Assembly: GCA_019637095.1 (NCBI GenBank)
Contig: JAHBWG010000005.1
Span: 1-64,000, forward strand
Origin: Sandaracinaceae bacterium
GTDB taxonomy: Bacteria; Myxococcota_A; Polyangia; Polyangiales; Sandaracinaceae
Direction: 5' to 3'
Length of the DNA stretch: 64,000 nucleotides
A program made the translations under genes and the position numbers. The notes under the pieces are model-generated. The model saw only the letters and a program-made list of their open reading frames with translations, was not told the origin of the DNA and ran no database searches. Shown piece after piece: positions 1 to 64,000 of this stretch (within the stretch, counting starts at the first letter, position 1; each line of letters starts with the position of its first letter).

Positions 1-211
1 TTCGTAGCCGGGAGCTCGAGAGGGTGAACGAGGCCTGGGACCGCGAGGCTCCCGGGCCTCGGTGCGTCCGTCGGGCGGCAGCGGGTGCAATCGGACGGTG
101 AGGGCGGCCGCCGAGGGCGCGCGGAGCGCTCGGGAGCGCCCCAGGGAAGACCGCGGTGCCCGCAAGTCGGGCGGTCGACCTCAGCCGCCTGTAGCTACCG
201 CAATCCAAGTT

Positions 212-264
212 GTCCACGACCCCGGGTAGTTGTCCACGACCCCGCGCCGCGGTCCACGACCCCG
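212..264. repeat. Three direct repeats with a 20-bp period
   Basis: The 13-mer GTCCACGACCCCG occurs at 212-224, 232-244 and 252-264, each copy exactly 20 bp after the last, close to two helical turns. Copies 1 and 3 are also followed by GG. Equal helical phasing is what one expects of stacked protein binding sites on one face of DNA. The sites lie about 350 bp upstream of a sigma-54-like promoter, so they could bind an enhancer-binding protein. That role is inference; the repeat itself is plainly visible. Confidence 0.75.
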
Positions 265-358
265 GGTCGGATCGCCCGGATCGCCCGCGCCGCGCGGTGG
301 GCGAGAATCGCGCGGCAGAACCCTTCCGCCGGGGCGCCGGCTTGGGCATACAGAAGGA

Positions 359-526
359 GTGGAGCGACACAGCCCGCCCGCGCGCCACGGCTACCGGGTG
401 CCGTCCCGGCCGGACCCGGTGCCGTTCACCGTGCTGCGGGTGAGGCCGGGCGAGTACGCGGAGCCGGCGTGGGTGCGGCGGCTCCTCGAGCGGGTCGCCG
501 CGCTGCGCCGCCAGCTCCGGCGCTGA
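359..526 (+). CDS. Possible small protein of unknown function
   Basis: A short frame opens at GTG 359 and ends at 526, giving about 55 residues. The C-terminal half looks like an amphipathic helix rich in Arg and Leu (AEPAWVRRLLERVAALRRQ). A GGAG sequence touches the start codon and is too close to act as its Shine-Dalgarno site, so either the start is wrong or the frame is not translated. No family is recognised. Its only support is the lack of other content and a somewhat protein-like C-terminus, so it is a weak candidate. Confidence 0.2.
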   Translation: MERHSPPARHGYRVPSRPDPVPFTVLRVRPGEYAEPAWVRRLLERVAALRRQLRR

Positions 527-606
527 CGTGGGCGGTTGGCCGCGCGGCGCGTGCCCTGGGACACACGCGCGCGGCCGGACCCGGAGCCGCGTACCCGGCG
601 GGCGCC

Positions 607-622
607 TGGCACGCACGATGCG
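607..622 (+). promoter_or_regulatory. Candidate sigma-54 (-24/-12) promoter
   Basis: TGGCACGCACGATGCG matches the -24 box perfectly (TGGCACG). The -12 GC (620-621) is exactly 12 bp after the -24 GG (608-609), which is the invariant spacing for sigma-54. The -12 box is ATGCG instead of TTGCA. Transcription would start near 633, leaving a short leader with a GGAGG ribosome site (about 645) before ATG 656. It would drive the TPR protein and cytochrome genes. Confidence 0.5.
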
Positions 623-655
623 GTGTGGCTCGGCATCGCTCACGGAGGTCCCCCG

Positions 656-1339
656 ATGCCCCGCACCCTCGCCCTCACGCTCCTGCCCGTCTTCTGCCTG
701 GCGCCGTCGTTCGCCCTCGCCCAACCGGGGGCGCTCGCCACGTTCGACCCGTCCCTCGCGGCCACCGTGGCCGAGGCGCCCGAGGCTGAGCAGGACGACG
801 AGTACGCCGAGGACGAGACCTACGACGAGGAGATGGAGTACTGCGGCGGCGGTGAGTCGGTCCTCGACGAGGCACGCTACGAGATGGAGTCCGGCGACGA
901 GGCGGGCGCGCACCGCCGCCTGGTCGCGGCGCTCCGCGAGGGGCGCGTCGAGGAGTGGGAGCGCGGCTACGCGCTCGCCTTGCTCGGCGAGCTCCAGCTG
1001 CGCCGCGGCGAGCCGGGCCGCGCGCTCGTGAACTTCACCCGCGCCCAGCGCATCGAGCCGTCCGCGACGTCGAGCTGGCGCGCGTCGATCGCCACCGCCC
1101 TCTACCTGCGCGGCCGCCGCACGGACGCGCGCGAGACGGCGCGCGAGGCCCGCGAGGACGCGTGCGCCGACGTCTACGCGGTGGCCTCCTGCTACGCGGC
1201 GAACCTCGTCCTGTCGCGGACCGAGCGCGACGCCGAGACCCGGGCCGCGGCGGCGGAGGCCCTCGCGACGCTCCGCGCCGCGCACCCCGGCTCCGAGGAC
1301 GCCTTCGCCGACGTCGAGCGCCGGGTGCGCGGCTCGTGA
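656..1339 (+). CDS. Exported TPR-like protein
   Basis: The product has 227 residues. The start at ATG 656 is chosen because GGAGG sits about 8 nt upstream and the N-terminus MPRTLALTLLPVFCLAPSF is a clean signal peptide ending near ALAQ (residue 22). An acidic stretch (residues about 40-62) is followed by helical pairs from about 75 to 160 that look like two or three TPR units, including a motif with LGELQLRRGEPGRALVNF. It is translationally coupled to the following cytochrome gene by a GTGA overlap, so the pair probably acts together in the periplasm, perhaps as a scaffold. The precise function is unknown. Confidence 0.75.
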   Translation: MPRTLALTLLPVFCLAPSFALAQPGALATFDPSLAATVAEAPEAEQDDEYAEDETYDEEMEYCGGGESVLDEARYEMESGDEAGAHRRLVAALREGRVEEWERGYALALLGELQLRRGEPGRALVNFTRAQRIEPSATSSWRASIATALYLRGRRTDARETAREAREDACADVYAVASCYAANLVLSRTERDAETRAAAAEALATLRAAHPGSEDAFADVERRVRGS

Positions 1340-2508
1340 GCGCGCGGCTCGCGATCGGGCTCGCGCTCGCCGTGCTCGCGTGCGCCGCGCCCGCGGCGGC
1401 GCAGGACGCGACGGCGACGCTCCGCCGCTACGGCTGCGCGAGCTGCCACGCGGTCGAGGGCGTGCGGGTCAGCCGCGGTCAGTCGTGCACCGGCTGCCAC
1501 CAGGCCATCGTCGAGCGCGCGCGCGGCCGCGCGAGCGCGCCGGCGGTGCGGCACTTCGTGTTCGCGCCCGATCTCGAGGCGGCGGGCCGCCGCCTGCGCG
1601 AGGATTACCTCGTCTCGTTCCTGCAGGACCCGCACGACGCGCGGCCGCGGCTCGAGGAGACGATGCCGCGCCTGCCGGTGACCGAGGCCGACGCGCGGGT
1701 GCTCGCGCGCTGGCTGCGCCGCGACACGCGCCCGCTCCCCGCCGGGCCCGCGCCGAGCCGCGCGAACCTCGAGGCCGGCCGCGCGGTGTTCGCCCGCGTC
1801 GGCTGCGCGGTCTGCCACGAGCTCGGCAACGCCGACCTCGGCGTGCGCATCCCGCCCGAGGCGCTGATGGGCCTGGGCCGCGCCGCCTACGAGGCGCCGA
1901 ACCTCCGCCACGTGCGCGACCGGCTCGACCCCGACGCGGCGCTCGCGTGGATCGAGAGCCCGCGCTCCGTCACCCCGCGCGCGCTCATGCCCGAGACCAA
2001 CCTCTCGCGCGCCGACGCGATCCTCGTGCGCGACTTCCTCTGGTTCGCCGACCCGGGCGCGCCGGCGGCCCCCGCCTCGTCGTCGCTGGACCTGCGCCCG
2101 CTCTCGCGTCCGGTCCGCTTCGCCGAGGTGCGCCGGATCTTCGACCGCTCGTGCATCCACTGCCACGCGCACACCGACGGCCAGAGCGCGAGCGCGCTCG
2201 GGTTCGAGCCGTCCTCGCTCGATCTGTCGAGCCTCGAGGGCGTGCGCGCGGGGGTGCTCGCGGCCGACGGAACGCGCCGCTCGATCCTCGAGCCGGACGC
2301 GAGCGGGCTCGCGCCCCTCGTCGCCCGCCTCCTCCGTCGCCACGAGGAGGCGGCCCGCGACGTCATCCCGTCCCGCGCGGACACGCTCGCCCCGATCGCG
2401 CGCGCGCGCCCCGATGCGCCGGTCGGCATGCCGCTCGGCCTGCCGCCGGTCCCCGCCGACGACGTGCGGCGCATCGCGACCTGGATCTCGCAAGGGGCGT
2501 TGCCCTGA
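1336..2508 (+). CDS. Secreted multihaem cytochrome c-like protein
   Basis: The product has 390 residues and starts with GTG 1336, which overlaps the previous stop. A signal peptide (residues 1-23, ending AAAQ) directs it to the periplasm. Four CXXCH haem-binding motifs are visible: CASCH 34-38, CTGCH 51-55, CAVCH 157-161 and CIHCH 273-277. The first two lie in a compact diheme module. The third and fourth each open a larger class I cytochrome-like segment, and the region after the fourth resembles planctomycete/myxobacterial cytochrome-like domains near an ISQGA C-terminus. Distal Met ligands were not assigned. It probably transfers electrons in the periplasm; the partner is unknown, although the upstream TPR protein is co-transcribed. 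Confidence 0.8.
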   Translation: MSARLAIGLALAVLACAAPAAAQDATATLRRYGCASCHAVEGVRVSRGQSCTGCHQAIVERARGRASAPAVRHFVFAPDLEAAGRRLREDYLVSFLQDPHDARPRLEETMPRLPVTEADARVLARWLRRDTRPLPAGPAPSRANLEAGRAVFARVGCAVCHELGNADLGVRIPPEALMGLGRAAYEAPNLRHVRDRLDPDAALAWIESPRSVTPRALMPETNLSRADAILVRDFLWFADPGAPAAPASSSLDLRPLSRPVRFAEVRRIFDRSCIHCHAHTDGQSASALGFEPSSLDLSSLEGVRAGVLAADGTRRSILEPDASGLAPLVARLLRRHEEAARDVIPSRADTLAPIARARPDAPVGMPLGLPPVPADDVRRIATWISQGALP

Positions 2509-2523
2509 TGAGACGCGGGCCGA

Positions 2524-3792
2524 TCAGCGGCGCGTGAAGCGCAGGACGTGGCGGTAGACGAAGGTGTCGCCCGTCTGTCCCTGGTTCCACGCGAGCCGCG
2601 CGGTCGTCGGATCGTCGACGTCGTTCGCATAGTCGTAGAGGATGATCTCGCCCTCGCGCTCGCCCTCGAGCCACGCGGGGAAGCACGTGTCGCCGCCGCT
2701 CGGCAGGTCGAGCACGTAGGCGATCCGATCCTCGCCCTGAACGTACCGCCAGAGCGCGCAGCGCTTGGGCGTCTGCGTGTACGGGATCTGGTTGGCGGCG
2801 GTCTGCGCGGCGTGGGTCCCGCGCCGCGTCATCAGGTCGTAGTGCCCCGTCTCGGTCACCTGCCGCCGGGCGACGAGGTACGCCTCGCCGTCGTGCCAGA
2901 ACATGAGCGGGCTGTCGTACTTGCGCGGGTCGATGCGGCATTCCCAGTGCGCGAGCGCGCTCGCGGGCGCGCGGCACACCATGGAGCCCCAGCCGTTCTC
3001 GTCGCCCGGCTCGTTGCGGATCACGCCGAAGAGCGTCCCGTCGTCGCCGATCACGAAGTCCGTCTCCGAGCCACCGCCGCGGTACACGGTGCGCCGCGCG
3101 GGATCGACGGGGGTCCACGCGCGGCCATCGAGCGTGGTGTAGAGGTCGGACTCGAGCGGCAGCCCGTTGAAGAGGTAGATGTTCTCGCCGCCGAGGTAGG
3201 CGGTCATGTACGGGGTGCCGCGCTCGGTGCGCGTGCGCCACGCGATGTAGCCGTCGAGGCCGTCGACCGGCGCGAGCGCGCTCCACGCGCCGCTCGCCGC
3301 GCGCTCCGCCACCACCACGCCCATCGGCTCGAAGGCGAGCGCGTTCGTGCCGAGCACGGAGACGTAGAGGAAGAGCGAACCGCCGAGCGCGAGCCACCGT
3401 GGCTCGCGCAGGTCCGTCCCCATGGCGTAGCTCGCCTCGAACGTCCAGCGCTCCTCGTCGGCGCTCGAGACGACGTGGATGACGGTGTCCGGGCCCGCGT
3501 AGTGGTCGGGCGCGGTGCGCCACGCGAGGTAGACGCGGCCCTCGTGGCGGATCACGTCGAGGTTGTTGTTCGAGTGCTGCGGGACCGTCTCGGTGGGCAG
3601 GCCCGCGCTCGGGACCACGCGCCGCGTGCTCAGCACCTCGACGTCGTGGCGTCCCGGCTCCGACGGCGGCGGCGCCGGGAGCGGCGCGTCCCCCGCGTCG
3701 AGCGGAGGTGAGGCGTCGTCGCCCGCGTCGGGGGTCGTCGCGGGGCCGTCGCAGGCCACGAGCAGCAGCGAGAGGGAGGCGAGCGCGCGCAC
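2524..3792 (-). CDS. Lipoprotein with a predicted beta-propeller fold
   Basis: The product has 422 residues. The N-terminus MRALASLSLLLVAC is a lipoprotein signal with the acylated Cys at residue 14, followed by a Pro/Asp/Ala linker typical of these genomes. The rest consists of repeated beta-rich segments with aromatic motifs (for example RVYLAWRTAPD, GSLFLYVSV and EAYLVARRQ), spaced as in sialidase or glycosidase five-bladed propellers. No catalytic set could be assigned with confidence. The gene follows the protease gene on the same strand with a 28-nt gap and is probably co-transcribed with it. A surface carbohydrate- or protein-binding role is a guess. Confidence 0.65.
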   Translation of the reverse strand: MRALASLSLLLVACDGPATTPDAGDDASPPLDAGDAPLPAPPPSEPGRHDVEVLSTRRVVPSAGLPTETVPQHSNNNLDVIRHEGRVYLAWRTAPDHYAGPDTVIHVVSSADEERWTFEASYAMGTDLREPRWLALGGSLFLYVSVLGTNALAFEPMGVVVAERAASGAWSALAPVDGLDGYIAWRTRTERGTPYMTAYLGGENIYLFNGLPLESDLYTTLDGRAWTPVDPARRTVYRGGGSETDFVIGDDGTLFGVIRNEPGDENGWGSMVCRAPASALAHWECRIDPRKYDSPLMFWHDGEAYLVARRQVTETGHYDLMTRRGTHAAQTAANQIPYTQTPKRCALWRYVQGEDRIAYVLDLPSGGDTCFPAWLEGEREGEIILYDYANDVDDPTTARLAWNQGQTGDTFVYRHVLRFTRR

Positions 3793-3820
3793 GGGCCCAT
3801 CGTAGCGCGAGTCCGCGCGC

Positions 3821-4987
3821 TCAACGCGCGTAGCGGTAGCACATCGCGTAGGTGCTCCCCGGCTGGCACGTGTAGCCGCTCGGGCAGAGGAGGAACTCGG
3901 GCGTGCGCCCCGGCAGGCACCGCACGAAGCTCGTCCGTGTGCGGCGGCAGGTGTACTGCGGCCAGTCGCCGTAGATCCCGCACGAGTCCCACGCGCACTG
4001 CGGCGAGTCGACGGCGAGGTCGCCGGCGCACGCGCGGAGCGGTCGGCCCGCGCCGTCGAGCGAGACGCACCGCCCGCTCGCGCCGCAGAAGCCGCAGCCC
4101 GGGCTCGCCGCGCACGCCCCGCAGCTCGAGATCGCCGAGCACGGGTCGCTCGGATCGGGCGCCGGCTCCGGGTCGGGCTCGGGCATCGGCTCGGGCATCG
4201 GCATCGGCTCGGGCTCGGGCATCGGCTCGGGCTCGGGCTCGGGCATCGGCTCGGGCTCGGGCTCGGGCGAGGCGTCGGGGTCGAACGCGCTCCACTCGCG
4301 CACCTGCGCGAGCAGCCGCGCGTGGTTCTGCGCGACGAGCCCGTAGATGTCGGTCCCGAACGCGTCGTGGTAGTAGCCGCTGTTGATCCGCAGCACCTCG
4401 TTGGCGGCGGTGATCACCGGCCCGCCCGAGTCGCCGGGACAGAGCGCGTTGGTGCGCTGGCCCTGCGCGAACTCGAACTTGCGCTTCTGCCAGTCGCTGC
4501 GGGTGCCGCGCTGCGTGCAGCCGTAGCCCCAGACCGAGACGCGCGCACCGGCCGCCGGCTCGCTCGCCGCGAGGCGCAGCGGGCGCGCGAGCTCCGGCGG
4601 CACCGGGCGCCCGAGCTGCATGATCACGATGTCGTCGGCGCCGAGGCGCGAGCTGAAGCTGCGGTAGCGCACGATCGGGAACGTGCGCGACTCCCCGGCG
4701 GAGGGGCGGACGGTGAAGTTGCCGTAGCTCCCCATCGTGGTGCGGCTCGCGTAGCCGACGCAGTGGGCCGCGCTGATGATCACGTCGGGGGCGACGAGGC
4801 TCGCGGTGCACCCCGAGATGAAGCCGACCTCCGGCCGCTCGTAGGTGACGGTGCCTCCGATGACGGCGTCTTCGTGGAAGCCGATCTCGGTCGGCGGGAG
4901 CGCGTCGTCGGGATCGGTGTCCGGCGGCGCGGCGCCCTGCGCGGCGCAGCCGGCGAGCGCGAGGGTGAGCGCGAAGAGGGACCGCAT
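3821..4987 (-). CDS. Trypsin-like serine protease lipoprotein
   Basis: The product has 388 residues. ATG 4987 is preferred over an in-frame ATG ten codons upstream because it begins directly with a lipoprotein signal (lipobox LAGC, Cys14). A chymotrypsin-fold (S1) domain follows: an IGG activation-like site at 43-45, catalytic His75 in SAAHC, Asp119 in GADDIVIMQL and Ser187 in CPGDSGGP. A linker of Pro-Glu/Pro-Met repeats (about residues 240-290) leads to a Cys-rich tail with about 14 cysteines. It is a probable secreted or surface protease, fitting a predatory or scavenging lifestyle. Specificity cannot be read reliably. All three catalytic residues are present, so activity is likely. Confidence 0.88.
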   Translation of the reverse strand: MRSLFALTLALAGCAAQGAAPPDTDPDDALPPTEIGFHEDAVIGGTVTYERPEVGFISGCTASLVAPDVIISAAHCVGYASRTTMGSYGNFTVRPSAGESRTFPIVRYRSFSSRLGADDIVIMQLGRPVPPELARPLRLAASEPAAGARVSVWGYGCTQRGTRSDWQKRKFEFAQGQRTNALCPGDSGGPVITAANEVLRINSGYYHDAFGTDIYGLVAQNHARLLAQVREWSAFDPDASPEPEPEPMPEPEPEPMPEPEPMPMPEPMPEPDPEPAPDPSDPCSAISSCGACAASPGCGFCGASGRCVSLDGAGRPLRACAGDLAVDSPQCAWDSCGIYGDWPQYTCRRTRTSFVRCLPGRTPEFLLCPSGYTCQPGSTYAMCYRYAR

Positions 4988-5115
4988 GGGTCTCGACGAG
5001 CGCAAGTTGCGATCCACCGTCCTCGCCCGCGGAGCGGCGCCTCGAGGCGCCGCGCGCCGTCACCCGCCGAGTGACACGTGCGGAGCGTGGATGTCACCCT
5101 CGCGGACCGCTCGCC

Positions 5116-8100
5116 ATGACGCCCACCGCTCGCGCCGTCCTCCGAACGCTGCTCGCCGCCGCGTGCTTCGCGTCGGGCGTCGCGGGGCTCGCGTACGAGG
5201 TCGTGTGGCAGCGCCTGCTCGCCGTGGTGCTCGGCAACGCGTCGTTCGCGACGGCGGCGGTGCTCGCGGCGGTGATGGGCGGCATGGGCGCTGGCGCGTG
5301 GCTCGCCGGCCGGGTCGCGGACCGCGTGCGTCCGCTCGCGCTCTACGGGGCGCTCGAGCTCGGGCTCGGCGCGAGCGCGCTCGCGGTGCCGGCGCTCGCC
5401 GCCTTCGCGGCGGACGCGTCGGTCGAGGTGCTGCGCGCCGTCGGGCCGGGCTGGCCCTCGTTCGCGGCGCGCTTCGCGATCGCGGGCGGCGTGCTGCTCG
5501 CGCCTTCGCTGCTGCTCGGCGCGACGCTCCCCGCGCTCGCGCGCGCGACGGAGCTCGCGCTCCCCCGGGGGCCGGACCGCGTCGGGCGCGGCGTCGCGAT
5601 CGCGTACGCGCTCAACACCGCGGGCGCCGCCCTCGGGTGCGTGCTCACGGGCTACGTCCTGCTCGCCGCGTGGGGCGTGCGCGCGACCTCGAGCGCCGCC
5701 GCCGCCGTCGACCTCGCCGTCGGCGCGCTCGCGCTCGCCCTCGCGCTCAGCCTCGGCCGCGCGCTGCGCCCGGGCGCGCCGCCGCGTGACGTGCCCGCGC
5801 CGGGGCCTGCGCCCGGGCCAGCGGTCGCGCCGCTGCCGCGCGGGTGGCTGCTCGCGCTCGCGTTCACGAGCGGCGCGGTCCTGCTCGGGCTCGAGACCGT
5901 CTGGACGCGCCTCTTCCTCGTCGTGTTCGGCCACGACGTGCACGCGTTCAGCGCGATGCTCGCGTCGGTGCTCCTCGGCCTCGCGCTCGGCGCGGCGCTC
6001 GGTCGCGTCGCGCCCGCGCGCGTGCGCGCGCACGCGGGCTTCGTGCCGGCGCTCTTCGGCGCGCTCGGGGCGTGCGCGCTCGCGGCCCTCGCGTTCGTCG
6101 GGCGCCGCTACCTCGCCGTCGGCCTCGACGTGATCGGGCTCGACGCGGCGATCCCCTTCGCGCGCTCGGAGCTGCGCGGCATGGCGCTGCAGGCGGCGCT
6201 CGCCGCGGTCACCGTGTTGCCCGCCGCCGTCGTCGCGGGCGCGATCTTCCCCGCGCTCGCCGCGCGCCACCCGGCGCGCGCGGCCGGACGCGGCGCCGGC
6301 GACGTGCTCGCCGCGAGCACCGCGGGCTCGCTCGTCGGGCCGCTCCTCACGCCGCTCGCGCTCGTCCCCGCGCTCGGCGTGCAGGGCGCGGCGATCGCGC
6401 TCTCGGGGCTCGCCGCGACGGCGGGCGGGCTCGCGGCGCTGCGCTTCGGGGGCGCGCGCCGCCGGGTCCTCGCGGGCGCCCTCGTCGCCGCGACCGCGCT
6501 CACCGCGCTCGCCGCGCCGAGCGGCCTCCCGCGCCGCATGCTCGCGCAGAAGATCGGCCCGGCGCACCTCGACTTCGAGGTCTACCGCGAGGGGCGCAGC
6601 GCGACCGTCGCCGTCGTCCGGAACCGCATCCACGGCGAGCGGCAGCTCTTCGTGAACGGCATCAACGAGGTCACGACGCGCCTGGTCCACGATCAGTCGT
6701 TCGCGCTCCTCGGGCACCTCGGCCCGCTCTTGTCGCCGCGGCCCGCGCGCGTCGCGGTGATCTGCCTCGGCGCGGGCCTCGCGGCGGGCGCGGTCGCGCA
6801 GCACGGGGACGTCGAGGAGATCACGATCGTCGATCTCGAGCCCGCGGTCGTCGCGGGGGCGGAGCGCTTCCGCGACCTGAACCACGACGTCCTCGACGAT
6901 CCGCGCGTGCGGCTCGTCTTCGACGACGGGCGCGCGCACCTGCGCACCACGCGCGCGCGCTACGACGTGATCGTGCTCGACTCCACGCACCCGCGCGCCG
7001 TCGACTCGTGGCTGCTCTACACGCGCGAGCTCTATCGGACCGCGCGCGCGCGGCTCGCCGACGGTGGGATCCTCGTGCAGTGGCTGCCGCTCCACGGGCT
7101 GTCGACCGACGAGTTCCGCATCCTGGTCGGCACGTTCCGCGAGACGTTCGACGACGCGACGCTCTGGACCAACGTCGGGTTCGAGCCGTACGGGCAGGTC
7201 GCCTACTCGCTCTTGGTCGGGGGCCGCGGCGCGCTGCGCGTCGAGCCGGATCGGATCGCGCTGCGGGCCGCCGAGCCGCGCGTCGAGGCCTCCCTCGCGC
7301 GCTGGGGCCTCGCCGGCGTCGCGGAGATCCTCGAGTGCCTGCACGCGGGCCCCGACACGCTCGCGCGCTGGACCGAGGGGCTGCCGGTCGCCACCGACGA
7401 CCACCCGATCCCGAGCTTCGTCACCGCCTTCACGCGCGCCGCGCCGATGACGCCGGACCGACTGCTCGAGGCGTTCGAGCCGCCCGAGGCGCAGCTCGTT
7501 CACCTCGATCCGGCCCTCGCGCTCGAGCTCGACCGTCGCTGGAGATCGCAAGCGTTCTTGCTCCACGGCGAGCTCGCGCGCGCGGCGGAGCGCTGCGCGG
7601 GCTGCGCGAAGCCGCCGATGTTCGAGGCCGCGATGCGTCAGGGGCCCGGCTACTACCGCGCGCTCGGCGCGCGCTACCGAGGCGACCGCGAGCGCGCGCT
7701 CGAGGTCGCGGCGGGGCTCGCGCTCCACGGGCTCGGCGCCGAGGCGATCGCGACGCTCGAGCACGCGGCGCGCGCGTGGCCGGACGACGTGACGCTCCAC
7801 GTGAACCTCGGCGTGGCGCGCGCGCTGTCGGGCGACGACGAGGGCGCGCTCGAGGCGTACCGCGAGGCGCTGCGGGTGCGTCCGCGCGATCCGCTCGCGC
7901 GGCTCGGCCTCGGCAACGCGCTGCTCGCGCTCGGATCCGTCGACGCCGCGGTGATCGAGCTCGAGCGCGCGGTCGCGTCCGCGCCGTCCTTCGCGAGCGC
8001 GCACGCGGGCCTCGGGCGCGCGCTCGCCGCGCGGCCCGGCGACGGAGAGCGGGCGGAGCGGGCGCTCTCGGAGGCGCTCGCGCTCGACCCGCGCCACCGC

Positions 8101-8337
8101 GACGCGCGCGCGGCGCTCGGGGCGCTGCGCTACCGCGCCGGGCGCTGGGACGAGGCGGCACAGACGCTGCGCGAGGGCACGCGCTACCACCCGCTCGAGG
8201 CGAGCCTCTGGTTCGATCTCGCGCAGGCCGAGCGGCGCGCGGGGCGCGCGGCCGAGGCGCGGGCGTCGCTCGATCGCGTGCTCGCGATCGATCCGGACGA
8301 CGACGCGGCGCGCGCCGCACGCGCCGCGCTGCCGTGA
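5116..8337 (+). CDS. Membrane / spermidine-synthase-like / TPR fusion protein
   Basis: The product has 1073 residues. ATG 5116 is chosen because the hydrophobic N-terminus begins there. Residues about 10-460 contain many membrane segments, with the motif SGVAGLAYEVVWQRLL known from membrane-fused spermidine synthase homologues. Residues about 485-790 are a SAM-binding Rossmann domain (CLGAGLAAGAV, TIVDLEPAVV, DGRAHLRT, VIVLDSTHP) like the polyamine aminopropyltransferase fold. The last 270 residues are TPR units (for example GLGNALLALGSVDAAVIELE). Such fused proteins are common in Myxococcota and Planctomycetota. Real aminopropyltransferase activity is unproven, and methylation or another SAM-linked reaction is possible. 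It stands alone between divergent and unrelated genes. Confidence 0.8.
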   Translation: MTPTARAVLRTLLAAACFASGVAGLAYEVVWQRLLAVVLGNASFATAAVLAAVMGGMGAGAWLAGRVADRVRPLALYGALELGLGASALAVPALAAFAADASVEVLRAVGPGWPSFAARFAIAGGVLLAPSLLLGATLPALARATELALPRGPDRVGRGVAIAYALNTAGAALGCVLTGYVLLAAWGVRATSSAAAAVDLAVGALALALALSLGRALRPGAPPRDVPAPGPAPGPAVAPLPRGWLLALAFTSGAVLLGLETVWTRLFLVVFGHDVHAFSAMLASVLLGLALGAALGRVAPARVRAHAGFVPALFGALGACALAALAFVGRRYLAVGLDVIGLDAAIPFARSELRGMALQAALAAVTVLPAAVVAGAIFPALAARHPARAAGRGAGDVLAASTAGSLVGPLLTPLALVPALGVQGAAIALSGLAATAGGLAALRFGGARRRVLAGALVAATALTALAAPSGLPRRMLAQKIGPAHLDFEVYREGRSATVAVVRNRIHGERQLFVNGINEVTTRLVHDQSFALLGHLGPLLSPRPARVAVICLGAGLAAGAVAQHGDVEEITIVDLEPAVVAGAERFRDLNHDVLDDPRVRLVFDDGRAHLRTTRARYDVIVLDSTHPRAVDSWLLYTRELYRTARARLADGGILVQWLPLHGLSTDEFRILVGTFRETFDDATLWTNVGFEPYGQVAYSLLVGGRGALRVEPDRIALRAAEPRVEASLARWGLAGVAEILECLHAGPDTLARWTEGLPVATDDHPIPSFVTAFTRAAPMTPDRLLEAFEPPEAQLVHLDPALALELDRRWRSQAFLLHGELARAAERCAGCAKPPMFEAAMRQGPGYYRALGARYRGDRERALEVAAGLALHGLGAEAIATLEHAARAWPDDVTLHVNLGVARALSGDDEGALEAYREALRVRPRDPLARLGLGNALLALGSVDAAVIELERAVASAPSFASAHAGLGRALAARPGDGERAERALSEALALDPRHRDARAALGALRYRAGRWDEAAQTLREGTRYHPLEASLWFDLAQAERRAGRAAEARASLDRVLAIDPDDDAARAARAALP

Positions 8338-8374
8338 GCGCGCGCGGGGCGCGCGGTCGTGCTACGCGCCCCGC

Positions 8375-8953
8375 GTGGAACGAGCGCGCCGGTCCTCCAT
8401 CCTGCTCCTCTGGGCGCTCGCGGTCGCGGGCTGCGATGGCGCTCCTGCGCCCGACGCCGGCGCGCCGCGAGACGCGAGCTTCGACGCGGCGAGCCTGGAC
8501 GCGGCGAGCCTGGACGCGGTGGACGCGGCGAGCCTGGACGCGGCGAGCCTGGACGCGGCGAGCCTGGACGCGGCGAGCCTGGACGCGGCGAGCCTGGATG
8601 ACGCGGGCCCTGGCGACGCCGGCGCGGTGCACGACGCGGCGGTCGCCGACGCGGGCGTTGGGGACGCGGCGGTCGGCGCCGACGCGAGCGCCCTCGACGC
8701 GGGCCCGCCTCGCCCGATGGGCGAGGTCTGCGCGACCGTCTGCGATCGTCTCGTCGCCTGTGTGTCGGCGCCGCCCGCGGCGCGCGACGAGTGCGTGCGC
8801 GACTGCAGCGCCGACCTCGTGGACTGCAGCGCCGCCGACGTCGCGGCGCTGTACGCGTGCGAAGCCGATCCCGACGCGTGCACCGAGGACCCGGCGACCT
8901 CGGCGCCGCGCCTCGTGGCCTGCGTCGACGCGGTCGGCTGCGTCGACTGGTGA
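8375..8953 (+). CDS. Lipoprotein with DAASL repeats and a Cys-rich C-terminus
   Basis: The product has 192 residues with a GTG start at 8375. A TACGCG hexamer lies 6 nt upstream of the start and no Shine-Dalgarno site is seen, so the mRNA may be leaderless. The signal RRSSILLLWALAVAGC has its lipobox Cys near residue 20. Residues about 36-75 hold seven DAASL pentapeptides, interrupted once by DAV, and then more Asp/Ala linker. The C-terminal 80 residues have ten cysteines in pairs (for example CATVCDRLVACV) and probably form a small disulfide-bonded domain. Function unknown; it looks like a surface stalk carrying a small domain. Confidence 0.65.
   Translation: MERARRSSILLLWALAVAGCDGAPAPDAGAPRDASFDAASLDAASLDAVDAASLDAASLDAASLDAASLDAASLDDAGPGDAGAVHDAAVADAGVGDAAVGADASALDAGPPRPMGEVCATVCDRLVACVSAPPAARDECVRDCSADLVDCSAADVAALYACEADPDACTEDPATSAPRLVACVDAVGCVDW
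8483..8596 (+). repeat. 15-bp tandem repeat inside a lipoprotein gene
   Basis: The unit GACGCGGCGAGCCTG occurs seven times (starts 8483, 8498, 8522, 8537, 8552, 8567, 8582), with one 9-bp interruption at 8513-8521. The copies are identical at the DNA level, not only in protein, which indicates recent slippage or gene-conversion expansion. The repeat encodes DAASL in frame, so copy-number changes would alter linker length without a frameshift. Confidence 0.95.
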
Positions 8954-8998
8954 AGGTCGGTCGATGATTCGGGCCGAGCACCTGCCAGCGAGCTCGGC

Positions 8999-9394
8999 TC
9001 ACTCCCACTCGGGCGCGAGCCCGAGGCCCTCGCGGACCGCGTTCCAGCCGAGCTCGTCGCCGCGAAACGCGCGCTCGATCGGCGCGAGCCCGTGCGCCTC
9101 GTGGATCGACTTGAGCGCCTCGAGCGCGACGACGACGTCGTCGATCGCGATGGGGTAGGGGAGCAGGTCGAACGGCGAGCCCACGTACCGGCTCGCGAGC
9201 CGCGCGCGCGAGCGCAGCTGGGGCGTGAGCGCCTCGTCGGCGGCGAGCGCGCGCAGCGTGGCGGCGAGCGCGGGGAGGGCGCGCCCGAGCTCCGCGCGCA
9301 CGGCCGGCGCGGGGCGCCGCGCGAACACCCAGCCGACGCCCGCGATCCACGCGGCCAGGCAGACGGCTCCGAGGGCGGCGAGCGCGATCTCCAT
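8999..9394 (-). CDS. Small membrane protein, DUF1232/YkvA-like
   Basis: The product has 131 residues. ATG 9394 is supported by GGAGG just upstream and a promoter at 9406-9434. One hydrophobic segment (residues 4-24) precedes a helical region. Near the C-terminus is the pattern SRYVGSPFDLLPYPIAIDD, which matches the DUF1232 (YkvA) signature DLIPD...P..G..DD in layout. The family has no firmly established biochemical role. The gene stands alone and converges with the lipoprotein gene before it. Confidence 0.55.
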   Translation of the reverse strand: MEIALAALGAVCLAAWIAGVGWVFARRPAPAVRAELGRALPALAATLRALAADEALTPQLRSRARLASRYVGSPFDLLPYPIAIDDVVVALEALKSIHEAHGLAPIERAFRGDELGWNAVREGLGLAPEWE

Positions 9395-9405
9395 CGCGAC
9401 CTCCG

Positions 9406-9434
9406 ACGGTAGGGGGCCGACCCGCGCGGTGCAA
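9406..9434 (-). promoter_or_regulatory. Candidate sigma-70 promoter
   Basis: Read on the minus strand, TTGCAC (9434-9429) and TACCGT (9411-9406) are separated by exactly 17 bp, the optimal housekeeping spacing. The start codon of the YkvA-like gene follows 11 nt after the -10 box, with a GGAGG site overlapping that interval, so the leader would be very short. Confidence 0.5.
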
Positions 9435-9475
9435 GTGAGCGGGCCGCTCCGCGGACGAGCCGTGCGCGCCAGGAC

Positions 9476-9516
9476 GCGAAGCCGCAGCGTGATCCTTCGC
9501 GGCTCCGCGGCTTCGC
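9476..9516. repeat. 10-bp perfect inverted repeat in an intergenic region
   Basis: GCGAAGCCGC at 9476-9485 is repeated inverted as GCGGCTTCGC at 9507-9516, with 21 bp between. It lies in the roughly 300-bp gap between the divergent YkvA-like and POT transporter genes. There is no T-run, so it is not an obvious intrinsic terminator. It could be an operator or a chance hairpin in GC-rich DNA. The rest of this gap (9517-9692) shows nothing I can name. Confidence 0.4.
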
Positions 9517-9692
9517 GCCTCATCGCCCTCCATGAACTTGCAGCACGGGAGCGCGGGCGCGCGAGGCGAGTGCACGCGCGGCGCCGGCGCGAGCGATGCC
9601 GGCTTCGCCACGCGAGGAGGGGACGCCGCGCCGGTCCCGCCCGTCGAGCCGGCGTGGAGGCGCGCCGCGCTTCGCGCTAGCGTCGCGCGCGC

Positions 9693-11462
9693 ATGACCGA
9701 AGCGAAGCGGGGCAAGGCCGGGTTCGTCGAGCAGCTCCGGGTGCTCGGCGGCGTCTACTGGACCGCGAACTGGATGGAGCTCGTCGAGCGCTTCGCCTAC
9801 TACGGCGTGCGCACGGTGCTGCCCGTCTTCATCGTGCTCGCCATCAGCGAAGGCGGCCCCGAGCTCACGCACGTGCAGAAGGGCACCATCTACGGGATCT
9901 GGGCGCTCGTGCAGTCGTTCGTGCCGATCTTCAGCGGCGTCTACGCGGATCGCTACGGCTACAAGATCAACATCGCGCTCTCCACGGTGCTGAAGATCCT
10001 CGGTTACCTCGTGATGGGCTACTGCATCCCGCTCGCGGAGCTCTTCGCGGGGCAGCCGCTCGCCGAGGCGCGCGCCGCGGGCGTGGACCTCACCTACGAG
10101 ATCTTCTTCCTCGGCGCGATGCTCCTCGCGCTCGGCACCGCGATCTTCAAGCCCGGCGTGCAGGGCCTCATCGCGAGCGTGATGCCCGCCTCCTCGGGCT
10201 CGCTGGGGTGGGGCCTCTTCTACCAGATGGTCAACATCGGCGGCTTCGTCGGGCCGCTGATCGCGGGCTACCTGCGCGTGCTCGCGTGGAGCCACGTCTT
10301 CGTGACCTGCTCGATCGCGATCGCGCTCAACTTCGTGCCGCTGTTCTTCTTCGCGGAGCCCAAGCGGGAGCACGCCGACGCGCGCAGCCTGGGCCAGCTC
10401 GCCGTCGACGCGCTGCGCGGCCTGCTCGAGCCGCGCCTCTTCTACTTCTCGATCGCGTTCGCGGGCTTCTGGCTGATGTTCTATCAGCTGTTCGACATCC
10501 TCCCGAACTTCATCGACGACTGGGTCGACTCGCGCGGGCCGGCGGCGGCGCTCGCGTCGATCCTGCCCGACGGCGCGGTGCCGACCGTCAACGAGGGCAA
10601 CCTCACGCAGGAGTGGATGATCAACCTCAACGCGGGGCTGATCAGCGTCTTCGCGTTCGCCGTCGGCTACTGGACGGGGAAGATCCGCTCGCTCACCGCG
10701 ATCGTCGTGGGCATCGCGGTCTCTGCGGTCGGGATCTACGGGCTGGGGCTCTCGATGACCGGCTGGGTGGTGCTCGCCGCGATCGCCGTGTTCAGCGTCG
10801 GCGAGATGATGGCGAGCCCGACGAAGATGCGATACCTGAGCGCGCTCGCGCCCCCCGGCCGCAAGGGCCAGTACATGGGCTACGTGAACATGACGGTCGG
10901 CATCGGCTGGTCGATCGGCTCGGTGGTGGCGGGGCACTGGTACCAGGAGGGCGGCGACAAGGTGGAGCTCGCGCGTCGCTACCTCGTCGAGCGGCTCGGC
11001 GGTGGCGCCGAGGAGGTCGCGGCGATCCCGCGCGGCGAGGTGGTCGCGCGGCTGATGCGCGACGCGGACGTCGACGCGTGGGGCGCGCGGGATCTGCTCT
11101 GGAACGCGTACGCGCCGGGCGGGATGTGGCTCTGGTTCACCCTGATCGGCGTCGGCTCGATGGCGCTGCTCGTCGCGTACGATCGGCTCGTCGCGCGGGC
11201 CAAGCGCGAGCCCGCGTTCTCCTTCAACACGCGCGGGCGCCGGTGGGTGCAGGCCGTCCTGGTCCCCGTCTCGCTGGTGCTCGCGCTCGCCACGTTCGTG
11301 CAGGCGCAGGGCCTCGCCGCGGCCGACGACGCGACGGTGCGCTCGGTCGTGCTCGGCTCGCTCGCGCTCGGCGCGAACGCGGCGCTCCTCGCCGTCCTCA
11401 CGGTCGCGTCGTTCGTCCTCGCCGACGAGCCGTCCGAGGCCCCCGAGGCCTCCGAGGACTGA
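9693..11462 (+). CDS. POT/PTR-family proton-coupled peptide transporter
   Basis: The product has 589 residues and is mostly hydrophobic, with about 12-14 membrane segments. The N-terminal motif ELVERFAYYGVR matches the ERF(S/A)YYG signature of proton-dependent oligopeptide transporters, and FSGVYADRYGYK matches the loop motif between helices 2 and 3. It is longer than typical POT proteins (about 450-500 residues) because of an inserted hydrophilic segment near residues 415-465 and a long C-terminal pair of helices. The expected role is uptake of di- or tripeptides across the inner membrane. The gene is monocistronic. A TAGCGT hexamer lies 9 nt upstream of the ATG. Confidence 0.8.
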   Translation: MTEAKRGKAGFVEQLRVLGGVYWTANWMELVERFAYYGVRTVLPVFIVLAISEGGPELTHVQKGTIYGIWALVQSFVPIFSGVYADRYGYKINIALSTVLKILGYLVMGYCIPLAELFAGQPLAEARAAGVDLTYEIFFLGAMLLALGTAIFKPGVQGLIASVMPASSGSLGWGLFYQMVNIGGFVGPLIAGYLRVLAWSHVFVTCSIAIALNFVPLFFFAEPKREHADARSLGQLAVDALRGLLEPRLFYFSIAFAGFWLMFYQLFDILPNFIDDWVDSRGPAAALASILPDGAVPTVNEGNLTQEWMINLNAGLISVFAFAVGYWTGKIRSLTAIVVGIAVSAVGIYGLGLSMTGWVVLAAIAVFSVGEMMASPTKMRYLSALAPPGRKGQYMGYVNMTVGIGWSIGSVVAGHWYQEGGDKVELARRYLVERLGGGAEEVAAIPRGEVVARLMRDADVDAWGARDLLWNAYAPGGMWLWFTLIGVGSMALLVAYDRLVARAKREPAFSFNTRGRRWVQAVLVPVSLVLALATFVQAQGLAAADDATVRSVVLGSLALGANAALLAVLTVASFVLADEPSEAPEASED

Positions 11463-11494
11463 TCCGAGGGGTGAGGGGCTGAGGCTCGCCAGCG

Positions 11495-12268
11495 CTACAG
11501 GCCGTCGAGCGAGCTGAGGTCGACGCCGCGACCGCCGCCGCCGCCGCCGCCCCCACCGCCACCGCCACCGCGTCGCGGCGCGGCGCGGCGCGCCGCCGCC
11601 TCGTTGCGCGCGCGTTCGGCGGCAGCCGCCTCTTCCTCGCGCCGGCGCTGCTCCTCCTGGATGCGCCGCGCGGCGGCCTCCGCCTGCGCGCGCGCCTCGG
11701 TGGCGCGCCGGGTCGCCTCCTCCTGCTCGCGCGCCGACGCCGCGGCGCGCTCCGCCTCCGCCGCGCGCTCCGCCGCGGCGATCCGCGCGCGCTCCGCCTC
11801 GCCTTCGCGCGCCTGCAGGAACGGCCGCACGCCGCCGACGTACACGCCGACGAGCGCGCCGAGCAAGAGGAGCACGCCCGCGACCACGATCCCCGGGTGC
11901 AGGCCCTTGCGCTTCTTGGCGACCTCGCGCGCCTGCGCCTCCTGCTGAGAGAGCAAGGCGGCTTGCTCCGCGAGCCGGCGCTCCTGCTCCTTCTCGAACT
12001 CGATCCGCAGGCGCTCTTCCTCGTCCGCCCGGCGCTTCGCCTCCTCGAGGTCGCGCAGGCGCCGCTCCTCGGCGAGCCGCGCCTCCTCCTCTTCACGGCG
12101 ACGTCGCTCCTCCTCCTCGCGCCGGCGTCGCTCCTCCGCCTCGACGCGGGCGCGCTCGGCACGCTCCTTCGAGCGGACGGACTCCACCTCGGCCTCGATC
12201 CGCTCCTCCTCGAGGTTCATCAGCTCCTTGAGGTTGAAGAGAACGGAGGATTCCTTCTGGTCGGACAT
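11495..12268 (-). CDS. TolA-like coiled-coil membrane protein with a Gly-rich tail
   Basis: The product has 257 residues. ATG 12268 is preferred because AGGAG lies just upstream. The protein has a long charged coiled coil (residues about 20-120, Glu/Arg-rich), one membrane helix at about 127-148 (PGIVVAGVLLLLGALVGVYV), a second Ala/Glu/Arg coiled coil (150-225) and a run of Gly before the end. The layout recalls TolA- or cell-envelope-spanning proteins, but the orientation is unclear and no TonB/TolA C-domain is present. It lies downstream of two PilZ genes on the same strand, separated by 156 bp with its own candidate promoter. Confidence 0.6.
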   Translation of the reverse strand: MSDQKESSVLFNLKELMNLEEERIEAEVESVRSKERAERARVEAEERRRREEEERRRREEEEARLAEERRLRDLEEAKRRADEEERLRIEFEKEQERRLAEQAALLSQQEAQAREVAKKRKGLHPGIVVAGVLLLLGALVGVYVGGVRPFLQAREGEAERARIAAAERAAEAERAAASAREQEEATRRATEARAQAEAAARRIQEEQRRREEEAAAAERARNEAAARRAAPRRGGGGGGGGGGGGGRGVDLSSLDGL

Positions 12269-12303
12269 CGAGAGCGCTCCTGTAGCAGGCGGGACGGTCG
12301 GGG

Positions 12304-12347
12304 CCGGGGCTACCCCGGATGATGGAATCTCGCGCACGCCGGATCAA
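12304..12347 (-). promoter_or_regulatory. Candidate promoter and leader hairpin
   Basis: On the minus strand, TTGATC (12347-12342) and CATCAT (12324-12319) are 17 bp apart and could act as -35/-10 boxes. Immediately downstream lies CCGGGGTAGCCCCGG (12318-12304), a 6-bp stem with a 3-nt loop. The hairpin would sit at the very 5' end of the mRNA for the coiled-coil protein. The -10 box is weak, so this is tentative. Confidence 0.3.
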
Positions 12348-12424
12348 CGGCGACGTGCAGGAGAGGCGGGCCTTGGACCCGATGGATCGGGGATCATTGG
12401 CGGTCGCGTCGCCGCCGCCGCCGC

Positions 12425-13177
12425 TCAATCACCGTAGCGGAACGGCGGCCGATCGCGAAGGAAGTGCTCGATCGCGTGGCGATCCGCGTCGCCGAGCCGC
12501 TCGAAGCGCACCCCCATGCCCGCCGGCAGCTCGTCGGGGCGATAGCGCGGCGCGCGGACCCACGCGACCGAGGCGTCGGTCGCCACGCGGTAGCCGTCGG
12601 GCAGCACGAAGGACAGCACGAGCTCGGTCCCGACGACGAGCGGGGTGTCCGTCGCGACGAAGAGGCCGCCCGCCGAGAGGTCCCCGGTCATCCCGGTGAA
12701 GAAGCGGTTGGCGCCCTCGAGGCCGACCTCGACCTCGAGCTCGGCGCGCGGCGCCCCGCGTCGCTCCGCCTCGTCGGGCGGCGGCTGCGACGGCTTGATC
12801 CGCGACGGCGTGAGCAGGAACGGCTCGGTGTCGTCCACCCGCGACGGATCGCCGAGGCCGCGCGCGAGCGCGCGATGCGCCGGGTGCACGAGGGCGAGCG
12901 CGCGGCTCAGCCCTCGCTGCACGTCCTCGCGGTGTCGCCACGCCCGATCCTCGAGGAGCGCGTTCAGCCCCTCGCTCGCCCGCGCGAGGCACTCGCCCAC
13001 GCGCTCCGCGTCGCCGACCTCCGCGGAGAAGAGCGAGGCGACGACGCCCGAGACGGCGCGCCCGAGCGCCGGCTCGTCGACGCCGACCGCCCCCGCGAGC
13101 TCGGCGAGCTGCTTGCGGGCGTCCCGCGCCGCCGCGAGCCCGGCGCGCTTGAGCTCGGTGGTCGAAGGGGCGCTCAC
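12425..13177 (-). CDS. PilZ-domain protein
   Basis: The product has 250 residues with a GTG start at 13177, overlapping the stop of the upstream PilZ gene (GTGA). The N-terminal 110 residues are helical. The C-terminal PilZ domain (about 136-245) shows ERRGAPRAELEVEV, a degenerate RxxxR-type c-di-GMP site, then DLSAGGLFVAT, matching the (D/N)xSxxG motif, and ends GMGVRFERL. The ERRGAPR arginines could still bind c-di-GMP. This architecture resembles the paralogous Myxococcus PilZ family. It is part of an operon with the next PilZ gene and a GNAT gene, and is likely a c-di-GMP-linked adaptor for motility or secretion. Confidence 0.8.
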   Translation of the reverse strand: MSAPSTTELKRAGLAAARDARKQLAELAGAVGVDEPALGRAVSGVVASLFSAEVGDAERVGECLARASEGLNALLEDRAWRHREDVQRGLSRALALVHPAHRALARGLGDPSRVDDTEPFLLTPSRIKPSQPPPDEAERRGAPRAELEVEVGLEGANRFFTGMTGDLSAGGLFVATDTPLVVGTELVLSFVLPDGYRVATDASVAWVRAPRYRPDELPAGMGVRFERLGDADRHAIEHFLRDRPPFRYGD

Positions 13178-13911
13178 TCGTCGTAGAACATCGGGGGACG
13201 CTTGCGGATGAAGCGCAGGATGAGGTCACGGGCGTCGGAGGTCAGCCCTTCGAAGCCGATCCCCATGCCCGGCTCGCTGGCGTCGGAGGTCATGTCCATC
13301 GGGTCGCGAACGAAGCGCACGCGCCCGTTCGCCTCGGTCGAGAGGTTGCCCGGCAGGGTGATGAGCGCGCGCACCGGCGTCCCCTTGGGCAGGATGCTGT
13401 AGGTCGAGATGAACACGCCGCCCTGGCTGATCTCGCCCGAGAAGCCGACGTAGAAGTTCGACTCGGTGGTCGCGCCGAGGTTCGCCTCGACGGGCTCGCG
13501 CGCGACGCCGTCGTTCAGCGACGCGGTCGCCGTCGGCGGCGGGCGGCTCGGGAGCTGCGCGGGCGGCGGGGCCGATGGCGCGCGCGAAGGCACCGTGGTG
13601 AGCGGGAAGAGCACGCTCATCGCCTTGGCGATCGTCTCGGTCGCGGTGGCGATGCCGCGATGCTGGCCGCGCACGTCCTGCAGGAGCGCGAGGGTCTGGC
13701 TCAGCGAGCCGAGCGCGCTGCGCACGCTCGCCTTGCCGTCCGGCTCGCTCGAGGCGCGCTCGGCCTCGAAGAGCGCGCCGACCGCCTGCGCGATGTTCTG
13801 CGCGACCGCGAGCACGTCCGGCGGGATGTTCGGATCCTCCTGGAGCGCGCCGAGCGCCTTCCCGAGGTTCTCCCGCGCCTGCTTCGCTTGCTGCGCACCC
13901 GAGTAGGTCAT
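13174..13911 (-). CDS. PilZ-domain protein, second copy
   Basis: The product has 245 residues with ATG 13911. The N-terminal half is helical (residues 1-105), followed by a Pro/Ser linker and a C-terminal PilZ-like domain (about 133-243) with FSGEISQGGVFISTYS and GMGIGFEGL. The RxxxR arginines expected before this domain are missing: the segment reads VEANLGATTES. It probably does not bind c-di-GMP itself and may pair with the neighbouring PilZ protein, which keeps an arginine motif. The start lies 2 nt after the acetyltransferase stop. Confidence 0.75.
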   Translation of the reverse strand: MTYSGAQQAKQARENLGKALGALQEDPNIPPDVLAVAQNIAQAVGALFEAERASSEPDGKASVRSALGSLSQTLALLQDVRGQHRGIATATETIAKAMSVLFPLTTVPSRAPSAPPPAQLPSRPPPTATASLNDGVAREPVEANLGATTESNFYVGFSGEISQGGVFISTYSILPKGTPVRALITLPGNLSTEANGRVRFVRDPMDMTSDASEPGMGIGFEGLTSDARDLILRFIRKRPPMFYDE

Positions 13912-13913
13912 GG

Positions 13914-14351
13914 TCAAAGGTCCTTCGTGAATACCACGCGCGAGCGTCCGCGGCCCGCGTAGTCGGGCTCCTCGTGCGTGGCGAACCCGAGCGCCTCGTG
14001 GAACCGGATCGAGCCCTCGTTCCCGACCGTGGTGATCGCCTTCATCGTCGCGGCCCCGGCGCCGCGCGCCCGCTCGGTGAAGCGCGCGTAGAGCTGCTTG
14101 CCGACGCCGCGGCGGCGGTGGTCCGGGTTGATGCCGACGAGGTGCACGTAGGCGACGCGCGGCGCGTCCTCGGTGACGAGGCCGAGCAGGAACCCGACGA
14201 CCTCTCCGTCCTCCTCGGCGATGAGCGCGTGCGAGCCGAGCTCGTAGAAGAAGACGGGGTGCGCCCGCTCGCTCGACGGACCGCCCCACCATCGGTCGAG
14301 GACCGAGACGACGTAGTCGAAGTCGCTCTTGGTGATCCCGCGGATGTGCAT
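13914..14351 (-). CDS. GNAT-family N-acetyltransferase
   Basis: The product has 145 residues, the usual GNAT length. The N-terminus MHIRGITKSDFDYV is the first strand/helix, and VVGFLLGLV is the beta-4 core. HRRRGVGKQLYARF carries the acetyl-CoA pyrophosphate-binding (Q/R)xxGx(G/A) motif, and NEGSIRFHEALGF is the typical motif B end. The acceptor is unknown; it could be a small molecule or a protein N-terminus. It is the first gene of the PilZ operon, 27 bp downstream of panC. Confidence 0.85.
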   Translation of the reverse strand: MHIRGITKSDFDYVVSVLDRWWGGPSSERAHPVFFYELGSHALIAEEDGEVVGFLLGLVTEDAPRVAYVHLVGINPDHRRRGVGKQLYARFTERARGAGAATMKAITTVGNEGSIRFHEALGFATHEEPDYAGRGRSRVVFTKDL

Positions 14352-14378
14352 GAGGGGGCGCCCGGCGGCGGGACCATA

Positions 14379-15248
14379 TCAAAAACCGGGGCGAGGATCC
14401 TCGCCCAGAACGACGTTGTCGATGAGGCGCGTCGTCCCGAGGTGCGCGGCCATCGCGAGGACCGCGCGCGCGCCGAGCTCGGCGCCGACCGGCGCGAGGT
14501 CGTCCGCGTCCGCGAGCGCGACGTAGTCGACGCGGTCGAAGCTCGCCTCGACGGGCCCGCGCGCGAGCGCGAGCACGCGCTCTGGGTCGCGCTCGCCCGC
14601 CGCGAAGGCGTCCCAGGCCGCGCGCAGTCCGGTGACCAGGCCGAGCGCGCGCGCGCGCTCCGCCGCCGCGAGGTAGACGTTGCGCGAGCTGAGCGCGAGG
14701 CCGTCCGGCTCGCGCACGATCGGCGCGCCGACGACCTCGACCGGCATGTCGAGGTCGCGCACCATGCGCGCGAGCGTGCGCCACTGCTGGTAGTCCTTGC
14801 GGCCGAACACGGCGACGCAGGGGCCCGCGAGGTTGAGGAGCTTGGCGACGATCGTGGTCACGCCGCGGAAGTGCCCCGGCCGGTGCACGCCCTCGAGCGG
14901 CGCGGTGACGCCGCCGACCTCGACCGCGCTCGAGAACCCGGGCGGGTACATCGCGCCGTCGGCGGGCGCGAGCACGACGTCGACCCCGAGCTCGCGGCAG
15001 CGCGCGAGGTCGGCCTCGAGGGTGCGCGGGTAGCGATCGAGGTCGTCGGTCGGCGCGAACTGGAGCGGGTTGACGAAGATCGTCAACGCGACGTGCGTCG
15101 CGCCGCGCGCGCGCGCCGTCTCGATCAGGCTCAGGTGTCCGGCGTGCAGCGCGCCCATCGTCGGCACGAGCCCGACGCGGTGCCCGCGCGCGCGCGCCTC
15201 GTCGCACGCCTCGCGCAGCGCTCCGGGCTCGCGGACGAGGCGCGTCAC
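14379..15248 (-). CDS. panC: Pantothenate synthetase
   Basis: The product has 289 residues, the normal length for PanC. It condenses pantoate and beta-alanine with ATP to give pantothenate, in the cytoplasm. The sequence shows the HIGH-like ATP motif as [14 protein letters not shown] (residues 29-42), then [32 protein letters not shown] and the KMSKS-like LSSRNVYL. The start is GTG 15248 with GAGG upstream, 7 nt after the panB stop, so panB-panC form an operon as in many bacteria. The final residues show nothing unusual. Confidence 0.96.
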
Positions 15249-15255
15249 GCGGACC

Positions 15256-16173
15256 TCACTCGACGGGGCCGTAGACGGGGCGCAGCGGCACCACGTTGCC
15301 GTTGTCCCCGGCCGCGCGCGAGGGCACGGCGCGCGGCGCGCTGGCCCCGAAGGCGTGCGCGGCGTCGGGGAACGCGCCGTGGCGGACCTCGTCCGCGTAG
15401 CGGCGCGCCGCCTCGACGCCCTCGGTGAACATCTCCGCGTAGCGCTTGACGAACTTCGGCTTGAGGTCTGGCGTCAGCCCGAGGAGGTCGTAACAGACGA
15501 GCACCTGGCCGTCGCAGTCGACGCCCGCCCCGATCCCGATCGTCGGGATCTCGAGGGTCTCGGTGATGCGCCGCGCGAGCGGCGCGGGGATGCCCTCGAG
15601 CACGATGGCGAAGGCGCCCGCCTCCTGCACGTAGAGCGCGTCGTCGAGGATGCGCTGCGCCTGCTCCTCGGTCTTGCCCTGGACGCGGAAGCCGCCCATC
15701 GCGTGGACGCTCTGCGGGGTGAGGCCCACGTGGCCCATCACCGGGATCCCCGCCTCGACGATGCGCTCGATCGTCGGCGCGACGGCGCGGCCGCCCTCGA
15801 GCTTCACCGCGGACGCGCCGCCCTCCGAGAGGAAGCGGCCCGCGTTGATGAGCGCGTCGCGCGGCCCGACCTGGTAGCTCATGAACGGGAGGTCCCCGAC
15901 GATCAGCGGCGTGGTGCAGCCGCGCGCCACGGCGCGGCAGTGGTAGATCACCTCGTCGACGGTCACCGGCAGCGTCGAGCTCTGTCCCTGGATCACCATG
16001 CCGAGCGAGTCGCCGACGAGCAGCACGTCGATGCCGGCCTCGTCGAACATGCGCGCGAACGTCGCGTCGTACGCGGTGAGCATGGTGATGCGCTCGTGGC
16101 GCAGCTTCATCTCGCGCAGGGCCGGGGCGGTCACGCGGGGGCGGGGCTTCGCCCCGTCACGGAGATGGCTCAT
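15256..16173 (-). CDS. panB: 3-methyl-2-oxobutanoate hydroxymethyltransferase
   Basis: PanB adds a hydroxymethyl group from methylene-tetrahydrofolate to ketoisovalerate, giving ketopantoate for CoA synthesis. From ATG 16173 the product has 305 residues, against about 264 in E. coli, because the N- and C-termini are extended. Seen motifs: [30 protein letters not shown] with the Mg-binding Asp, GHVGLTPQS, the catalytic region IVLEGIP, and [14 protein letters not shown]. An upstream in-frame GTG (16221) is an alternative start; a TATACC box at 16244-16239 could serve either. Operon with panC. Confidence 0.95.
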
Positions 16174-16284
16174 GGTGGCTCGGTCGCGTCGGGGGTCGCG
16201 GCGCGGGACATCCGGGTCCACGCCCTCTCGGCACCGGAGGTATAGCAGCTGGGCGAGACGCGCGCGACACGGGAAACGCGCGCG

Positions 16285-16650
16285 TCACGCGCGGAGGTGG
16301 CGCAGCACCAGCGTGACCACGCCGGCCGGGAGCGCGAGGGCGATCACGCCCCACCGCGTCCAGAGCTCGCCCGCGAACCGCGCGGCGGTCGCGTCGTCGA
16401 GCGCGAACCACGTCAGCGGGACGGCGGTGACGAGGTAGCCGCCGGTGACGCCGATCGCGAAGCGCAAGAGCGTGGTGATCTGCTCGCCGTCGTCGCGCTC
16501 GTTCCACGCACCGATCGCGAGGACCAGGACGGTGGCGGGGAACGAGAGCGTCGCGCCCCACGCGAGCGCGTAGGCGCCGAGCGAGAGGCCGAGCGCGACG
16601 CCGACGCCCACGCCCAGGGCGAACGCCAAGGGTCCGAGGCGCTTCGTCAC
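16285..16650 (-). CDS. Small membrane protein of unknown function
   Basis: From GTG 16650 the product has 121 residues. Four membrane segments are visible at about residues 6-28, 35-48, 60-80 and 99-117. No family signature is recognised. It lies upstream of panB on the same strand, 111 bp before the panB start, and is unlikely to be functionally linked. The GTG start is uncertain. Confidence 0.5.
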   Translation of the reverse strand: MTKRLGPLAFALGVGVGVALGLSLGAYALAWGATLSFPATVLVLAIGAWNERDDGEQITTLLRFAIGVTGGYLVTAVPLTWFALDDATAARFAGELWTRWGVIALALPAGVVTLVLRHLRA

Positions 16651-16763
16651 GCAAGAGCTCGCGTCATCGGCGCACGAGCGTACCCGAACTGCGAGGCGCG
16701 CGGTTCGAGTCGAACGCGCCCGCGCGAGCGGGGCTCGGCGGGGTGGGCTAGCATCGGCGATGG

Positions 16764-17681
16764 ATGCGCGAGCGCGGTCTCTCTCGGGCGTGGCTCCTCG
16801 GGGTGATCGGCGCGCACCTGCTCGCGCCGACCTCCGCGGCGCGCGCGCGCGGCGACGCGATCGCGTGGGACGCGCCTTGCGGTGACCCGTCGGCCTTCGC
16901 CGCGCGGGTGGAAGAGCTCGGCGGCGAGCTCGAGGGGGTCGAGGTGGAGGTCGGGGTCTCGGCGGTCGAGGAGGGCTTCCACGGGCGCCTGCGCGTGGTG
17001 CGTGGGGACGAGCGCGCCGCGCGCGAGATCGACGACGCGGGGTGCGAGGACGTGCTCGACGCGCTGGCGATCGCGGCCGCGCTCGCGCTGCGGGCCCTCG
17101 GAGCCCCGGCGGCGCCGGTGGCTCTGGAGCGCGCGCCGGCCGCGAGCGAGATCCCCGAGGCGCTCGCACCGCAGGGGCTCGCGGCGCGGCTCGGCGTCGG
17201 CGCGGCGCTGCGCGGCGGGCTCGGGCCGGTGCCGGACGCAGCGCTCGCGCCCGCGGTCGTCGTCGCGCTCGAGCTCGGTCCCCTGTGGGCGGGGCTGTCG
17301 GTCTCGTACTGGCCCGAGGCCGCCGCGACGCTCGACGAGCGCGGGCGCGGCGTCACGCTCTTCGCGCTCGGTACGACGCTCGAGGTCGGCTATCGCATCG
17401 GCGGCGAGGTGGCCGTGGTGCCGTGCGCGGTCGTGGAGTCGAGCGTGGCGTTCGCGCGCGGGACGGGCGTCGAACGGCCGCGCAGCGAGGCGACCTGGGT
17501 CCTCGACGCAGGCGCCGCGGTCTGGCTGACGCTCGATCTCGAGGATCGCGTGCGCCTCTTCGCGCGCGCCGAGCTGCTCGTCGGGCTCGCGCGGCCGATC
17601 TACGGCGTGGAGGCCGAGGCGGTGTTCGCGAGCCCGCTCCTGCGCGGGGCAGGCGGCGGCGGCGTGCTGGTGATGTTCTGA
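16764..17681 (+). CDS. Exported protein, possible outer-membrane barrel
   Basis: The product has 305 residues. A signal peptide (MRERGLSRAWLLGVIGAHLLAP, ending near SAARA) is followed by an acidic globular part (30-110) and a C-terminal half of alternating beta strands ending in VLVMF, a terminal Phe as in many outer-membrane barrels. A TAGCAT hexamer lies 9 nt upstream of the start. The last 82 bp overlap the end of the convergent metallopeptidase-like gene, which is long for a real overlap but possible. Function unknown. Confidence 0.6.
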   Translation: MRERGLSRAWLLGVIGAHLLAPTSAARARGDAIAWDAPCGDPSAFAARVEELGGELEGVEVEVGVSAVEEGFHGRLRVVRGDERAAREIDDAGCEDVLDALAIAAALALRALGAPAAPVALERAPAASEIPEALAPQGLAARLGVGAALRGGLGPVPDAALAPAVVVALELGPLWAGLSVSYWPEAAATLDERGRGVTLFALGTTLEVGYRIGGEVAVVPCAVVESSVAFARGTGVERPRSEATWVLDAGAAVWLTLDLEDRVRLFARAELLVGLARPIYGVEAEAVFASPLLRGAGGGGVLVMF

Positions 17682-18886
17682 TCTTCGGTGCGCGCGAGGC
17701 GCAGCGTCTCGGGCACCCGCGGGTAGGACGCGAAGGGCGCGGGGAGCTCCAGGCGCGCTCGCCCCGCCGCGAGGAGGAACGCCGCCTCGGGCCGCTCCTC
17801 GTAGGACGCGATCACGTCCGCGAGGTCCGCCCGCTCCCCGATGTAGCTCGCGCGTTCGGGCAGCGACGCGAGGACGTAGGGCACCCACGGATAGCCGGCG
17901 TAGCGATCGAAGACCGAGCCGATCGTCCAGAACCCGCGACGCTCCGCGTTCTCCTCGCAGAGGAGGAAGTCGTCGTTGATCTCGAGGATGTGCCGATCGG
18001 CGAGCCACTCGGGGAACACGCGCTGGTGCACGACCGCCTGCCACCACGTGAGACTGAGCTCTTCGGCGAGGAGCGTGCTCCGCGGCGCGATCCCGCCGCG
18101 CAGCTCGTTCGCGAGGTAGAGCAGGTGGAGCACCTCGTGGAGCACCTCGTCGACCGCGATGAAGACGTCCATCGCGATCGTGCCCGCGGGGTGATCGGAG
18201 ATGCGCGCGTAGCGCGTGCGGCGCAGCTCGCGGTAGAACTCGAACGAGCCGATGAACTGCCCTTCGTGCGCGGCGCCGGCCTTCGACGCGAGGTTCGTCT
18301 GGCAGGTGAGGCCTTCCTCCAGCATGAGCTCGATCAGCGCGGCGACGTCCGCGAAGACGGTGCTCTCGGCCGCGTGTGCGCGCAGCACGCGGATGTACCG
18401 CGCGAGCGCGTCGCAGGTCTGGGGCGCGTGGCGGTACGCGAGCGCGACGGTCGGGGGAGAATCGGCGCCGAGCCGCGGGCCGAGGCGCGTCGAGCGCGGC
18501 GGCGCGAGCGCCGGCGTGGTCAGCGGGGAGGGCGGCGGTCGGAGGCGCGCGAGCTGCTCCGCGAGCGAGTCGAGCGCGCGCTCTTCGATCACCCCCGCGA
18601 TGCCCCAACGCCCGAGCGCGAAGGCCGCCTCGACGTCGCCCGTCGCGACGATCGCGAGCACGCACCTGGGGTGCAGCACGCGCTGGGGCCGGCGCGGATC
18701 ATCGTAGAGCGCGCGCAGGAGCTCCGCGGCACCGAAGAGGTCATCGTCGCTGCGCGCGTCGACGACCAGCGCGCGCAGCGCGCCCGACGCGGCGGCCCTC
18801 ACGACGCTGGGGATCGTCGCGCGCGGTGTCCCGCCGAGCTCGACCGCGCCGGCTCCGAAGTAGAGGACGTCGCGTCGCGGAGGCAC
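17600..18886 (-). CDS. HEVLH-motif protein with an N-terminal receiver-like domain
   Basis: The product has 428 residues with GTG 18886. Residues 1-115 resemble a degenerate response-regulator receiver fold (LRALVVDARSDDDL, then CVLAIVATGDVEAAFALG and GIAGVIEERAL), but a standard phosphoacceptor context is not clear. Residues 245-280 contain DEVLHEVLHLLYLANE: an HEXXH zinc motif at 250-254 with Glu275/276 about 21-22 residues later, the gluzincin layout. It is therefore a candidate zinc peptidase, probably cytoplasmic because no signal peptide is seen. It is co-transcribed with the upstream lipoprotein gene under the ECF-type promoter at 19178-19208. Confidence 0.6.
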   Translation of the reverse strand: MPPRRDVLYFGAGAVELGGTPRATIPSVVRAAASGALRALVVDARSDDDLFGAAELLRALYDDPRRPQRVLHPRCVLAIVATGDVEAAFALGRWGIAGVIEERALDSLAEQLARLRPPPSPLTTPALAPPRSTRLGPRLGADSPPTVALAYRHAPQTCDALARYIRVLRAHAAESTVFADVAALIELMLEEGLTCQTNLASKAGAAHEGQFIGSFEFYRELRRTRYARISDHPAGTIAMDVFIAVDEVLHEVLHLLYLANELRGGIAPRSTLLAEELSLTWWQAVVHQRVFPEWLADRHILEINDDFLLCEENAERRGFWTIGSVFDRYAGYPWVPYVLASLPERASYIGERADLADVIASYEERPEAAFLLAAGRARLELPAPFASYPRVPETLRLARTEDQNITSTPPPPAPRRSGLANTASASTP

Positions 18887-18889
18887 GGC

Positions 18890-19174
18890 TCAGCCTCGGA
18901 TCCCGTCGGGGTAGTACGCGTCCGGCGCGTCGGCGTCCTCTGGCGCGCCGCCGTCGAGACGCACCTCGGGCCTCGCCGCGTCGGCGATCATCGCGGCGTC
19001 GAACGGGGTCGTCGCGTCGGCGCCATCGGGCGGCATCCTCCCGGGTCCTCCGGCGTCGGTCGTCTCCGTCGGGTGGTGTGCCTCGACGCAGCCGGCGAGC
19101 GGCGACGCGGCGAGGGCGGTGAGCGCGGCGAGCGCGAGGGCTCGGCTGTGCGTGTGCTTCGGCTTCGAGGTCAT
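18890..19174 (-). CDS. Small lipoprotein, likely ECF-regulated
   Basis: The product has 94 residues. A signal peptide (SRALALAALTALAASPLAGC) has its lipobox Cys at about residue 29, followed by a short His/Asp/Pro-rich tail without a recognised domain. The ATG at 19174 is exactly 3 nt after the bipartite promoter motif shared with the ECF sigma gene, so its mRNA is probably leaderless. It is followed after 3 nt by the HEVLH protein gene. Function unknown; it may be an envelope sensor or a stress-induced surface protein. Confidence 0.65.
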   Translation of the reverse strand: MTSKPKHTHSRALALAALTALAASPLAGCVEAHHPTETTDAGGPGRMPPDGADATTPFDAAMIADAARPEVRLDGGAPEDADAPDAYYPDGIRG

Positions 19175-19177
19175 GCC

Positions 19178-19208
19178 CGTGAGTGCCGGGCCAGCGCGGT
19201 TCCGTCAC
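19178..19208 (-). promoter_or_regulatory. ECF-type promoter, copy 1 (leaderless)
   Basis: On the minus strand, GTGACGGA (19208-19201) is followed after exactly 15 nt by CACTCACG (19185-19178), and the ATG at 19174 begins after 3 more nt. The same two boxes with the same three distances occur at 19281-19311 and 21837-21867 on the other strand. This is read as the -35 and -10 elements recognised by the ECF sigma factor encoded next door. Confidence 0.75.
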
Positions 19209-19280
19209 GGGAATCCGCCCGCCTCGGGATCGCCCGCGGCGCCCGTCTCGTCTGCCTCGTAGACTCCGTGTGCGAATCCG

Positions 19281-19311
19281 GTGACGGAAGCGCCAGGCCG
19301 CGGCACTCACC
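19281..19311 (+). promoter_or_regulatory. ECF-type promoter, copy 2 (autoregulatory)
   Basis: GTGACGGA (19281-19288), 15 nt, CACTCACC (19304-19311), 3 nt, then GTG 19315. It would drive the sigma factor gene itself and the two genes coupled to it. The promoter is divergent to copy 1: the two -35 boxes are 72 bp apart. Because the -10-like box nearly touches the start codon, the transcript should be leaderless. Confidence 0.75.
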
Positions 19312-19314
19312 TTC

Positions 19315-19887
19315 GTGCTGACCCTCCGCGTCCCCATCGGCGAGCGTTCCGGTGCACGATCGGCGGCCGGCATGGCGCTCGATCGACACGGCGCGGCGAC
19401 GCTCGGGCGGCTCTACGAGGAGCACGCCGACGCAGTCTTTCGGGCGCTCCGGCGGTGGGGCGTGTCCGACTCGATGGCCGACGACGCGCTGCAGGAGGTC
19501 TTCTTGATCGCGTCGCGCAAGCTGGCAGAGTTCGAGGGACGCTCGACCCATCGCACGTGGCTCTTCGGGATCGCGCTACGGGTGGCTCGCGGCGTGCGAC
19601 GCACGCGGACCCACGAAGCGATGGGGGAGATCGAGCCGGAGGGTGACGATGCGCCAGTGGACGATGAGGTCGACGCGAGGCGGGCGGCGCGCCAGCTCGA
19701 TGCGCTCCTCGCCACGCTCGACGACGCACAGCGCGAGGTCTTCGTGATGGCGAGCCTCCACGATCTGAGCGCGCCGGAGATCGCCGAGATCACCGGCGCG
19801 AACCTGAACACCGTCTACTCGCGCCTGCGACTCGCGCGTCAGCGTCTCGCCGACGGATTGGCGCGATCGGGACGGAGGCGGCCGTGA
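19315..19887 (+). CDS. ECF RNA polymerase sigma factor
   Basis: The product has 190 residues from GTG 19315, or 171 from ATG 19372. GTG is chosen because it sits at the fixed 3-nt distance from the promoter motif seen at three genes. Region 2 (about residues 30-95) contains LYEEHADAVFRALRRWG and DDALQEVFLIASRKL, and region 4 (about 125-180) contains LDDAQREVFVMASLHDLS and ANLNTVYSRLRLARQRL, the helix-turn-helix that contacts the -35 box. It directs RNA polymerase to the GTGACGGA-N15-CACTCAC(C/G) promoters. The stop overlaps the next start (GTGA), so it is translationally coupled to its putative membrane regulator. Confidence 0.92.
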   Translation: MLTLRVPIGERSGARSAAGMALDRHGAATLGRLYEEHADAVFRALRRWGVSDSMADDALQEVFLIASRKLAEFEGRSTHRTWLFGIALRVARGVRRTRTHEAMGEIEPEGDDAPVDDEVDARRAARQLDALLATLDDAQREVFVMASLHDLSAPEIAEITGANLNTVYSRLRLARQRLADGLARSGRRRP

Positions 19888-20621
19888 GCGACGCGAGGGA
19901 AGACGATCTCGGCGAGCTCGGCGAGCTGATCGCGCGTGCGCGCCGCGACGGCCCCGGCGCCGAGCGCCTCGGGGCGGTGCGAGCCCGGTTGGAGTCGCAG
20001 GTCGGGTCGCTCGACGCGCCGCCGCTGCCCAGCGCGTCGGGGGGCGCGGTGGCGATCACCCTCGGCGTCGCGGCGCTGGCTGCGCTGACGATCGGGCTCG
20101 CGGGGTGGCTCGTGGTGCGCGGTGGCGCGCCCGCGGACGAAGCGGCGAGCGAAGACGCGGCGAGCGAGGCGGAAGCGCCCGCCGCGGTGCCCTCGACCGC
20201 GCCGGGCCCGCCCGCATCGCCGGTCCCGCGCGATCCGACGACGGAGGCCGCGCTCGACGGCCTGCGTGCGCCGGCCGAGGTGCTCCCGCGACCGGACGCC
20301 CGCGGTGACGAGACCGCGGACGCGCCGCGCGCGCCTCGCGGCGCTCGGTGGGCGCGAGACGCGCGCGGTGCGCCCCCCGTCGGCTCGGCCGTGGCGGACA
20401 CGTCGGCGCCGCCCGCGCCTTCGGCCGATGCGCGTGCCTCCACGCTGCGCGAGGAGATCGCGCTCCTCGATCGCGCGCTGCGCGCGCGCGAAGCCGGCGA
20501 GACGGCGCGGGCGCGCGCGGCGCTCGAGGAGCACGCCGCGCGTTTCCCGTCCGGCCGGCTCCGCCCCGAGCGCGAGCGCATGCTCGCGGAGCTCGCGGCC
20601 GGCGGGACCCCGGCTCCGTGA
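19884..20621 (+). CDS. Single-pass membrane protein, candidate anti-sigma factor
   Basis: The product has 245 residues. The N-terminal 50 residues are helical and charged, consistent with a cytoplasmic sigma-binding segment. One membrane helix is at about 53-78, then a long Pro/Ala/Asp linker (80-185) and a C-terminal helical periplasmic piece (about 187-240) with TPR-like spacing (EAGETARARAALEEHAARFP). No zinc (HXXXCXXC) anti-sigma motif is present. The anti-sigma role rests on its position, coupled to the ECF gene, and its topology. A general envelope sensor is the alternative. Confidence 0.6.
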   Translation: MSDAREDDLGELGELIARARRDGPGAERLGAVRARLESQVGSLDAPPLPSASGGAVAITLGVAALAALTIGLAGWLVVRGGAPADEAASEDAASEAEAPAAVPSTAPGPPASPVPRDPTTEAALDGLRAPAEVLPRPDARGDETADAPRAPRGARWARDARGAPPVGSAVADTSAPPAPSADARASTLREEIALLDRALRAREAGETARARAALEEHAARFPSGRLRPERERMLAELAAGGTPAP

Positions 20622-21820
20622 GGGGCTCGCTCCACCGCGCGGCCCTCGCGACGTTCGCGCTGCTCGGCTGCGACTACGCGGTGTGGCTGAGCGAAGACCT
20701 CGACGCGGGCGAGCGCGCCGACGCGGCCGCGCTCCGCGACGCGGCGAACGATGCGGCGCCAGACGCGGACCGCCTCGACGCGGACGGCCCCGATGCGGAC
20801 GGCCCCGATGCGGGCGCGCAGCGCGCGTGCGAGCGCGGGCCGGTGCCCCTCGGCACCGCGCGCGCGACGGATCCGCTCTCCCAGCCGACGTTCGCGGTGA
20901 GCGGGCACCTCGGCTCGCCGCGCTACGGCGTCCTCGTGCCACCCGCGGCGAGCCGGATCGCGACCGAGGACACCCGGCTCATCATCGCCGACGCCGACGG
21001 CGCGACGCTGCGCGAGCGCGCGCTGCGCGTCACGGACGGCGCCGGCGCGCCGGCCTCCACGGCGACGCTCCACGCGCTCCCGGCCGATGGCGAAGGCTTC
21101 CTCATCCTCGGTCCGACGGCGATCTGGCTGCTCTCGGCGGACGGCGAGGGGGAGCCCCTCGCGCTCGCCGTTCCGCCGCGCGCAGAGTGGCAGCGCAGCG
21201 CCGGGTGGCTGGACGACGATCGCTTCGCGTTCGTGAGCGACGCGCCGGCGCTGCCTCTCGCGGTGCTCGAGCGCGCTGCGCGCGCCGTGAGCGCGACGAC
21301 CGTCTCGGCAGTGGACGCCGCGTGCGTGCACATCGAGCGCGGCGGCGTGACGATCTCGCGCGCGGGGCCGACGACGGAGGTCGTGGTGTACGAGCCCGCC
21401 CTCGACGGCGCCGAGGCGCTCCGATCTGCGTGGGACGACGGCACACCGCTCGCGGGGAGGCTCCTCGCGGCGGCGACCCACGGGAGCGAGCGCGTCTGGA
21501 TCGTCCGGGACGCGAACGAGTTCCGCACGGCGGTCACCGCCGTGCGCGTGCCCGCCGGGAGCGAGCCGGTGCCCGGGAGCTCGATCACGCTGCTCTCGCC
21601 CATCACGGCGTCGCTCGAGGGGACGGTGTTCGCCATCCAGGGCTCGGGGCCGGCGCTGTGGACGTACTCGCTCGAGCTCGCGACGTTCTCCCCTCTCCCG
21701 GCGCCACCGGGCGACGCGCTCGTGGAGCCCGAACGCGACGGCGAGCGGCTCGCGGTGCTCGGCTTGCGGCCGGATGGCGCGAGCGACCTCGCGCTCGAGC
21801 TCTCGTGCGGCCTGCGCTGA
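20618..21820 (+). CDS. Lipoprotein of unknown function in the ECF operon
   Basis: The product has 400 residues with GTG 20618 overlapping the previous stop (GTGA). The signal MRGSLHRAALATFALLGC has its lipobox Cys at 18. A repeat-like Asp/Ala/Gly-Pro linker follows, including two DADGP units. The remaining 320 residues are beta-rich, with blade-like repeats (GFLILGPTAIWLLSADG, RFAFVSD, RVWIVRDANEF), suggesting a WD/propeller-like fold. As the third coupled gene it may serve as the extracytoplasmic sensor feeding the membrane regulator; this is inference. Confidence 0.6.
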   Translation: MRGSLHRAALATFALLGCDYAVWLSEDLDAGERADAAALRDAANDAAPDADRLDADGPDADGPDAGAQRACERGPVPLGTARATDPLSQPTFAVSGHLGSPRYGVLVPPAASRIATEDTRLIIADADGATLRERALRVTDGAGAPASTATLHALPADGEGFLILGPTAIWLLSADGEGEPLALAVPPRAEWQRSAGWLDDDRFAFVSDAPALPLAVLERAARAVSATTVSAVDAACVHIERGGVTISRAGPTTEVVVYEPALDGAEALRSAWDDGTPLAGRLLAAATHGSERVWIVRDANEFRTAVTAVRVPAGSEPVPGSSITLLSPITASLEGTVFAIQGSGPALWTYSLELATFSPLPAPPGDALVEPERDGERLAVLGLRPDGASDLALELSCGLR

Positions 21821-21836
21821 CGTGCGGATCTTCCGC

Positions 21837-21867
21837 GTGACGGATCGGGTGCGGCGCCGCACTCACC
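21837..21867 (+). promoter_or_regulatory. ECF-type promoter, copy 3 (leaderless)
   Basis: GTGACGGA (21837-21844), 15 nt, CACTCACC (21860-21867), 3 nt, then ATG 21871. Boxes and distances are identical to those in front of the sigma factor gene. It begins 17 nt after the stop of the preceding operon, so the following gene has its own ECF-dependent transcript. Confidence 0.75.
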
Positions 21868-21870
21868 GGA

Positions 21871-22422
21871 ATGCGCCTCGCGTCGTCCTCCGTCTGTGCG
21901 GCGATCCTCCTCAGCGCGCTCGCCTGCGACGAGCCTCGCGCTCCCGCGGCCGGTCCGCCCGACGCGGGGCCTCCATGGGATGCGGCGCTGCCCGACGCAG
22001 GGGATCCCGAGCCCGATGCGGGCGCGGTCGTCGCCGACGCGGGGCCTGCGTCCGGGGCGGAGGCGGGCCCGCCCGTCTCGGATCAGCTCGCTGCGCTCTA
22101 CGAAGACGTGCTCGTGGTTCGCTGCGGCGGCCCGCTCTGCCACGGCCCCGGGGTGAACGAGAACACGTATTACGGGTTTCGTCCGGCGCTCCAGATGCCG
22201 GACCCCGCGACCGCGCGCGCCGTGCTCGTCGATCGTCGCGTCGAGTGCATGTCCAGCGGCGACGACCGAATCCGCGTCGTCCCGTTCGACCCTGAGGCGA
22301 GCGCGATCCTGACGGTCGCCGAGGATGGCCTCTGCGGCAGGCGGCACAACGTCGTCGTCGGTGCCCTGACACCCGACGAGCTGGCCGCCATCGAGCGTTG
22401 GATCGCGGCTGGCGCGCCGTAG
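21871..22422 (+). CDS. Lipoprotein with a CX4CH haem-like motif
   Basis: The product has 183 residues. Signal with lipobox LSALAC (Cys19), then a Pro/Asp/Ala linker to about residue 68. The C-terminal domain contains RCGGPLCHGPGV: Cys85, Cys90 and His91 form a CX4CH motif, a known but uncommon variant of the c-type haem site, and the end (LTPDELAAIERWIAAGAP) is the C-terminal helix typical of cytochrome-like domains in these bacteria. It may bind haem; the two other cysteines (at about 126 and 155) could instead make disulfides. It is a member of the ECF regulon by promoter. Confidence 0.6.
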   Translation: MRLASSSVCAAILLSALACDEPRAPAAGPPDAGPPWDAALPDAGDPEPDAGAVVADAGPASGAEAGPPVSDQLAALYEDVLVVRCGGPLCHGPGVNENTYYGFRPALQMPDPATARAVLVDRRVECMSSGDDRIRVVPFDPEASAILTVAEDGLCGRRHNVVVGALTPDELAAIERWIAAGAP

Positions 22423-22469
22423 CCCGATCGCCGCGCGGCGCGCGTGCTCGCGGGCGCCGAGATGACGAG

Positions 22470-24008
22470 ATGAAGAAGATCGTCCCTCCCTCCCGGCTGC
22501 TCTACGCTCTGGGGGTGACGCGGATCGGGATCGACTTCGGGACGACGCGCACCGTCGTCGCCGTGGCGGAGGGGGGGCGCTATCCCGTCGTCTCGTTCGA
22601 GGACGCGGGGGAGTACCGGCCGTGGGTGCCGACCATGGCCGCGCTCGACGGCGAGCGGTGGGTGTACGGCGAGGCGGCGGCCGCGCTCCTTCGCCGCGGC
22701 GGGCGCGGCGTGCGCTCGATCAAGCGGGCGCTCGGGGCGCTGGCGCCGGAGGCGAACGTGCCGGGCTTCGAGGTGACGGCGCTCGAGCTCGCGACCGGGT
22801 TCTTCGCGGCGCTCCACGCGCGGCTCCGGGAGCGCGAGGAGCTCGGCGGCGAGCTCGAGGCGATGCTCGCGGTGCCCGCGAACGCGTCGAGCCGGCAGCG
22901 CTTCCTCACGCTCGAGGCGGCGCGGCGGGGGGGCTTCTCCATCGCGGGGATGCTCAACGAGCCGAGCGCGGCGGCGATCGAGCTCGCGCTCCGCAGCAGC
23001 CTCAGCCCGCGGAGCCCGAAGCGCTACGTGGTGGTCTACGACCTCGGCGGCGGGACGTTCGACACCTCCGCGGTGAGCCTCGACGGACGCCGCTTCGAGC
23101 TCCTGGCCTCCGAGGGCATCGCGCGCCTCGGCGGCGAGGACTTCGACGAGGTGATCCTCGCGGCGTGGGAGGCGGCGCGCGGCGCGCCCGTCCCCGAGGC
23201 GCTGCGCGTCGCGGCGCTCGAGGCGTGCCGGCGCGCGAAGGAGCAGCTCGGGCCGCAGAGCCGGCGCCTGCTGCTCGATCCGGACGAGGCGCTCGGGCTC
23301 GAGCCCTGCGTGCTCGACGCGAGCGCGATCTACGCGACGTGCGAGCCGCTGATCGCGCCGAGCCTGACGTTGCTCGACGCGATCTTCGCGGGGCTGCCCG
23401 CCGAGCTCGACCCGGAGGATCCGCGGCAGCTCGGCGCGATCTACCTCGTCGGCGGCGCGGCGGCGTTCCCCGCCGTGCAACGCATGTTGCGCAAGCGACA
23501 CGGCAAGAAGGTGCTGCTCGCGCCGGAGAGCCACGCGGCGACCGCGGTCGGCCTCGCGGTGGCGGCGGACCCCGACGCGGGCGTGCTCGTGCGAGAGGCC
23601 ACGACGCGCTGGTTCGGCGTGTGGCGCGAGGGGGACGCGGGGCGCGACACGGTGTTCGATCCGATCCTGGCGAAGGACGCGCGCGCCGAGGCGGACGGGC
23701 CCATCGTGGTCGAGCGCGCGTACCGCCCGGTCCACACGGTCGGGCACCTGCGCTACGTCGAGTGCACGCGGCTCGACGCCGAGGGCCGCCCCGACGGCGA
23801 CCTCGCCCCGTTCGGGGAGCTGCGCTTCCCCTACGACCCGGCGCTCGCGGGCGCGAGCGACCTGGCCGCGCTCCCGATCGAGCGGCGGCCGGAGCTCGGC
23901 GCGCAGGTGATCGTGGAGCGCTACGTGTACACGCCCGACGGCCGCATCGAGGTGCACATCGAGAACCGCACCGCCGCGTACGGGCGCGATCTGGTGCTGG
24001 CGAGCTAG
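22470..24008 (+). CDS. Hsp70 (DnaK)-like ATPase with a short C-terminus
   Basis: From ATG 22470 the product has 512 residues. An in-frame GTG at 22515, six nt after TACGCT, is an equally good leaderless start and would begin just before the ATPase. The nucleotide-binding domain shows phosphate-1 IGIDFGTTRTVVAV, NEPSAAAIELAL, phosphate-2 YDLGGGTFDTSAV, GGEDFDEVI and the adenosine-site YLVGGAAAFPAV. After about residue 355 only about 155 beta-rich residues follow, without a normal substrate-binding domain and lid, so it is shorter than DnaK (about 638). It is likely a specialised Hsp70 without classic chaperone cycling, convergent to a TPR gene. Confidence 0.85.
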   Translation: MKKIVPPSRLLYALGVTRIGIDFGTTRTVVAVAEGGRYPVVSFEDAGEYRPWVPTMAALDGERWVYGEAAAALLRRGGRGVRSIKRALGALAPEANVPGFEVTALELATGFFAALHARLREREELGGELEAMLAVPANASSRQRFLTLEAARRGGFSIAGMLNEPSAAAIELALRSSLSPRSPKRYVVVYDLGGGTFDTSAVSLDGRRFELLASEGIARLGGEDFDEVILAAWEAARGAPVPEALRVAALEACRRAKEQLGPQSRRLLLDPDEALGLEPCVLDASAIYATCEPLIAPSLTLLDAIFAGLPAELDPEDPRQLGAIYLVGGAAAFPAVQRMLRKRHGKKVLLAPESHAATAVGLAVAADPDAGVLVREATTRWFGVWREGDAGRDTVFDPILAKDARAEADGPIVVERAYRPVHTVGHLRYVECTRLDAEGRPDGDLAPFGELRFPYDPALAGASDLAALPIERRPELGAQVIVERYVYTPDGRIEVHIENRTAAYGRDLVLAS

Positions 24009-24032
24009 GTCGAGCGAGGGGCGCGCGCGCCG

Positions 24033-25304
24033 TCACTCGAGCTCGGCGAGCTGCGCCTCGATCTCGGCCTGGACCTCCTCGTCCCCCTCCGCGAGCGCGA
24101 GCGCGCGCGTGAGCATCCGGCGCGCCTCGTCGTCGAGCTCGAGCTCGAGCAGCACGCGCGCCGCTTCGCGGTGGTACTTCAGGTGGTTGTCCACGTCGCT
24201 CCCCGACGCGAGCGTGCGGTAGAGGTCGGCCGCCTTCTCGAGCTCGCCGGCCGCCTCGTGGATCGCCGCGCGGCGCAGCGCCGTCTGCGGCGGGTAGTCG
24301 AGCGGTCGATCGTGGCTGCGCAGGCTCACGAAGAACGCGATGACGCGGTCGAAGTGGAGCGCGGCCTGCTCGTCGTCGCCCGCCTCCGCGTGCGCGAGGC
24401 CGAGCAGCTCGAGGTAGCGCCAGTCCGGGCGGTCCGTGTCGAGCAGCTCCGCGCCCGCCGCGAGGACGTCGGCGGCCTCCTGCGCGTGGCCCTTGTCGAA
24501 GAGGAAGCGGCCCATCATCAGGAACGCGCCCGGCTCCTCGGGGAAGGCGTCGAGCGCCGCCTCGAGCATCGCGATCGCGCCGTCCTCGTCGCCCGCGCGG
24601 TCGCGCAGCCCCGCGAGGTTCGCGAGCGCGCTCATCCGCGCCGGTCCGCCCTCGTCCTCGTCGAGCGCCTCGAGGAACGTCCGCAGCGCCTCTTCGGCCC
24701 CGTCCCAGTCCTCGCACAGCATCTTCGCGCGGCCGAGCTCGAGCCAGAGGTAGACGGAGTCCTCGTACTCGTCGAGGATCGCCTGGAGCCCGTCGCGCGC
24801 CTCCTTCGCGTCGCCGTCGTGCAGCGCGAGCAGGGCCTCGCGGAACGGCTCGCCGTACTCGTCGTACTCCTCGAGCTGCTCCTCGCCCCAGCTGCCCGCG
24901 AGCAGGGCCCAGCGGTCCTCGTCGCTCATCTCGTCGGGGACGTCGGCCTGCGAGCGCTTGGCGTCCTCCTGCTCGAGCGTCTCGAGGCGGCGGCGCGCCT
25001 CGTTCTTCACCTCGCTGGACGCGGCGAGCTCCATCGCGTTCTGGAGCTCGGCTGCCGCGAGATCGAGCGCGTCGTTCCTCGCGAGCGACTCGGCCTCGGC
25101 GATGCGCTCGCGCGCGAGCGCGTCGAGGCTCGCGTCGACGCGCTCCCGCGCGCGGGCCCGCTCCGCGTCGTCGCGCGCGGCGTCGAGCGCGCGCTCGTAC
25201 GCCGCGCGCGCCTCCGCGTGCCGGCCCGCCTCCGCGTGCGCGTCGCCGGCCGCCATCTCGTCGCCGAAGGACGCGCCGCCGAACAGCTTCTTCAGGAAAG
25301 ACAT
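24033..25304 (-). CDS. TPR-repeat protein
   Basis: The product has 423 residues and no signal peptide. It begins MSFLKKLFGG, a short amphipathic helix seen in related proteins. Helical TPR-like pairs run through most of the length, for example HAEARAAYERALDAARDDAERA near the N-terminus, EEALRTFLEAL and EDGAIAMLEAALDAFPEEPG in the middle, and EKAADLYRTL near the end. The C-terminus is Glu-rich. It probably scaffolds protein partners in the cytoplasm. It is encoded 13 nt after the next helical-repeat gene and converges on the Hsp70 gene, so a chaperone-adaptor link is plausible. Confidence 0.75.
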   Translation of the reverse strand: MSFLKKLFGGASFGDEMAAGDAHAEAGRHAEARAAYERALDAARDDAERARARERVDASLDALARERIAEAESLARNDALDLAAAELQNAMELAASSEVKNEARRRLETLEQEDAKRSQADVPDEMSDEDRWALLAGSWGEEQLEEYDEYGEPFREALLALHDGDAKEARDGLQAILDEYEDSVYLWLELGRAKMLCEDWDGAEEALRTFLEALDEDEGGPARMSALANLAGLRDRAGDEDGAIAMLEAALDAFPEEPGAFLMMGRFLFDKGHAQEAADVLAAGAELLDTDRPDWRYLELLGLAHAEAGDDEQAALHFDRVIAFFVSLRSHDRPLDYPPQTALRRAAIHEAAGELEKAADLYRTLASGSDVDNHLKYHREAARVLLELELDDEARRMLTRALALAEGDEEVQAEIEAQLAELE

Positions 25305-25317
25305 GAGCGAGAGCCCT

Positions 25318-26424
25318 TCACTTGTCGTCGCGCTTGATCACGCGTTGTCGCGCCGCCGTGCGCAGCGCCGCGGGGACGTTCTTCGAGCGCGCGAGCCCCT
25401 TGAGATCGTTGAAGCGCAGGTGGCTGATGAACTTCATCGAGACGCCCATCGGCGTCTTCGGGTTGAAGACCAGGTTCTTCTTGAGCTCGTAGTTGCCGAG
25501 CCAGTCGCGGCGGTTGCCGAGGTAGCGCAGGATGTCGTCCGAGACCTGCTTGCTCGCCGCGATGCGCGCCGCCTCCGCGTCCTTCATCGCCGGCGACGTC
25601 ACCGCGGACATCGAGACGATCTTGTTCGCGTCGCGCACGAGGATGGCGCGCGCCGCCGCGTCGCCGATCAGCGCGAGGCGCACCTTCTCCGAGATGGACA
25701 TCTCGCCGATGCGGAACGCGAGCGGGCGGTGCCGCTCGCGGATCTCCTCGCTGCCGTCGACCTTGTCGGTGTCGATCGCGTCCTCGTCGCTGTCGTGCTC
25801 GAGCGCCTCGGCGAAGGTCCGATCGCTGGGCAGCTCCTCCTCGGGCGTCTCCTCGATGATGAGCTGGCCTCGGATCGCCTCGACGTGCGCCGCGAACGTC
25901 GCGACCCCGTGGAGCTCGACGCCGTTGCGCGCGGCGAGCTCGACGAGCCGATCCACCGTGCTCATCCGCGTGCTGCGGTTCTTGTAGAGCGCCTCGATGA
26001 TCTCGGGGTACCCGAGCAGGCGCGCCTGGTCGGTCGCGATGCGCTCGGCCGTGTCGACGTCGCACTGCTTCGCGATGCGGGCGACGGTCGCGTCCGGGGT
26101 CGCGCGGTTCGCGGCGAGCTCCTCGAGCAGCGGCTGGTGCCCGCGCACGTAGGGCAGGAGCCCGTCGAGGATCGCCGGCGGGAGCGCCGCCGACACGGCG
26201 GGGCGCAGGACCTCGTCGGGCAGGCCCGAGAGCGTCCCGTGGGCGGCGGTGCGCACGGACTCCTCGGGGTCGTGCGCGAGCTGCACGAGGAGCGTCACGA
26301 GGTCGGCGCCCTTGACGGGGACGAGGCCCTTGGCGGCCATCGTGCGCGCCGGCGTGGGCGCCGCCGGATCGCCGAAGCGGCGGATCGTCTCGGGGAGCTC
26401 CTCTTTGGGAAGGGGCAGCGACAT
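25318..26424 (-). CDS. Cytoplasmic helical-repeat protein of unknown function
   Basis: The product has 368 residues. The N-terminal part reads like HEAT-type repeats (LVTLLVQLAHDPEESVRTAAHGTL; LLEELAANRATPDATVARIA). The middle is acidic, and a C-terminal conserved block includes EKVRLALIGDAAARAILVRD and NPKTPMGVSMKFISHL. This overall shape is familiar from hypothetical proteins of Myxococcota, but no function is known to me. It is the first gene of a two-gene operon with the TPR protein, with a candidate promoter just upstream. Confidence 0.65.
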   Translation of the reverse strand: MSLPLPKEELPETIRRFGDPAAPTPARTMAAKGLVPVKGADLVTLLVQLAHDPEESVRTAAHGTLSGLPDEVLRPAVSAALPPAILDGLLPYVRGHQPLLEELAANRATPDATVARIAKQCDVDTAERIATDQARLLGYPEIIEALYKNRSTRMSTVDRLVELAARNGVELHGVATFAAHVEAIRGQLIIEETPEEELPSDRTFAEALEHDSDEDAIDTDKVDGSEEIRERHRPLAFRIGEMSISEKVRLALIGDAAARAILVRDANKIVSMSAVTSPAMKDAEAARIAASKQVSDDILRYLGNRRDWLGNYELKKNLVFNPKTPMGVSMKFISHLRFNDLKGLARSKNVPAALRTAARQRVIKRDDK

Positions 26425-26437
26425 CGCTCGAACGCTC

Positions 26438-26466
26438 TGCTATCCGAGGCCGGCGCCCCCCGTCAA
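26438..26466 (-). promoter_or_regulatory. Candidate sigma-70 promoter
   Basis: On the minus strand TTGACG (26466-26461) lies 16-18 nt before GATAGCAG, which offers a partial -10 box. The ATG of the helical-repeat gene follows at 26424. The -35 box is strong (5 of 6 to TTGACA) and the -10 is weak. Confidence 0.35.
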
Positions 26467-26569
26467 CCGTGGCGTCTCTGGACACGGCGCCCGGGGCGAG
26501 GTACGGCAATTGCGGATCGAAGGCGACTGACGGCGGGGCGGACGGCGCCGCCGGGGGACGAATGCGCGG

Positions 26570-28657
26570 ATGACTTGGCTTGAGAGAAGCGCGCGGGCGT
26601 GGCTCGCGGCGGCCGCCCTGACGGTGCTCGCGATGGGGTGCGACGCCGGCGATCCGGTCGACGGCGGCACCGACGACGGCGGGGGGATGGACGCGGGGCC
26701 AGGGGACGGGGCCATCGCGTTCCCCGACGGAACCGTGTTCTGTACCGACGACGCCGAGTGCGACGACGGGATCGACTGCACGCGCGACTCGTGCGGCGCG
26801 ACCGGCACGTGCCGCAACATCGTCGACCACGCGATCTGCGACGACGGCGTGTTCTGCAACGGGGTGGAGCAGTGCGATCCGAGCCGGCGCGGGTGCGTCG
26901 CCGGGACGCGCGAGACCTGCAACGACCAGGACGTCTGCACGATCGACCGCTGCAACGAGGAGACGAAGTCCTGCGATCGCTCCCCGCGCGACCTCGACGA
27001 GGACGGCGACCCCGATCAGTTCTGCGGCGGCTCCGACTGCGACGACACCGATCCGCGCGTGAGCGGGCTCGTCAACGAGGTTTGTGGAGACGCGATCGAC
27101 AACGACTGCGATGGGACCATCGACGAGGCGGAGTGCGGCCGCCCCCGGTACGACACCTGCGACGACCCGCTCGACGTGAGCGCCGGCGGCTTCTTCCTGC
27201 TCAGCACGAACGGCGCCTCGCCCGACTACGCGCTGACCTGCCGCGGCACGACGCGCGACCTCGTGGTGCAGTTCACGCTCATGGAGCCGCGCTCGGTCGA
27301 GCTCACCGCCGACGGCGAGGTGTTCACCGTCGCGCTCTCGCTGCGCACGGACTGCCCTTCGCGCGACAGCGAGATCGTCTGCCACAACGGCTTCCCCGCG
27401 GCGGTGCGGCGGCGCTCGCTCCCGGCCGGCACGTACTACGCGGTCGTCGCCGCGAGCTCGACGGGCGACATCGGCCTCACGGTGCGCTTCGGTCCGCCGA
27501 TCGACCCGGCCACGAACGACCTGTGCGCCTCGCCCATCGACGTCAGCGCCGGCGGCACGTTCATGGGCACGACGATCGAGACGACCGACACCGTGCTGAC
27601 GTCGTGCGGCTTCACCGGCTCGCCCGACCTCTTCTACACGTTCACGACCACCGAGGAGCGCAACGTCACGATCAGCGCGCTCGCCGCGACCGGCGACAGC
27701 ATGACGTGGGCGCTCGCGGACGGCTGCGGCGGCTTCGGCTCGCCGCTGCGCTGCGTGTACGCCGCCCCGGCGACGAGCACCGTGCACCAGCTCCCGGCGG
27801 GGACGTACTTCCTCGTGGTCGAGGGCCCGAGCTTCCGCAGCGTCGACTACACCCTCGACGTCGCGTTCGGCCCGAGCACGCCGCCGCCGCCTGGCGACTC
27901 GTGCGCCGATCCGATCCCGATCGTGCCCAACGCGGGCCCGCTCACCGGCACGCTCGCGGACAAGCGCGACGCGCACGACGTGAGCTGCGGCTTCCGTTAC
28001 CGCGACGCCGTGTACTCCTTCACGCTCGCGGCGGCCTCCGACGTGACGGTCGCGATGGACGCGGGCGGTTTCTCGAACGTCTCGGTGCGCCCGACCTGCG
28101 ACAACGGCAGCACGCAGATCCGCTGCACGAGCGGCAGCCCGGTGCGCCAGCGGATCCGCAACCTCGCCGCCGGGACCTATTTCCTCATCGCCGAGGCGGG
28201 GCGCCCGACGGGGTTCTCGATCCGCGTCGACGCCACGAGCCCGCCGACCGTGCCAGTCGACGTGACGGGCAACGACAACTGCGCCTCTGCGTACGACATC
28301 CCGGCGACGGGCGGGCTCTTCCGCGGCAACACCACGACGCTCACGCCGACCCTCGCGACGCGCTCGTCGTGCGGCCTCGGCGCGACCTCCAACGACGCGG
28401 TGTTCCGGCTGGTGCTTCCCGCGCGCAGCCGCGTCGTCGCGGCGACCGAGGGGTCGAGCTTCGACACGGTGCTCCACATCCACCGCGGCGCGTGCGCGAA
28501 CATGGGCGAGATCTTCTGCGACGACGACGGCGGCGAGGGCGCGACCAGCCTGATCGACCAGATGCTCGACGGGGGGACGTACTTCATCGTCGTCGACGGC
28601 TTCGGGAGCGGGTCCGCGGGCGAGTACCAGCTCGAGGTGACCGTCACCACGCCGTAG
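26570..28657 (+). CDS. Large surface lipoprotein with MopE-like and PPC-type domains
   Basis: The product has 695 residues. The signal ends with a lipobox at LAMGC (Cys about 24). A Cys-rich block (residues about 58-130: CTDDAECDDGIDC, CDDGVFCNGVEQC) is followed by DLDEDGDPDQFC and DAIDNDCDGTIDE, the putative metal-binding motif known from MopE-like proteins. From about residue 190 come four beta-sandwich repeats of about 120 residues (starts near 190, 317, 442 and 567), each opening with (C/D)-x-C-A-x-P-like segments and closing with LPAGTYFLVVEG-type strands, as in bacterial pre-peptidase C-terminal domains. The role is probably surface binding or adhesion. Calcium binding is likely from the Asp-rich loops. 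Confidence 0.8.
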   Translation: MTWLERSARAWLAAAALTVLAMGCDAGDPVDGGTDDGGGMDAGPGDGAIAFPDGTVFCTDDAECDDGIDCTRDSCGATGTCRNIVDHAICDDGVFCNGVEQCDPSRRGCVAGTRETCNDQDVCTIDRCNEETKSCDRSPRDLDEDGDPDQFCGGSDCDDTDPRVSGLVNEVCGDAIDNDCDGTIDEAECGRPRYDTCDDPLDVSAGGFFLLSTNGASPDYALTCRGTTRDLVVQFTLMEPRSVELTADGEVFTVALSLRTDCPSRDSEIVCHNGFPAAVRRRSLPAGTYYAVVAASSTGDIGLTVRFGPPIDPATNDLCASPIDVSAGGTFMGTTIETTDTVLTSCGFTGSPDLFYTFTTTEERNVTISALAATGDSMTWALADGCGGFGSPLRCVYAAPATSTVHQLPAGTYFLVVEGPSFRSVDYTLDVAFGPSTPPPPGDSCADPIPIVPNAGPLTGTLADKRDAHDVSCGFRYRDAVYSFTLAAASDVTVAMDAGGFSNVSVRPTCDNGSTQIRCTSGSPVRQRIRNLAAGTYFLIAEAGRPTGFSIRVDATSPPTVPVDVTGNDNCASAYDIPATGGLFRGNTTTLTPTLATRSSCGLGATSNDAVFRLVLPARSRVVAATEGSSFDTVLHIHRGACANMGEIFCDDDGGEGATSLIDQMLDGGTYFIVVDGFGSGSAGEYQLEVTVTTP

Positions 28658-28696
28658 CGTCTCGCTGGCCACGCGGTCGAGCGCCGGTCCGAGGCG

Positions 28697-29773
28697 TCAA
28701 TGCGGGAGCGTGTCGTCGAGGGAGTCCGGCTCCTCGGTGAGCGAAGGCATGTCCTGCTCGGCGGTGGAGAGCTCCAAGTCCTCGACGGGTCGCCAGGTGT
28801 CGGAGCCGCCGGCCTCGCGCAGCGCCGCGATCATCGCGAGCGCGGTGGGCCAGCGCTCGTGCCGGCTCTTCGCGATGGCGCGCATCACCGCGCCGTCGAG
28901 CGCCGGGTGCACGTCGGGGCGCACGCGCGACGGCAGCGGCGGCTCGCGGTGGAGGATCGCCGTCACCGTGTCGATCAGCGTGTCCTCGAGGAACGGCGGC
29001 GCGCCGACGAGCATCTCGTAGAGCACGACGCCGACCGCCCAGATGTCGACGCGGTGGTCGAGGTCGCGCTGCCCCATCGCCTGCTCGGGCGCGAGGTACG
29101 CGGCGGTGCCGAGCACCTCGCCGTCGACGGAGACGCGCGTCACGTCCTCGACGAACTTCGAGACGCTGAAGTCGATGAGCTTCACCGAGTCGATCCCGGC
29201 GAGCTCGGGCCGCAGGAAGATGTTGTCGGGCTTCACGTCGCGGTGGACGATCGCCTGATCGTGCGTGGCCGCGAGCCCGCGCAGCACGAGCTCGGCGACG
29301 AACACGGCGTCGGCGACGAGGAGCTGCTTCTCCCGCGCGATCCGCTGGGTGAGCGGCTCGCCGCGGAGGAGCTCCATCACGAGGAAAGGCCGCCCGTCGG
29401 GGAGGAGCCCGCCGTCGTAGGTGCGCACGAGGTTCGGGTGGCTGAGCGCGCCGCCCACGAACCCCTCGCGCTCGAAGCGCCGGCGCGCCGCCGAGTCGGC
29501 CTGCAGGGAGTCGTGCAGGATCTTGATCGCGACCTCGGTGTCGAGCGCCTCGTTCACCGCGCGGTGCACGACGCCCATGCCGCCCTCGCCGATCAGCTCG
29601 TGGACGCGGTACTTCCCGTCGACGAGCTTGCCCTCGATCTGCGCCATGCGCGCGCGCCGCTCCGCGAACCGTCGCGCGGCGGGCATCTCCTCGCCGGTCA
29701 CCGGGCAGTATTCGAGCGTCGCCTCGTGCGGCAAGCCGCAGAAGGTACAGCGCACGAACTGCTGCAGACTCAT
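28697..29773 (-). CDS. Serine/threonine protein kinase with an N-terminal Cys motif
   Basis: The product has 358 residues. Residues 9-24 (CTFCGLPH...YCP) form a small zinc-ribbon-like head. The Hanks kinase domain runs about 55-320: Gly-rich loop GEGGMGVV (62-69), Lys84 in VAIKI, HRDVKPDN (177-184) and APEQ in the activation segment. The metal-binding DFG is DFS (201-203), a change that many active myxobacterial kinases tolerate. No membrane helix is seen, so it is cytoplasmic. The activation segment has Thr/Ser candidates for autophosphorylation. It is preceded by a 23-bp perfect palindrome and the DUF4920 gene on the same strand. Confidence 0.9.
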   Translation of the reverse strand: MSLQQFVRCTFCGLPHEATLEYCPVTGEEMPAARRFAERRARMAQIEGKLVDGKYRVHELIGEGGMGVVHRAVNEALDTEVAIKILHDSLQADSAARRRFEREGFVGGALSHPNLVRTYDGGLLPDGRPFLVMELLRGEPLTQRIAREKQLLVADAVFVAELVLRGLAATHDQAIVHRDVKPDNIFLRPELAGIDSVKLIDFSVSKFVEDVTRVSVDGEVLGTAAYLAPEQAMGQRDLDHRVDIWAVGVVLYEMLVGAPPFLEDTLIDTVTAILHREPPLPSRVRPDVHPALDGAVMRAIAKSRHERWPTALAMIAALREAGGSDTWRPVEDLELSTAEQDMPSLTEEPDSLDDTLPH

Positions 29774-29780
29774 GGCGAAG

Positions 29781-29803
29781 GGATCACCGTAACACGGTGA
29801 TCC
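29781..29803. promoter_or_regulatory. 23-bp perfect palindrome (hairpin or operator)
   Basis: GGATCACCGT (29781-29790), AAC, then ACGGTGATCC (29794-29803): 10-bp perfect arms with a 3-nt loop. It fills the gap between the DUF4920 stop codon and the kinase start on the minus strand, touching the stop codon directly. As RNA it would be a stable hairpin, either attenuating read-through into the kinase gene or protecting the upstream message. As DNA it could be an operator for a dimeric repressor. There is no U-run, so it is not a standard intrinsic terminator. Confidence 0.6.
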
Positions 29804-30349
29804 TCAGGGGTGCACGAGCACGCCGGTCGCCTCGATGGCGAGCTCGGAGCTCGCCGCCTGGGCGCCCTCGGACTCGAGGTGCTCGCGGGTCTCGGCGTCG
29901 AGCGCGCGCACGCTGACCGTGCCCTCGATCGTGGCCTGCACCCCCGCGAGATCGCGCGGGAGGAAGAACGCGTGGTTGGCCATCGGGACGCGGACGCCGG
30001 CGCTGTTCGCGTCGGCGCGCAGCTCCATCCAGCAGCCGCGGGACTGGCAGACCGCGCTGATCTCGCCCGACGTGCGGACGACCTGTCCGTCGTAGGCGCG
30101 CGGGTCGGCGAGGATCGCGGTGAGCGGCGTCGCGTCGCGCTCGGAGAGCTCGGCGCCGTAGAGGCGCGAGCCGTCGGCGAGCACCCGCGCCGGCTCGGGC
30201 GGCGCGTCATCCTCGCCCCCCGCGTGGCCATGCCCGTGGCCGTGGCCGTGACCGTGACCGTGGTGGTGCTCCTCCGAGGCCGCGTCGCCGCCGCCACAGG
30301 CGGCGAGAGAGAGGGCCAGAGCGAAGGAGACGAGAAGTGAAGCGCGCAT
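29804..30349 (-). CDS. DUF4920-type lipoprotein with a His-Gly repeat
   Basis: The product has 181 residues. Signal MRASLLVSFALALSLAAC with lipobox Cys at 18. Then a His-rich run (HHHGHGHGHGHGHGH, about 28-42), which is a likely metal-binding arm, and a C-terminal domain of about 120 residues with YDGQVVRTSGEISAVCQSRGCWMEL. The paired cysteines and the GCWM segment are typical of the DUF4920 OB-like family. It is probably a periplasmic or outer-membrane metal-handling protein; the family's biochemical activity is not established. It lies upstream of the kinase gene on the same strand, separated by the palindrome. Confidence 0.75.
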   Translation of the reverse strand: MRASLLVSFALALSLAACGGGDAASEEHHHGHGHGHGHGHGHAGGEDDAPPEPARVLADGSRLYGAELSERDATPLTAILADPRAYDGQVVRTSGEISAVCQSRGCWMELRADANSAGVRVPMANHAFFLPRDLAGVQATIEGTVSVRALDAETREHLESEGAQAASSELAIEATGVLVHP

Positions 30350-30432
30350 CGTGCCCGCTTCGTAGCCCGTTCCCGTGGCGGCGCACCTCAGCTCGTGAGA
30401 GACCTCAGGATCCGCGGAGAAAAACGCGTACC

Positions 30433-31722
30433 ATGCAGGTGGCCATGCGAACGCGAGCCTCCCTCGCCCTCTGCCTCGTGGCGGCGACGCTCCTCGCGCC
30501 CCTCGCGCGCGCGCAGAGCACGGCGACGCGCGTCATCGTGCTGACGTTCGAGGGCGGTCGCCGCGGCGCCGCCGCGCGCGAGGCGGCCCTCGCCGAGCTC
30601 GCGCCGTACGTGGAGCTCGTCACCGAGGAGCAGGCGATCGCCGCGGCGCAGTCGATGAGCATCGACGTGAGCACGCCGGAGGGCCTCGGCGAGGTCGTCC
30701 GCGCGCTCGGCGTCACGCTCGTCGTGACCGGCGCCGTCACCGGGCAGGGCCGGCGCGCGCAGACCGAGCTCGTCGTCGTCGACGCGACCGGCGCCGAGCT
30801 CGCCCGCGTCGAGGCGCCCGCCCCGGGCAACGCCGCGGCGCGTGCCGAGATCGGCCGCGCGGCGGTCGGCGCGATCGACGCCGCGAACGCCGCGCTCGCG
30901 GAGCGCGCGCGCGGCCCGACCGCCGATGCGCAGTCCCCGGATCCCGACGCGAGCGGGCCGGCGCCGATCACCTATGACGACGACGTGCCGCGCCGCGCCG
31001 AGCCGAGCGGGAGGTGGCGGCACCCGCTCGCGCTCGCCCTCGTGGGCCTGCGGTTGCGCACGGTCGCCGCCTCCGTCGACGAGGTCGCCACGAACACCCG
31101 CTTCTTCTTCGCGGCGGACATGTACCCGGAGATCGAGCTCGTGACGTGGTTCCGGCCGCTCACCGACGCCGACGACCCCGCCGCGCGCGGCCTCGTGCTC
31201 GGCGTCCGCGGGGCGGTCAGCGCGGGCATCCGCTACGTCGACGAGGCCGCGGGCGACGAGCGCGCGATGACCTCGTATCGCCTGCGCGTGGACGCCGGCT
31301 ACGGGTACACGATCGACGACCTCGTCGAGCTCCAGGGCGTCGTGGGCTTCGGCCTCGACGGCGTCGACCTCGAGATGCCCACCGGCTTCGCGTCGCTCCT
31401 CTACGCGTACCTGCGCCCCGCGCTGAACGTGCGCGTCGCGCTCTACCGCGCGCTGTTCGTGCTCGACGGCGGGATCGGCGGGCGCATCGGCCTCGACGGG
31501 GGCCCGCTCGCCGGCGCGTTCGGGCCGGGCATGTCCTTCGGCGGCGTCGACCTCTCGATCGGCTTCTCGGGCGTCGTCGAGCCGGGGCTCGCGTGGGCGG
31601 CGCGGTTCGGCTACGCGTTCCACGCGCTCTCGTTCGATGGCTCCGGCGGCACCCTCGGCATGGGCGCGCAGGGGAGCGACGAGACGTTCGAGCTGCGCCT
31701 GCTGCTCGGCTGGGCCTTCTGA
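30433..31722 (+). CDS. Exported protein with a predicted outer-membrane beta barrel
   Basis: From ATG 30433 the product has 429 residues; ATG 30445, with AGGTGG upstream and a signal peptide starting MRTRASLALCLVAATLLAP, is an equally likely start. After the signal (ending ARAQ) a mixed alpha/beta domain of about 130 residues (TRVIVLTFEGGRRG, VRALGVTLVVTGAVTG) resembles the small periplasmic domains that precede barrels in these genomes. A Pro linker then leads to about 230 residues of alternating beta strands (LVLGVRGAVSAGIRYVDEA, YRLRVDAGYGYTIDD) ending in LLLGWAF, an aromatic C-terminus as in barrel proteins. Function unknown. It is convergent with a kinase gene 3 nt away. Confidence 0.65.
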   Translation: MQVAMRTRASLALCLVAATLLAPLARAQSTATRVIVLTFEGGRRGAAAREAALAELAPYVELVTEEQAIAAAQSMSIDVSTPEGLGEVVRALGVTLVVTGAVTGQGRRAQTELVVVDATGAELARVEAPAPGNAAARAEIGRAAVGAIDAANAALAERARGPTADAQSPDPDASGPAPITYDDDVPRRAEPSGRWRHPLALALVGLRLRTVAASVDEVATNTRFFFAADMYPEIELVTWFRPLTDADDPAARGLVLGVRGAVSAGIRYVDEAAGDERAMTSYRLRVDAGYGYTIDDLVELQGVVGFGLDGVDLEMPTGFASLLYAYLRPALNVRVALYRALFVLDGGIGGRIGLDGGPLAGAFGPGMSFGGVDLSIGFSGVVEPGLAWAARFGYAFHALSFDGSGGTLGMGAQGSDETFELRLLLGWAF

Positions 31723-31725
31723 GCT

Positions 31726-33615
31726 TCACCGGGGCTCGGGGGGCGCGTCGGCGCGGAGCCGCTCTGCGCGCGTGCGGCGCGCGTGCGCGAGCACCCCGGC
31801 GAGCCCGGTCGAGATCACGCCGACGAGCCCGAGCGCGGACAGGAGGTCGGTAGCCTCGGGCAGCGCCACGAGGAGCGCCGCGAACACCGCCGAGCTCACC
31901 GCCATCCCGCCGATCGCGCGCTCGATCGTGATCGCCCCCGTGACGCCGAAGCCGACGACGAGCAGGTGCATGAAGGTCAACGTCGGGCGCAGCGGCGTGT
32001 CGAGGGCGAGCGCCGCGAAGGCCAGCGCCGTCGCGACGAGGAGGGTCCCGAGCGAGTACGCGGTGAGCGTGCGGTTGGCGGCCGACGCGAGGAGCCAGCG
32101 GCGCGCCGCGATCGCGAGCACCCCCAGCAGCCCGAGCGCCGCGAGGTTCGTCCACGCCACGTCGGCGACGCGGAGCGTGCTCGCGCCGCCGACGAGCCCG
32201 AGCGGCAGCGCGAGGCCGACGAGCAGGATCGGCGCGAAGGACGCGCCCAGCACCATCGCGCGGACCCGGAACGCGCTCGACGTGTCGGCCTCCTCGCGCG
32301 CGCGGCGCAGCGCCGCCGCCTCGTCCTTCGCGCGGGCGAGGCGCGCCTCGGCCTGCGCGACCGCGGCCTCGAGCGCCGGGTGGGGCGCGGGCAGCTCGGC
32401 GAGCAGCGCGCGCGCCGACGCGGGGCTGTCGATGGCGAGGTCGCGCGCGATCGCGAGCCCGACGCACTCGGCGCGCGCGCGCGCGATCTCGGCGCCGTCG
32501 GGGTGCGCGCGCGCCGCGGCCGCGAGGAGCGAGCGCGCCTCGAAGAGAGGCGGCGCCGCCGCGTCGTCGGCGAGCGCGATCGTCCCCGCGCGCAGCGGCT
32601 CGAGCGCGGCGCGGGCGGCGCGGGCGAGCCCGAGCGCCTCCTTGTGCCGCTCGTGGTCGAGCAGGGCGCGGCGGAACGCGGCCGCGCTCTCGGGGCGCGC
32701 GTCGCGGTCGAGGCTCGTCGCGGCGTTCGCGAGCGCCGCGAGGTCCTCGGGCACGTCGTCGCCGTAGGCGACCGGCTCCGACGCCATCGCCGCGAGCAAC
32801 ATCGCCGCGTAGGTCGGCCCGCGGTGGCGGAGCGTGCCCGTCAAGATCTGATGCAGCGTCGCGCCCAGGAGGTAGACGTCGGTGCGGGCGTCGCACGTCT
32901 GTGGCGCGAGGACCATCTCGGGGGCCATGAAGCCGGGCGTCCCCGCGATCGACGCGGCGTCGTCGTCGACCGCCGCGGCGTCGACGCGCTGCGCGATGCC
33001 CCAGTCGAGGAGGTAGACCTCGCCGAACTCGCCGACCATCACGTTCTCGGGCTTCACGTCGCGGTGCACGACGCCGCGCGCGTGCGCGCGCTCGAGCGCG
33101 TCCGCCACGTCGGCCAGGACGCCGAGGCACGCGCTCTGCCGGTCGCCCCAGCGCGCCTCGAGCAGCGGCCAGAGCCGGTGCGCGTCGTCCTTCAGCAGGT
33201 CGCGCAGGCTCGCCCCCGACACGCGCTTCATCACGAGGACGGGCCGCCCGTCGCGATCGCGCCCGAGCGTGTGCACCGGCACGACGTTCGGGTGCTCCAC
33301 GCGCGCCATCGTCCGCGCCTCCTCGATGAGCGAGACACCGGCGCGCTCGCCGAGCGGCCGCTTGATCGCGACGTCGCGGTCGAGCGAGCGCTGCGACGCG
33401 CCGTGGACGACGCCCATCCCGCCCTCGCCGAGGGGCTCCCCGACGAGCAGATCCGCGGTCGGCGCGACCGCCCCGGCCGGCTCGACGCCGGGCTCCGCGA
33501 GCGTGATCGACGGGAGGAACGGCCCCGTGGTCGACGCGGGCTCGGGATCGGGCGGCCGATCGCTCACCCCCGGCGGGCGGATCGTCGCGTCCGGCTCGTG
33601 AGCCGGCGCGTCCAT
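31726..33615 (-). CDS. Membrane-bound serine/threonine protein kinase
   Basis: The product has 629 residues from ATG 33615. A Pro-rich N-terminus precedes the kinase domain (about 57-330): GEGGMGVV loop, Lys85, HRDVKPEN (184-191), DWG in place of DFG (204-206) and APE in the activation loop. A helical stretch of about 140 residues follows and then a C-terminal block of about six to eight membrane segments (about 475-610). The chosen start lies directly after an interspersed repeat (33616-33733); translation could instead begin at an in-frame GTG (33674) inside that repeat. It is probably a sensor kinase with an unusual polytopic anchor and an unknown signal. Confidence 0.85.
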   Translation of the reverse strand: MDAPAHEPDATIRPPGVSDRPPDPEPASTTGPFLPSITLAEPGVEPAGAVAPTADLLVGEPLGEGGMGVVHGASQRSLDRDVAIKRPLGERAGVSLIEEARTMARVEHPNVVPVHTLGRDRDGRPVLVMKRVSGASLRDLLKDDAHRLWPLLEARWGDRQSACLGVLADVADALERAHARGVVHRDVKPENVMVGEFGEVYLLDWGIAQRVDAAAVDDDAASIAGTPGFMAPEMVLAPQTCDARTDVYLLGATLHQILTGTLRHRGPTYAAMLLAAMASEPVAYGDDVPEDLAALANAATSLDRDARPESAAAFRRALLDHERHKEALGLARAARAALEPLRAGTIALADDAAAPPLFEARSLLAAAARAHPDGAEIARARAECVGLAIARDLAIDSPASARALLAELPAPHPALEAAVAQAEARLARAKDEAAALRRAREEADTSSAFRVRAMVLGASFAPILLVGLALPLGLVGGASTLRVADVAWTNLAALGLLGVLAIAARRWLLASAANRTLTAYSLGTLLVATALAFAALALDTPLRPTLTFMHLLVVGFGVTGAITIERAIGGMAVSSAVFAALLVALPEATDLLSALGLVGVISTGLAGVLAHARRTRAERLRADAPPEPR

Positions 33616-33733
33616 CGTCACGCCGAGCGCGGCCAGCCGTCGCTCGAGCCGAGTCCTCGCTTCGTCACCGCCCACGCCGAGCCGCGAGGATACGCGGACT
33701 CGGCGCGCCGCGGGCGTCCGCTCTCTCGCACGC
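33616..33733. repeat. Interspersed repeat, copy A
   Basis: This 118-bp stretch is closely related to 37086-37219. The first 26 bases (CGTCAC-CCGAGCGCGGCCAGCCGTCG) differ at one position, the next 40 are largely conserved, and both end in CTCTCGCACGC after a GACTCGGCGCGC block. Both copies sit just downstream of a minus-strand gene. Part of each copy reads EARTR(L/F)(E/D)RRLAALGVT on the minus strand. It could be a small mobile or REP-like element, or a shared structured RNA. No terminal inverted repeats or target duplications were recognised. Confidence 0.8.
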
Positions 33734-33758
33734 CGGAAGTGCGGGTCGCGGTGCCTCC

Positions 33759-34175
33759 TCAGCGCGCCGGCGCGCCGGGGACGATGCGAGCACCCTCTAG
33801 GCCCAGGTGGTGGTCGGTTCCCCAGACCACCTCGATGTCGCGCTCGGCGAGCCACACCAGGCTCGACGCGTCGACGTAGGTGAGCTTGCGCCCGCGCAGC
33901 GCGTCGAGCTTGCGAGCGACGGCGTCCCGATGGGGCCGACTCCCGTCGAGGATGGTGAGGCGCGGAAGCTCGGCGAGCAGCAGCCGGAAGGTCCGCGCCG
34001 CTTCCTCGCCAAGTCGATGGAGAAACCACGAGTAGGTCTCGGAGACCACGAAGGCCGAGGTGCACCAGCGGCGCGGAGGGGAGGCGAAGAGCGCAACCGC
34101 GTCTTCGTGGGAGCGGTCGCTGCGGTCGAGGAACGCGATGAAAGCGCCGCTGTCGATGAATGCCTCGTCGCTCAC
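33759..34175 (-). CDS. vapC: PIN-domain toxin (VapC-like)
   Basis: The product has 138 residues, the usual VapC size. GTG 34175 overlaps the antitoxin stop (GTGA), giving translational coupling. The four acidic residues expected for the Mg-dependent PIN ribonuclease are visible: Asp8 (FIDSGAFIAFLD), Glu46 (VSETYSW), Asp102 (TYVDASS) and Asp121 (GTDHHLG). It likely cleaves RNA when freed from the antitoxin; the target RNA is unknown. Confidence 0.88.
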   Translation of the reverse strand: MSDEAFIDSGAFIAFLDRSDRSHEDAVALFASPPRRWCTSAFVVSETYSWFLHRLGEEAARTFRLLLAELPRLTILDGSRPHRDAVARKLDALRGRKLTYVDASSLVWLAERDIEVVWGTDHHLGLEGARIVPGAPAR

Positions 34176-34402
34176 GGACACTGCCGTCCATACACGACCT
34201 CGTCCACGGTCTGGCTGGCGTCGGGCGAGCCGCTCTCCACCGCGCCCGCGAAGCGCAGCCACGGTCTGTCGCCGTGGCGGTGGCTCAACGCGCGCGCGAG
34301 GGCGCGACGGCAGAGCTCCGCGAACGAGATCCCCTGACGGCGCGCCTCTTCCTGCGCCTGCTGGTACATCTCTTCGTCGAGGGACACTTGGGTGCGGATC
34401 AT
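34172..34402 (-). CDS. vapB: Ribbon-helix-helix antitoxin (VapB-like)
   Basis: The product has 76 residues. The N-terminus MIRTQVSLDEEMYQQAQEEA followed by GISFAELCRRAL is a ribbon-helix-helix DNA-binding domain of the CopG type; the C-terminal 30 residues would wrap the toxin. It is encoded first in the vapBC operon and its ATG lies 6 nt after a TATGCT -10 box, so the mRNA is probably leaderless. The spacer holds a TGATATCA palindrome, a natural site for autorepression by the antitoxin dimer. Confidence 0.88.
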   Translation of the reverse strand: MIRTQVSLDEEMYQQAQEEARRQGISFAELCRRALARALSHRHGDRPWLRFAGAVESGSPDASQTVDEVVYGRQCP

Positions 34403-34408
34403 GATAAC

Positions 34409-34436
34409 AGCATACCCTGCGGTGATATCATCGCAA
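34409..34436 (-). promoter_or_regulatory. vapBC promoter and probable operator
   Basis: On the minus strand TTGCGA (34436-34431) and TATGCT (34414-34409) are separated by 16 bp. The palindrome TGATATCA (34430-34423) lies between the boxes. The short region 34400-34436 is the most A+T-rich stretch noticed in the window. The position of the palindrome fits repression by the VapB ribbon-helix-helix dimer. Confidence 0.6.
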
Positions 34437-34534
34437 CGCGCCGAGCCGGTCGTGTCGCGGCGTCGGACGCGCCGCGCGCAAGGTCGGCCATGGGCCGGAG
34501 GCACGGGCACGGCGTCCTCGACTATCCTCTGGGC

Positions 34535-35500
34535 ATGGGCGAGACCGTCACCGAGCGCTACCTCCTCGACGAGGCCCTGGGCGATGGACCGGTCGGGACC
34601 TCCTGGCGCGGTCGCGCGCGCGGCGTGAGCGGCTTCACGCGCGCCGTGATCGTCGTGCGCCTCCACCGCGCGCTCGCCGCGAGCGACCCGTTCGTCTCGA
34701 CGCTGATGGCCCAGGCCATGGCGCTGATGGAGGGTCCGCACCCCAACGTCGAGGGCGTGCACGATCTCGTGCGCGTGGGCGAGGAGGCCTACCTCGTCCT
34801 CGACCCCATCGACGGCCCGTCGCTGCGCGAGTGGGTCGAGGCCCACCAGGCCGGCTCGCAGCCCGCGCCGTGGGTCCAGCTCTTCGCGATCGCGGTCGAG
34901 GTGCTCAAGGGGCTCCACGCGCTGCACGGGCGCGCGCGCCCCCTCGCGCACGGCGGCATCGACGCGACGAGCATCCGGCTCGACCGGTCGGGCGTCCCGA
35001 TCCTCACCCGGTTCGGCGTCGCCGCCGCGTGCGAGGCGGGCGGCTTCGGCGCCGAGGCGCTGCGCGTCCGCGCGCCCGAGGGCGCGGGCCGACCGTCGGC
35101 CGACGTGTTCGCGATGGGGCTCCTCCTCTACACGATCCTCGCGGGCTGCTCGGACACGGCGCTGCTCCCCGACGAGCTGCGCGCGCGGCTGATGGTCGGC
35201 AAGCCCGTCGACCTCAAGCTCATCCGCCCGGACATCCCGGCCGTCGTGATGGGCGCCGTGATCCGCGCGCTCGCGGCGGACCCCGCGGATCGCTTCGACT
35301 CGGCGATCGCGATGGCGCGCTCGCTCGAGCTGATCTTGCGCTCGATGCCGGAGACCACGGACGCCGCCGCGCTCGCGAAGCAGATCGAGCAGAAGGTCCC
35401 GAAGCAGCGCGCGCAGAAGCCGCGGCTCGGCCTCAGCGCCGACGCGACCGATCAGCTCGACCTCACGGATCTACAGCGGCTGTCGATCCCCGACGAGTGA
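34535..35500 (+). CDS. Pseudokinase related to Ser/Thr kinases
   Basis: The product has 321 residues. ATG 34535 lies 6 nt after a TATCCT hexamer, suggesting a leaderless mRNA. The fold of a Hanks kinase can be followed (ERYLLDEALGDGPVGTSWRG; LVLDPIDGPSLREWV; ADVFAMGLLLYTILAG). However, the ATP-anchoring Lys is Arg42 (VIVVRLHR), the HRDxKxxN loop is HGGIDATSI (139-147), and DFG is TRFG (158-161). The glycine loop is also degraded. It should be inactive as a phosphotransferase and probably acts as a binding or regulatory partner of an active kinase, perhaps those encoded nearby. Confidence 0.85.
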   Translation: MGETVTERYLLDEALGDGPVGTSWRGRARGVSGFTRAVIVVRLHRALAASDPFVSTLMAQAMALMEGPHPNVEGVHDLVRVGEEAYLVLDPIDGPSLREWVEAHQAGSQPAPWVQLFAIAVEVLKGLHALHGRARPLAHGGIDATSIRLDRSGVPILTRFGVAAACEAGGFGAEALRVRAPEGAGRPSADVFAMGLLLYTILAGCSDTALLPDELRARLMVGKPVDLKLIRPDIPAVVMGAVIRALAADPADRFDSAIAMARSLELILRSMPETTDAAALAKQIEQKVPKQRAQKPRLGLSADATDQLDLTDLQRLSIPDE

Positions 35501-35553
35501 TCGCCTGTCGGTATCTGGCACTCTCTTCGGTCCCGGATGATGAGCTAGGGCCC

Positions 35554-37038
35554 ATGCGTGATCGTACCGCACTGCTACACGTCGCCTTGCTGGCCCTCGC
35601 CTGCTCGGGGCCATCGTCGACGGCGGCGCCGAGCGAGCCGGAGCGTCCGGCGCCGCCGCCGCGGCCCTACGAGCTGCGCGGCTGGACGATGAACCGCTAC
35701 GACGCGGGGGAGCCGCCGTCCGTGTGGCTCCCGGTGCTCGACTCGCAGATCCCCGAGCTACGCGACGGCTTCGGCTGGGTGAGCCTCGACGACCACGTCG
35801 TCTGGCTGAACCTGCGGCAGCGCGAGCGCGCCGGCGCGCTGCGCCCTCCGATCTCCGTCGCCATCACGGCCGAAGAGCTCTGCGACGAGGCGGTGCAGCG
35901 CATGCTGCGCGGCTGGGAGGGTCAGCCGTACGCGCTCGAGATCCTCGACGACTGGACCGGCGCCGAGATCGGCTGCCTGCGCGGGCTCGCCTTCCAATAC
36001 CTGGCGACCTCCTTCAATCAGGGCGAGTCGCATTGCGACCGCCTGATCGCGCAAGACCTCTTGCCCCGTTCGCTGCGCGGCCTCGCCGTCATGGAGTGCT
36101 CCCCCGCGTCGCTGCGCGCGTTGGCCGGTTACCCCGAGCTCCGGCAGCTCGCGATCGGCGTGCCCGCCGGTCCCGAGGCGGTCGCGAGCCTGGCGGCTCT
36201 CGAGCGGCTCGAGGTGCTCGACGTGACCCTGGACCACGGAGGCGCGGTGAGCCTGGCGCAGCTCCCTCCGCTTCCCGCCCTCCGGAGGCTGGTGGTGGGC
36301 GGGACCCACGCGCTCGGTCGCGAGGACGCGGAGGCGATCGCACGGATGCGCTCGCTTCGCGAGCTCGCGATCACGGCCCGAACGCTCGACGAGTTCCGCG
36401 ACGCGCTCGCCGCGATGCCCGCGCTCCGGTCGCTCGATCTCGCGACGGTCGAGCTCGACGCCGGCGCGCTCCGGCGCCTCGTCGAGGCGAGCGACCTCGT
36501 CGAGCTCCGCGTCGGGCTGGCCGAGCGTCTCGACGACGAGGCGGTCGCCCTCCTGCGCGACGAGACCTCGCTCGAGGTGCTCGAGCTCCGCGGCGCCGCG
36601 CTGACCGATCGGGGGCTCGACGCCCTGGCCGGCCTCGAGCGGCTGTGGCACCTCGATCTGACGGGGGCACGGATCACGACGCTCGGTCCGCTCCGCGGCC
36701 TCGCGCGCCTCCGCTCGCTCGGGCTCGCAGGCACGCGCGCGACGGACGCCGAACTCTCGACCGTTGCACGGCTCCGGGAGCTGCGCGTCCTCGATCTGCG
36801 TCGCGCCCCGATCTCCACGCTCGATCCGCTCGCATCGCTGCCGAACCTGCGCGTCTTGCGGGCCGCCGAGACGCTGGTCGGCGACGAATCGATCCCCACG
36901 CTCCGCGCGATGTCCAGCCTGCGCGAGGTCGACCTCGACCGCACGCGCGCGACGGGCCCAGCGATCGAGCGGCTCGCCAGCGCGAGACCGGACATGCGGA
37001 TCTCGGGCGCCCGGAGCATCCGCGTGCCGACGCGGTGA
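35554..37038 (+). CDS. Leucine-rich-repeat lipoprotein
   Basis: The product has 494 residues from ATG 35554. Signal MRDRTALLHVALLALAC with lipobox Cys at 17, then a Pro linker and a small N-terminal domain (about 35-180) with cysteines. From about residue 180 to 485 there are roughly a dozen leucine-rich repeats of about 23-25 residues, for example LERLEVLDVTL, LRSLDLATVELD, LEVLELRGAALTDRGLDAL and LRSLGLAGTRATDAEL. The curved repeat surface suggests protein binding at the cell surface. It has no obvious partner gene. Confidence 0.85.
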   Translation: MRDRTALLHVALLALACSGPSSTAAPSEPERPAPPPRPYELRGWTMNRYDAGEPPSVWLPVLDSQIPELRDGFGWVSLDDHVVWLNLRQRERAGALRPPISVAITAEELCDEAVQRMLRGWEGQPYALEILDDWTGAEIGCLRGLAFQYLATSFNQGESHCDRLIAQDLLPRSLRGLAVMECSPASLRALAGYPELRQLAIGVPAGPEAVASLAALERLEVLDVTLDHGGAVSLAQLPPLPALRRLVVGGTHALGREDAEAIARMRSLRELAITARTLDEFRDALAAMPALRSLDLATVELDAGALRRLVEASDLVELRVGLAERLDDEAVALLRDETSLEVLELRGAALTDRGLDALAGLERLWHLDLTGARITTLGPLRGLARLRSLGLAGTRATDAELSTVARLRELRVLDLRRAPISTLDPLASLPNLRVLRAAETLVGDESIPTLRAMSSLREVDLDRTRATGPAIERLASARPDMRISGARSIRVPTR

Positions 37039-37085
37039 CCTCTGCCTCCCGACGCGCCGGGCTCGGGCGCGCGCGTGGTGCTGCT

Positions 37086-37219
37086 CGTCACCCCGAGCGC
37101 GGCCAGCCGTCGATCGAAGCGAGTCCTCGCCTCGCCATCGCCGCCGGCGCCGAGACGTGAGGAGGCGAGCTGCGTAGGCAGCGCGACTCGGCGCGCTACG
37201 GGCGCCCGCTCTCGCACGC
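37086..37219. repeat. Interspersed repeat, copy B
   Basis: Second copy of the element at 33616-33733. It is about 16 bp longer because of an insertion near 37160-37182. It overlaps the last codons of the convergent caspase-like gene (from 37196) and lies 47 bp after the leucine-rich-repeat gene. Its conserved ends CGTCAC and CTCTCGCACGC match copy A. Confidence 0.8.
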
Positions 37220-38725
37220 GACGAAGCGCTGGTAGCGGAGCCAGTGGCGTCCGCCCTCGGCCTCGAGCCGCGCCGCGAGCTCCAGCGTCTCGAGCGCGCG
37301 CTCGAGGCGCTCCATCGGCGCGGCCTGCGCGACGAGGTCGTCGTGCGTCGCCGCGAGCGGCTCGCGCTCGGCGGCGAGCTCGGCGGCGCGCGTCGCGGCG
37401 TCGGACGCGGCCAGGTAGGCCTCGATCGCTGCGCGCTCGCCGCCGAGCGTCACCTCGAAGTCGGGGTGCCACGGATCGTCGAGCACCGGCCAGCGGTGCA
37501 GGAGCTCCGCCGCGAGCGCCTCGCGCGCGCGCGCGATCTCTTCGTCGATCGCGTCGAGCCGCGCGACGAGGGGCTCGATGCGCGAGTGCACCGCGTCGAG
37601 CCGCGCGCTCACGTCCTCGGGGCGCGCGAGCCCGAGGCGCGCCGCGAGCCCGCGCACCACCGCGCGCTCGGCGGGCAGCGCCGCGGGCGCGGGCGCACGC
37701 CGCGGCGGCTCCTCGGGCGCGACGGCGCGCAGGTAGTGCTCCGACGTGGTGACCGGCACGTCGAACGAGCCCGACGCGATCCGCGCGCGGGTGTGCGCCT
37801 CGAGCAGGCTCACCGTTCCGTCGCGGTCGAGATCGATCGCGTCCATCGCCGCGCCGCCGTCGCGATCCTGGCCGCGCAGCGCGCTCAGGAAGTGGATCCC
37901 GTAGCCCTCGTGGGCGGCGCGGTCCGGGCTCGAGTCGCACCCGGCGGCGTCGCGGTCCCAGGTGGTCGCGAAGAAGCCGCAGCGATCGGTCTGTGCGGGG
38001 CCCTGTTCCGCGTAGCCGCCCGCGAAGACGAGCTCCGCGAAGCCGCCGGCGCGGCACGAGGTGATGACCATGCGCACCGGGCGGTGCCCGGGCGCCTCGT
38101 CGAGGATCTGCGCGAGGGCGTCGACGGTGATCGCGCCGTTGCCCCAGGTCAGGAAGCGGCTCTCGCCCGGCGTCTCGCCGCCGACGCCGTGCCCCGCGAG
38201 GAACATCGTCAGCGGCGCGTCGGGCTCGAGGATCGCGCCGCGCAGCGCCTCGAGCAGCGCCTCCTCGGTCGCCGCGCCGCCCGCGGCGAGGCGAGGGCGG
38301 CGGTAGCGGGCGTCGCGGCCGCCGCGCGGGTCGAAGAGCTCGCCGAGCCGCGCGCGCAGCGGATCGGCGTCGGCGTCGGCGCGCAGCTCCTGCACGGCGG
38401 CCCCGCTCGGGCCGCCGGCGAAGAGGACGAGCCCCTCGCCGAGCCCGGTGAACACGTCGCGAGCGAGCAAGAGATCTTGCTCGATCTGGAGCTGGTTGAG
38501 CTCGGGGCTCGGCCCGCCGCCCGCGACGATCCAGCGCACGCCGTCGAGCGGGCGCGCCGGCGCGGCGGCCGGAGGCGCGGCGGAGGTCCTGGGCGAGGAC
38601 GGAGCCGCGCCGAGGGCGGCGGCGCGGCGGGCGGCGGGGCTCGAGAGCCGCGGCGCGAGCCAGCAGGCGAGCGCGACCGCGGCGAAGAGCGCGGGCAAGC
38701 TCCACGCGGCGCGGCGGTCCAGCAC
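37196..38725 (-). CDS. Caspase/legumain-like (clan CD) cysteine peptidase candidate
   Basis: From GTG 38725 (AGGG about 6 nt upstream) the product has 509 residues. An N-terminal membrane helix (about 6-25) is followed by an Ala/Pro linker and an alpha/beta domain (60-330). This holds FLAGHGVGG with His179 and MVITSCRAGGFAEL with Cys224, the His/Cys dyad of clan CD peptidases after hydrophobic strands. A calcium-type loop (DLDRDGTVSLLE, about 320) follows the peptidase core, and the last 150 residues are helical. It is probably membrane-anchored with the domain in the periplasm. Specificity is unknown, and activity is inferred only from the dyad. Confidence 0.7.
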   Translation of the reverse strand: MLDRRAAWSLPALFAAVALACWLAPRLSSPAARRAAALGAAPSSPRTSAAPPAAAPARPLDGVRWIVAGGGPSPELNQLQIEQDLLLARDVFTGLGEGLVLFAGGPSGAAVQELRADADADPLRARLGELFDPRGGRDARYRRPRLAAGGAATEEALLEALRGAILEPDAPLTMFLAGHGVGGETPGESRFLTWGNGAITVDALAQILDEAPGHRPVRMVITSCRAGGFAELVFAGGYAEQGPAQTDRCGFFATTWDRDAAGCDSSPDRAAHEGYGIHFLSALRGQDRDGGAAMDAIDLDRDGTVSLLEAHTRARIASGSFDVPVTTSEHYLRAVAPEEPPRRAPAPAALPAERAVVRGLAARLGLARPEDVSARLDAVHSRIEPLVARLDAIDEEIARAREALAAELLHRWPVLDDPWHPDFEVTLGGERAAIEAYLAASDAATRAAELAAEREPLAATHDDLVAQAAPMERLERALETLELAARLEAEGGRHWLRYQRFVACESGRP

Positions 38726-38919
38726 GAGCCCTAGCGTGGCGCAGCCGCGGCCGCGCCGCCACGTCGAGGTCTGTCGATGAAGCGGACCGAGCACCGGAGT
38801 CGAGGTGGGTCCAGCCGCGAGGCGACGCGACGAGTCGCGCGAGAGCACGGCGAGCCGCGGCAACGCCGCGGATGGGCCCGCATCGGCGGCGGGGCGACGG
38901 GAGGATCATCGACAGACCG

Positions 38920-39822
38920 TCACTCGGGGCGGGCGTCCTCGATCGTCTCGGCGGGCGCGTAGGTGACGATGACGGTGACGCTGCCGGAGCCGCCCTCGGT
39001 CGGGGCGATCGCGCCGAGCGTGCGCGTCAGGCAACGCGCGGTGGTCGTGCCCGGGAGCGTGTTGCTCGTGACGCGAGAGGTCGGGGCGCGGCCGTCGCGC
39101 ACCGTCATCGCGATGCGCGTCTCGCCCTCGGAGGAGCCGCCGCGGCGGCCCGCCCGCCGACGGCAGTCGAGCAGGCCGGGCAGCGCGGAGAAGATGGCGC
39201 GGTGGCCAGCGGTGACGGCGCCCGCGGCCTCGCGCCCGCGGCCGACCACGCGGAAGCGCACGTGCCCGTCGGGCGTGCCGCCGCTCGAGGTGGCGTTGCC
39301 GTCGCCGTCGATCTCGATCGGCACCGCGGCGGCCTGTTGCGCGCGCTCGGCGGACGCCTCGACGCCCGCCGCGGCGGTGTTCTGCATCTCGAGCTGCACG
39401 ATGGCGTGCGTCGGCCGCGTGAGCCCGGTCGCGTCCAGGCCGGCGAGCGTGCGCGACACGCACCGCACGAGCGGCGCGTGGCCCGTCCCGTCGCGGTCGA
39501 CCTCGACGCGCGGCGGGCGCGTGCCCGCGTCGAGCAGCACGCGCATGCGGAGCGTCCCCGTGACCGTCGGGTTCTGGGCGAGGACGTCGGTGTAGCAGGT
39601 GCGCAGGGCGCTCATCCGCGCGCCGACGCGGCCCCCGAGCGCGCTCACCTGCGCGCCGTTCGTGCCCGGCAGGCTCTCCATCGAGAGGCGTATGTCCGAG
39701 CGCGCGCTGATCCGCGCCTCGCCCTGGCCCATGCCCGAGTTGGCGACGCCGCCCGGGCCCTGCGCGAGCGCGAGCGCGGGGAACGCGAGCGCCGCGATCG
39801 TGGCGGTGAGTGGAGTCCGCAT
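38920..39822 (-). CDS. Exported AgmX/PglI-type repeat protein
   Basis: From ATG 39822 the product has 300 residues with a signal peptide (MRTPLTATIAALAFPALALAQ). Two similar modules follow, each with a conserved Cys pair spaced about 45-50 residues apart (first RTCYTDVLAQNPTVTGTLRMRVLLDAG and LVRCVSRTLAGLD; second GLLDCRRRA and ARCLTRTLGAI). This layout is that of the AgmX/PglI C-terminal domain found widely in myxobacterial envelope proteins. The gene starts 39 nt after the MscS stop on the same strand and could be the last member of the ion-transport operon. Its role is probably structural in the periplasm. Confidence 0.7.
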   Translation of the reverse strand: MRTPLTATIAALAFPALALAQGPGGVANSGMGQGEARISARSDIRLSMESLPGTNGAQVSALGGRVGARMSALRTCYTDVLAQNPTVTGTLRMRVLLDAGTRPPRVEVDRDGTGHAPLVRCVSRTLAGLDATGLTRPTHAIVQLEMQNTAAAGVEASAERAQQAAAVPIEIDGDGNATSSGGTPDGHVRFRVVGRGREAAGAVTAGHRAIFSALPGLLDCRRRAGRRGGSSEGETRIAMTVRDGRAPTSRVTSNTLPGTTTARCLTRTLGAIAPTEGGSGSVTVIVTYAPAETIEDARPE

Positions 39823-39861
39823 GGTCGGAGCATGCCGCACCTTCACCCCGTGACGCGAGCG

Positions 39862-41148
39862 TCAGGCGTGATCGGGCTCGGCGCGCGTCCCGCTCGTCGG
39901 CGCCGCGGCGAGCTCCTCGAGCGCCTCCTCGACGCGCTCGAGGAGCTCGCCGCGGAACGGCTCGTCGAAGCGCGCGTTCGTGAGGCGCGCGCGCACGATC
40001 CAGCGGCTCGGCGCGGCCGGGTCGCGCACGATGCGCGCGGCGGGATCGACGGGGACGTACGGCGAGGCGAGGACCGCCTCTTCGATGGCGCGCCGCACGC
40101 GCGCGGCGTCGTCGGCGCCCTCGACCACGAGCGGGACCTCCACCTCGTGCCCGCCGCGCTCGGAGGTCTCGAGCCGGCTGCGCAGGACACGGCGGTTCGG
40201 GACGAGGAGGTCCGCGCCCGACGCCGTGCGGAAGCGCGTCGCGCGCGGGCCGATGCGCACGAGGCGCCCCGCGAACCCCTCGCCCTCGATCCAGAGGCCG
40301 GGCACGAGGCGCCCCTCGGTCAACAGCAAGAGGCCGCCGACCACGTCCGGCAGCACGACGGCGACCGCGCCCGCGCCGACCGCGAGCGTGACCGAGCCCA
40401 TCGCGAGGAGCAGGCCTGGGCGGAGCCAGTCGGGGACGAGGCGCGAGACGAGCATCACCGCCATCACGACGAGCGCGACGCGGCCGACGAGGCGCAGGGC
40501 GCCGACGCCGCGCGGGAGCAGGCCGCGATCGGGGAGGCGGCGCCGCACGCGGCCGAGCGCGAAGACGGCGAGCAGCGCGAAGAGCGCGAGCACGACGAGC
40601 GCGGGCGTCGCGATGCGCGGATCGGGCAGGCGCCAGCCGGCGAGGCTTCCGTCCTCGCCGACGAGCTGGACGTGCACGCCGAGCTCGCCCGGCTCGCGCG
40701 CGCGCTCGCTCGCGCGTCGCGCCTCCTGACGCGCGCGGGCGGCCTCCTCCTCCGCGCGCTCGGTGCGCGAGAACAGGAGCTCGGAGAGAACGCCCAGGAC
40801 GCTGTCGGTCGTCTCGCGGACCGGCGGCGGTGGGCTCGGCGCCACCGGCGCCACCGGCGCCACCTCGTCGTCCGCGCTCGGCGCCGTCGGCGGGGGAGCG
40901 GGCGCGGGCTCTGCCTCGGCTTCGGCCTCGGCCTCGAGGTCGGCTTCGGCTTGGGCTTCGGCTTGGGCTTGGGCTTCGGCTTGGGCTTCGGCTTCGGCTT
41001 GGGCTTCCGCTTCGGTCTCGGCTTCCGCGTCGGTTTCGGCGTGAGGGGCAGGAGGGCCCGGCATCGGCGCGAGCGCGTCGTCTTGCGCGCGCGCGGGCGG
41101 CGCGAGCGCGAGGAGCGCGAGGAGCGCGAGCGCGAGGCCGCGCGTCAT
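39862..41148 (-). CDS. MscS-family mechanosensitive channel with an acidic N-terminal linker
   Basis: The product has 428 residues. A signal peptide (MTRGLALALLALLALAPPARAQ) precedes a striking run of Ala/Glu/Gln dipeptides (about residues 38-78) and a coiled coil. Three or four membrane segments follow (about 180-290). The pore-helix region GSVTLAVGAGAVAVVLPDVVGGLLLL resembles the TM3 of MscS, and WIEGEGFAGRLVRIGPRATRFRT with VPNRRVL is the beta domain below it. It should release solutes under membrane tension. Its start overlaps the stop of the antiporter-ATPase gene (ATGA), so it belongs to the ion-homeostasis operon. Confidence 0.85.
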   Translation of the reverse strand: MTRGLALALLALLALAPPARAQDDALAPMPGPPAPHAETDAEAETEAEAQAEAEAQAEAQAQAEAQAEADLEAEAEAEAEPAPAPPPTAPSADDEVAPVAPVAPSPPPPVRETTDSVLGVLSELLFSRTERAEEEAARARQEARRASERAREPGELGVHVQLVGEDGSLAGWRLPDPRIATPALVVLALFALLAVFALGRVRRRLPDRGLLPRGVGALRLVGRVALVVMAVMLVSRLVPDWLRPGLLLAMGSVTLAVGAGAVAVVLPDVVGGLLLLTEGRLVPGLWIEGEGFAGRLVRIGPRATRFRTASGADLLVPNRRVLRSRLETSERGGHEVEVPLVVEGADDAARVRRAIEEAVLASPYVPVDPAARIVRDPAAPSRWIVRARLTNARFDEPFRGELLERVEEALEELAAAPTSGTRAEPDHA

Positions 41149-44100
41149 TGGACGAACCCTCGCTCGGTGAGGAGCCGCTCGACGGAGCCGCGCAGGTGCT
41201 CGGCGACGCGGAACACGTCCCCGGTGCGGAAGAGCACGGCGGCGTGCTCGAGCGCGACCAAGCGGGCGCGCGCGGCGGTCGCGTCGGTCCGGAACAGGGA
41301 CGCGAGGACCTCGGGGCTCATCCATCCCTGCCGCGCGACCTGATAGAGCAGCAGCACGTCGTCGTCGCCGAGCCGGCGCAGGGCGCCGATCGCGGGCGGC
41401 GGCACCGGGCCCAAGTGGACGAAGTCGCCCGCCTCGTCGACCTCGTCGACCGCGGCGAGCCAGAGCCGCAGCGCGTCGCGCAACAGGCCGCCGCTCGACG
41501 CGTGCAGCGCGCGGAAGAACGCCTGCCGCGGCCGCGAGAGCGGCGAGGTGAGCGAGAGCGCCGCCTCCTCGAGCCGCGAGCGCGGCTCGATCCCGTGGCT
41601 GAACACGAGCCCGTAGCCGCTCACGGTGTGGCGCGCGAGCACCGCGGCCTCGAGCGCCTCCTCGTCGAGGGGCCCGAGCTCGACCACCTCGGGGAACGCG
41701 TCGCCGAGCGGCGCGCACGCGCGGCACTGCCTCCAGACCAGGCGGTCGGCCCGCACGAGGAAGGCGTTCCTGCCGCGATCCTCGATCACGCGCGCCACGA
41801 AGCGACGCAGCGGCGCCATGCCCCCGGGGCACAGCGAGACGAGCCACTGGATGCCGCTGACCAGCACGAGCTGGCCCTCGGCGCCCGCTTCGAAGAGCGC
41901 GTCGACCTCGTCGATCGTGGCGGGCGCCTTCAGCTTCAGCTCGCGCACCTTCGACCAGCGCTTGGCGCGGATGGCCGCGTTCACGAACGCGCTCTTGCCC
42001 ACCCCGTCGGGGCCGACGATCGCGACGGTGCGCAGCGGCGCCGCGCCCTCGCCCTCGAGCAGCGCCATCGCGCGGCCGAGCGCCTCGTCGCGGCCGGTCA
42101 GGATGTCGCCCGCCTCGAGCGCCTGCGCCGAGAAGAGCCGGTGGTAGACCCTCGGGATGCGCGCGCGCGGCCCCGGCGCGGCGAACGAGGACGCCGCGCC
42201 GATCTCCGCGGGCTCGAGCGCGGGCAGGCCGACGAGCGCGCGCGCCCGCTCGAGGCGGGCCTCGCCGATCGCGTCCGCGAGCGCCGCCCGCGTGATCGCG
42301 ATCGAGCGCCCGATCGACTCGCGCAGGTCCCTCACGAGCCGCGAGAGGCGCTGCCCGCGCACGTCGCGGACCATCCGCGCGCGCACGCGGCCCATCTCGC
42401 CCGCGATCAGCGCGCCGCGCAGCTCCTCGAGGCTCGAGAGCACCGCGTCGCGCATCGCGTCGTGCGCGAGCTCTCCGAGCGGCGCCGTGTCGTTCGCGTG
42501 CCCCTCGAGCAGGAGGCGATGGCGTTCGAGCGCGCCCGCGATGAGGTCGCGCACGAGCGCGCGCGTCTCGGGCGGCACGTCTCCCTCGTGGACGGCGAGC
42601 TCGTTGAGCGCGAGCTCGAGGTTGAAGGCGGTGCGCCGCTCGAGCTCCGAGAGCGCGCTCGAGACCGGCTCGACCCGCTGCGCGATCTCGCGGGCCGCCG
42701 CGAAGAGGCGCGGTCCGACCGAGGCGTCGATGCGCGCGAGCACCCACTCGCGGAACGGGATCTCCACCACGCCGCCGGGCGGCGGGAGCCGGTGCTCGCC
42801 GCGCACCAGCGGCCCCGCCGGGATCGTGTAGCGGTCGGTGAGGCCGGCGGCGGCGCGTACGAGCGCGTCGAGGACGGGCGCGACCGGGGCGTCGGCGGCG
42901 AGCTGATCGCGCAAGAGGCTCGACAGACGCGCCGCCTCGGCGCTCACGCGGACGACCGGCTCGCAGATCGCCTTGGTGGCGGCGGCGAGCGCCTCGCCGG
43001 TGCGCTCGGACGCGAGCGCCGCCTCGAAGCGCCCCTCGGCGTCGGCGACCGCCTCGCGCACGCGGCCGACCTGGACGTGCGCGCGGCCTCGCACGTCGCC
43101 GCCGAGCGCGGCCGCGTGCTGCTCGAGGGCGTTCTCGACGCGCGCCTCGAGCGTGAACAGCTCCATCTCGAGGGCGAGCCGGTTGTAGCTCGCGGCGGCG
43201 TCCTCGCGCGCCCCTGCGCCGCCCTCGACGAGCGTGCGCAGCGCCTCGTCGCGCCGCCGGTAGAGCCGCGACGCGGCGCGCCGCCGCATCGGCAGGTCCG
43301 GCGTCGCGACGATCGCGAGGTCCGCGTCGAGGTCGCGGAGGCACGCGCCGAGGGCGGCGCTCGTTCGGTGCGCGAGGTCGTCGCGGATGCGGTCCACCTC
43401 CTGGACCGCGAGCATCAGCTCCGCCTCGACGTCGCTGCGCACCGCCTCGAGCGCCGCCCGATCGATGACCTTCGCGCCGTTCGCGTCGAGCGCGCGCGCG
43501 AGCTCGCCGTAGGCGAGGGCGAGGCCCTCGAAGATGCTCCGCGTGCGCGTCGCGAGGTGCGTCTCCGCCTGCGCGTAGAGCGCGGCGACGGGCTCGAGCC
43601 GCCCCGGCAGCCGCCCCCAGAGGTGGAAGCGCGCCAGCGCGCGCAGCTCGACGCGCCGCGGGGGGAGGCTCCCGCCGAAGAGGGTCTCGACGCTGCGGCG
43701 CGCGCGCAGCGCCGTGCGCGCGAGCGCGCGCGGGAAGGTGTCGTCCGGGCGCGGCACGAAGGTCTCGTCCTCGTACGGCGCGTCGACGCGCTCGGGCAGC
43801 TCGTCGGCCAGCTCGTCGACGGCGCCGACGATCGGCTCCGGGTCCCAGCCCGGCGTGGCGCGCACGCGCGCGCCGCGCGCGAGGATCACCGCGCGCCAGC
43901 GCTCCGCGAGGGCGGCCTGCTCGAGGCGGATGGCCTCCGCGGCGTCGAGCTCGGTGCTCGGGTCGGTGGCCTGCACCGTGACGCGCCGGTGCAGGCGCAG
44001 GAACTCGCGCCGCAGCTCGCGCACGTACGCGAGGGCCCCCTCGTGGAAGCGCGCGAGCGGCTCGTCCGCGACGTCGCGGGCGACCTGCCCGAGGTCGTGC

Positions 44101-45659
44101 GCGAGCTCGCGCGCGCGCCGCGTCAGCTCGACCGAGGCGAGGCGCGGCGGCGCGCCCCACGCGTCGCGCGCGACGTCGGGGACGGGCCACGGCTCGATCG
44201 CGCGCGGCTCCGGGCGCACGCTCGCGCGCGCCTCGGCCTCCGCCGCCACCGCACCGGTCGCCACCGCCTCGCCGGCGCGCGTCGCCTCCGTCTCGCGCGC
44301 TCGCGTGAGCCCGAGCTTGAGGAGCACCGGGCCGACCAGCTCGTTGAGCGCGATGCCGGCGATCACGAGCGTGGAGAGCTGCCGGCCGAGCTCGCCCAGG
44401 CCCATGCGCTCGCTCGCGAGGTGGTCGGCGAGCGTGATCGCGACGCCCGCCTGCGCGACGAAGCCGAGCCAGCCGTGCCGCTTCATCGCCTCGCTCGCGC
44501 CGCCGAGCGCGCCGCCGACGCGCGTACCGACGTAGATCCCGCCCGCGCGGAGCGCGACGAACGCGACCGCGAACGGCGCGAGGCGCGCGAGGTCGCCGAG
44601 CTCGAGGTGCGCGCCCGCGAGGGTGAAGAAGACGACGTAGACGGGCAGCGAGAGCCGCTCGACGGTCGCGAGCACCGCGTCGCCCTCGCGCGAGAAGTTC
44701 GCAGTCACGAACCCGGCGGTGATGAAGAGCAGGACGACGTCGACGTGGAGCTGGCCGGCGACGTAGGTGGTCGTGTAGACGGCGCCGACGAGGAACAGCC
44801 ACTCCTCCTGCTTCACGTAGCGGAAGTAGAGGGCCATCGAGCCGCCGGCGATCGCGCCCAGGACGACGCCGCCGCCGACGTGCCCGAGGAGGTAGAGGGC
44901 GAGGTTCTCGTCCGCGCCGGAGGCGCCGAGGGCCTGGCTCGAGAGCGTCCCGAACCCGCTGAAGAGCACGACGACCACGATGTCGATCAGGACGACCGTC
45001 GCGAGCACGGTCGAGGTGACGGGCCCGCGCGCGCGCAGCCCGTTGATCACCGCGATCGTGGCCGCGGGGCTCGTCGCGATCGCGAGCGTGCCGACGAGCG
45101 CGCCGAGCGCGAGCAGCGTCGGGACCTCGAGGCCGCCGAGCGCCGGGAACGCGATCGCGGGGATCGCGCCGCCGATCGCGAAGACGAACGCGATCCCGGT
45201 GGCGAGCAGCACGACGACCTGCCCGCCGAGCACGCCGAGGATCGCGCCGACGCCGCGTCGCAGCGCGTCGAGCTTGAGCTCCGCGCCCGCGGTGAGCGCG
45301 ATCAGCGCGATCGCGAGGGTCTTCAGCGGCGCGAGCTGCGACTGCACGCTCGGCGAGAGCAGTCCGTCGACGAACGGCTCGACGCGGAGCGCGGCGGGCA
45401 GGAGCGACGCGACCGACGGACCGAGCAAGAGCCCCGCGATCAGGTAGCCGGTGATGTGCGGCAGGCCGATCCTCGAGACGAGCTGGCCGAAGGTGTAGCT
45501 CGCGAGCACCACGAACCCGAGGGCGAGCATCGCCGTCGGGTCGACGCCCTCGGTGCGCGACTCGAAGCGGTAGAGCAGCACCACGCCCGCGACGAGCAGG
45601 GCGACGATGACCGCCTTGGCGATGCCGCCTCCGCGCGGCGCTTGGCTCGGTCCGCTCAT
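41145..45659 (-). CDS. CPA2-type cation/proton antiporter fused to a P-loop ATPase
   Basis: The product has 1504 residues, far larger than KefB/KefC (about 600). Residues about 15-420 are the polytopic exchanger domain, with GQLVSRIGLPHITGYLIAGLLLGP and the conserved FITAGFVTANFS, as in Kef-type and glutathione-regulated systems. Residues about 430-1150 are soluble, long helical and highly charged. Near residue 1215 a Walker A motif (GPDGVGKSAF) starts an ATPase domain that runs to the C-terminus; its Walker B is degenerate (LVLVSGIQWL). No TrkA-N domain is attached. It is coupled to TrkH upstream and MscS downstream by 4-nt overlaps. Probably an ATP-gated K+ or Na+/H+ exchanger; the gating idea is inference. 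Confidence 0.8.
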   Translation of the reverse strand: MSGPSQAPRGGGIAKAVIVALLVAGVVLLYRFESRTEGVDPTAMLALGFVVLASYTFGQLVSRIGLPHITGYLIAGLLLGPSVASLLPAALRVEPFVDGLLSPSVQSQLAPLKTLAIALIALTAGAELKLDALRRGVGAILGVLGGQVVVLLATGIAFVFAIGGAIPAIAFPALGGLEVPTLLALGALVGTLAIATSPAATIAVINGLRARGPVTSTVLATVVLIDIVVVVLFSGFGTLSSQALGASGADENLALYLLGHVGGGVVLGAIAGGSMALYFRYVKQEEWLFLVGAVYTTTYVAGQLHVDVVLLFITAGFVTANFSREGDAVLATVERLSLPVYVVFFTLAGAHLELGDLARLAPFAVAFVALRAGGIYVGTRVGGALGGASEAMKRHGWLGFVAQAGVAITLADHLASERMGLGELGRQLSTLVIAGIALNELVGPVLLKLGLTRARETEATRAGEAVATGAVAAEAEARASVRPEPRAIEPWPVPDVARDAWGAPPRLASVELTRRARELAHDLGQVARDVADEPLARFHEGALAYVRELRREFLRLHRRVTVQATDPSTELDAAEAIRLEQAALAERWRAVILARGARVRATPGWDPEPIVGAVDELADELPERVDAPYEDETFVPRPDDTFPRALARTALRARRSVETLFGGSLPPRRVELRALARFHLWGRLPGRLEPVAALYAQAETHLATRTRSIFEGLALAYGELARALDANGAKVIDRAALEAVRSDVEAELMLAVQEVDRIRDDLAHRTSAALGACLRDLDADLAIVATPDLPMRRRAASRLYRRRDEALRTLVEGGAGAREDAAASYNRLALEMELFTLEARVENALEQHAAALGGDVRGRAHVQVGRVREAVADAEGRFEAALASERTGEALAAATKAICEPVVRVSAEAARLSSLLRDQLAADAPVAPVLDALVRAAAGLTDRYTIPAGPLVRGEHRLPPPGGVVEIPFREWVLARIDASVGPRLFAAAREIAQRVEPVSSALSELERRTAFNLELALNELAVHEGDVPPETRALVRDLIAGALERHRLLLEGHANDTAPLGELAHDAMRDAVLSSLEELRGALIAGEMGRVRARMVRDVRGQRLSRLVRDLRESIGRSIAITRAALADAIGEARLERARALVGLPALEPAEIGAASSFAAPGPRARIPRVYHRLFSAQALEAGDILTGRDEALGRAMALLEGEGAAPLRTVAIVGPDGVGKSAFVNAAIRAKRWSKVRELKLKAPATIDEVDALFEAGAEGQLVLVSGIQWLVSLCPGGMAPLRRFVARVIEDRGRNAFLVRADRLVWRQCRACAPLGDAFPEVVELGPLDEEALEAAVLARHTVSGYGLVFSHGIEPRSRLEEAALSLTSPLSRPRQAFFRALHASSGGLLRDALRLWLAAVDEVDEAGDFVHLGPVPPPAIGALRRLGDDDVLLLYQVARQGWMSPEVLASLFRTDATAARARLVALEHAAVLFRTGDVFRVAEHLRGSVERLLTERGFVQ

Positions 45660-47227
45660 CGTCTCCAGAAGTCCGGCACCAGGAGGGCGAGCAGCGTGAA
45701 GAACTCGAGCCGCCCGAGCAGCATCGCGAAGACGAAGAAGAGCTTGGCGGCCGGCGAGTAGGCGACGAAGTTGTCGGCGCTCGCGTACCACGGCGCGGGG
45801 CCCATGTTCGAGAGGCAGCTCAGCGTCGCGCCGAACGCGGTGCCGATCGTCACGCCGTCCGTCGCCGTCACGAACAGGACGCCCAGGCCGAGACAGCCGA
45901 GGTAGACCCCGACGAACACGGCGACGTCGCGCAGGATCTCGGGCGCGACGGCGGCGCGGCCCATGCGGATCACGTGGACGACCGCGGGCCGGAACGCGGC
46001 GCGCAGCTCCGCCCAGCTCATCTTCGCCATGAGCACGACGCGCTCGACCTTGATGCCGCCCGCGGTCGAGCCGGAGCACCCGCCGACGAACATCATCACC
46101 ACGACGAGGAGCAGCGTCGGCTCCGAGTAGGCCATGTAGTCGTCGGTGCCGTAGCCGGTCGAGCTCATCGTCGTGCCGACCATGAAGTACGCGTAGCGGA
46201 ACGACTCGATCACGTCGCCGCCGTGGCGCTCGAGGTTGCTCGCGGTGAGCGCGGCGACGAAGAGCGCGCACATCGCGACGAACGCGCGCAGCTCCGTGTT
46301 GCCGACCAGCGCGCGGAGCGAGCGGCGGCGCAGGAGCGCGTAGTAGAGCGCGTAGTTCACGCTGCCGACGTACATGAACGTCGCGATCACCAGCTCGATC
46401 GCGAAGCTGTCGAAGCCTGCGATGCTGTTGTCGGACGTCGAGAAGCCGCCCGTGCTCAGCGTGGTCAGCGCGTGACAGACCGCGTCGAACGGGCTCATCC
46501 CGAGCAGGACGAGGAGCCCCGCCAAGGCCGCGGTGAACGCGCCGTAGATCTTCCAGAGCGTGAACGAGGTCTCGGCGATGCGCGGCTTGAGGCCCTCCGC
46601 GCTCGTCCCGGGGACCTCGCCCTTGAACATGTGCTTGGCGCCGGCGCCGACGGTCGGGAAGATCGCGACGAAGAGCACGACGATCCCCATCCCGCCGAGC
46701 CACTGGATGAGCGAGCGCCAGAGGAGCACCGGCATCGAGAGGCCCCCGGGCCGCCCGAGCGTGCCCTTGACGAGCTCTCCGTCGATGTCGCCGATCACCG
46801 TCGCGCCCGTCGTCGTCATCCCGCTGACCGACTCGAAGAGCGCGTCGATCGGGCCGAGCACGCCGCTCACGAGGAACGGGATCGCGCCCCCCGCGCCCGC
46901 GATCAGCCAGATCAGCGCGACGGTGAGGAGCGCCTCGCGCCGCCCGAGCGACTCGCTCGCGTGGCGCCGGCCGTAGAGGTACAGCATCGCGCCGATCGCG
47001 CCGGTCAGCGCGGCGCCCGCGGCGAGCCCGACCAGATCGCTCGGGCCCGCACGTTCGGGCGCGCCCGTCCCGTACGCGAACGCCGCGCCGACGGCGGCGC
47101 ACGCCGCCTGCGCGAGCCCGACGCCGACGAGCACCGCGCCCGTCGGCCGCAGCGTGCCGCGGAAGTCGCGCCAGCGGCTCCGCGCGAGCGGCGGCCGGCG
47201 CGGCGCACGCGCCGATGGCCTGGTCAC
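45656..47227 (-). CDS. trkH: TrkH-type potassium uptake channel subunit
   Basis: The product has 523 residues with GTG 47227 overlapping the TrkA stop (GTGA). The four pore repeats are visible: SGMTTTGATVIG, TLSTGGFSTSDNS, TTMSSTGYGTDDY and CLSNMGPAPW, each with the filter Gly. The third repeat carries the classic STGYGT. Ten or so membrane segments surround them. It forms the K+-permeating part of the Trk/Ktr system, gated by the NAD/nucleotide-binding TrkA encoded just upstream. Its stop overlaps the antiporter start (ATGA). Confidence 0.95.
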   Translation of the reverse strand: MTRPSARAPRRPPLARSRWRDFRGTLRPTGAVLVGVGLAQAACAAVGAAFAYGTGAPERAGPSDLVGLAAGAALTGAIGAMLYLYGRRHASESLGRREALLTVALIWLIAGAGGAIPFLVSGVLGPIDALFESVSGMTTTGATVIGDIDGELVKGTLGRPGGLSMPVLLWRSLIQWLGGMGIVVLFVAIFPTVGAGAKHMFKGEVPGTSAEGLKPRIAETSFTLWKIYGAFTAALAGLLVLLGMSPFDAVCHALTTLSTGGFSTSDNSIAGFDSFAIELVIATFMYVGSVNYALYYALLRRRSLRALVGNTELRAFVAMCALFVAALTASNLERHGGDVIESFRYAYFMVGTTMSSTGYGTDDYMAYSEPTLLLVVVMMFVGGCSGSTAGGIKVERVVLMAKMSWAELRAAFRPAVVHVIRMGRAAVAPEILRDVAVFVGVYLGCLGLGVLFVTATDGVTIGTAFGATLSCLSNMGPAPWYASADNFVAYSPAAKLFFVFAMLLGRLEFFTLLALLVPDFWRR

Positions 47228-48567
47228 TCGCCCCTCGCGCGGAACAGCCGCTCGACGATCGGGCGCGCCGACTCGGTCAGGAGCAGGATCACCGTGTCGC
47301 CCGCGTGCACGATGTCGTCGCCGCGCGGGATGATCACCTCGTCGCCGTGCACGATGCCGCCGAGCAGCGCGCCGCGCGGCAGGCCCATGCGCCGGAGCGG
47401 CACGCCGACGACGCGCGCGCCGCGCGGCACCTGGAGCTCCGCGACCTCCGCCTGCCCGCCCTCGAGCGAGGTCAGGCTCTGCACCCCGCCGCCGCGGCAG
47501 TACCGCAGGATCTGATCGGCCGCGACGGCGCGCGGCGTGATCACGATGTCGACGCCGAGCTGCTGGTAGATCGGCATGTAGTCGCCGCGCTGCACGAGCA
47601 CGGCCGTGCGCGTCGCGCCCGCCCGCTGCGCGAGCAGGGCGGCCATGAGGTTGACGTCGTCCTCCGAGGTCACCGCGCACACCAGGTCGAAGGTGCCGAT
47701 CTCCTCCTCCTCGAGGAGCCGTCGGTCGGTGCCGTCGCCGTGGACGATGGTGGCCTGCGGGATGTCCACGCTGAGCGGCTCCGCGACGGAGCGGTCCTGC
47801 TCGATGACGAGCACCTCCGTGCCGTCGCTGACGAGCGCGCGCGCGAGCGCGGAGCCGACGACGCCCCCGCCCACGATCGCGACCCGGCGCGCCTCGCGCG
47901 CCGCGGTGAAGTACTCCTCGGCCGCGAGGATCGCGTCCGAGCGTCCGAGCAGGTAGATGCGGTCGCCCGCCAACAGCACGTCGGCGCCGCCGGGGACGAT
48001 GAGCGTTCCGTCGCGCACGAGGGCGGCGACGAGCGTGTCGCGCGGCAGGCTCAGCTTCATGAGCGGCTTGCCGAGGTGCCGCGCGCGCTCGGTGAGCTGG
48101 ATCTGGACCAGATCGATCCGATCCTGCGCGAGGTCGATCACGTCGACCGCGCCATGCGAGCGCGCGATGCGCGCGAGCTCGTGCGCGACGAGGACGCGCG
48201 GGTTGATCACGACGTCGACGCCGAGCAGCCCGTAGCGGACGCCCTCCGCGTGCGCGGTCCACGCGTTACCCTGCGCGCGCGCGATCACGCGCCCCGCGCC
48301 GAGCTGCTTGGCGGCGAGCGCGGCGATGAGGTTCACCTCGTCGTGGTCGGTGACCGCGACGACCATGTCCGCGCGCGCGACGCCCGCGCTCGTCAGGACG
48401 TCGTGGCTCGCGCCGTAGCCGGTGAGCGTCATGACGTCGTGGTGCTCCTCGACGAGCGCGATGGCCTCCGGGCTCGCGTCCACCGCGACCAGATCGTGCC
48501 CCTCGTGCTCCATCACCCGCAGGAGGTGGCGCCCCACCTCGCCCATCCCGACGATCACGATGTACAT
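47224..48567 (-). CDS. trkA: TrkA regulatory subunit of the Trk potassium system
   Basis: The product has 447 residues, the usual length. It is a tandem of two RCK halves: Rossmann motif GMGEVGRHLLRVM (7-19) with acidic VDAS, then a TrkA_C domain, and a second Rossmann motif GGGVVGSALARAL (about 232-244) with VIEQDR, then a second TrkA_C (VHGDEVIIPRGDDIVHAGD). It binds NAD(H)/ATP and gates TrkH from the cytoplasm. ATG 48567 has a strong AAAAGGAG site, and the TGATG overlap ties it to the upstream antiporter gene. Confidence 0.95.
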   Translation of the reverse strand: MYIVIVGMGEVGRHLLRVMEHEGHDLVAVDASPEAIALVEEHHDVMTLTGYGASHDVLTSAGVARADMVVAVTDHDEVNLIAALAAKQLGAGRVIARAQGNAWTAHAEGVRYGLLGVDVVINPRVLVAHELARIARSHGAVDVIDLAQDRIDLVQIQLTERARHLGKPLMKLSLPRDTLVAALVRDGTLIVPGGADVLLAGDRIYLLGRSDAILAAEEYFTAAREARRVAIVGGGVVGSALARALVSDGTEVLVIEQDRSVAEPLSVDIPQATIVHGDGTDRRLLEEEEIGTFDLVCAVTSEDDVNLMAALLAQRAGATRTAVLVQRGDYMPIYQQLGVDIVITPRAVAADQILRYCRGGGVQSLTSLEGGQAEVAELQVPRGARVVGVPLRRMGLPRGALLGGIVHGDEVIIPRGDDIVHAGDTVILLLTESARPIVERLFRARGE

Positions 48568-49895
48568 CAGGCCGGCTCCTTTTCGCCGCGCAGGTCTCCG
48601 GTGTCGACGAGCAGCCCGCGCAGCACGCGGGGCGCGACGAGGTCGCAGACGATCACCGAGGCGAGGATCGCGGTGTACGCGAGGTCGATCGCGGGGCCCT
48701 CGTAGACGAGGCGCAGCGAGACGGCCATCGCCACGGAGACCTCCCCGTGCGCGAGCAGCCCGCGGTAGTAGTCGGGCCGCAGCCCGGCGCGCCACGCGGC
48801 GAGCCCGGTGCCGAGCCACTTCCCGGCGATGCGCAGCGCGGTGTACCCGATCGCGAAGAGCGCGACCTCCGCCGCGTCGAGCGCGGGCGGGCGCCAGAGC
48901 GCGCCGGCGAACACGAGCAGGACGAGCGCCATCGGCGCGCGCGTGCGCTTCAGCGTCGCCCGGATCTGCGGCCCCGCCTTGGCGGTGTTCACGAGCACCA
49001 GGCCGAGGGTGAGGTTCACGAACAGCGGCGAGAGCTGCAGGAAGTACGAGGCCCCGCTCGAGAGCACGATGATGCCGACGAGCGCGAGGAGCCGGCCGTT
49101 CTCCGAGTCGTCTTCGCCGAGGAAGGGGCGGAACAGGACGCCGAGCAGCACGCCGAGCAGCACGCTGACGACGGCCCACTCCGTCGCGCTCGGCTGGACG
49201 GCCGCGTTCGCGTCGTAGCTGTGGTGGACCGCGAACAGGAGCCCGAACACCACGATGGCCAGGAGATCGCTCATCACGGCCATCCGCCGGATGCGCTCGG
49301 GGAGCGGGCCCTCGAGGCGGTAGCGCTTCGACAACAGCTCGATCGGACCGGTCGAGCCGGCGGCCGCGGCGCAGCCGAGCCCGCCCGCGGCCATCCACGC
49401 CTCGCGCGCGCCGGTCTCGCCGAACCAGCCCGCGTCGATCGCGGCGTACGCGGCGGCGGTGGTCAGCCCGCCGGCGGCGAGGGCCTGCACGACGACGACG
49501 CGCGCGGGGCCCGCCGTCTCGCCCTCGCGCAGGCGCGCGACGCGCAGCGCCACGCCGCGCAGCAGCCCCACCCAGCCGACGGCGAGCGCGACGATGGGCA
49601 AGACGTCGCGCAGGTCGCTGAACGCGGGCAGCCGGTACGGCATGTGGCCGTGGTCGGCGAGCAGCGCGCCGAGCAGCACGTACTCCACGCCCGCGAGCAC
49701 GAGGAACGCCTTCTGCAGCCGGCCCACGACGAAGTGCGCGAGGAGATACGCGACCGAGACGGCGCCCACGAGCGCGACGACGGTCAGCGTCGAGTCGGCG
49801 CCGGTGCTCCCCCCGTCCGCGCGCGCCGCCGCGGGCCACGCGAGGCTCGTCGCGCCCACGAGGGCAGCCGGCAGGACGGGGTGGAGGGAGCGCAT
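48567..49895 (-). CDS. CPA-family cation/proton antiporter
   Basis: The product has 442 residues. An N-terminal leader that resembles a signal peptide (LVGATSLAWPAAARADGG) is followed by about 12 membrane segments. The first half is less typical, but IELLSKRYRLEGPLPERIRRMAVMSDLLAIVVFG holds the Asp-bearing discontinuous-helix region with the MSDLLA motif, and the end (AHGEVSVAMAVSLRLVYEG) matches helix 11-12 of Na+/H+ exchangers. It is the first gene of the ion-homeostasis operon, overlapping trkA by 1 nt. The transported ion, Na+ or K+, cannot be read. Confidence 0.8.
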   Translation of the reverse strand: MRSLHPVLPAALVGATSLAWPAAARADGGSTGADSTLTVVALVGAVSVAYLLAHFVVGRLQKAFLVLAGVEYVLLGALLADHGHMPYRLPAFSDLRDVLPIVALAVGWVGLLRGVALRVARLREGETAGPARVVVVQALAAGGLTTAAAYAAIDAGWFGETGAREAWMAAGGLGCAAAAGSTGPIELLSKRYRLEGPLPERIRRMAVMSDLLAIVVFGLLFAVHHSYDANAAVQPSATEWAVVSVLLGVLLGVLFRPFLGEDDSENGRLLALVGIIVLSSGASYFLQLSPLFVNLTLGLVLVNTAKAGPQIRATLKRTRAPMALVLLVFAGALWRPPALDAAEVALFAIGYTALRIAGKWLGTGLAAWRAGLRPDYYRGLLAHGEVSVAMAVSLRLVYEGPAIDLAYTAILASVIVCDLVAPRVLRGLLVDTGDLRGEKEPA

Positions 49896-50045
49896 GGTCG
49901 AGCGAGTCGTGCCGCGGCGCGCACCCGCGCGCCACCGGCCCGGCAATTGGAACCTCCCGCGAGCGCTCCCGTCACCTTCCCGGCAGAGACGGAGGCCTCG
50001 GGCGTGTCGACGGTCGGGCGGGGCGGACCTACCCTTGGCGCGATC

Positions 50046-51776
50046 GTGCCCGACGAGGACGCCCGACCCGCGCCGCGCGCGCCGAGCACCACGCGGGTGC
50101 TGTGGCGCCGGCCGCTGAAGCTCATCGGGAACGCCTGGCTCCTGCTCCCGATCGGGCTCGCGCTGTCGAGCTGCCTCGTCGGCCTGCCGATCGCGGCGCG
50201 CGCGATGAAGATCCTCACGCGCCTCGTCGCGGACAACGCGAGGGCGCTCCGCGGGCAGCGGCCGCTCGACGATCCCGAGCGCAGCTACGCGGGGAGCATC
50301 GCGCTCGCCGGCCTGCTGCTCCTCGGGGGGAGCGCGCCGACCGGCGCGGTGCTGGCGCTGCACCTCGGCGTCGCGCTCGCCGAGGCCGCGCAGGTCGGCC
50401 TCGGGCTCGCGGTCGGCTTCGCGACCCCGGTCGTGGTCGGCGCGGCGCTCGCGTCGCTCCTCTTCGCGCCGGTCGCGGCGGTCGGCGGCGTCGACGGCCC
50501 GTTCGCCCCGTTCGCGCGCTCGTTCGAGCTCGCCGCGAGCCGCGGCGCGCACGCGAGCCTCCTGACCGGCGCGGGCGTCGGCGCGATCTTCGGGGCGGCC
50601 TTCGCGCTGCTCGGGGGCGTGGCGTACGCCGTCACCGATCAGCCCGCCGCGGCGGTCCTGTGGGCGCCGCTCGCGGCCCTCTTCGCCGCGCCGCGCGCGC
50701 TCGCGCTCCTGGCCAACCTGTGGGCGTCGGTCGAGGCCGAGGTGCCCGCGTACGCCGGGCCGAGCGACGCGCGCCTGCGCGCGCTCGGGTGGCTGGTGGC
50801 GCCCGCGCTGCTCGTCGTGCTCGGCGCGTTCGTCGCGGCGGCGGCGGTGCCGCGGCCCATGCAGAGCAGCCCCGCGGGGGCGGCGGCGCGCGGGATCACG
50901 CCCGAGATGCTCGACCGCGGCCTCGTGCGCGAGGGGCGGCTGCCCGGCACCGACGTGCGCGTGCGCGTCCTCGAGCGCGGGATCGCGATCGAGGCGGACG
51001 ACGGCGGCGGCGCGGGCGCGATCGACGCGGGCTTCGACACGCTCGCGGGCGTCGTCTACGTCGATCGGCGCACGCGCGACGGGCGGCCGATCGACGAGTA
51101 CCGCGTGCTCGTGACGAACGGCGAGCGCGCGGCCTACACGGTGGTCGACGCGCGCGGCGTGCGCCTCGACGACTCGCTCACGCGCCGGACGTTCGGTCGG
51201 CTCGGTCAGCTCGGCTCGATCGGGCTCGCGCTCGGCGCGCTCCTCCTGCTCTTCCTGACGTTCACCGTCGGCGCCGAGCTCGGCGAGGCGCAGACCCTCG
51301 CCGCGCCCGCGTTCCTCGGCGGCGAGCGCACGGCGGGCGGGCTCGCGGCGCTCGAGGGCACGCTGCGGCTCGGAGAAGATGCGCACGTCGTCTTGACGCC
51401 GCCGAGCGCGTGGGCGCGCCTCGTGGGCCGCGACGGCGCGACGCTCCGCGCGCGCGGTGAGGTGTGGCTCGAGGCCGACGGCGGCGCGATCCGCGTCCGT
51501 CTGCCCGAGGGGCCGGTCCCGGTGATCGGCGCCGGCTCGGCCGAGGACTGGGACCACCTCGGCGTGGTCCTCGTCTCGCGCTTCGCGGCGCGCGTCGTGG
51601 TCGGGCCACGGCAGGGGTCCGCGCCGTGGCCGGCGGACGGAAGGCTCGTGCTCGGCGCCTCCGACGACGCGCGCGCCGCCCTCGTGCGCGGCGCGGTGCG
51701 TCGCGCGTCGCGCATCGCGCTGCCGATGCTCGCCGGCTTCTTCACCGCCGCCGCGGCCCTGCTGCTCTCGTTGTGA
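50046..51776 (+). CDS. Polytopic membrane protein of unknown function
   Basis: From GTG 50046 (10 nt after TACCCT; no Shine-Dalgarno) the product has 576 residues. About seven membrane segments lie in the first 290 residues and at 405-425 and 550-570, with a soluble region in the middle (about 300-395) and another near 430-545 that looks beta-rich. No family motif is recognised. It is divergent to the ion-homeostasis operon and may share its control region, but a functional link is not shown. Confidence 0.6.
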   Translation: MPDEDARPAPRAPSTTRVLWRRPLKLIGNAWLLLPIGLALSSCLVGLPIAARAMKILTRLVADNARALRGQRPLDDPERSYAGSIALAGLLLLGGSAPTGAVLALHLGVALAEAAQVGLGLAVGFATPVVVGAALASLLFAPVAAVGGVDGPFAPFARSFELAASRGAHASLLTGAGVGAIFGAAFALLGGVAYAVTDQPAAAVLWAPLAALFAAPRALALLANLWASVEAEVPAYAGPSDARLRALGWLVAPALLVVLGAFVAAAAVPRPMQSSPAGAAARGITPEMLDRGLVREGRLPGTDVRVRVLERGIAIEADDGGGAGAIDAGFDTLAGVVYVDRRTRDGRPIDEYRVLVTNGERAAYTVVDARGVRLDDSLTRRTFGRLGQLGSIGLALGALLLLFLTFTVGAELGEAQTLAAPAFLGGERTAGGLAALEGTLRLGEDAHVVLTPPSAWARLVGRDGATLRARGEVWLEADGGAIRVRLPEGPVPVIGAGSAEDWDHLGVVLVSRFAARVVVGPRQGSAPWPADGRLVLGASDDARAALVRGAVRRASRIALPMLAGFFTAAAALLLSL

Positions 51777-51785
51777 CTCGCCGAA

Positions 51786-52667
51786 TCACGGCAGCCGCGC
51801 GCGCACCAGCTCGGACGGGCCGGTGCGCCGGCCGTGGTGGTTGTCCGTGACGAGGAGCAGCGTCTCGCCCTCGAGCGCGAGGCCCTCGAGGTTCGGATCG
51901 CCGTCGAGCAGCCCCGCGAGGTCGAGCGCGACGCGCGGCGTGACGCGCGCGTCGGGCGTCGAGGGCAGCTCGAACGACAGCACGCGCATGACGCCGTAGT
52001 GCCGCTCGATGGCGAAGACCTCGATCGCCGCGTCGTTCGCCCGGCACGAGAGGGCCGAGAGCTTGCCCGTCTCGCTCGAGAGCGCGACGAGCGCGCGCGC
52101 CCACGCGCCGCCGCCGCGGCGCACGCCGAGCGGCGCGTGGCGCGCGCCGCGCTCGACCACGACGTTCTCCATCGCGGCGACGAGCACGTCGGGTCCCGGC
52201 ACGAAGCAGAGCCCCTCGATCCCGCGGTTCTCCTCGGCCGTCACGCCCAGGACCGCGTAGGGGAGCTCGATCCGATCCACGACGCGCGCGCGCGCGCCCT
52301 CGACCTCGACGACGAAGATCGGGTCGCCGTCGCGGCGGGTGTCCATCGACTCGGTCCCGAGCGCGAAGCGCGCGCCGCCGAGCCAGGCGATCGACTCGGT
52401 GTCGAGGCCCGAGGGCACGCCCTCGAGCGCGATCGTGCGCGGGCTCGCCTCGAGCGCGACGAGCGCGGTCCCACGCTCCGCGACGGCGATCGGCACGCCG
52501 CGCCCGTCGATCGCGAGGCCGGACAGCCCGTCGACCGCGCTCGCGATCGTCTGCCGCGAGAGCGCGCGCGGGCGCGGCCCGGCGGGCGGCTCGGCGCCCC
52601 CGCAGCCGGCGACCGCGACGAGCGCGGCGAGGCACGCGGCCCACGATCGAGGACCCGGGGCTCCCAT
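51786..52667 (-). CDS. Lipoprotein, esterase-like phytase/SdiA-regulated type
   Basis: The product has 293 residues. The signal AALVAVAGC gives a lipobox Cys near residue 23. The remainder is a beta-propeller-like domain with TIASAVDGLSGLAIDGRGVPIAVAERG, DTESIAWLGGARFALGTES, ENRGIEGLCFVPG and DPNLEGLALEGETLLLVTDNH, the layout of the 'esterase-like activity of phytase' family. The repeated (D/E)xEG(L/I) segments suggest bound calcium. A catalytic role is uncertain. It is divergent to a small helical protein gene. Confidence 0.75.
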   Translation of the reverse strand: MGAPGPRSWAACLAALVAVAGCGGAEPPAGPRPRALSRQTIASAVDGLSGLAIDGRGVPIAVAERGTALVALEASPRTIALEGVPSGLDTESIAWLGGARFALGTESMDTRRDGDPIFVVEVEGARARVVDRIELPYAVLGVTAEENRGIEGLCFVPGPDVLVAAMENVVVERGARHAPLGVRRGGGAWARALVALSSETGKLSALSCRANDAAIEVFAIERHYGVMRVLSFELPSTPDARVTPRVALDLAGLLDGDPNLEGLALEGETLLLVTDNHHGRRTGPSELVRARLP

Positions 52668-52706
52668 TTCGGTCGGAAAGGCTACATGCTCTGGCCAGGG
52701 GGCAAC

Positions 52707-53018
52707 GTGACGAACGACACCGACCGCCAGCCGTGGCGTCCGGATCCCGAGCTCGAGACGACGCGTCAGTCGCTGGACGCCGTGCGCCAGGCGATGATCG
52801 ACTGCTTGGTCGAGTCGCGCGGAGGTCCGCGCGAGAAGCAGGCGCGCTACCTCGAGGGCGTGCTCGAGCGCGCCGGCGGCGGAGCGCTCGCGTGGGCCGA
52901 CTTCTACCGCGCGCTGACCGTCTTGAAGAAGGACGCGCTCGCGGAGGGCGCCGATCCTCGCCTCGTGCGCGAGCACCTCACGCGCCTGCAGCGCCTGCTC
53001 GAGCAGGTGCAGGATTGA
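52707..53018 (+). CDS. Small helical protein of unknown function
   Basis: From GTG 52707, chosen because AGGGGG lies 5 nt upstream, the product has 103 residues; ATG 52686 is an alternative seven codons earlier. The protein is mostly helical and charged (TRQSLDAVRQAMIDCLVES; LTRLQRLLEQVQD) and has no signal peptide or membrane segment. No family is recognised. It lies between two minus-strand genes and is unlikely to be in an operon. Confidence 0.6.
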   Translation: MTNDTDRQPWRPDPELETTRQSLDAVRQAMIDCLVESRGGPREKQARYLEGVLERAGGGALAWADFYRALTVLKKDALAEGADPRLVREHLTRLQRLLEQVQD

Positions 53019-53052
53019 GCGCCTCGCCGGCCGCGACTCCCGCGGCCGCTCA

Positions 53053-54576
53053 TCAGTTCAGCTCGTAGCCGACCTCGACCTCGACGTAGTGCACCGGGTC
53101 GCGCCCCATCGCGAACGCGCCCGCGTTCGGCACGAACAGCGCGTACATCCCGCGCACGCGCAAGCCCGCGCCGGGGAGCCACGAGGCTTGCAGGTTCCCC
53201 TCCGAGCCGACGTACGCGTCGCGGCCGCCGTCCTCCGGTCGCGCGAACACGAACAGGTCCAGGCTCACGCGGAGCTGCGGGACCGGCTTGCCCATCACGT
53301 GGAGCGCGCCGCCCGTCACGTTGCGCCGCGGGCCCATCACGTCGCTCCACCCGAGGAAGGCGTGCGCGGTCGGGAAGAGCTGGTCGTACGCCTCCGTCGT
53401 GTTCGCGGACGACGGGTTCTCCCCCGACGCGTAGAAGCCGTGCGCCCCGAAGCGCAGCCGATCCTCGAGCAGGTTGACGCCGACCTCCGCGTCGACGTGG
53501 CCCGCGAGGATGAGCGCGGGATCGGTCCCCGCGGGGCCGCCCGCGCGCCCCGTCTGGAACCCCGCCTCCGCGCGCAGATCGATCACGTCGACGCGGTAGC
53601 GGAACCGGCTCCCGACGTGCAGGCGCAGCGAGTAGTCGATCATCGCGCCGGTCCTCGGGTCCGCGCGATCGTTGTCCTGTCGCGCGAGCGCGTAGACGTC
53701 GAGCGCCGCGTTCGGTCCGAGGATCGGGCCCAGGCCCGCGTAGGCGCCGTAGAGGTAGCCGTCGCCCCAGCCGAACCCGCCCGGGCCGCCCTCGTCGAGC
53801 ATCGTCCAGAAGACGTCGATCCAGTACCCGCTCGTCTCGGGCTGGATGCGCATGCGCGCGCCGTCGAACGAGCGACCGGCGGGGTGCCAGCGCAGCGAGC
53901 CGAGCACCATCTCGTCGCCGTAGTTGAGCACGATGCGGCCCGCGTCGATGCGCACCATGTCGCCGAGCTGCAGGATCAGCGCGCCTTCGAACAGGCCGAG
54001 CGCAGGGTGCGCGACGCCGCCGCTCGTCCCGCCGAACGACCAGAAGCCGGCGACCTGCGGCCGGAAGCGCACGGCGGCCACGATCTCGTCCGCGACGCGC
54101 AGGTCCTCGATCGCGAGCCCGACCTCCGCGCGGTAGCGCAGGCAGTCACCGTCGTTCGCGCCGGGGAAGCAGCCGGGGTTGGCGGCGCCGAGCGCGGCGT
54201 AGCCGTCGCGGTGCTCGAAGCGCGTCAGGAACGAGGCGAGCGGGCGCACGGTGGGCCCGCTCGGCGCGGCGGGCGCGGCCGGCGCGGGCTCGGCCTCGGC
54301 GCTGGCCGCGAGCGTGCGCTCGAGCTCGTCGACGCGCCCGAGGGCGCGCTCGAGCTCCGCGTCGCGCGCGCGCTCGCGCGCCTCGATCGCGGCGAGCCGC
54401 GCCTCGAGCTCGTTGGGCGGCTCCGGCACGTCGGGGGCCGCCTCGGCCTCCGCGCCCTCGTCCTCGGCGCTCGCCTCGGGGGCCTGCGCCGCGGCGGGCG
54501 CGCGCGTCATCGCCAGCGCCACCAGCGCCGCGAGCGCGCCTCGTTTCGAAATGCTCCGCATCGAGATGCTCCTCAT
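53053..54576 (-). CDS. Outer-membrane porin of the alginate-export type
   Basis: The product has 507 residues with GGGAGG before ATG 54576. A signal peptide (to about AAAQ, residue 30) is followed by an acidic coiled coil (about 50-90) and a beta barrel of about 400 residues. Barrel motifs include GLAIEDLRVADEIVAAVRFRPQ, IDAGRIVLNYGDEMVLGSLRWHPAGRSFDGARM and a final VHYVEVEVGYELN. This matches the alginate-export-type porin family, which often accompanies anion or substrate uptake in non-alginate settings. It is coupled to the DUF2478-like gene by an ATGA overlap and shares its sigma-54 promoter. Probably the outer-membrane gate for the substrate of the neighbouring redox complex; that link is inference. 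Confidence 0.8.
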   Translation of the reverse strand: MRSISMRSISKRGALAALVALAMTRAPAAAQAPEASAEDEGAEAEAAPDVPEPPNELEARLAAIEARERARDAELERALGRVDELERTLAASAEAEPAPAAPAAPSGPTVRPLASFLTRFEHRDGYAALGAANPGCFPGANDGDCLRYRAEVGLAIEDLRVADEIVAAVRFRPQVAGFWSFGGTSGGVAHPALGLFEGALILQLGDMVRIDAGRIVLNYGDEMVLGSLRWHPAGRSFDGARMRIQPETSGYWIDVFWTMLDEGGPGGFGWGDGYLYGAYAGLGPILGPNAALDVYALARQDNDRADPRTGAMIDYSLRLHVGSRFRYRVDVIDLRAEAGFQTGRAGGPAGTDPALILAGHVDAEVGVNLLEDRLRFGAHGFYASGENPSSANTTEAYDQLFPTAHAFLGWSDVMGPRRNVTGGALHVMGKPVPQLRVSLDLFVFARPEDGGRDAYVGSEGNLQASWLPGAGLRVRGMYALFVPNAGAFAMGRDPVHYVEVEVGYELN

Positions 54577-55142
54577 GATCGGACCTCCCGGTTCGTCCTC
54601 GCGTCGCTTCCGGCGCCGCCGCGCGCGTGCTCGGCGACGCGCGCGACGAAGCCCTCGACGTCGCCCGCGCCCGCCGGCAGCTCGATCGCGTCGAGCGGAT
54701 CGGGGAGCGCGAGCGCGACGCCCGCGAGCACGCCGCGGCGCACCGCGAGCACCACCAGCGGGCCCGCGGCGAGCGCGTCGAGCACGGTCTGCCAGTGCCC
54801 GCGCGCGGCGGCCTCGAGCCGCCCCGCCTCGAGCATCACCACGTCGTGCTCGCCCTCGAGCGTCCAGCGCCGCGCCGTCTCGAACGCCGGCTCGACGAAG
54901 CGCCACCGGCAGAGCTCGGGCGCGTGCGGGTCCTCGCGCGCGAGCGCGCACGACTCGCCTCGGGTCGGGTGGACGAGGTCGTAGCCGACGATCGTGTCGC
55001 CGGCCCACCGCGTTCGCTGGATGAAGCCGCCGACGCGCGCGCCCTCGGCCTGCAGCGCTCCGGCCAGCTCGTCGAGCACGGCTCCGCGCCCGTCCGGCCC
55101 GCTCCCGACCACCGCGACCCAGCGTCCCACGTTCGTCGACAT
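54573..55142 (-). CDS. DUF2478/THEP1-like NTPase with a degenerate P-loop
   Basis: From ATG 55142 the product has 189 residues; a longer start at 55196 would lie upstream of the transcription start predicted here and is unlikely. The segment VAVVGSGPDGRGAVLDELAGAL is in the place of a P-loop but lacks the GK(S/T) Lys. It is followed by VGGFIQRTRW, GYDLVHPTRGESCALAR and DVVMLEAGRLE, which recall the Walker B region of THEP1/DUF2478 NTPases. That family is often found near molybdenum enzyme genes. It may handle the cofactor or its delivery. First gene of the sigma-54-driven operon with the porin. Confidence 0.6.
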   Translation of the reverse strand: MSTNVGRWVAVVGSGPDGRGAVLDELAGALQAEGARVGGFIQRTRWAGDTIVGYDLVHPTRGESCALAREDPHAPELCRWRFVEPAFETARRWTLEGEHDVVMLEAGRLEAAARGHWQTVLDALAAGPLVVLAVRRGVLAGVALALPDPLDAIELPAGAGDVEGFVARVAEHARGGAGSDARTNREVRS

Positions 55143-55160
55143 CGGCACGTCCACGGTGAG

Positions 55161-55176
55161 TGCAACCGGTCTGCCA
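55161..55176 (-). promoter_or_regulatory. Sigma-54 promoter for the DUF2478-porin operon
   Basis: Read on the minus strand, TGGCAGACCGGTTGCA has GG (55175-55174) and GC (55163-55162) exactly 12 bp apart and differs from TGGCACG-N4-TTGCA in only two bases. Transcription would begin near 55150, about 8 nt before ATG 55142. The two UAS palindromes at 55240-55291 lie 74 and 108 bp upstream of the -24 box, a normal enhancer distance. Confidence 0.75.
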
Positions 55177-55239
55177 CGGATCGGGGGCACGGGCATCGCG
55201 CTTGCTCTGCCCCGTGTCCGCCATGGTCCACGTCTCGCG

Positions 55240-55291
55240 CCTCTCGAGATCGAGAGGGACTCACCCGGGCGCGCCTCTCAGGAGTGAGAGG
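55240..55291. promoter_or_regulatory. Paired enhancer (UAS) palindromes, sites 1 and 2
   Basis: CCTCTCGAGATCGAGAGG (55240-55257) and CCTCTCAGGAGTGAGAGG (55274-55291) are both CTCTC-N6-GAGAG with matching flanks. Their centres are 34 bp apart, the same as sites 3 and 4. They sit between the divergent DUF2478 and histidine kinase genes, directly before the kinase GTG (55300), so binding could also repress the kinase-regulator operon. Confidence 0.8.
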
Positions 55292-55299
55292 GGGGTGAG

Positions 55300-56733
55300 G
55301 TGACGCACGTACCCGCGCCGCTCGGGGAGAAGGTGAAGGTGCTGAGGCACCTCGTGCACGACTTCGCCGCACCCCGCCGCTTGCCGGTGCTCCAGCCGGG
55401 AGCGCCTGCGGCGCGCTCCACGATCGTACCCCGCCCGGACCTCTCGGACGCGCACCTCTGGCTCTACACCGCGGCGACGGGCACCGCGATCCTCGTCCTG
55501 ATCTTCGGCGGCTACGAGCTCGTCGAGCGCACCGCGCTCTCCGACGCGCCGCTCGGGGTGCTCTACACCCTGCACATCGCGCGCGGCATGGGCTCCGCGG
55601 TGATCCTCGGGACGTGGGGCTTCCTGGTCGCGGCGCGCACGCGACGGCACTACGCGCGCGAGCTCACGAAGAAGATCCAGTCGCTCGAGGACGAGGTCTA
55701 CGCGCGGACCGCCGAGCTCGAGCGCTCGCAGGCGTTCACCGAGCACCTGTTCGAGAGTCTGCACGATCGCATCGTCGTGACCGACCGCGACGGACGGGTC
55801 GTGAAGGTCAACCGGGTCGCGCGCGAGGCGGTGAAGCGCGACTGCCCCGCGCCGTGCGGCGTCGGCAGCGGGTGCCAGGAGGGGTGCCGCCTCGAGGTGG
55901 AGCGCGACGGTGGGCTCGTCCGCGATCCGAGCTCCGATCGCATCTTCTCCGTCGAGCGCTACCCGGTGCCCGCGCGCGAGGGCGCCCCCGAGCTCGTCCT
56001 CGAGGTCGCGCGCGACGTGACGGAGGCCAAGCGGCTCGAGGCGGTCGTCGTGCACCAGGAGAAGATGGCCAGCCTGGGGGTCCTCGCGGCGGGCATCGCC
56101 CACGACATCGGCAACCCGCTCGCGAGCCTCTCGAGCGAGCTCGAGATGCTCGAGCTCGAGCCCGCGCCCGAGCACGTCGGCGAGTCGGTCTCCGTCCTGC
56201 GCGAGCACGTCGATCGCATCGGCCGCGCGCTGCGGGAGATGGTGGACTTCGCGCGGCGGCGCGGCGACGGGGCGCGCGGCGGCGTGTCGGTCGCGACCGC
56301 GATCGACGACGCGCTGCGGCTCGTCCGCCACGACCGCCGCATGCGCGCCGTCGACCTCGTCATGGACGTCCCGAACGATCTGCCGCCCGTCCGGATCGTC
56401 GAGGACCACCTCGTGCTCGCGCTCGTGAACCTCGCGCTCAACGCCCTCGACGCGATGCCCGAGGGCGGCCGGCTCGGCGTGCGCGCGGCGCGCGAAGACG
56501 AGGGCGTGCGCGTGACCGTGTCCGACACCGGCCGGGGCATGAGCCCCGAGGTCGCGGCGCGCGCGTTCGAGCCGCTCTTCACGACCAAGGGGGAGCGCGG
56601 CGGCACCGGGCTCGGGCTCACCGTCTCGCAGGGGGTGATCCGGGCCGCGGGCGGGCGAATGGAGGTCGCCTCGGAGCCGGGCCGCGGCACGGAGGTGACG
56701 GTGATCCTGCTCGGGGGGGGAGACGATGGGTGA
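55300..56733 (+). CDS. Membrane sensor histidine kinase with a Cys-rich PAS domain
   Basis: The product has 477 residues. GTG 55300 is preceded by GAGGGGGGTGAG. Two membrane helices (about 54-73 and 88-112) lead to a short coiled coil and a PAS domain (about 143-250). The PAS domain holds a four-cysteine cluster, Cys182, 186, 192 and 196 (CPAPCGVGSGCQEGC), that might bind an Fe-S cluster or sense redox or nitrogen oxides. The kinase core has His268 in GIAHDIGNP, N-box NLALNALDAMPEG, DTGRGM and GGTGLGLTV. It phosphorylates the NtrC-type regulator encoded next, with an 8-nt gene overlap. Confidence 0.92.
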   Translation: MTHVPAPLGEKVKVLRHLVHDFAAPRRLPVLQPGAPAARSTIVPRPDLSDAHLWLYTAATGTAILVLIFGGYELVERTALSDAPLGVLYTLHIARGMGSAVILGTWGFLVAARTRRHYARELTKKIQSLEDEVYARTAELERSQAFTEHLFESLHDRIVVTDRDGRVVKVNRVAREAVKRDCPAPCGVGSGCQEGCRLEVERDGGLVRDPSSDRIFSVERYPVPAREGAPELVLEVARDVTEAKRLEAVVVHQEKMASLGVLAAGIAHDIGNPLASLSSELEMLELEPAPEHVGESVSVLREHVDRIGRALREMVDFARRRGDGARGGVSVATAIDDALRLVRHDRRMRAVDLVMDVPNDLPPVRIVEDHLVLALVNLALNALDAMPEGGRLGVRAAREDEGVRVTVSDTGRGMSPEVAARAFEPLFTTKGERGGTGLGLTVSQGVIRAAGGRMEVASEPGRGTEVTVILLGGGDDG

Positions 56734-58108
56734 GCGCATCCTGGTCGTCGAGGACGAGGCGACGCTGCGCTCGAACCTCGACAAGTACCTCGCGAAGCTC
56801 GGGCACACGGTCACGTCGGTCGGCGACGGAACCGAGGCGATCGCGCGGCTCGGGGCGGGCACCTTCGACGTCGTGGTGACGGACCTCTGCATGCCGGGCG
56901 CGGACGGGCTCGCCGTGCTCGACCACGCGCGCGCCGTCCAGCCCGACGCGGTCGTGCTCCTGATGACCGCGTTCGGGACGCTCTCGAGCGCGGTCGAGGC
57001 GCTGCGCCGCGGCGCGCACGACTACTTGCTCAAGCCGATCTCGCTCGCGGCCGTCGGCACCAAGGTCCAGCGCATCGCGGAGTACCGCGCGCTCGGCCGC
57101 GAGAACGCGCGGCTGCGCGGGCTCTTGCGCGACGAGGCGGCGCCGGCGGCGCAGCTGCGCCTCGAGAGCCGCGCGATGCGCGAGCTCGGCGAGCTGCTGC
57201 AGAAGGTCGCGCCCGGGCAGAGCAGCGTGTGCATCCACGGCGAGAGCGGCGTCGGCAAGGAGCTCGTCGCGCGCGCGATCCACGATCTCTCGCGCCGCGC
57301 CGACGCGCCGTTCGTGCCCGTCAACGTGAGCGCGATCCCGGAGACCCTCGTCGAGAGCACGCTCTTCGGTCACGTGCGCGGCGCGTTCACCGGCGCGGAC
57401 CGCGCGCGCGACGGCCTCTTCTGCGCCGCCGATTCGGGCACGCTCTTCCTCGACGAGATCGGGGAGCTGCCGCTCCCCGCGCAGGCCAAGCTCCTGCGCG
57501 CGGTCGAGACGAAGCAGGTCCGCCCGGTCGGCAGCGACCGCGACGTCACCGTCGACGTGCGGATCGTGTGCGCGACGCACCGCGATCTCGACGCGATGGT
57601 GCGCGAGCGGACGTTCCGGGAAGACCTGCTCTATCGGCTGCGCGTCGTGCGCATCGACGTGCCCCCGCTGCGCGAGCGCCCCGAGGACGTCCCGGCGCTC
57701 GTGAGCCGCTTCCTCACCAAGCAGGCGCGCGAGCAGAAGAAGCGGGTGTTCACCGTGGCGCCCGACGCGATGCGGCGCCTGCTCGAGTACGGCTGGCCGG
57801 GCAACGTCCGCGAGCTCTCGAACGTGATCGAGCGCGCGGTCCTGCTCGCCGAGCCGGAGGCGATCCGCCTCGAGGACCTGCCGCCCGAGATCCGGGGCGC
57901 CGAGCTCGAGGTCGGGGAGGCGCGGCTCGATCGCGCGCTCGCGAGCTTCGAGCGGCGCCACGTCGCGGCGGTGCTCGCCGGCTGCGACGGAAACCGCGAG
58001 GCCGCGGCGAAGCGGCTCGGCGTCTCGCCCGCGACGCTGTATCGCAAGCTCGAGCGGCTCGGGCTCAAGGGCTACCGCGGCGTCCCGGCCGGAGGCTCTC
58101 GCGCATGA
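56726..58108 (+). CDS. NtrC-family sigma-54-dependent response regulator
   Basis: The product has 460 residues. Receiver domain with phosphoacceptor Asp53 (VVTDLCMPG). The AAA+ domain has Walker A GESGVGKE (172-179), the sigma-54-contacting GAFTGA loop (219-224), Walker B LFLDEIGE (240-247) and the arginine-finger region DLLYRLRVV. The Fis-type helix-turn-helix near 425-450 reads [20 protein letters not shown]. It should bind the CTCTC-N6-GAGAG palindromes and activate the sigma-54 promoters of the Mo-complex and porin operons. Site 3 lies inside the last codons of this gene. Confidence 0.95.
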
Positions 58109-58145
58109 GAGCCCCGCACACCGGCGACGCTCGCAGGATCGAGAG
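58094..58145. promoter_or_regulatory. Paired enhancer (UAS) palindromes, sites 3 and 4
   Basis: GGCTCTCGCGCATGAGAGCC (58094-58113) and CTCGCAGGATCGAGAG (58130-58145) both follow CTCTC-N6-GAGAG, the second with one change in the left arm. Their centres are 34 bp apart, identical to sites 1-2. They lie 85 and 51 bp upstream of the -24 element at 58187-58202. Confidence 0.75.
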
Positions 58146-58186
58146 GTTCGGGACGACCCCGCAGGGGCTCGGGGCCTTCCCGGCGT

Positions 58187-58202
58187 TGGCCATCGTCTTG
58201 CT
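58187..58202 (+). promoter_or_regulatory. Sigma-54 promoter for the HiPIP-Mo oxidoreductase operon
   Basis: TGGCCATCGTCTTGCT has the -24 GG (58188-58189) and -12 GC (58200-58201) exactly 12 bp apart, and the -12 box TTGCT is consensus. Transcription would start near 58213, about 30 nt before ATG 58244, with AGGAG at 58231 as ribosome site. The two UAS sites are 51 and 85 bp upstream. Confidence 0.8.
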
Positions 58203-58243
58203 GACCATCAGCTCGCGCCCCCGCGCGAAGAGGAGAGACTCGA

Positions 58244-58573
58244 ATGAAGAAGGACACGATCGGACGTCGCGACGCGCTCAAGCGCGCGCTCACGGTGCTC
58301 GGCGCCGCGACGGTGGCGCCGCAGCTCTTGGCGGCGTGTGGGAGCGAATCGTCGGGTGGGCTGTCGTGCACGGACACGACCGGCTTGTCGGCGGCCGAGG
58401 TCTCGACGCGCCAGAGCCAGGCGTACGCGGACTCGAGCGCCGACCCGAACAAGAAGTGCGTGGACTGCACGTTCTTCACGGCCGGTCAGGCCGGCGCGTG
58501 CGGCACCTGCTCCGTCATCCGCGGGCCGATCCATCCGGACGGCACCTGCAACCTGTTCGCGCGGCGGAGCTGA
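58244..58573 (+). CDS. High-potential iron-sulfur protein (HiPIP)-like carrier
   Basis: The product has 109 residues. The N-terminus has twin arginines ([10 protein letters not shown], Arg8-Arg9) and a lipobox-like LLAAC (Cys32), so it is exported by Tat in folded form and may be lipid-anchored. Cys72, Cys75, Cys89 and Cys102 are spaced as in HiPIPs (CXXC then two more), with an extra Cys86. HiPIPs carry one high-potential [4Fe-4S] cluster and move single electrons in the periplasm. As the first gene of the operon it is probably the redox partner of the molybdenum complex. Confidence 0.85.
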
Positions 58574-58779
58574 GGGGGGCGCGTGTCGGTCCGCGGCCAG
58601 CCACCGTCCGGGAGGTCGCGCGGCGCGCTCCGCGCCCGCGTCCTCGTGCGCAGGCTGGCCGCGGATCGGGCCGCGTCGCCGCCTTCACGCGCCGTCCCGC
58701 TCGCTCGCTCGACCCCTTCGCGCCGGCGTGGTCCGCGGGCCGCCGGTGCGCTCGTCGCCACCCGCGGAGCGAGGCCCCG
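58574..58779. other. Gap between HiPIP and Mo-subunit genes
   Basis: 206 bp without a gene. The stretch is GC-rich and offers several weak hairpins, none followed by a T-run. No sigma-54 motif or UAS palindrome was found, so the downstream genes are probably read from the promoter before the HiPIP gene. A GCGAGG-like site precedes ATG 58780. Confidence 0.4.
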
Positions 58780-61700
58780 ATGACCGACATCACACGCAGG
58801 AAGTTCTTCGAGCTGGGCGGCGCGCTCGGATTCGGCGCGGTGCTCTCGAGCGCCACACGCGCGTGGGGCATCACCCGCGTCGCGAACCCGCTCGCCGCCT
58901 ACCCCGATCGGAGCTGGGAGCAGATCTACCGCGATCTCTATCGCACCGACAGCTCGTTCACCTTCACGTGCGCGCCCAACGACACCCACAACTGCATCCT
59001 GCGCGCGTACGTGAAGAACGGCGTCGTCGTGCGGGTGCAGCCGACGTACGCATACAAGAACGCGACCGACCTCGAGGGGCGGAGCGCGTCGGCGCGCTGG
59101 GACCCACGCGCGTGCCAGAAGGGCCTCTCGCTCTCGCGCCGCTTCTACGGCGATCGCCGCGTGCGCTATCCGATGGTGCGGCGCGGGTTCAAGGAGTGGG
59201 TGGAGCGGGGCTTCCCGCGGGACGCCGACGGGCGCCCGCCCGCCGAGCTCATGCGGCGCGGCTGGGACACCTACGAGCGCGCGTCGTGGGAGGACGCGGC
59301 CGACCTCACCGCCAAGGTGCTCGAGAACATCGCCGAGACCTACTCGGGCGAGGAGGGGGCTCGCAAGCTGCGCGCGCAGGGCTACCACGAGGAGACGATC
59401 ACCGCGATGCGCGGCGCGGGCACGCAGACCCTGAAGTTCCGCGGGGGGATGCCGCTGCTCGGTATCACGCGCGTGTTCGGGATGTACCGCGTCGCGCAGT
59501 CGATGGCGCTCCTCGACGCGCACATCCGCGGCAGCTCGCCCGAGGACGCGCTCGGCGGCCGCGGCTGGGACAACTACTCGTGGCACACCGACCTGCCGCC
59601 CGGCCACACCATGGTCACCGGCGTGCAGACGGTCGAGTTCGACCTCAACGCCGTCGAGCACTCCGACCTCGTGCTCGTGTGGGGGATGAACTGGATCACC
59701 ACGAAGATGCCGGACTCGCACTGGCTCACCGAGGCGCGGCTCAAGGGCACGCGCGTCGTCGTGATCGCGTGCGAGTACTCGGCCACGTGCAACAAGGCCG
59801 ACGAAGCGATCGTCGTGCGCCCCGGCACCACGCCGGCGCTCGCGCTCGGCCTCGCGCAGGTGGTGATCCGCGAGCGGCTCTACGACGAGGACTACGTCAA
59901 GCGCTTCACGGACCTCCCGCTCCTCGTGCGCATGGACGACAACACCCTGCTGCGCGCGTCGCAGGTGTTCCGCAACCACCGCAACGCGGCGCTGCGCAAC
60001 GACACGACGATGCTGCGCCCGGGGCAGGCGGCGCCGCCCCCCGTCGGACAGCAGGGCCAGTACATCTCCGAGGCGCTGCGGCAGGACTGGGGCGACCTCG
60101 TGATGTGGGACGGAGCGCGCTCGCGGCCGGTGGTGGTGAACCGCGATCAGGTCGGACGGCACTTCGACGCAGCGCGCGTCGAGCCCGCGCTCGAGGGCGA
60201 GGTCGAGGTCACGCTCGCGGACGGAACGACGGTCCGCTGCCGCCCGGTGTTCGACCTGATCAAGCAGTACCTCGACGACAACTTCACCCCCGCGCAGACC
60301 GAGGAGGTCACGTGGGCGCCTCGCGCGAGCGTGGAGAGCCTCGCGCGCGCCATCGCCGCCGCGCGCGGGCGGACGCTCTTCGCCGTGGGCATGGGCCCCA
60401 ACCAGTTCTTCAACAACGATCTCAAGGACCGCGCGCAGTTCCTGCTCGCCGCGCTGACCGGCAACGTCGGCCGCATCGGCGGCAACGTGGGGAGCTACGC
60501 GGGCAACTACCGCGTCGCGTTCTTCAACGGGGTCGGTCAGTACATCAACGAGGACCCGTTCGACCTCGAGCTCGACCCGATGCGCCCGGCGCGCCCGCGG
60601 CAGCTGTGGCGCGCCGAGTCGGCGCACTACTACAACCACCACGACGAGCCGCTCAAGGTCGGCAACCGCAACTTCACCGGCGCCTCGCACATGCCGACGC
60701 CGACGAAGTCGCTCTGGTTCGCGAACGCGAACTCGATCCTCGGCAACGTCAAGTGGCACTACGAGGTCGTCAACCGGCAGCTCCCGCGGATGGAGTTCAT
60801 CGGGGTGAACGAGTGGTGGTGGACGACGTCGTGCGAGTACGCCGACGTCGTCTTCGCGGTCGACTCGTGGGCCGAGCTCCGGCACCCGGACATCACCGCG
60901 TCGGTCACCAACTCGTTCCTGACGATGTTCCCCCGCTCGCCGCTCCCGCGGATCCACGAGACCATCGGTGACATCGAGGTCTACGAGCGCGTCACCAGCC
61001 GGATGGCCGAGCTGACCGGGGACACGCGCTTCGCCGACATGTTCCGGTTCGTCCGCGAGGACCAGACGAGCGCGTACATCCAGCGCGTGCTCGACGCCTC
61101 GAGCAACACCCGCGGCTACCGCGCGAGCGATCTCGAGGAGGGGGCGCGCGAGGGCTTCCCGCGCCTCTTGATGACGCGCACCTACCCGCGCGCCGGCGGC
61201 TGGGAGCAGATCGCGGAGTCGACGCCGTGGTGGACCAAGAGCGGGCGGCTCGAGCTGTACCGCGACGAGCCGGAGTTCCGGGGAGCGGGCGAGAACCTGC
61301 CCATCTACCGCGAGCCCATCGACTCGACGTTCTACGAGCCCAACGTCATCGTCGCCGCGCCGCACCCCGCGATCCGGCCCGAGGGCCCGCGGGAGTACGG
61401 GCTCGAGGTCGGCGACCTCAGCGCCGACGCGCGGCAGGTCCGCAACGTGGTCAAGCCGTGGAGCGAGGTGCGCGACACGCAACACCCGTTGATGGCCACG
61501 GAGGGGTTCCGGTTCATCTTCCATACCCCCAAGACGCGGCACGGCGCGCACACCACGCCCGTCGACACCGACATGGTGTCGGTGTGGTTCGGTCCCTTCG
61601 GTGACATCCACCGCCGCGACCGCCGGATGCCGTGGGTCAACGAGGGCTACGTGGACATCCACCCCGAGGACGCCCGCGAGCTCGGGATCGACGACGGCGA

Positions 61701-62232
61701 CTACGTGTGGGTCGACGCCGATCCGCACGACCGCCCCTTCGAGGGCTGGCAACAGAACGAAGAAGCGTACCGCGTCGCACGACTGATCTGTCGCGCGCGG
61801 TACTACCCCGGGACGCCGCGCGGCGTCACGCGGATGTGGCACAACATGTACGGTGCGACGCCCGGCAGCGTCCGGGGCGCGGCGGAGCGCGAGGACGGGC
61901 TCGCTCGCAACGAGAACACCGGCTACCAGGCCATGTTCAGGAGCGGCTCGCACCAGTCGACGACGCGCGGGTGGCTCAAGCCGACGCTCATGACCGACTC
62001 GCTCGTCCGCAAGGAGCTCTTCGGGCACGTCATGGGCAAGGGCTTCTTGCCGGACTCGCACTGCCCGACCGGCGCGCCGCGGGAGGCCTTCGTGAAGATC
62101 ACCCGCGCGGAGGCGGGCGGCGGAGGCGGGCAGGGCCGGTGGCGCCCGGTCGAGCTCGGCCTCCGCCAGGGCGTCGAGAACGAGGCCTTCCAGCGCTACC
62201 TCGCCGGGAGCCTCATCCGCACGAGCCGCTGA
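58780..62232 (+). CDS. Molybdopterin catalytic subunit, NxrA / outward-facing NarG-like
   Basis: The product has 1150 residues. The Tat motif TRRKFF begins the leader. A [4Fe-4S] site is laid out as Cys64-x3-Asp68-x3-Cys72-x39-Cys112, the NarG spacing but with Cys and Asp replacing NarG's first two ligands (His and Cys). The Mo ligand is probably Asp271 in [13 protein letters not shown], as in type II DMSO reductases. Long blocks ([65 protein letters not shown]) recall, from memory, NxrA of Nitrospira/anammox bacteria and archaeal outward-facing NarG more than ethylbenzene or DMS dehydrogenase. It would bind bis-MGD and act in the periplasm on nitrite/nitrate or a related oxyanion. The direction of catalysis cannot be read. 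Confidence 0.88.
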
Positions 62233-62264
62233 CTCCGACCCCAACGATCAACGAGAGGAAGCCG

Positions 62265-63392
62265 ATGGCACGCGTCTACAACTGGCAGCTCGGGCGGGAG
62301 ATGGACTACCCGTACGAAGGCAGTCGGCCACGCAAGCAGTGGGCGGGTGTCTTCGACATCAACAAGTGCATCGCCTGTCAGACGTGCACGATCGCATGCA
62401 AGACGACCTGGACGAGCGGTCCGGGTCAGGAGCACATGTTCTGGAACAACGTGGAGACGAAGCCCTACGGCTTCTTCCCGTTGGGCTACGACGTGCGCAT
62501 CCTCGACGCCCTCGGCCCGCAGGCGTGGCAGGGTGAGACGTACTCCGGGCAGACCATCTTCGAGGCCGCGCCGTCGGGTGAGCGCCTCCTCGGGTGGCGC
62601 CCGGAGGACGAGGACTACGCCCACCCGAACATCGGCGAGGACGAGATCAAGGGTCGCATCGACCGCGGTCACGCGATCGCCATCCCGCACGAGCACTGGA
62701 TGTACTACCTCGCGCGGACGTGCAACCACTGCACGTACCCGGGGTGCCTCGCCGCCTGTCCGCGCCAGAGCATCTACAAGCGCGAGGAGGACGGGATCGT
62801 CCTCGTCGACCAGCAGCGGTGCCGCGGCTACCAGGAGTGCGTCCGCGGCTGCCCCTACAAGAAGGTCTTCTTCAACCCGCACACCGGCGTCAGCGAGAAG
62901 TGCATCGGGTGCTACCCGCGCTTCGAGACGGGCGAGGTGTCCGCCTGCTTCGCCGCCTGCATCGGCAAGATCCGCTTGCAGGGCTGGATCAGCCCGCCCG
63001 ATCAGGCGCGCGAGGACAACCCCATCGACTACCTCGTGCACGTGCGCAAGCTCGCGGTGCCCTTCATGCCGCAGCTCGGGCTCGAGCCCAACCTCTACTA
63101 CGTCCCGCCGATCCACGTCCCGGACGCGTTCCTCGTCCAGATGTTCGGCCCGAACGCGCCGCAGGCGGTGCGCACCTACCGGGAGGCGCGGGAGGACCCG
63201 GTCTTGCGCGGCCTCTTCTGTCTCTTCGGCTCGAGCGACCGCGTGCTGTCGCGCTTCCGCGTCGATGGTGACGTCGCCATCGGGTACGGCGACGACGGGG
63301 ACGAGGTGATCCGCGTACCCGTGACCGAGCCGATCATCGAGCGACCGGCGACCGATCGCCTCTACCAGATTCGAAGGGTGAACACGCCATGA
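62265..63392 (+). CDS. Iron-sulfur electron-transfer subunit, NxrB/NarH-like
   Basis: The product has 375 residues with GAGAGGAAG before ATG 62265. Four cluster sites are visible: [11 protein letters not shown] (35-45), [13 protein letters not shown] (153-165), [11 protein letters not shown] (186-196; only three cysteines, so possibly [3Fe-4S] or Tyr-linked as in the family) and [20 protein letters not shown] (213-232). The opening [17 protein letters not shown] is, from memory, very like NxrB of Nitrospira. It has no signal and would be co-exported with the Tat-bearing alpha subunit. It links the Mo site to the haem subunit. Its stop overlaps the next start (ATGA). Confidence 0.92.
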
Positions 63393-64000
63393 CCATCGAC
63401 CTCGTCAGGACCGCGTGTGCGCTCGCGCTCGCGGCGAGCGCGCTCGGCGCGACGGCCTGTGACAGCCGCCCGGACCACGTGATCGCGCGCCGCGCGAGCG
63501 GGGAGCTCCCGCGCACCGATCCGCTCTCCTCCGCGTGGGATGGGCTCCCCGAGCACGAGGCGCCGCTCGTGGCCCAGAACGTGATCGAGCCCCACCTCAC
63601 GGAGGCCAGCGTCACCAAGATCCGGGTGCGTGCGCTGCACGATGGCCGCTGGATCGCGTTCCGGCTCGAGTGGGAGGACGCGACCGACGATCACAACGTG
63701 ACGACGACGGTGTTCTCCGACGCCGCGGCGGTGCAGCTGCCGCGGACGCGCGAGGCGCGGCCGACGATCATGATGGGCAACGACGGCACGCCGGTCGACA
63801 TCCTCTTCTTCCGCGCCGCGTGGCAGACAGCGGACAACATGGGTGAGCTCTATCCGAACATGCCGCCGATCCATCACCCGCCCGAGGCGGCGGCGGAGGG
63901 CCCCGCGCGCCAGGAGATGGAGCGGCACTACCAGGCGGGCGTCGGCGCGCAGAACCCCACCGTGGTGAGGCCGGACGGGGCGTCGGTCCTCGCGTTCTCC
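63389..64000 (+). CDS. Haem-b gamma subunit (ethylbenzene-dehydrogenase-type), partial
   Basis: The first 204 residues are present and the gene runs off the window end. ATG 63389 overlaps the beta-subunit stop (ATGA). The N-terminus ([20 protein letters not shown], then ATACDS) is a signal with a lipobox-like Cys24. The domain matches the ethylbenzene dehydrogenase-related haem family: [41 protein letters not shown] and a [20 protein letters not shown] block with candidate axial Met residues. It would carry haem b and pass electrons between the beta subunit and a soluble carrier such as the HiPIP. Confidence 0.85.

Follow-up and report, generated by a model that had tools for sequence, protein, structure and literature searches.

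The window, a 64,000-nt stretch of the genome of a Sandaracinaceae bacterium (contig JAHBWG010000005.1, positions 1 to 64,000), very probably encodes a small, self-contained ECF regulon, in which one invariant promoter precedes three loci and is predicted from the sequence to give leaderless mRNAs. The components of the regulon, in their order along the window, are the following.

17600..18886, − strand: 428-aa HEVLH-motif protein, second gene of the divergent operon; the ortholog in the sister genome G003 is 55% identical
18890..19174, − strand: predicted 94-aa lipoprotein that opens the divergent operon; its box-preceded G003 ortholog is 50% identical
19179..19208, − strand: predicted promoter box GTGACGGAA-N13-GCACTCAC, serving the small lipoprotein/HEVLH operon; the same box is present at the orthologous operon in G003 (contig C334)
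19281..19310, + strand: predicted promoter box serving the ECF sigma operon, with 4 nt to GTG 19315
19315..19887, + strand: ECF sigma factor (Pfam), 190 aa if it starts at GTG 19315, 171 aa if at ATG 19372
19884..20621, + strand: 245-aa protein with one predicted transmembrane (TM) segment, presumed anti-sigma factor (from hydropathy and homologous loci)
20618..21820, + strand: predicted 400-aa lipoprotein, whose gene closes the sigma operon as the third; its GTG start overlaps the preceding stop
21837..21866, + strand: predicted promoter box serving the cytochrome-like lipoprotein gene; the same box is present at two related genes in G003 (contigs C17 and C364)
21871..22422, + strand: predicted lipoprotein of 183 aa; its single domain is c-type cytochrome-like but diverged (CGGPLCH, CX4CH)

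The earlier note on this DNA had reported the promoter box three times, and all three copies of GTGACGGA-N15-CACTCAC (19208–19179 on the − strand, 19281–19310 and 21837–21866 on the + strand) are indeed free of mismatches. Dinucleotide shuffles of the window contained on average 0.14 matches with up to two mismatches, and none of 100 shuffles reached three. The boxes, the spacer and the distance to the start codon had also been described as identical. This is in agreement with our analysis: the gap between CACTCAC and the start codon is 4 nt at each of the three sites (GGGC before ATG 19174, CTTC before GTG 19315, and CGGA before ATG 21871), which is equivalent to the pattern CACTCAC(C/G)-N3-RTG given in that note. 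Pooling of the window sites with the four sites of G003 (n = 7) yields the consensus GTGACGGAW-N13-GCACTCAC, present in one orientation throughout, and when this consensus is searched in the window with up to three mismatches, the three sites are the only matches. The G and W at the inner edges of the boxes are conserved asymmetrically. No two of the seven sites share the 13-nt sequence between the boxes, and their flanking sequences are unrelated.

A search for the motif beside start codons throughout the genome had been proposed earlier, and a search of the organism's own genome (9.25 Mb) for the box returned one further exact match beyond the window and none with one mismatch. The additional match covers the 5' end of the uvrB coding sequence, GTG start included (MTDPFALVTH; G000:C132:94962–94991, − strand; L053:3492 and below). 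As it is located in a coding start and has a T in place of the G that precedes CACTCAC at all other sites, this match is probably due to chance, and uvrB was rejected as a member of the regulon. With two mismatches allowed, 10 sites were found in the own genome, compared with three for the reversed control. The two-mismatch sites of the own genome and of G003 were set aside, since they exceed the reversed control only two- to threefold.

The box is restricted in its distribution. Among 97 genomes of relatives searched, it was found in exact form in two, the own genome and G003, which represents a different genus of the same family and contains four copies; the reversed control never matched. 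In a scan of 84,980 species genomes, in which the records of the window's own genome were possibly not included, a stricter pattern (the box with a start codon 4–5 nt behind it) was found at three places, all in one genome, that of the sister (MAG Deltaproteobacteria bacterium UWPOB_DELTA5). The sigma factor has a similar distribution. When it was searched for in 318 genomes of the class, the G003 protein scored 215 bits and the next best 144 bits, so that G003 is the one further genome in this set with a true ortholog. This ortholog is 67% identical to the window protein, and the 23 residues around the recognition helix differ at a single position. Both the box and the sigma ortholog are thus confined to the same two genomes and occur together, and the evolutionary sample is small, comprising the two genomes that hold the system.

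All four G003 sites precede lipoprotein genes. The site on contig C334 precedes the ortholog of the small-lipoprotein/HEVLH operon, on a contig different from that of the sigma gene, and two further sites (C17 and C364) precede CXXCH cytochrome-like lipoproteins, each on a separate contig. The fourth site is followed by a gene for a 657-aa lipoprotein, for which BLASTP detected no relation to the 400-aa lipoprotein of the window, and then, ∼37 nt later, by the sigma gene, which is therefore located inside an operon preceded by the box in both genomes. The target classes are the same, the places differ, and the 13-nt spacers differ, which argues for control in trans and against a copied DNA segment. 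Joint control of three units, namely the sigma gene, the operon of the lipoprotein and the HEVLH protein, and the gene of the CX4CH lipoprotein, had been proposed earlier and is strongly supported at the sequence level by these unlinked G003 orthologs with an identical box.

The central gene had previously been assigned as an ECF sigma factor, and Pfam confirms the assignment, with matches to Sigma70_r4_2 (6.5e-15) and Sigma70_r2 (5.2e-9). Region 2 spans residues 33–92 and region 4 (r4_2) residues 126–178 of the 190-aa form, with a linker of 33 residues between them and no other sigma domain, which corresponds to the ECF (group IV) arrangement of sigma2 and sigma4 alone with a linker below 50 residues. 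In the window and in G003, an identical box precedes the sigma operon and the targets, so the promoter is probably shared, as for positive autoregulation. The start of the 245-aa gene overlaps the sigma stop codon (GTGA), and at four further loci a comparable gene overlaps or directly adjoins a homologous ECF gene. The 245-aa protein, with its single TM segment, is the likely anti-sigma factor, but no family model of Pfam or NCBIfam, anti-sigma families included, matched it.

The HEVLH motif, which has the HEXXH form of metallopeptidases with a zincin fold, is invariant in three homologues of the 428-aa protein. This protein had no Pfam or NCBIfam match; its AlphaFold model (pLDDT 49) was too poor for use, and a fold search of the PDB with it gave nothing below an E-value of 0.001. 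The family is rare, being present in 4 of 318 genomes, and its members are ∼400–430 aa long (window 17600–18886; L092:1592–2926); in the low-confidence model the N-terminal part seems receiver- or Rossmann-like. One homologue, in G037 (58% identical), has no upstream box, so the HEVLH protein also exists outside the regulon.

The cytochrome-like lipoprotein of the window is 42% and 35% identical to its two G003 relatives. The putative heme-binding motif reads CXXCH in both relatives, whereas the window copy has CX4CH. Pfam gave no match for these lipoproteins, and the AlphaFold model (pLDDT 44) was too poor for use. All three (window 21871–22422; L050:2090–2653; L052:1055–1636) have a His where their relatives carry Met-Pro, possibly a change of heme ligand, which would fit His/His ligation. 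The single-domain CXXCH cytochrome-like lipoproteins of the family (L100, L102 and L106) resemble them in having Cys-x-x-Cys-His early in the domain, an RVxxG/D element, and W-I-x-x-G-A at the end; the three regulon members differ from these proteins by the shared His for Met-Pro, and the window copy also by its CX4CH. Directly behind the regulon, at 22398–24008, the window contains a gene for an HSP70-like ATPase that has no copy of the box.

The two boxes are invariant and have an ECF-like spacing, the regulon includes an ECF gene in each of the two genomes, and box and sigma factor occur together; the window sigma factor is therefore the best candidate for the protein that reads the box. 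In the following scheme, we infer that the sigma factor binds the box, where exactly transcription starts, that the 245-aa protein acts as anti-sigma factor, and that the signal comes from the envelope. On an envelope signal, the sigma factor would be set free from the single-pass membrane protein that the adjacent gene encodes. RNA polymerase bound to the sigma factor would then read the −35 box GTGACGGAW, 13 nt, and the −10 box GCACTCAC at three promoters, upstream of the sigma operon itself, of the divergent lipoprotein/HEVLH operon and of the gene for the cytochrome-like lipoprotein. Transcription would begin at the start codon or within ∼3 nt of it, and the mRNAs would be translated without a Shine-Dalgarno sequence.

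Leaderless mRNAs are suggested by the position and geometry of the box together with a genome-wide leaderless signal. At six of the seven sites, the room between the box and the start codon is 4–5 nt, which is too short for a Shine-Dalgarno sequence. The first base of the start codon lies 5 or 6 nt behind the −10 box, and GTGACGGA begins at −34 relative to this base. In the RpoE4-type promoters of S. meliloti, for which starts have been mapped, the −35 box GGAAT begins at −34 (as counted from the printed sequences, with the last base taken as the start site; PMC6180224), and the start sites of HrpL promoters are 3–7 nt behind the −10 box (PMC4149516). This geometry predicts that transcription starts at the start codon of the box-preceded genes. 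The seventh site (G003:C17) is followed by a GTG 38 nt downstream with GGAGG before it, and is thus a leadered target.

In the own genome, TANNNT ends 6–11 nt before the candidate start in 18% of genes, compared with 3–5% at control distances, and the peak is sharp at 6 nt, a spacing at which the first transcribed base would coincide with the start codon. The gene and start calls behind this profile were crude, so the percentages are rough estimates. Values for other genomes were 14% (G003), 21% (G005), 9% (G001) and 13% (G037), and 5% in G281 and G310, which belong to another family of the order (controls 2–3%). Leaderless housekeeping promoters therefore look common in the own genome and the family. 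Several lipoprotein genes carry a sigma70-like −10 box (TACGAT, TAGGAT) that ends 6–7 nt before ATG or GTG, at 3792 (−) and 8375 (+) in the window and at L112:12617 (−), L114:3134 (−), L115:1342 (+), L116:16515 (+) and L120:13337 (−). An earlier study (Zheng et al. 2011, PMC3160421) predicted leaderless genes for 8 of 33 delta-proteobacteria and put them at 15.8% of genes. In those TA-led genes, the −10 box is also directly before the start codon, and the proportion is close to the 18% found here. However, they represent housekeeping TANNNT boxes, whereas in the regulon the box of an alternative sigma factor has the same placement. As the TANNNT signal is family-wide and was preceded by the prediction for delta-proteobacteria, the layout of the regulon can be regarded as a local form of a family habit. 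The leaderless transcription proposed earlier thus fits the geometry and the genome-wide signal, but it would be a habit of the family as a whole, and one sister target is leadered.

The earlier note had moved the start of the sigma gene from ATG 19372 to GTG 19315, and the position fits, with GTG 19315 at the same distance from the box as both ATGs, but the extra codons are weakly coding and not clearly conserved. The regulon and promoter could be as described and the sigma factor could still start at ATG 19372, with a leader of ∼57 nt, so that the lipoprotein mRNAs alone would be leaderless; we consider this a serious possibility, although not the probable one. In its favor, the coding signature of the 19 additional codons is weak, with GC values of 0.79/0.68/0.79 for positions 1/2/3 compared with 0.76/0.50/0.86 in the rest, these codons show no clear conservation in G003, and GTG is inefficient as a leaderless start in E. 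coli (PMC3616915). However, no Shine-Dalgarno sequence precedes ATG 19372, and in the own genome TANNNT boxes with a gap of 6 nt precede nine GTG candidates and four ATG candidates. GTG 19315 is a possible start of the sigma factor.

Two other readings concern the box itself. Some other regulator that is common to these two genomes alone could in principle read it. The ends of the element are complementary (GTGA ... TCAC), and one box, aligned with the reverse complement of its partner, agrees with it at five of eight positions, as would be expected if the 30-bp element were the operator of a dimeric transcription factor with the real promoter elsewhere. This is improbable, since the two unlike halves keep their sides at all seven sites, with the asymmetrically conserved G and W at their inner edges; moreover, the element is fixed 4–5 nt before the starts, which leaves no space for another promoter between it and the gene, and in each of the two genomes the regulon includes a sigma gene. 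That the repeats are remnants of a recently duplicated segment without regulatory function would agree with the 16 exactly identical positions and the lack of one-mismatch copies, but is extremely improbable, as the inter-box sequences and flanks differ and boxes that remain identical while the proteins diverge by 33–65% between the genomes require selection.

The preferred reading, a promoter read by the ECF sigma factor, gives an unusually clean predicted sigma regulon, with an invariant promoter, a tiny set of targets, and agreement between two genera at unlinked loci, which makes the sigma–promoter pair directly testable in a laboratory host. The regulon joins several unannotated lipoproteins and the HEVLH protein in one response, and it indicates that an alternative sigma factor shares the promoter-on-start-codon layout in a family rich in leaderless genes.

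AAC and CGT cores were once regarded as hallmarks of ECF promoters (PMC8103513), and the boxes GTGACGGAW and GCACTCAC contain neither. A literature search for the box sequence found nothing relevant; the type of regulon is already known, and its promoter sequence was not found in the literature searched. Tentatively, and with slightly less than even confidence, we propose an undescribed ECF subgroup with a promoter that lacks AAC and CGT cores, controlling surface heme lipoproteins with a Met-to-His change of the second ligand and a new HEVLH family, mostly through leaderless mRNAs. The −10 box resembles the CCACNNA element of the hrp promoter of HrpL (GGAACC ... CCACNNA; PMC4149516) in its CACTCA core. 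However, the −35 box, the host lineage and the targets are unrelated, and from this resemblance in one box we do not claim membership in that group. The RpoE4-EcfR4 system of S. meliloti (PMC6180224), one of the autoregulated ECF systems with a membrane anti-sigma factor, has several features in common with the regulon: the sigma gene overlaps a membrane-protein gene, the −35 box is at −34, and the box precedes the system's own operon and a few accessory targets, which include a cytochrome c-like gene. The S. meliloti boxes are GGAAT/CGTC-like, whereas those of the regulon are GTGACGGAW and GCACTCAC, with lipoprotein targets and the start codon at the predicted start site.
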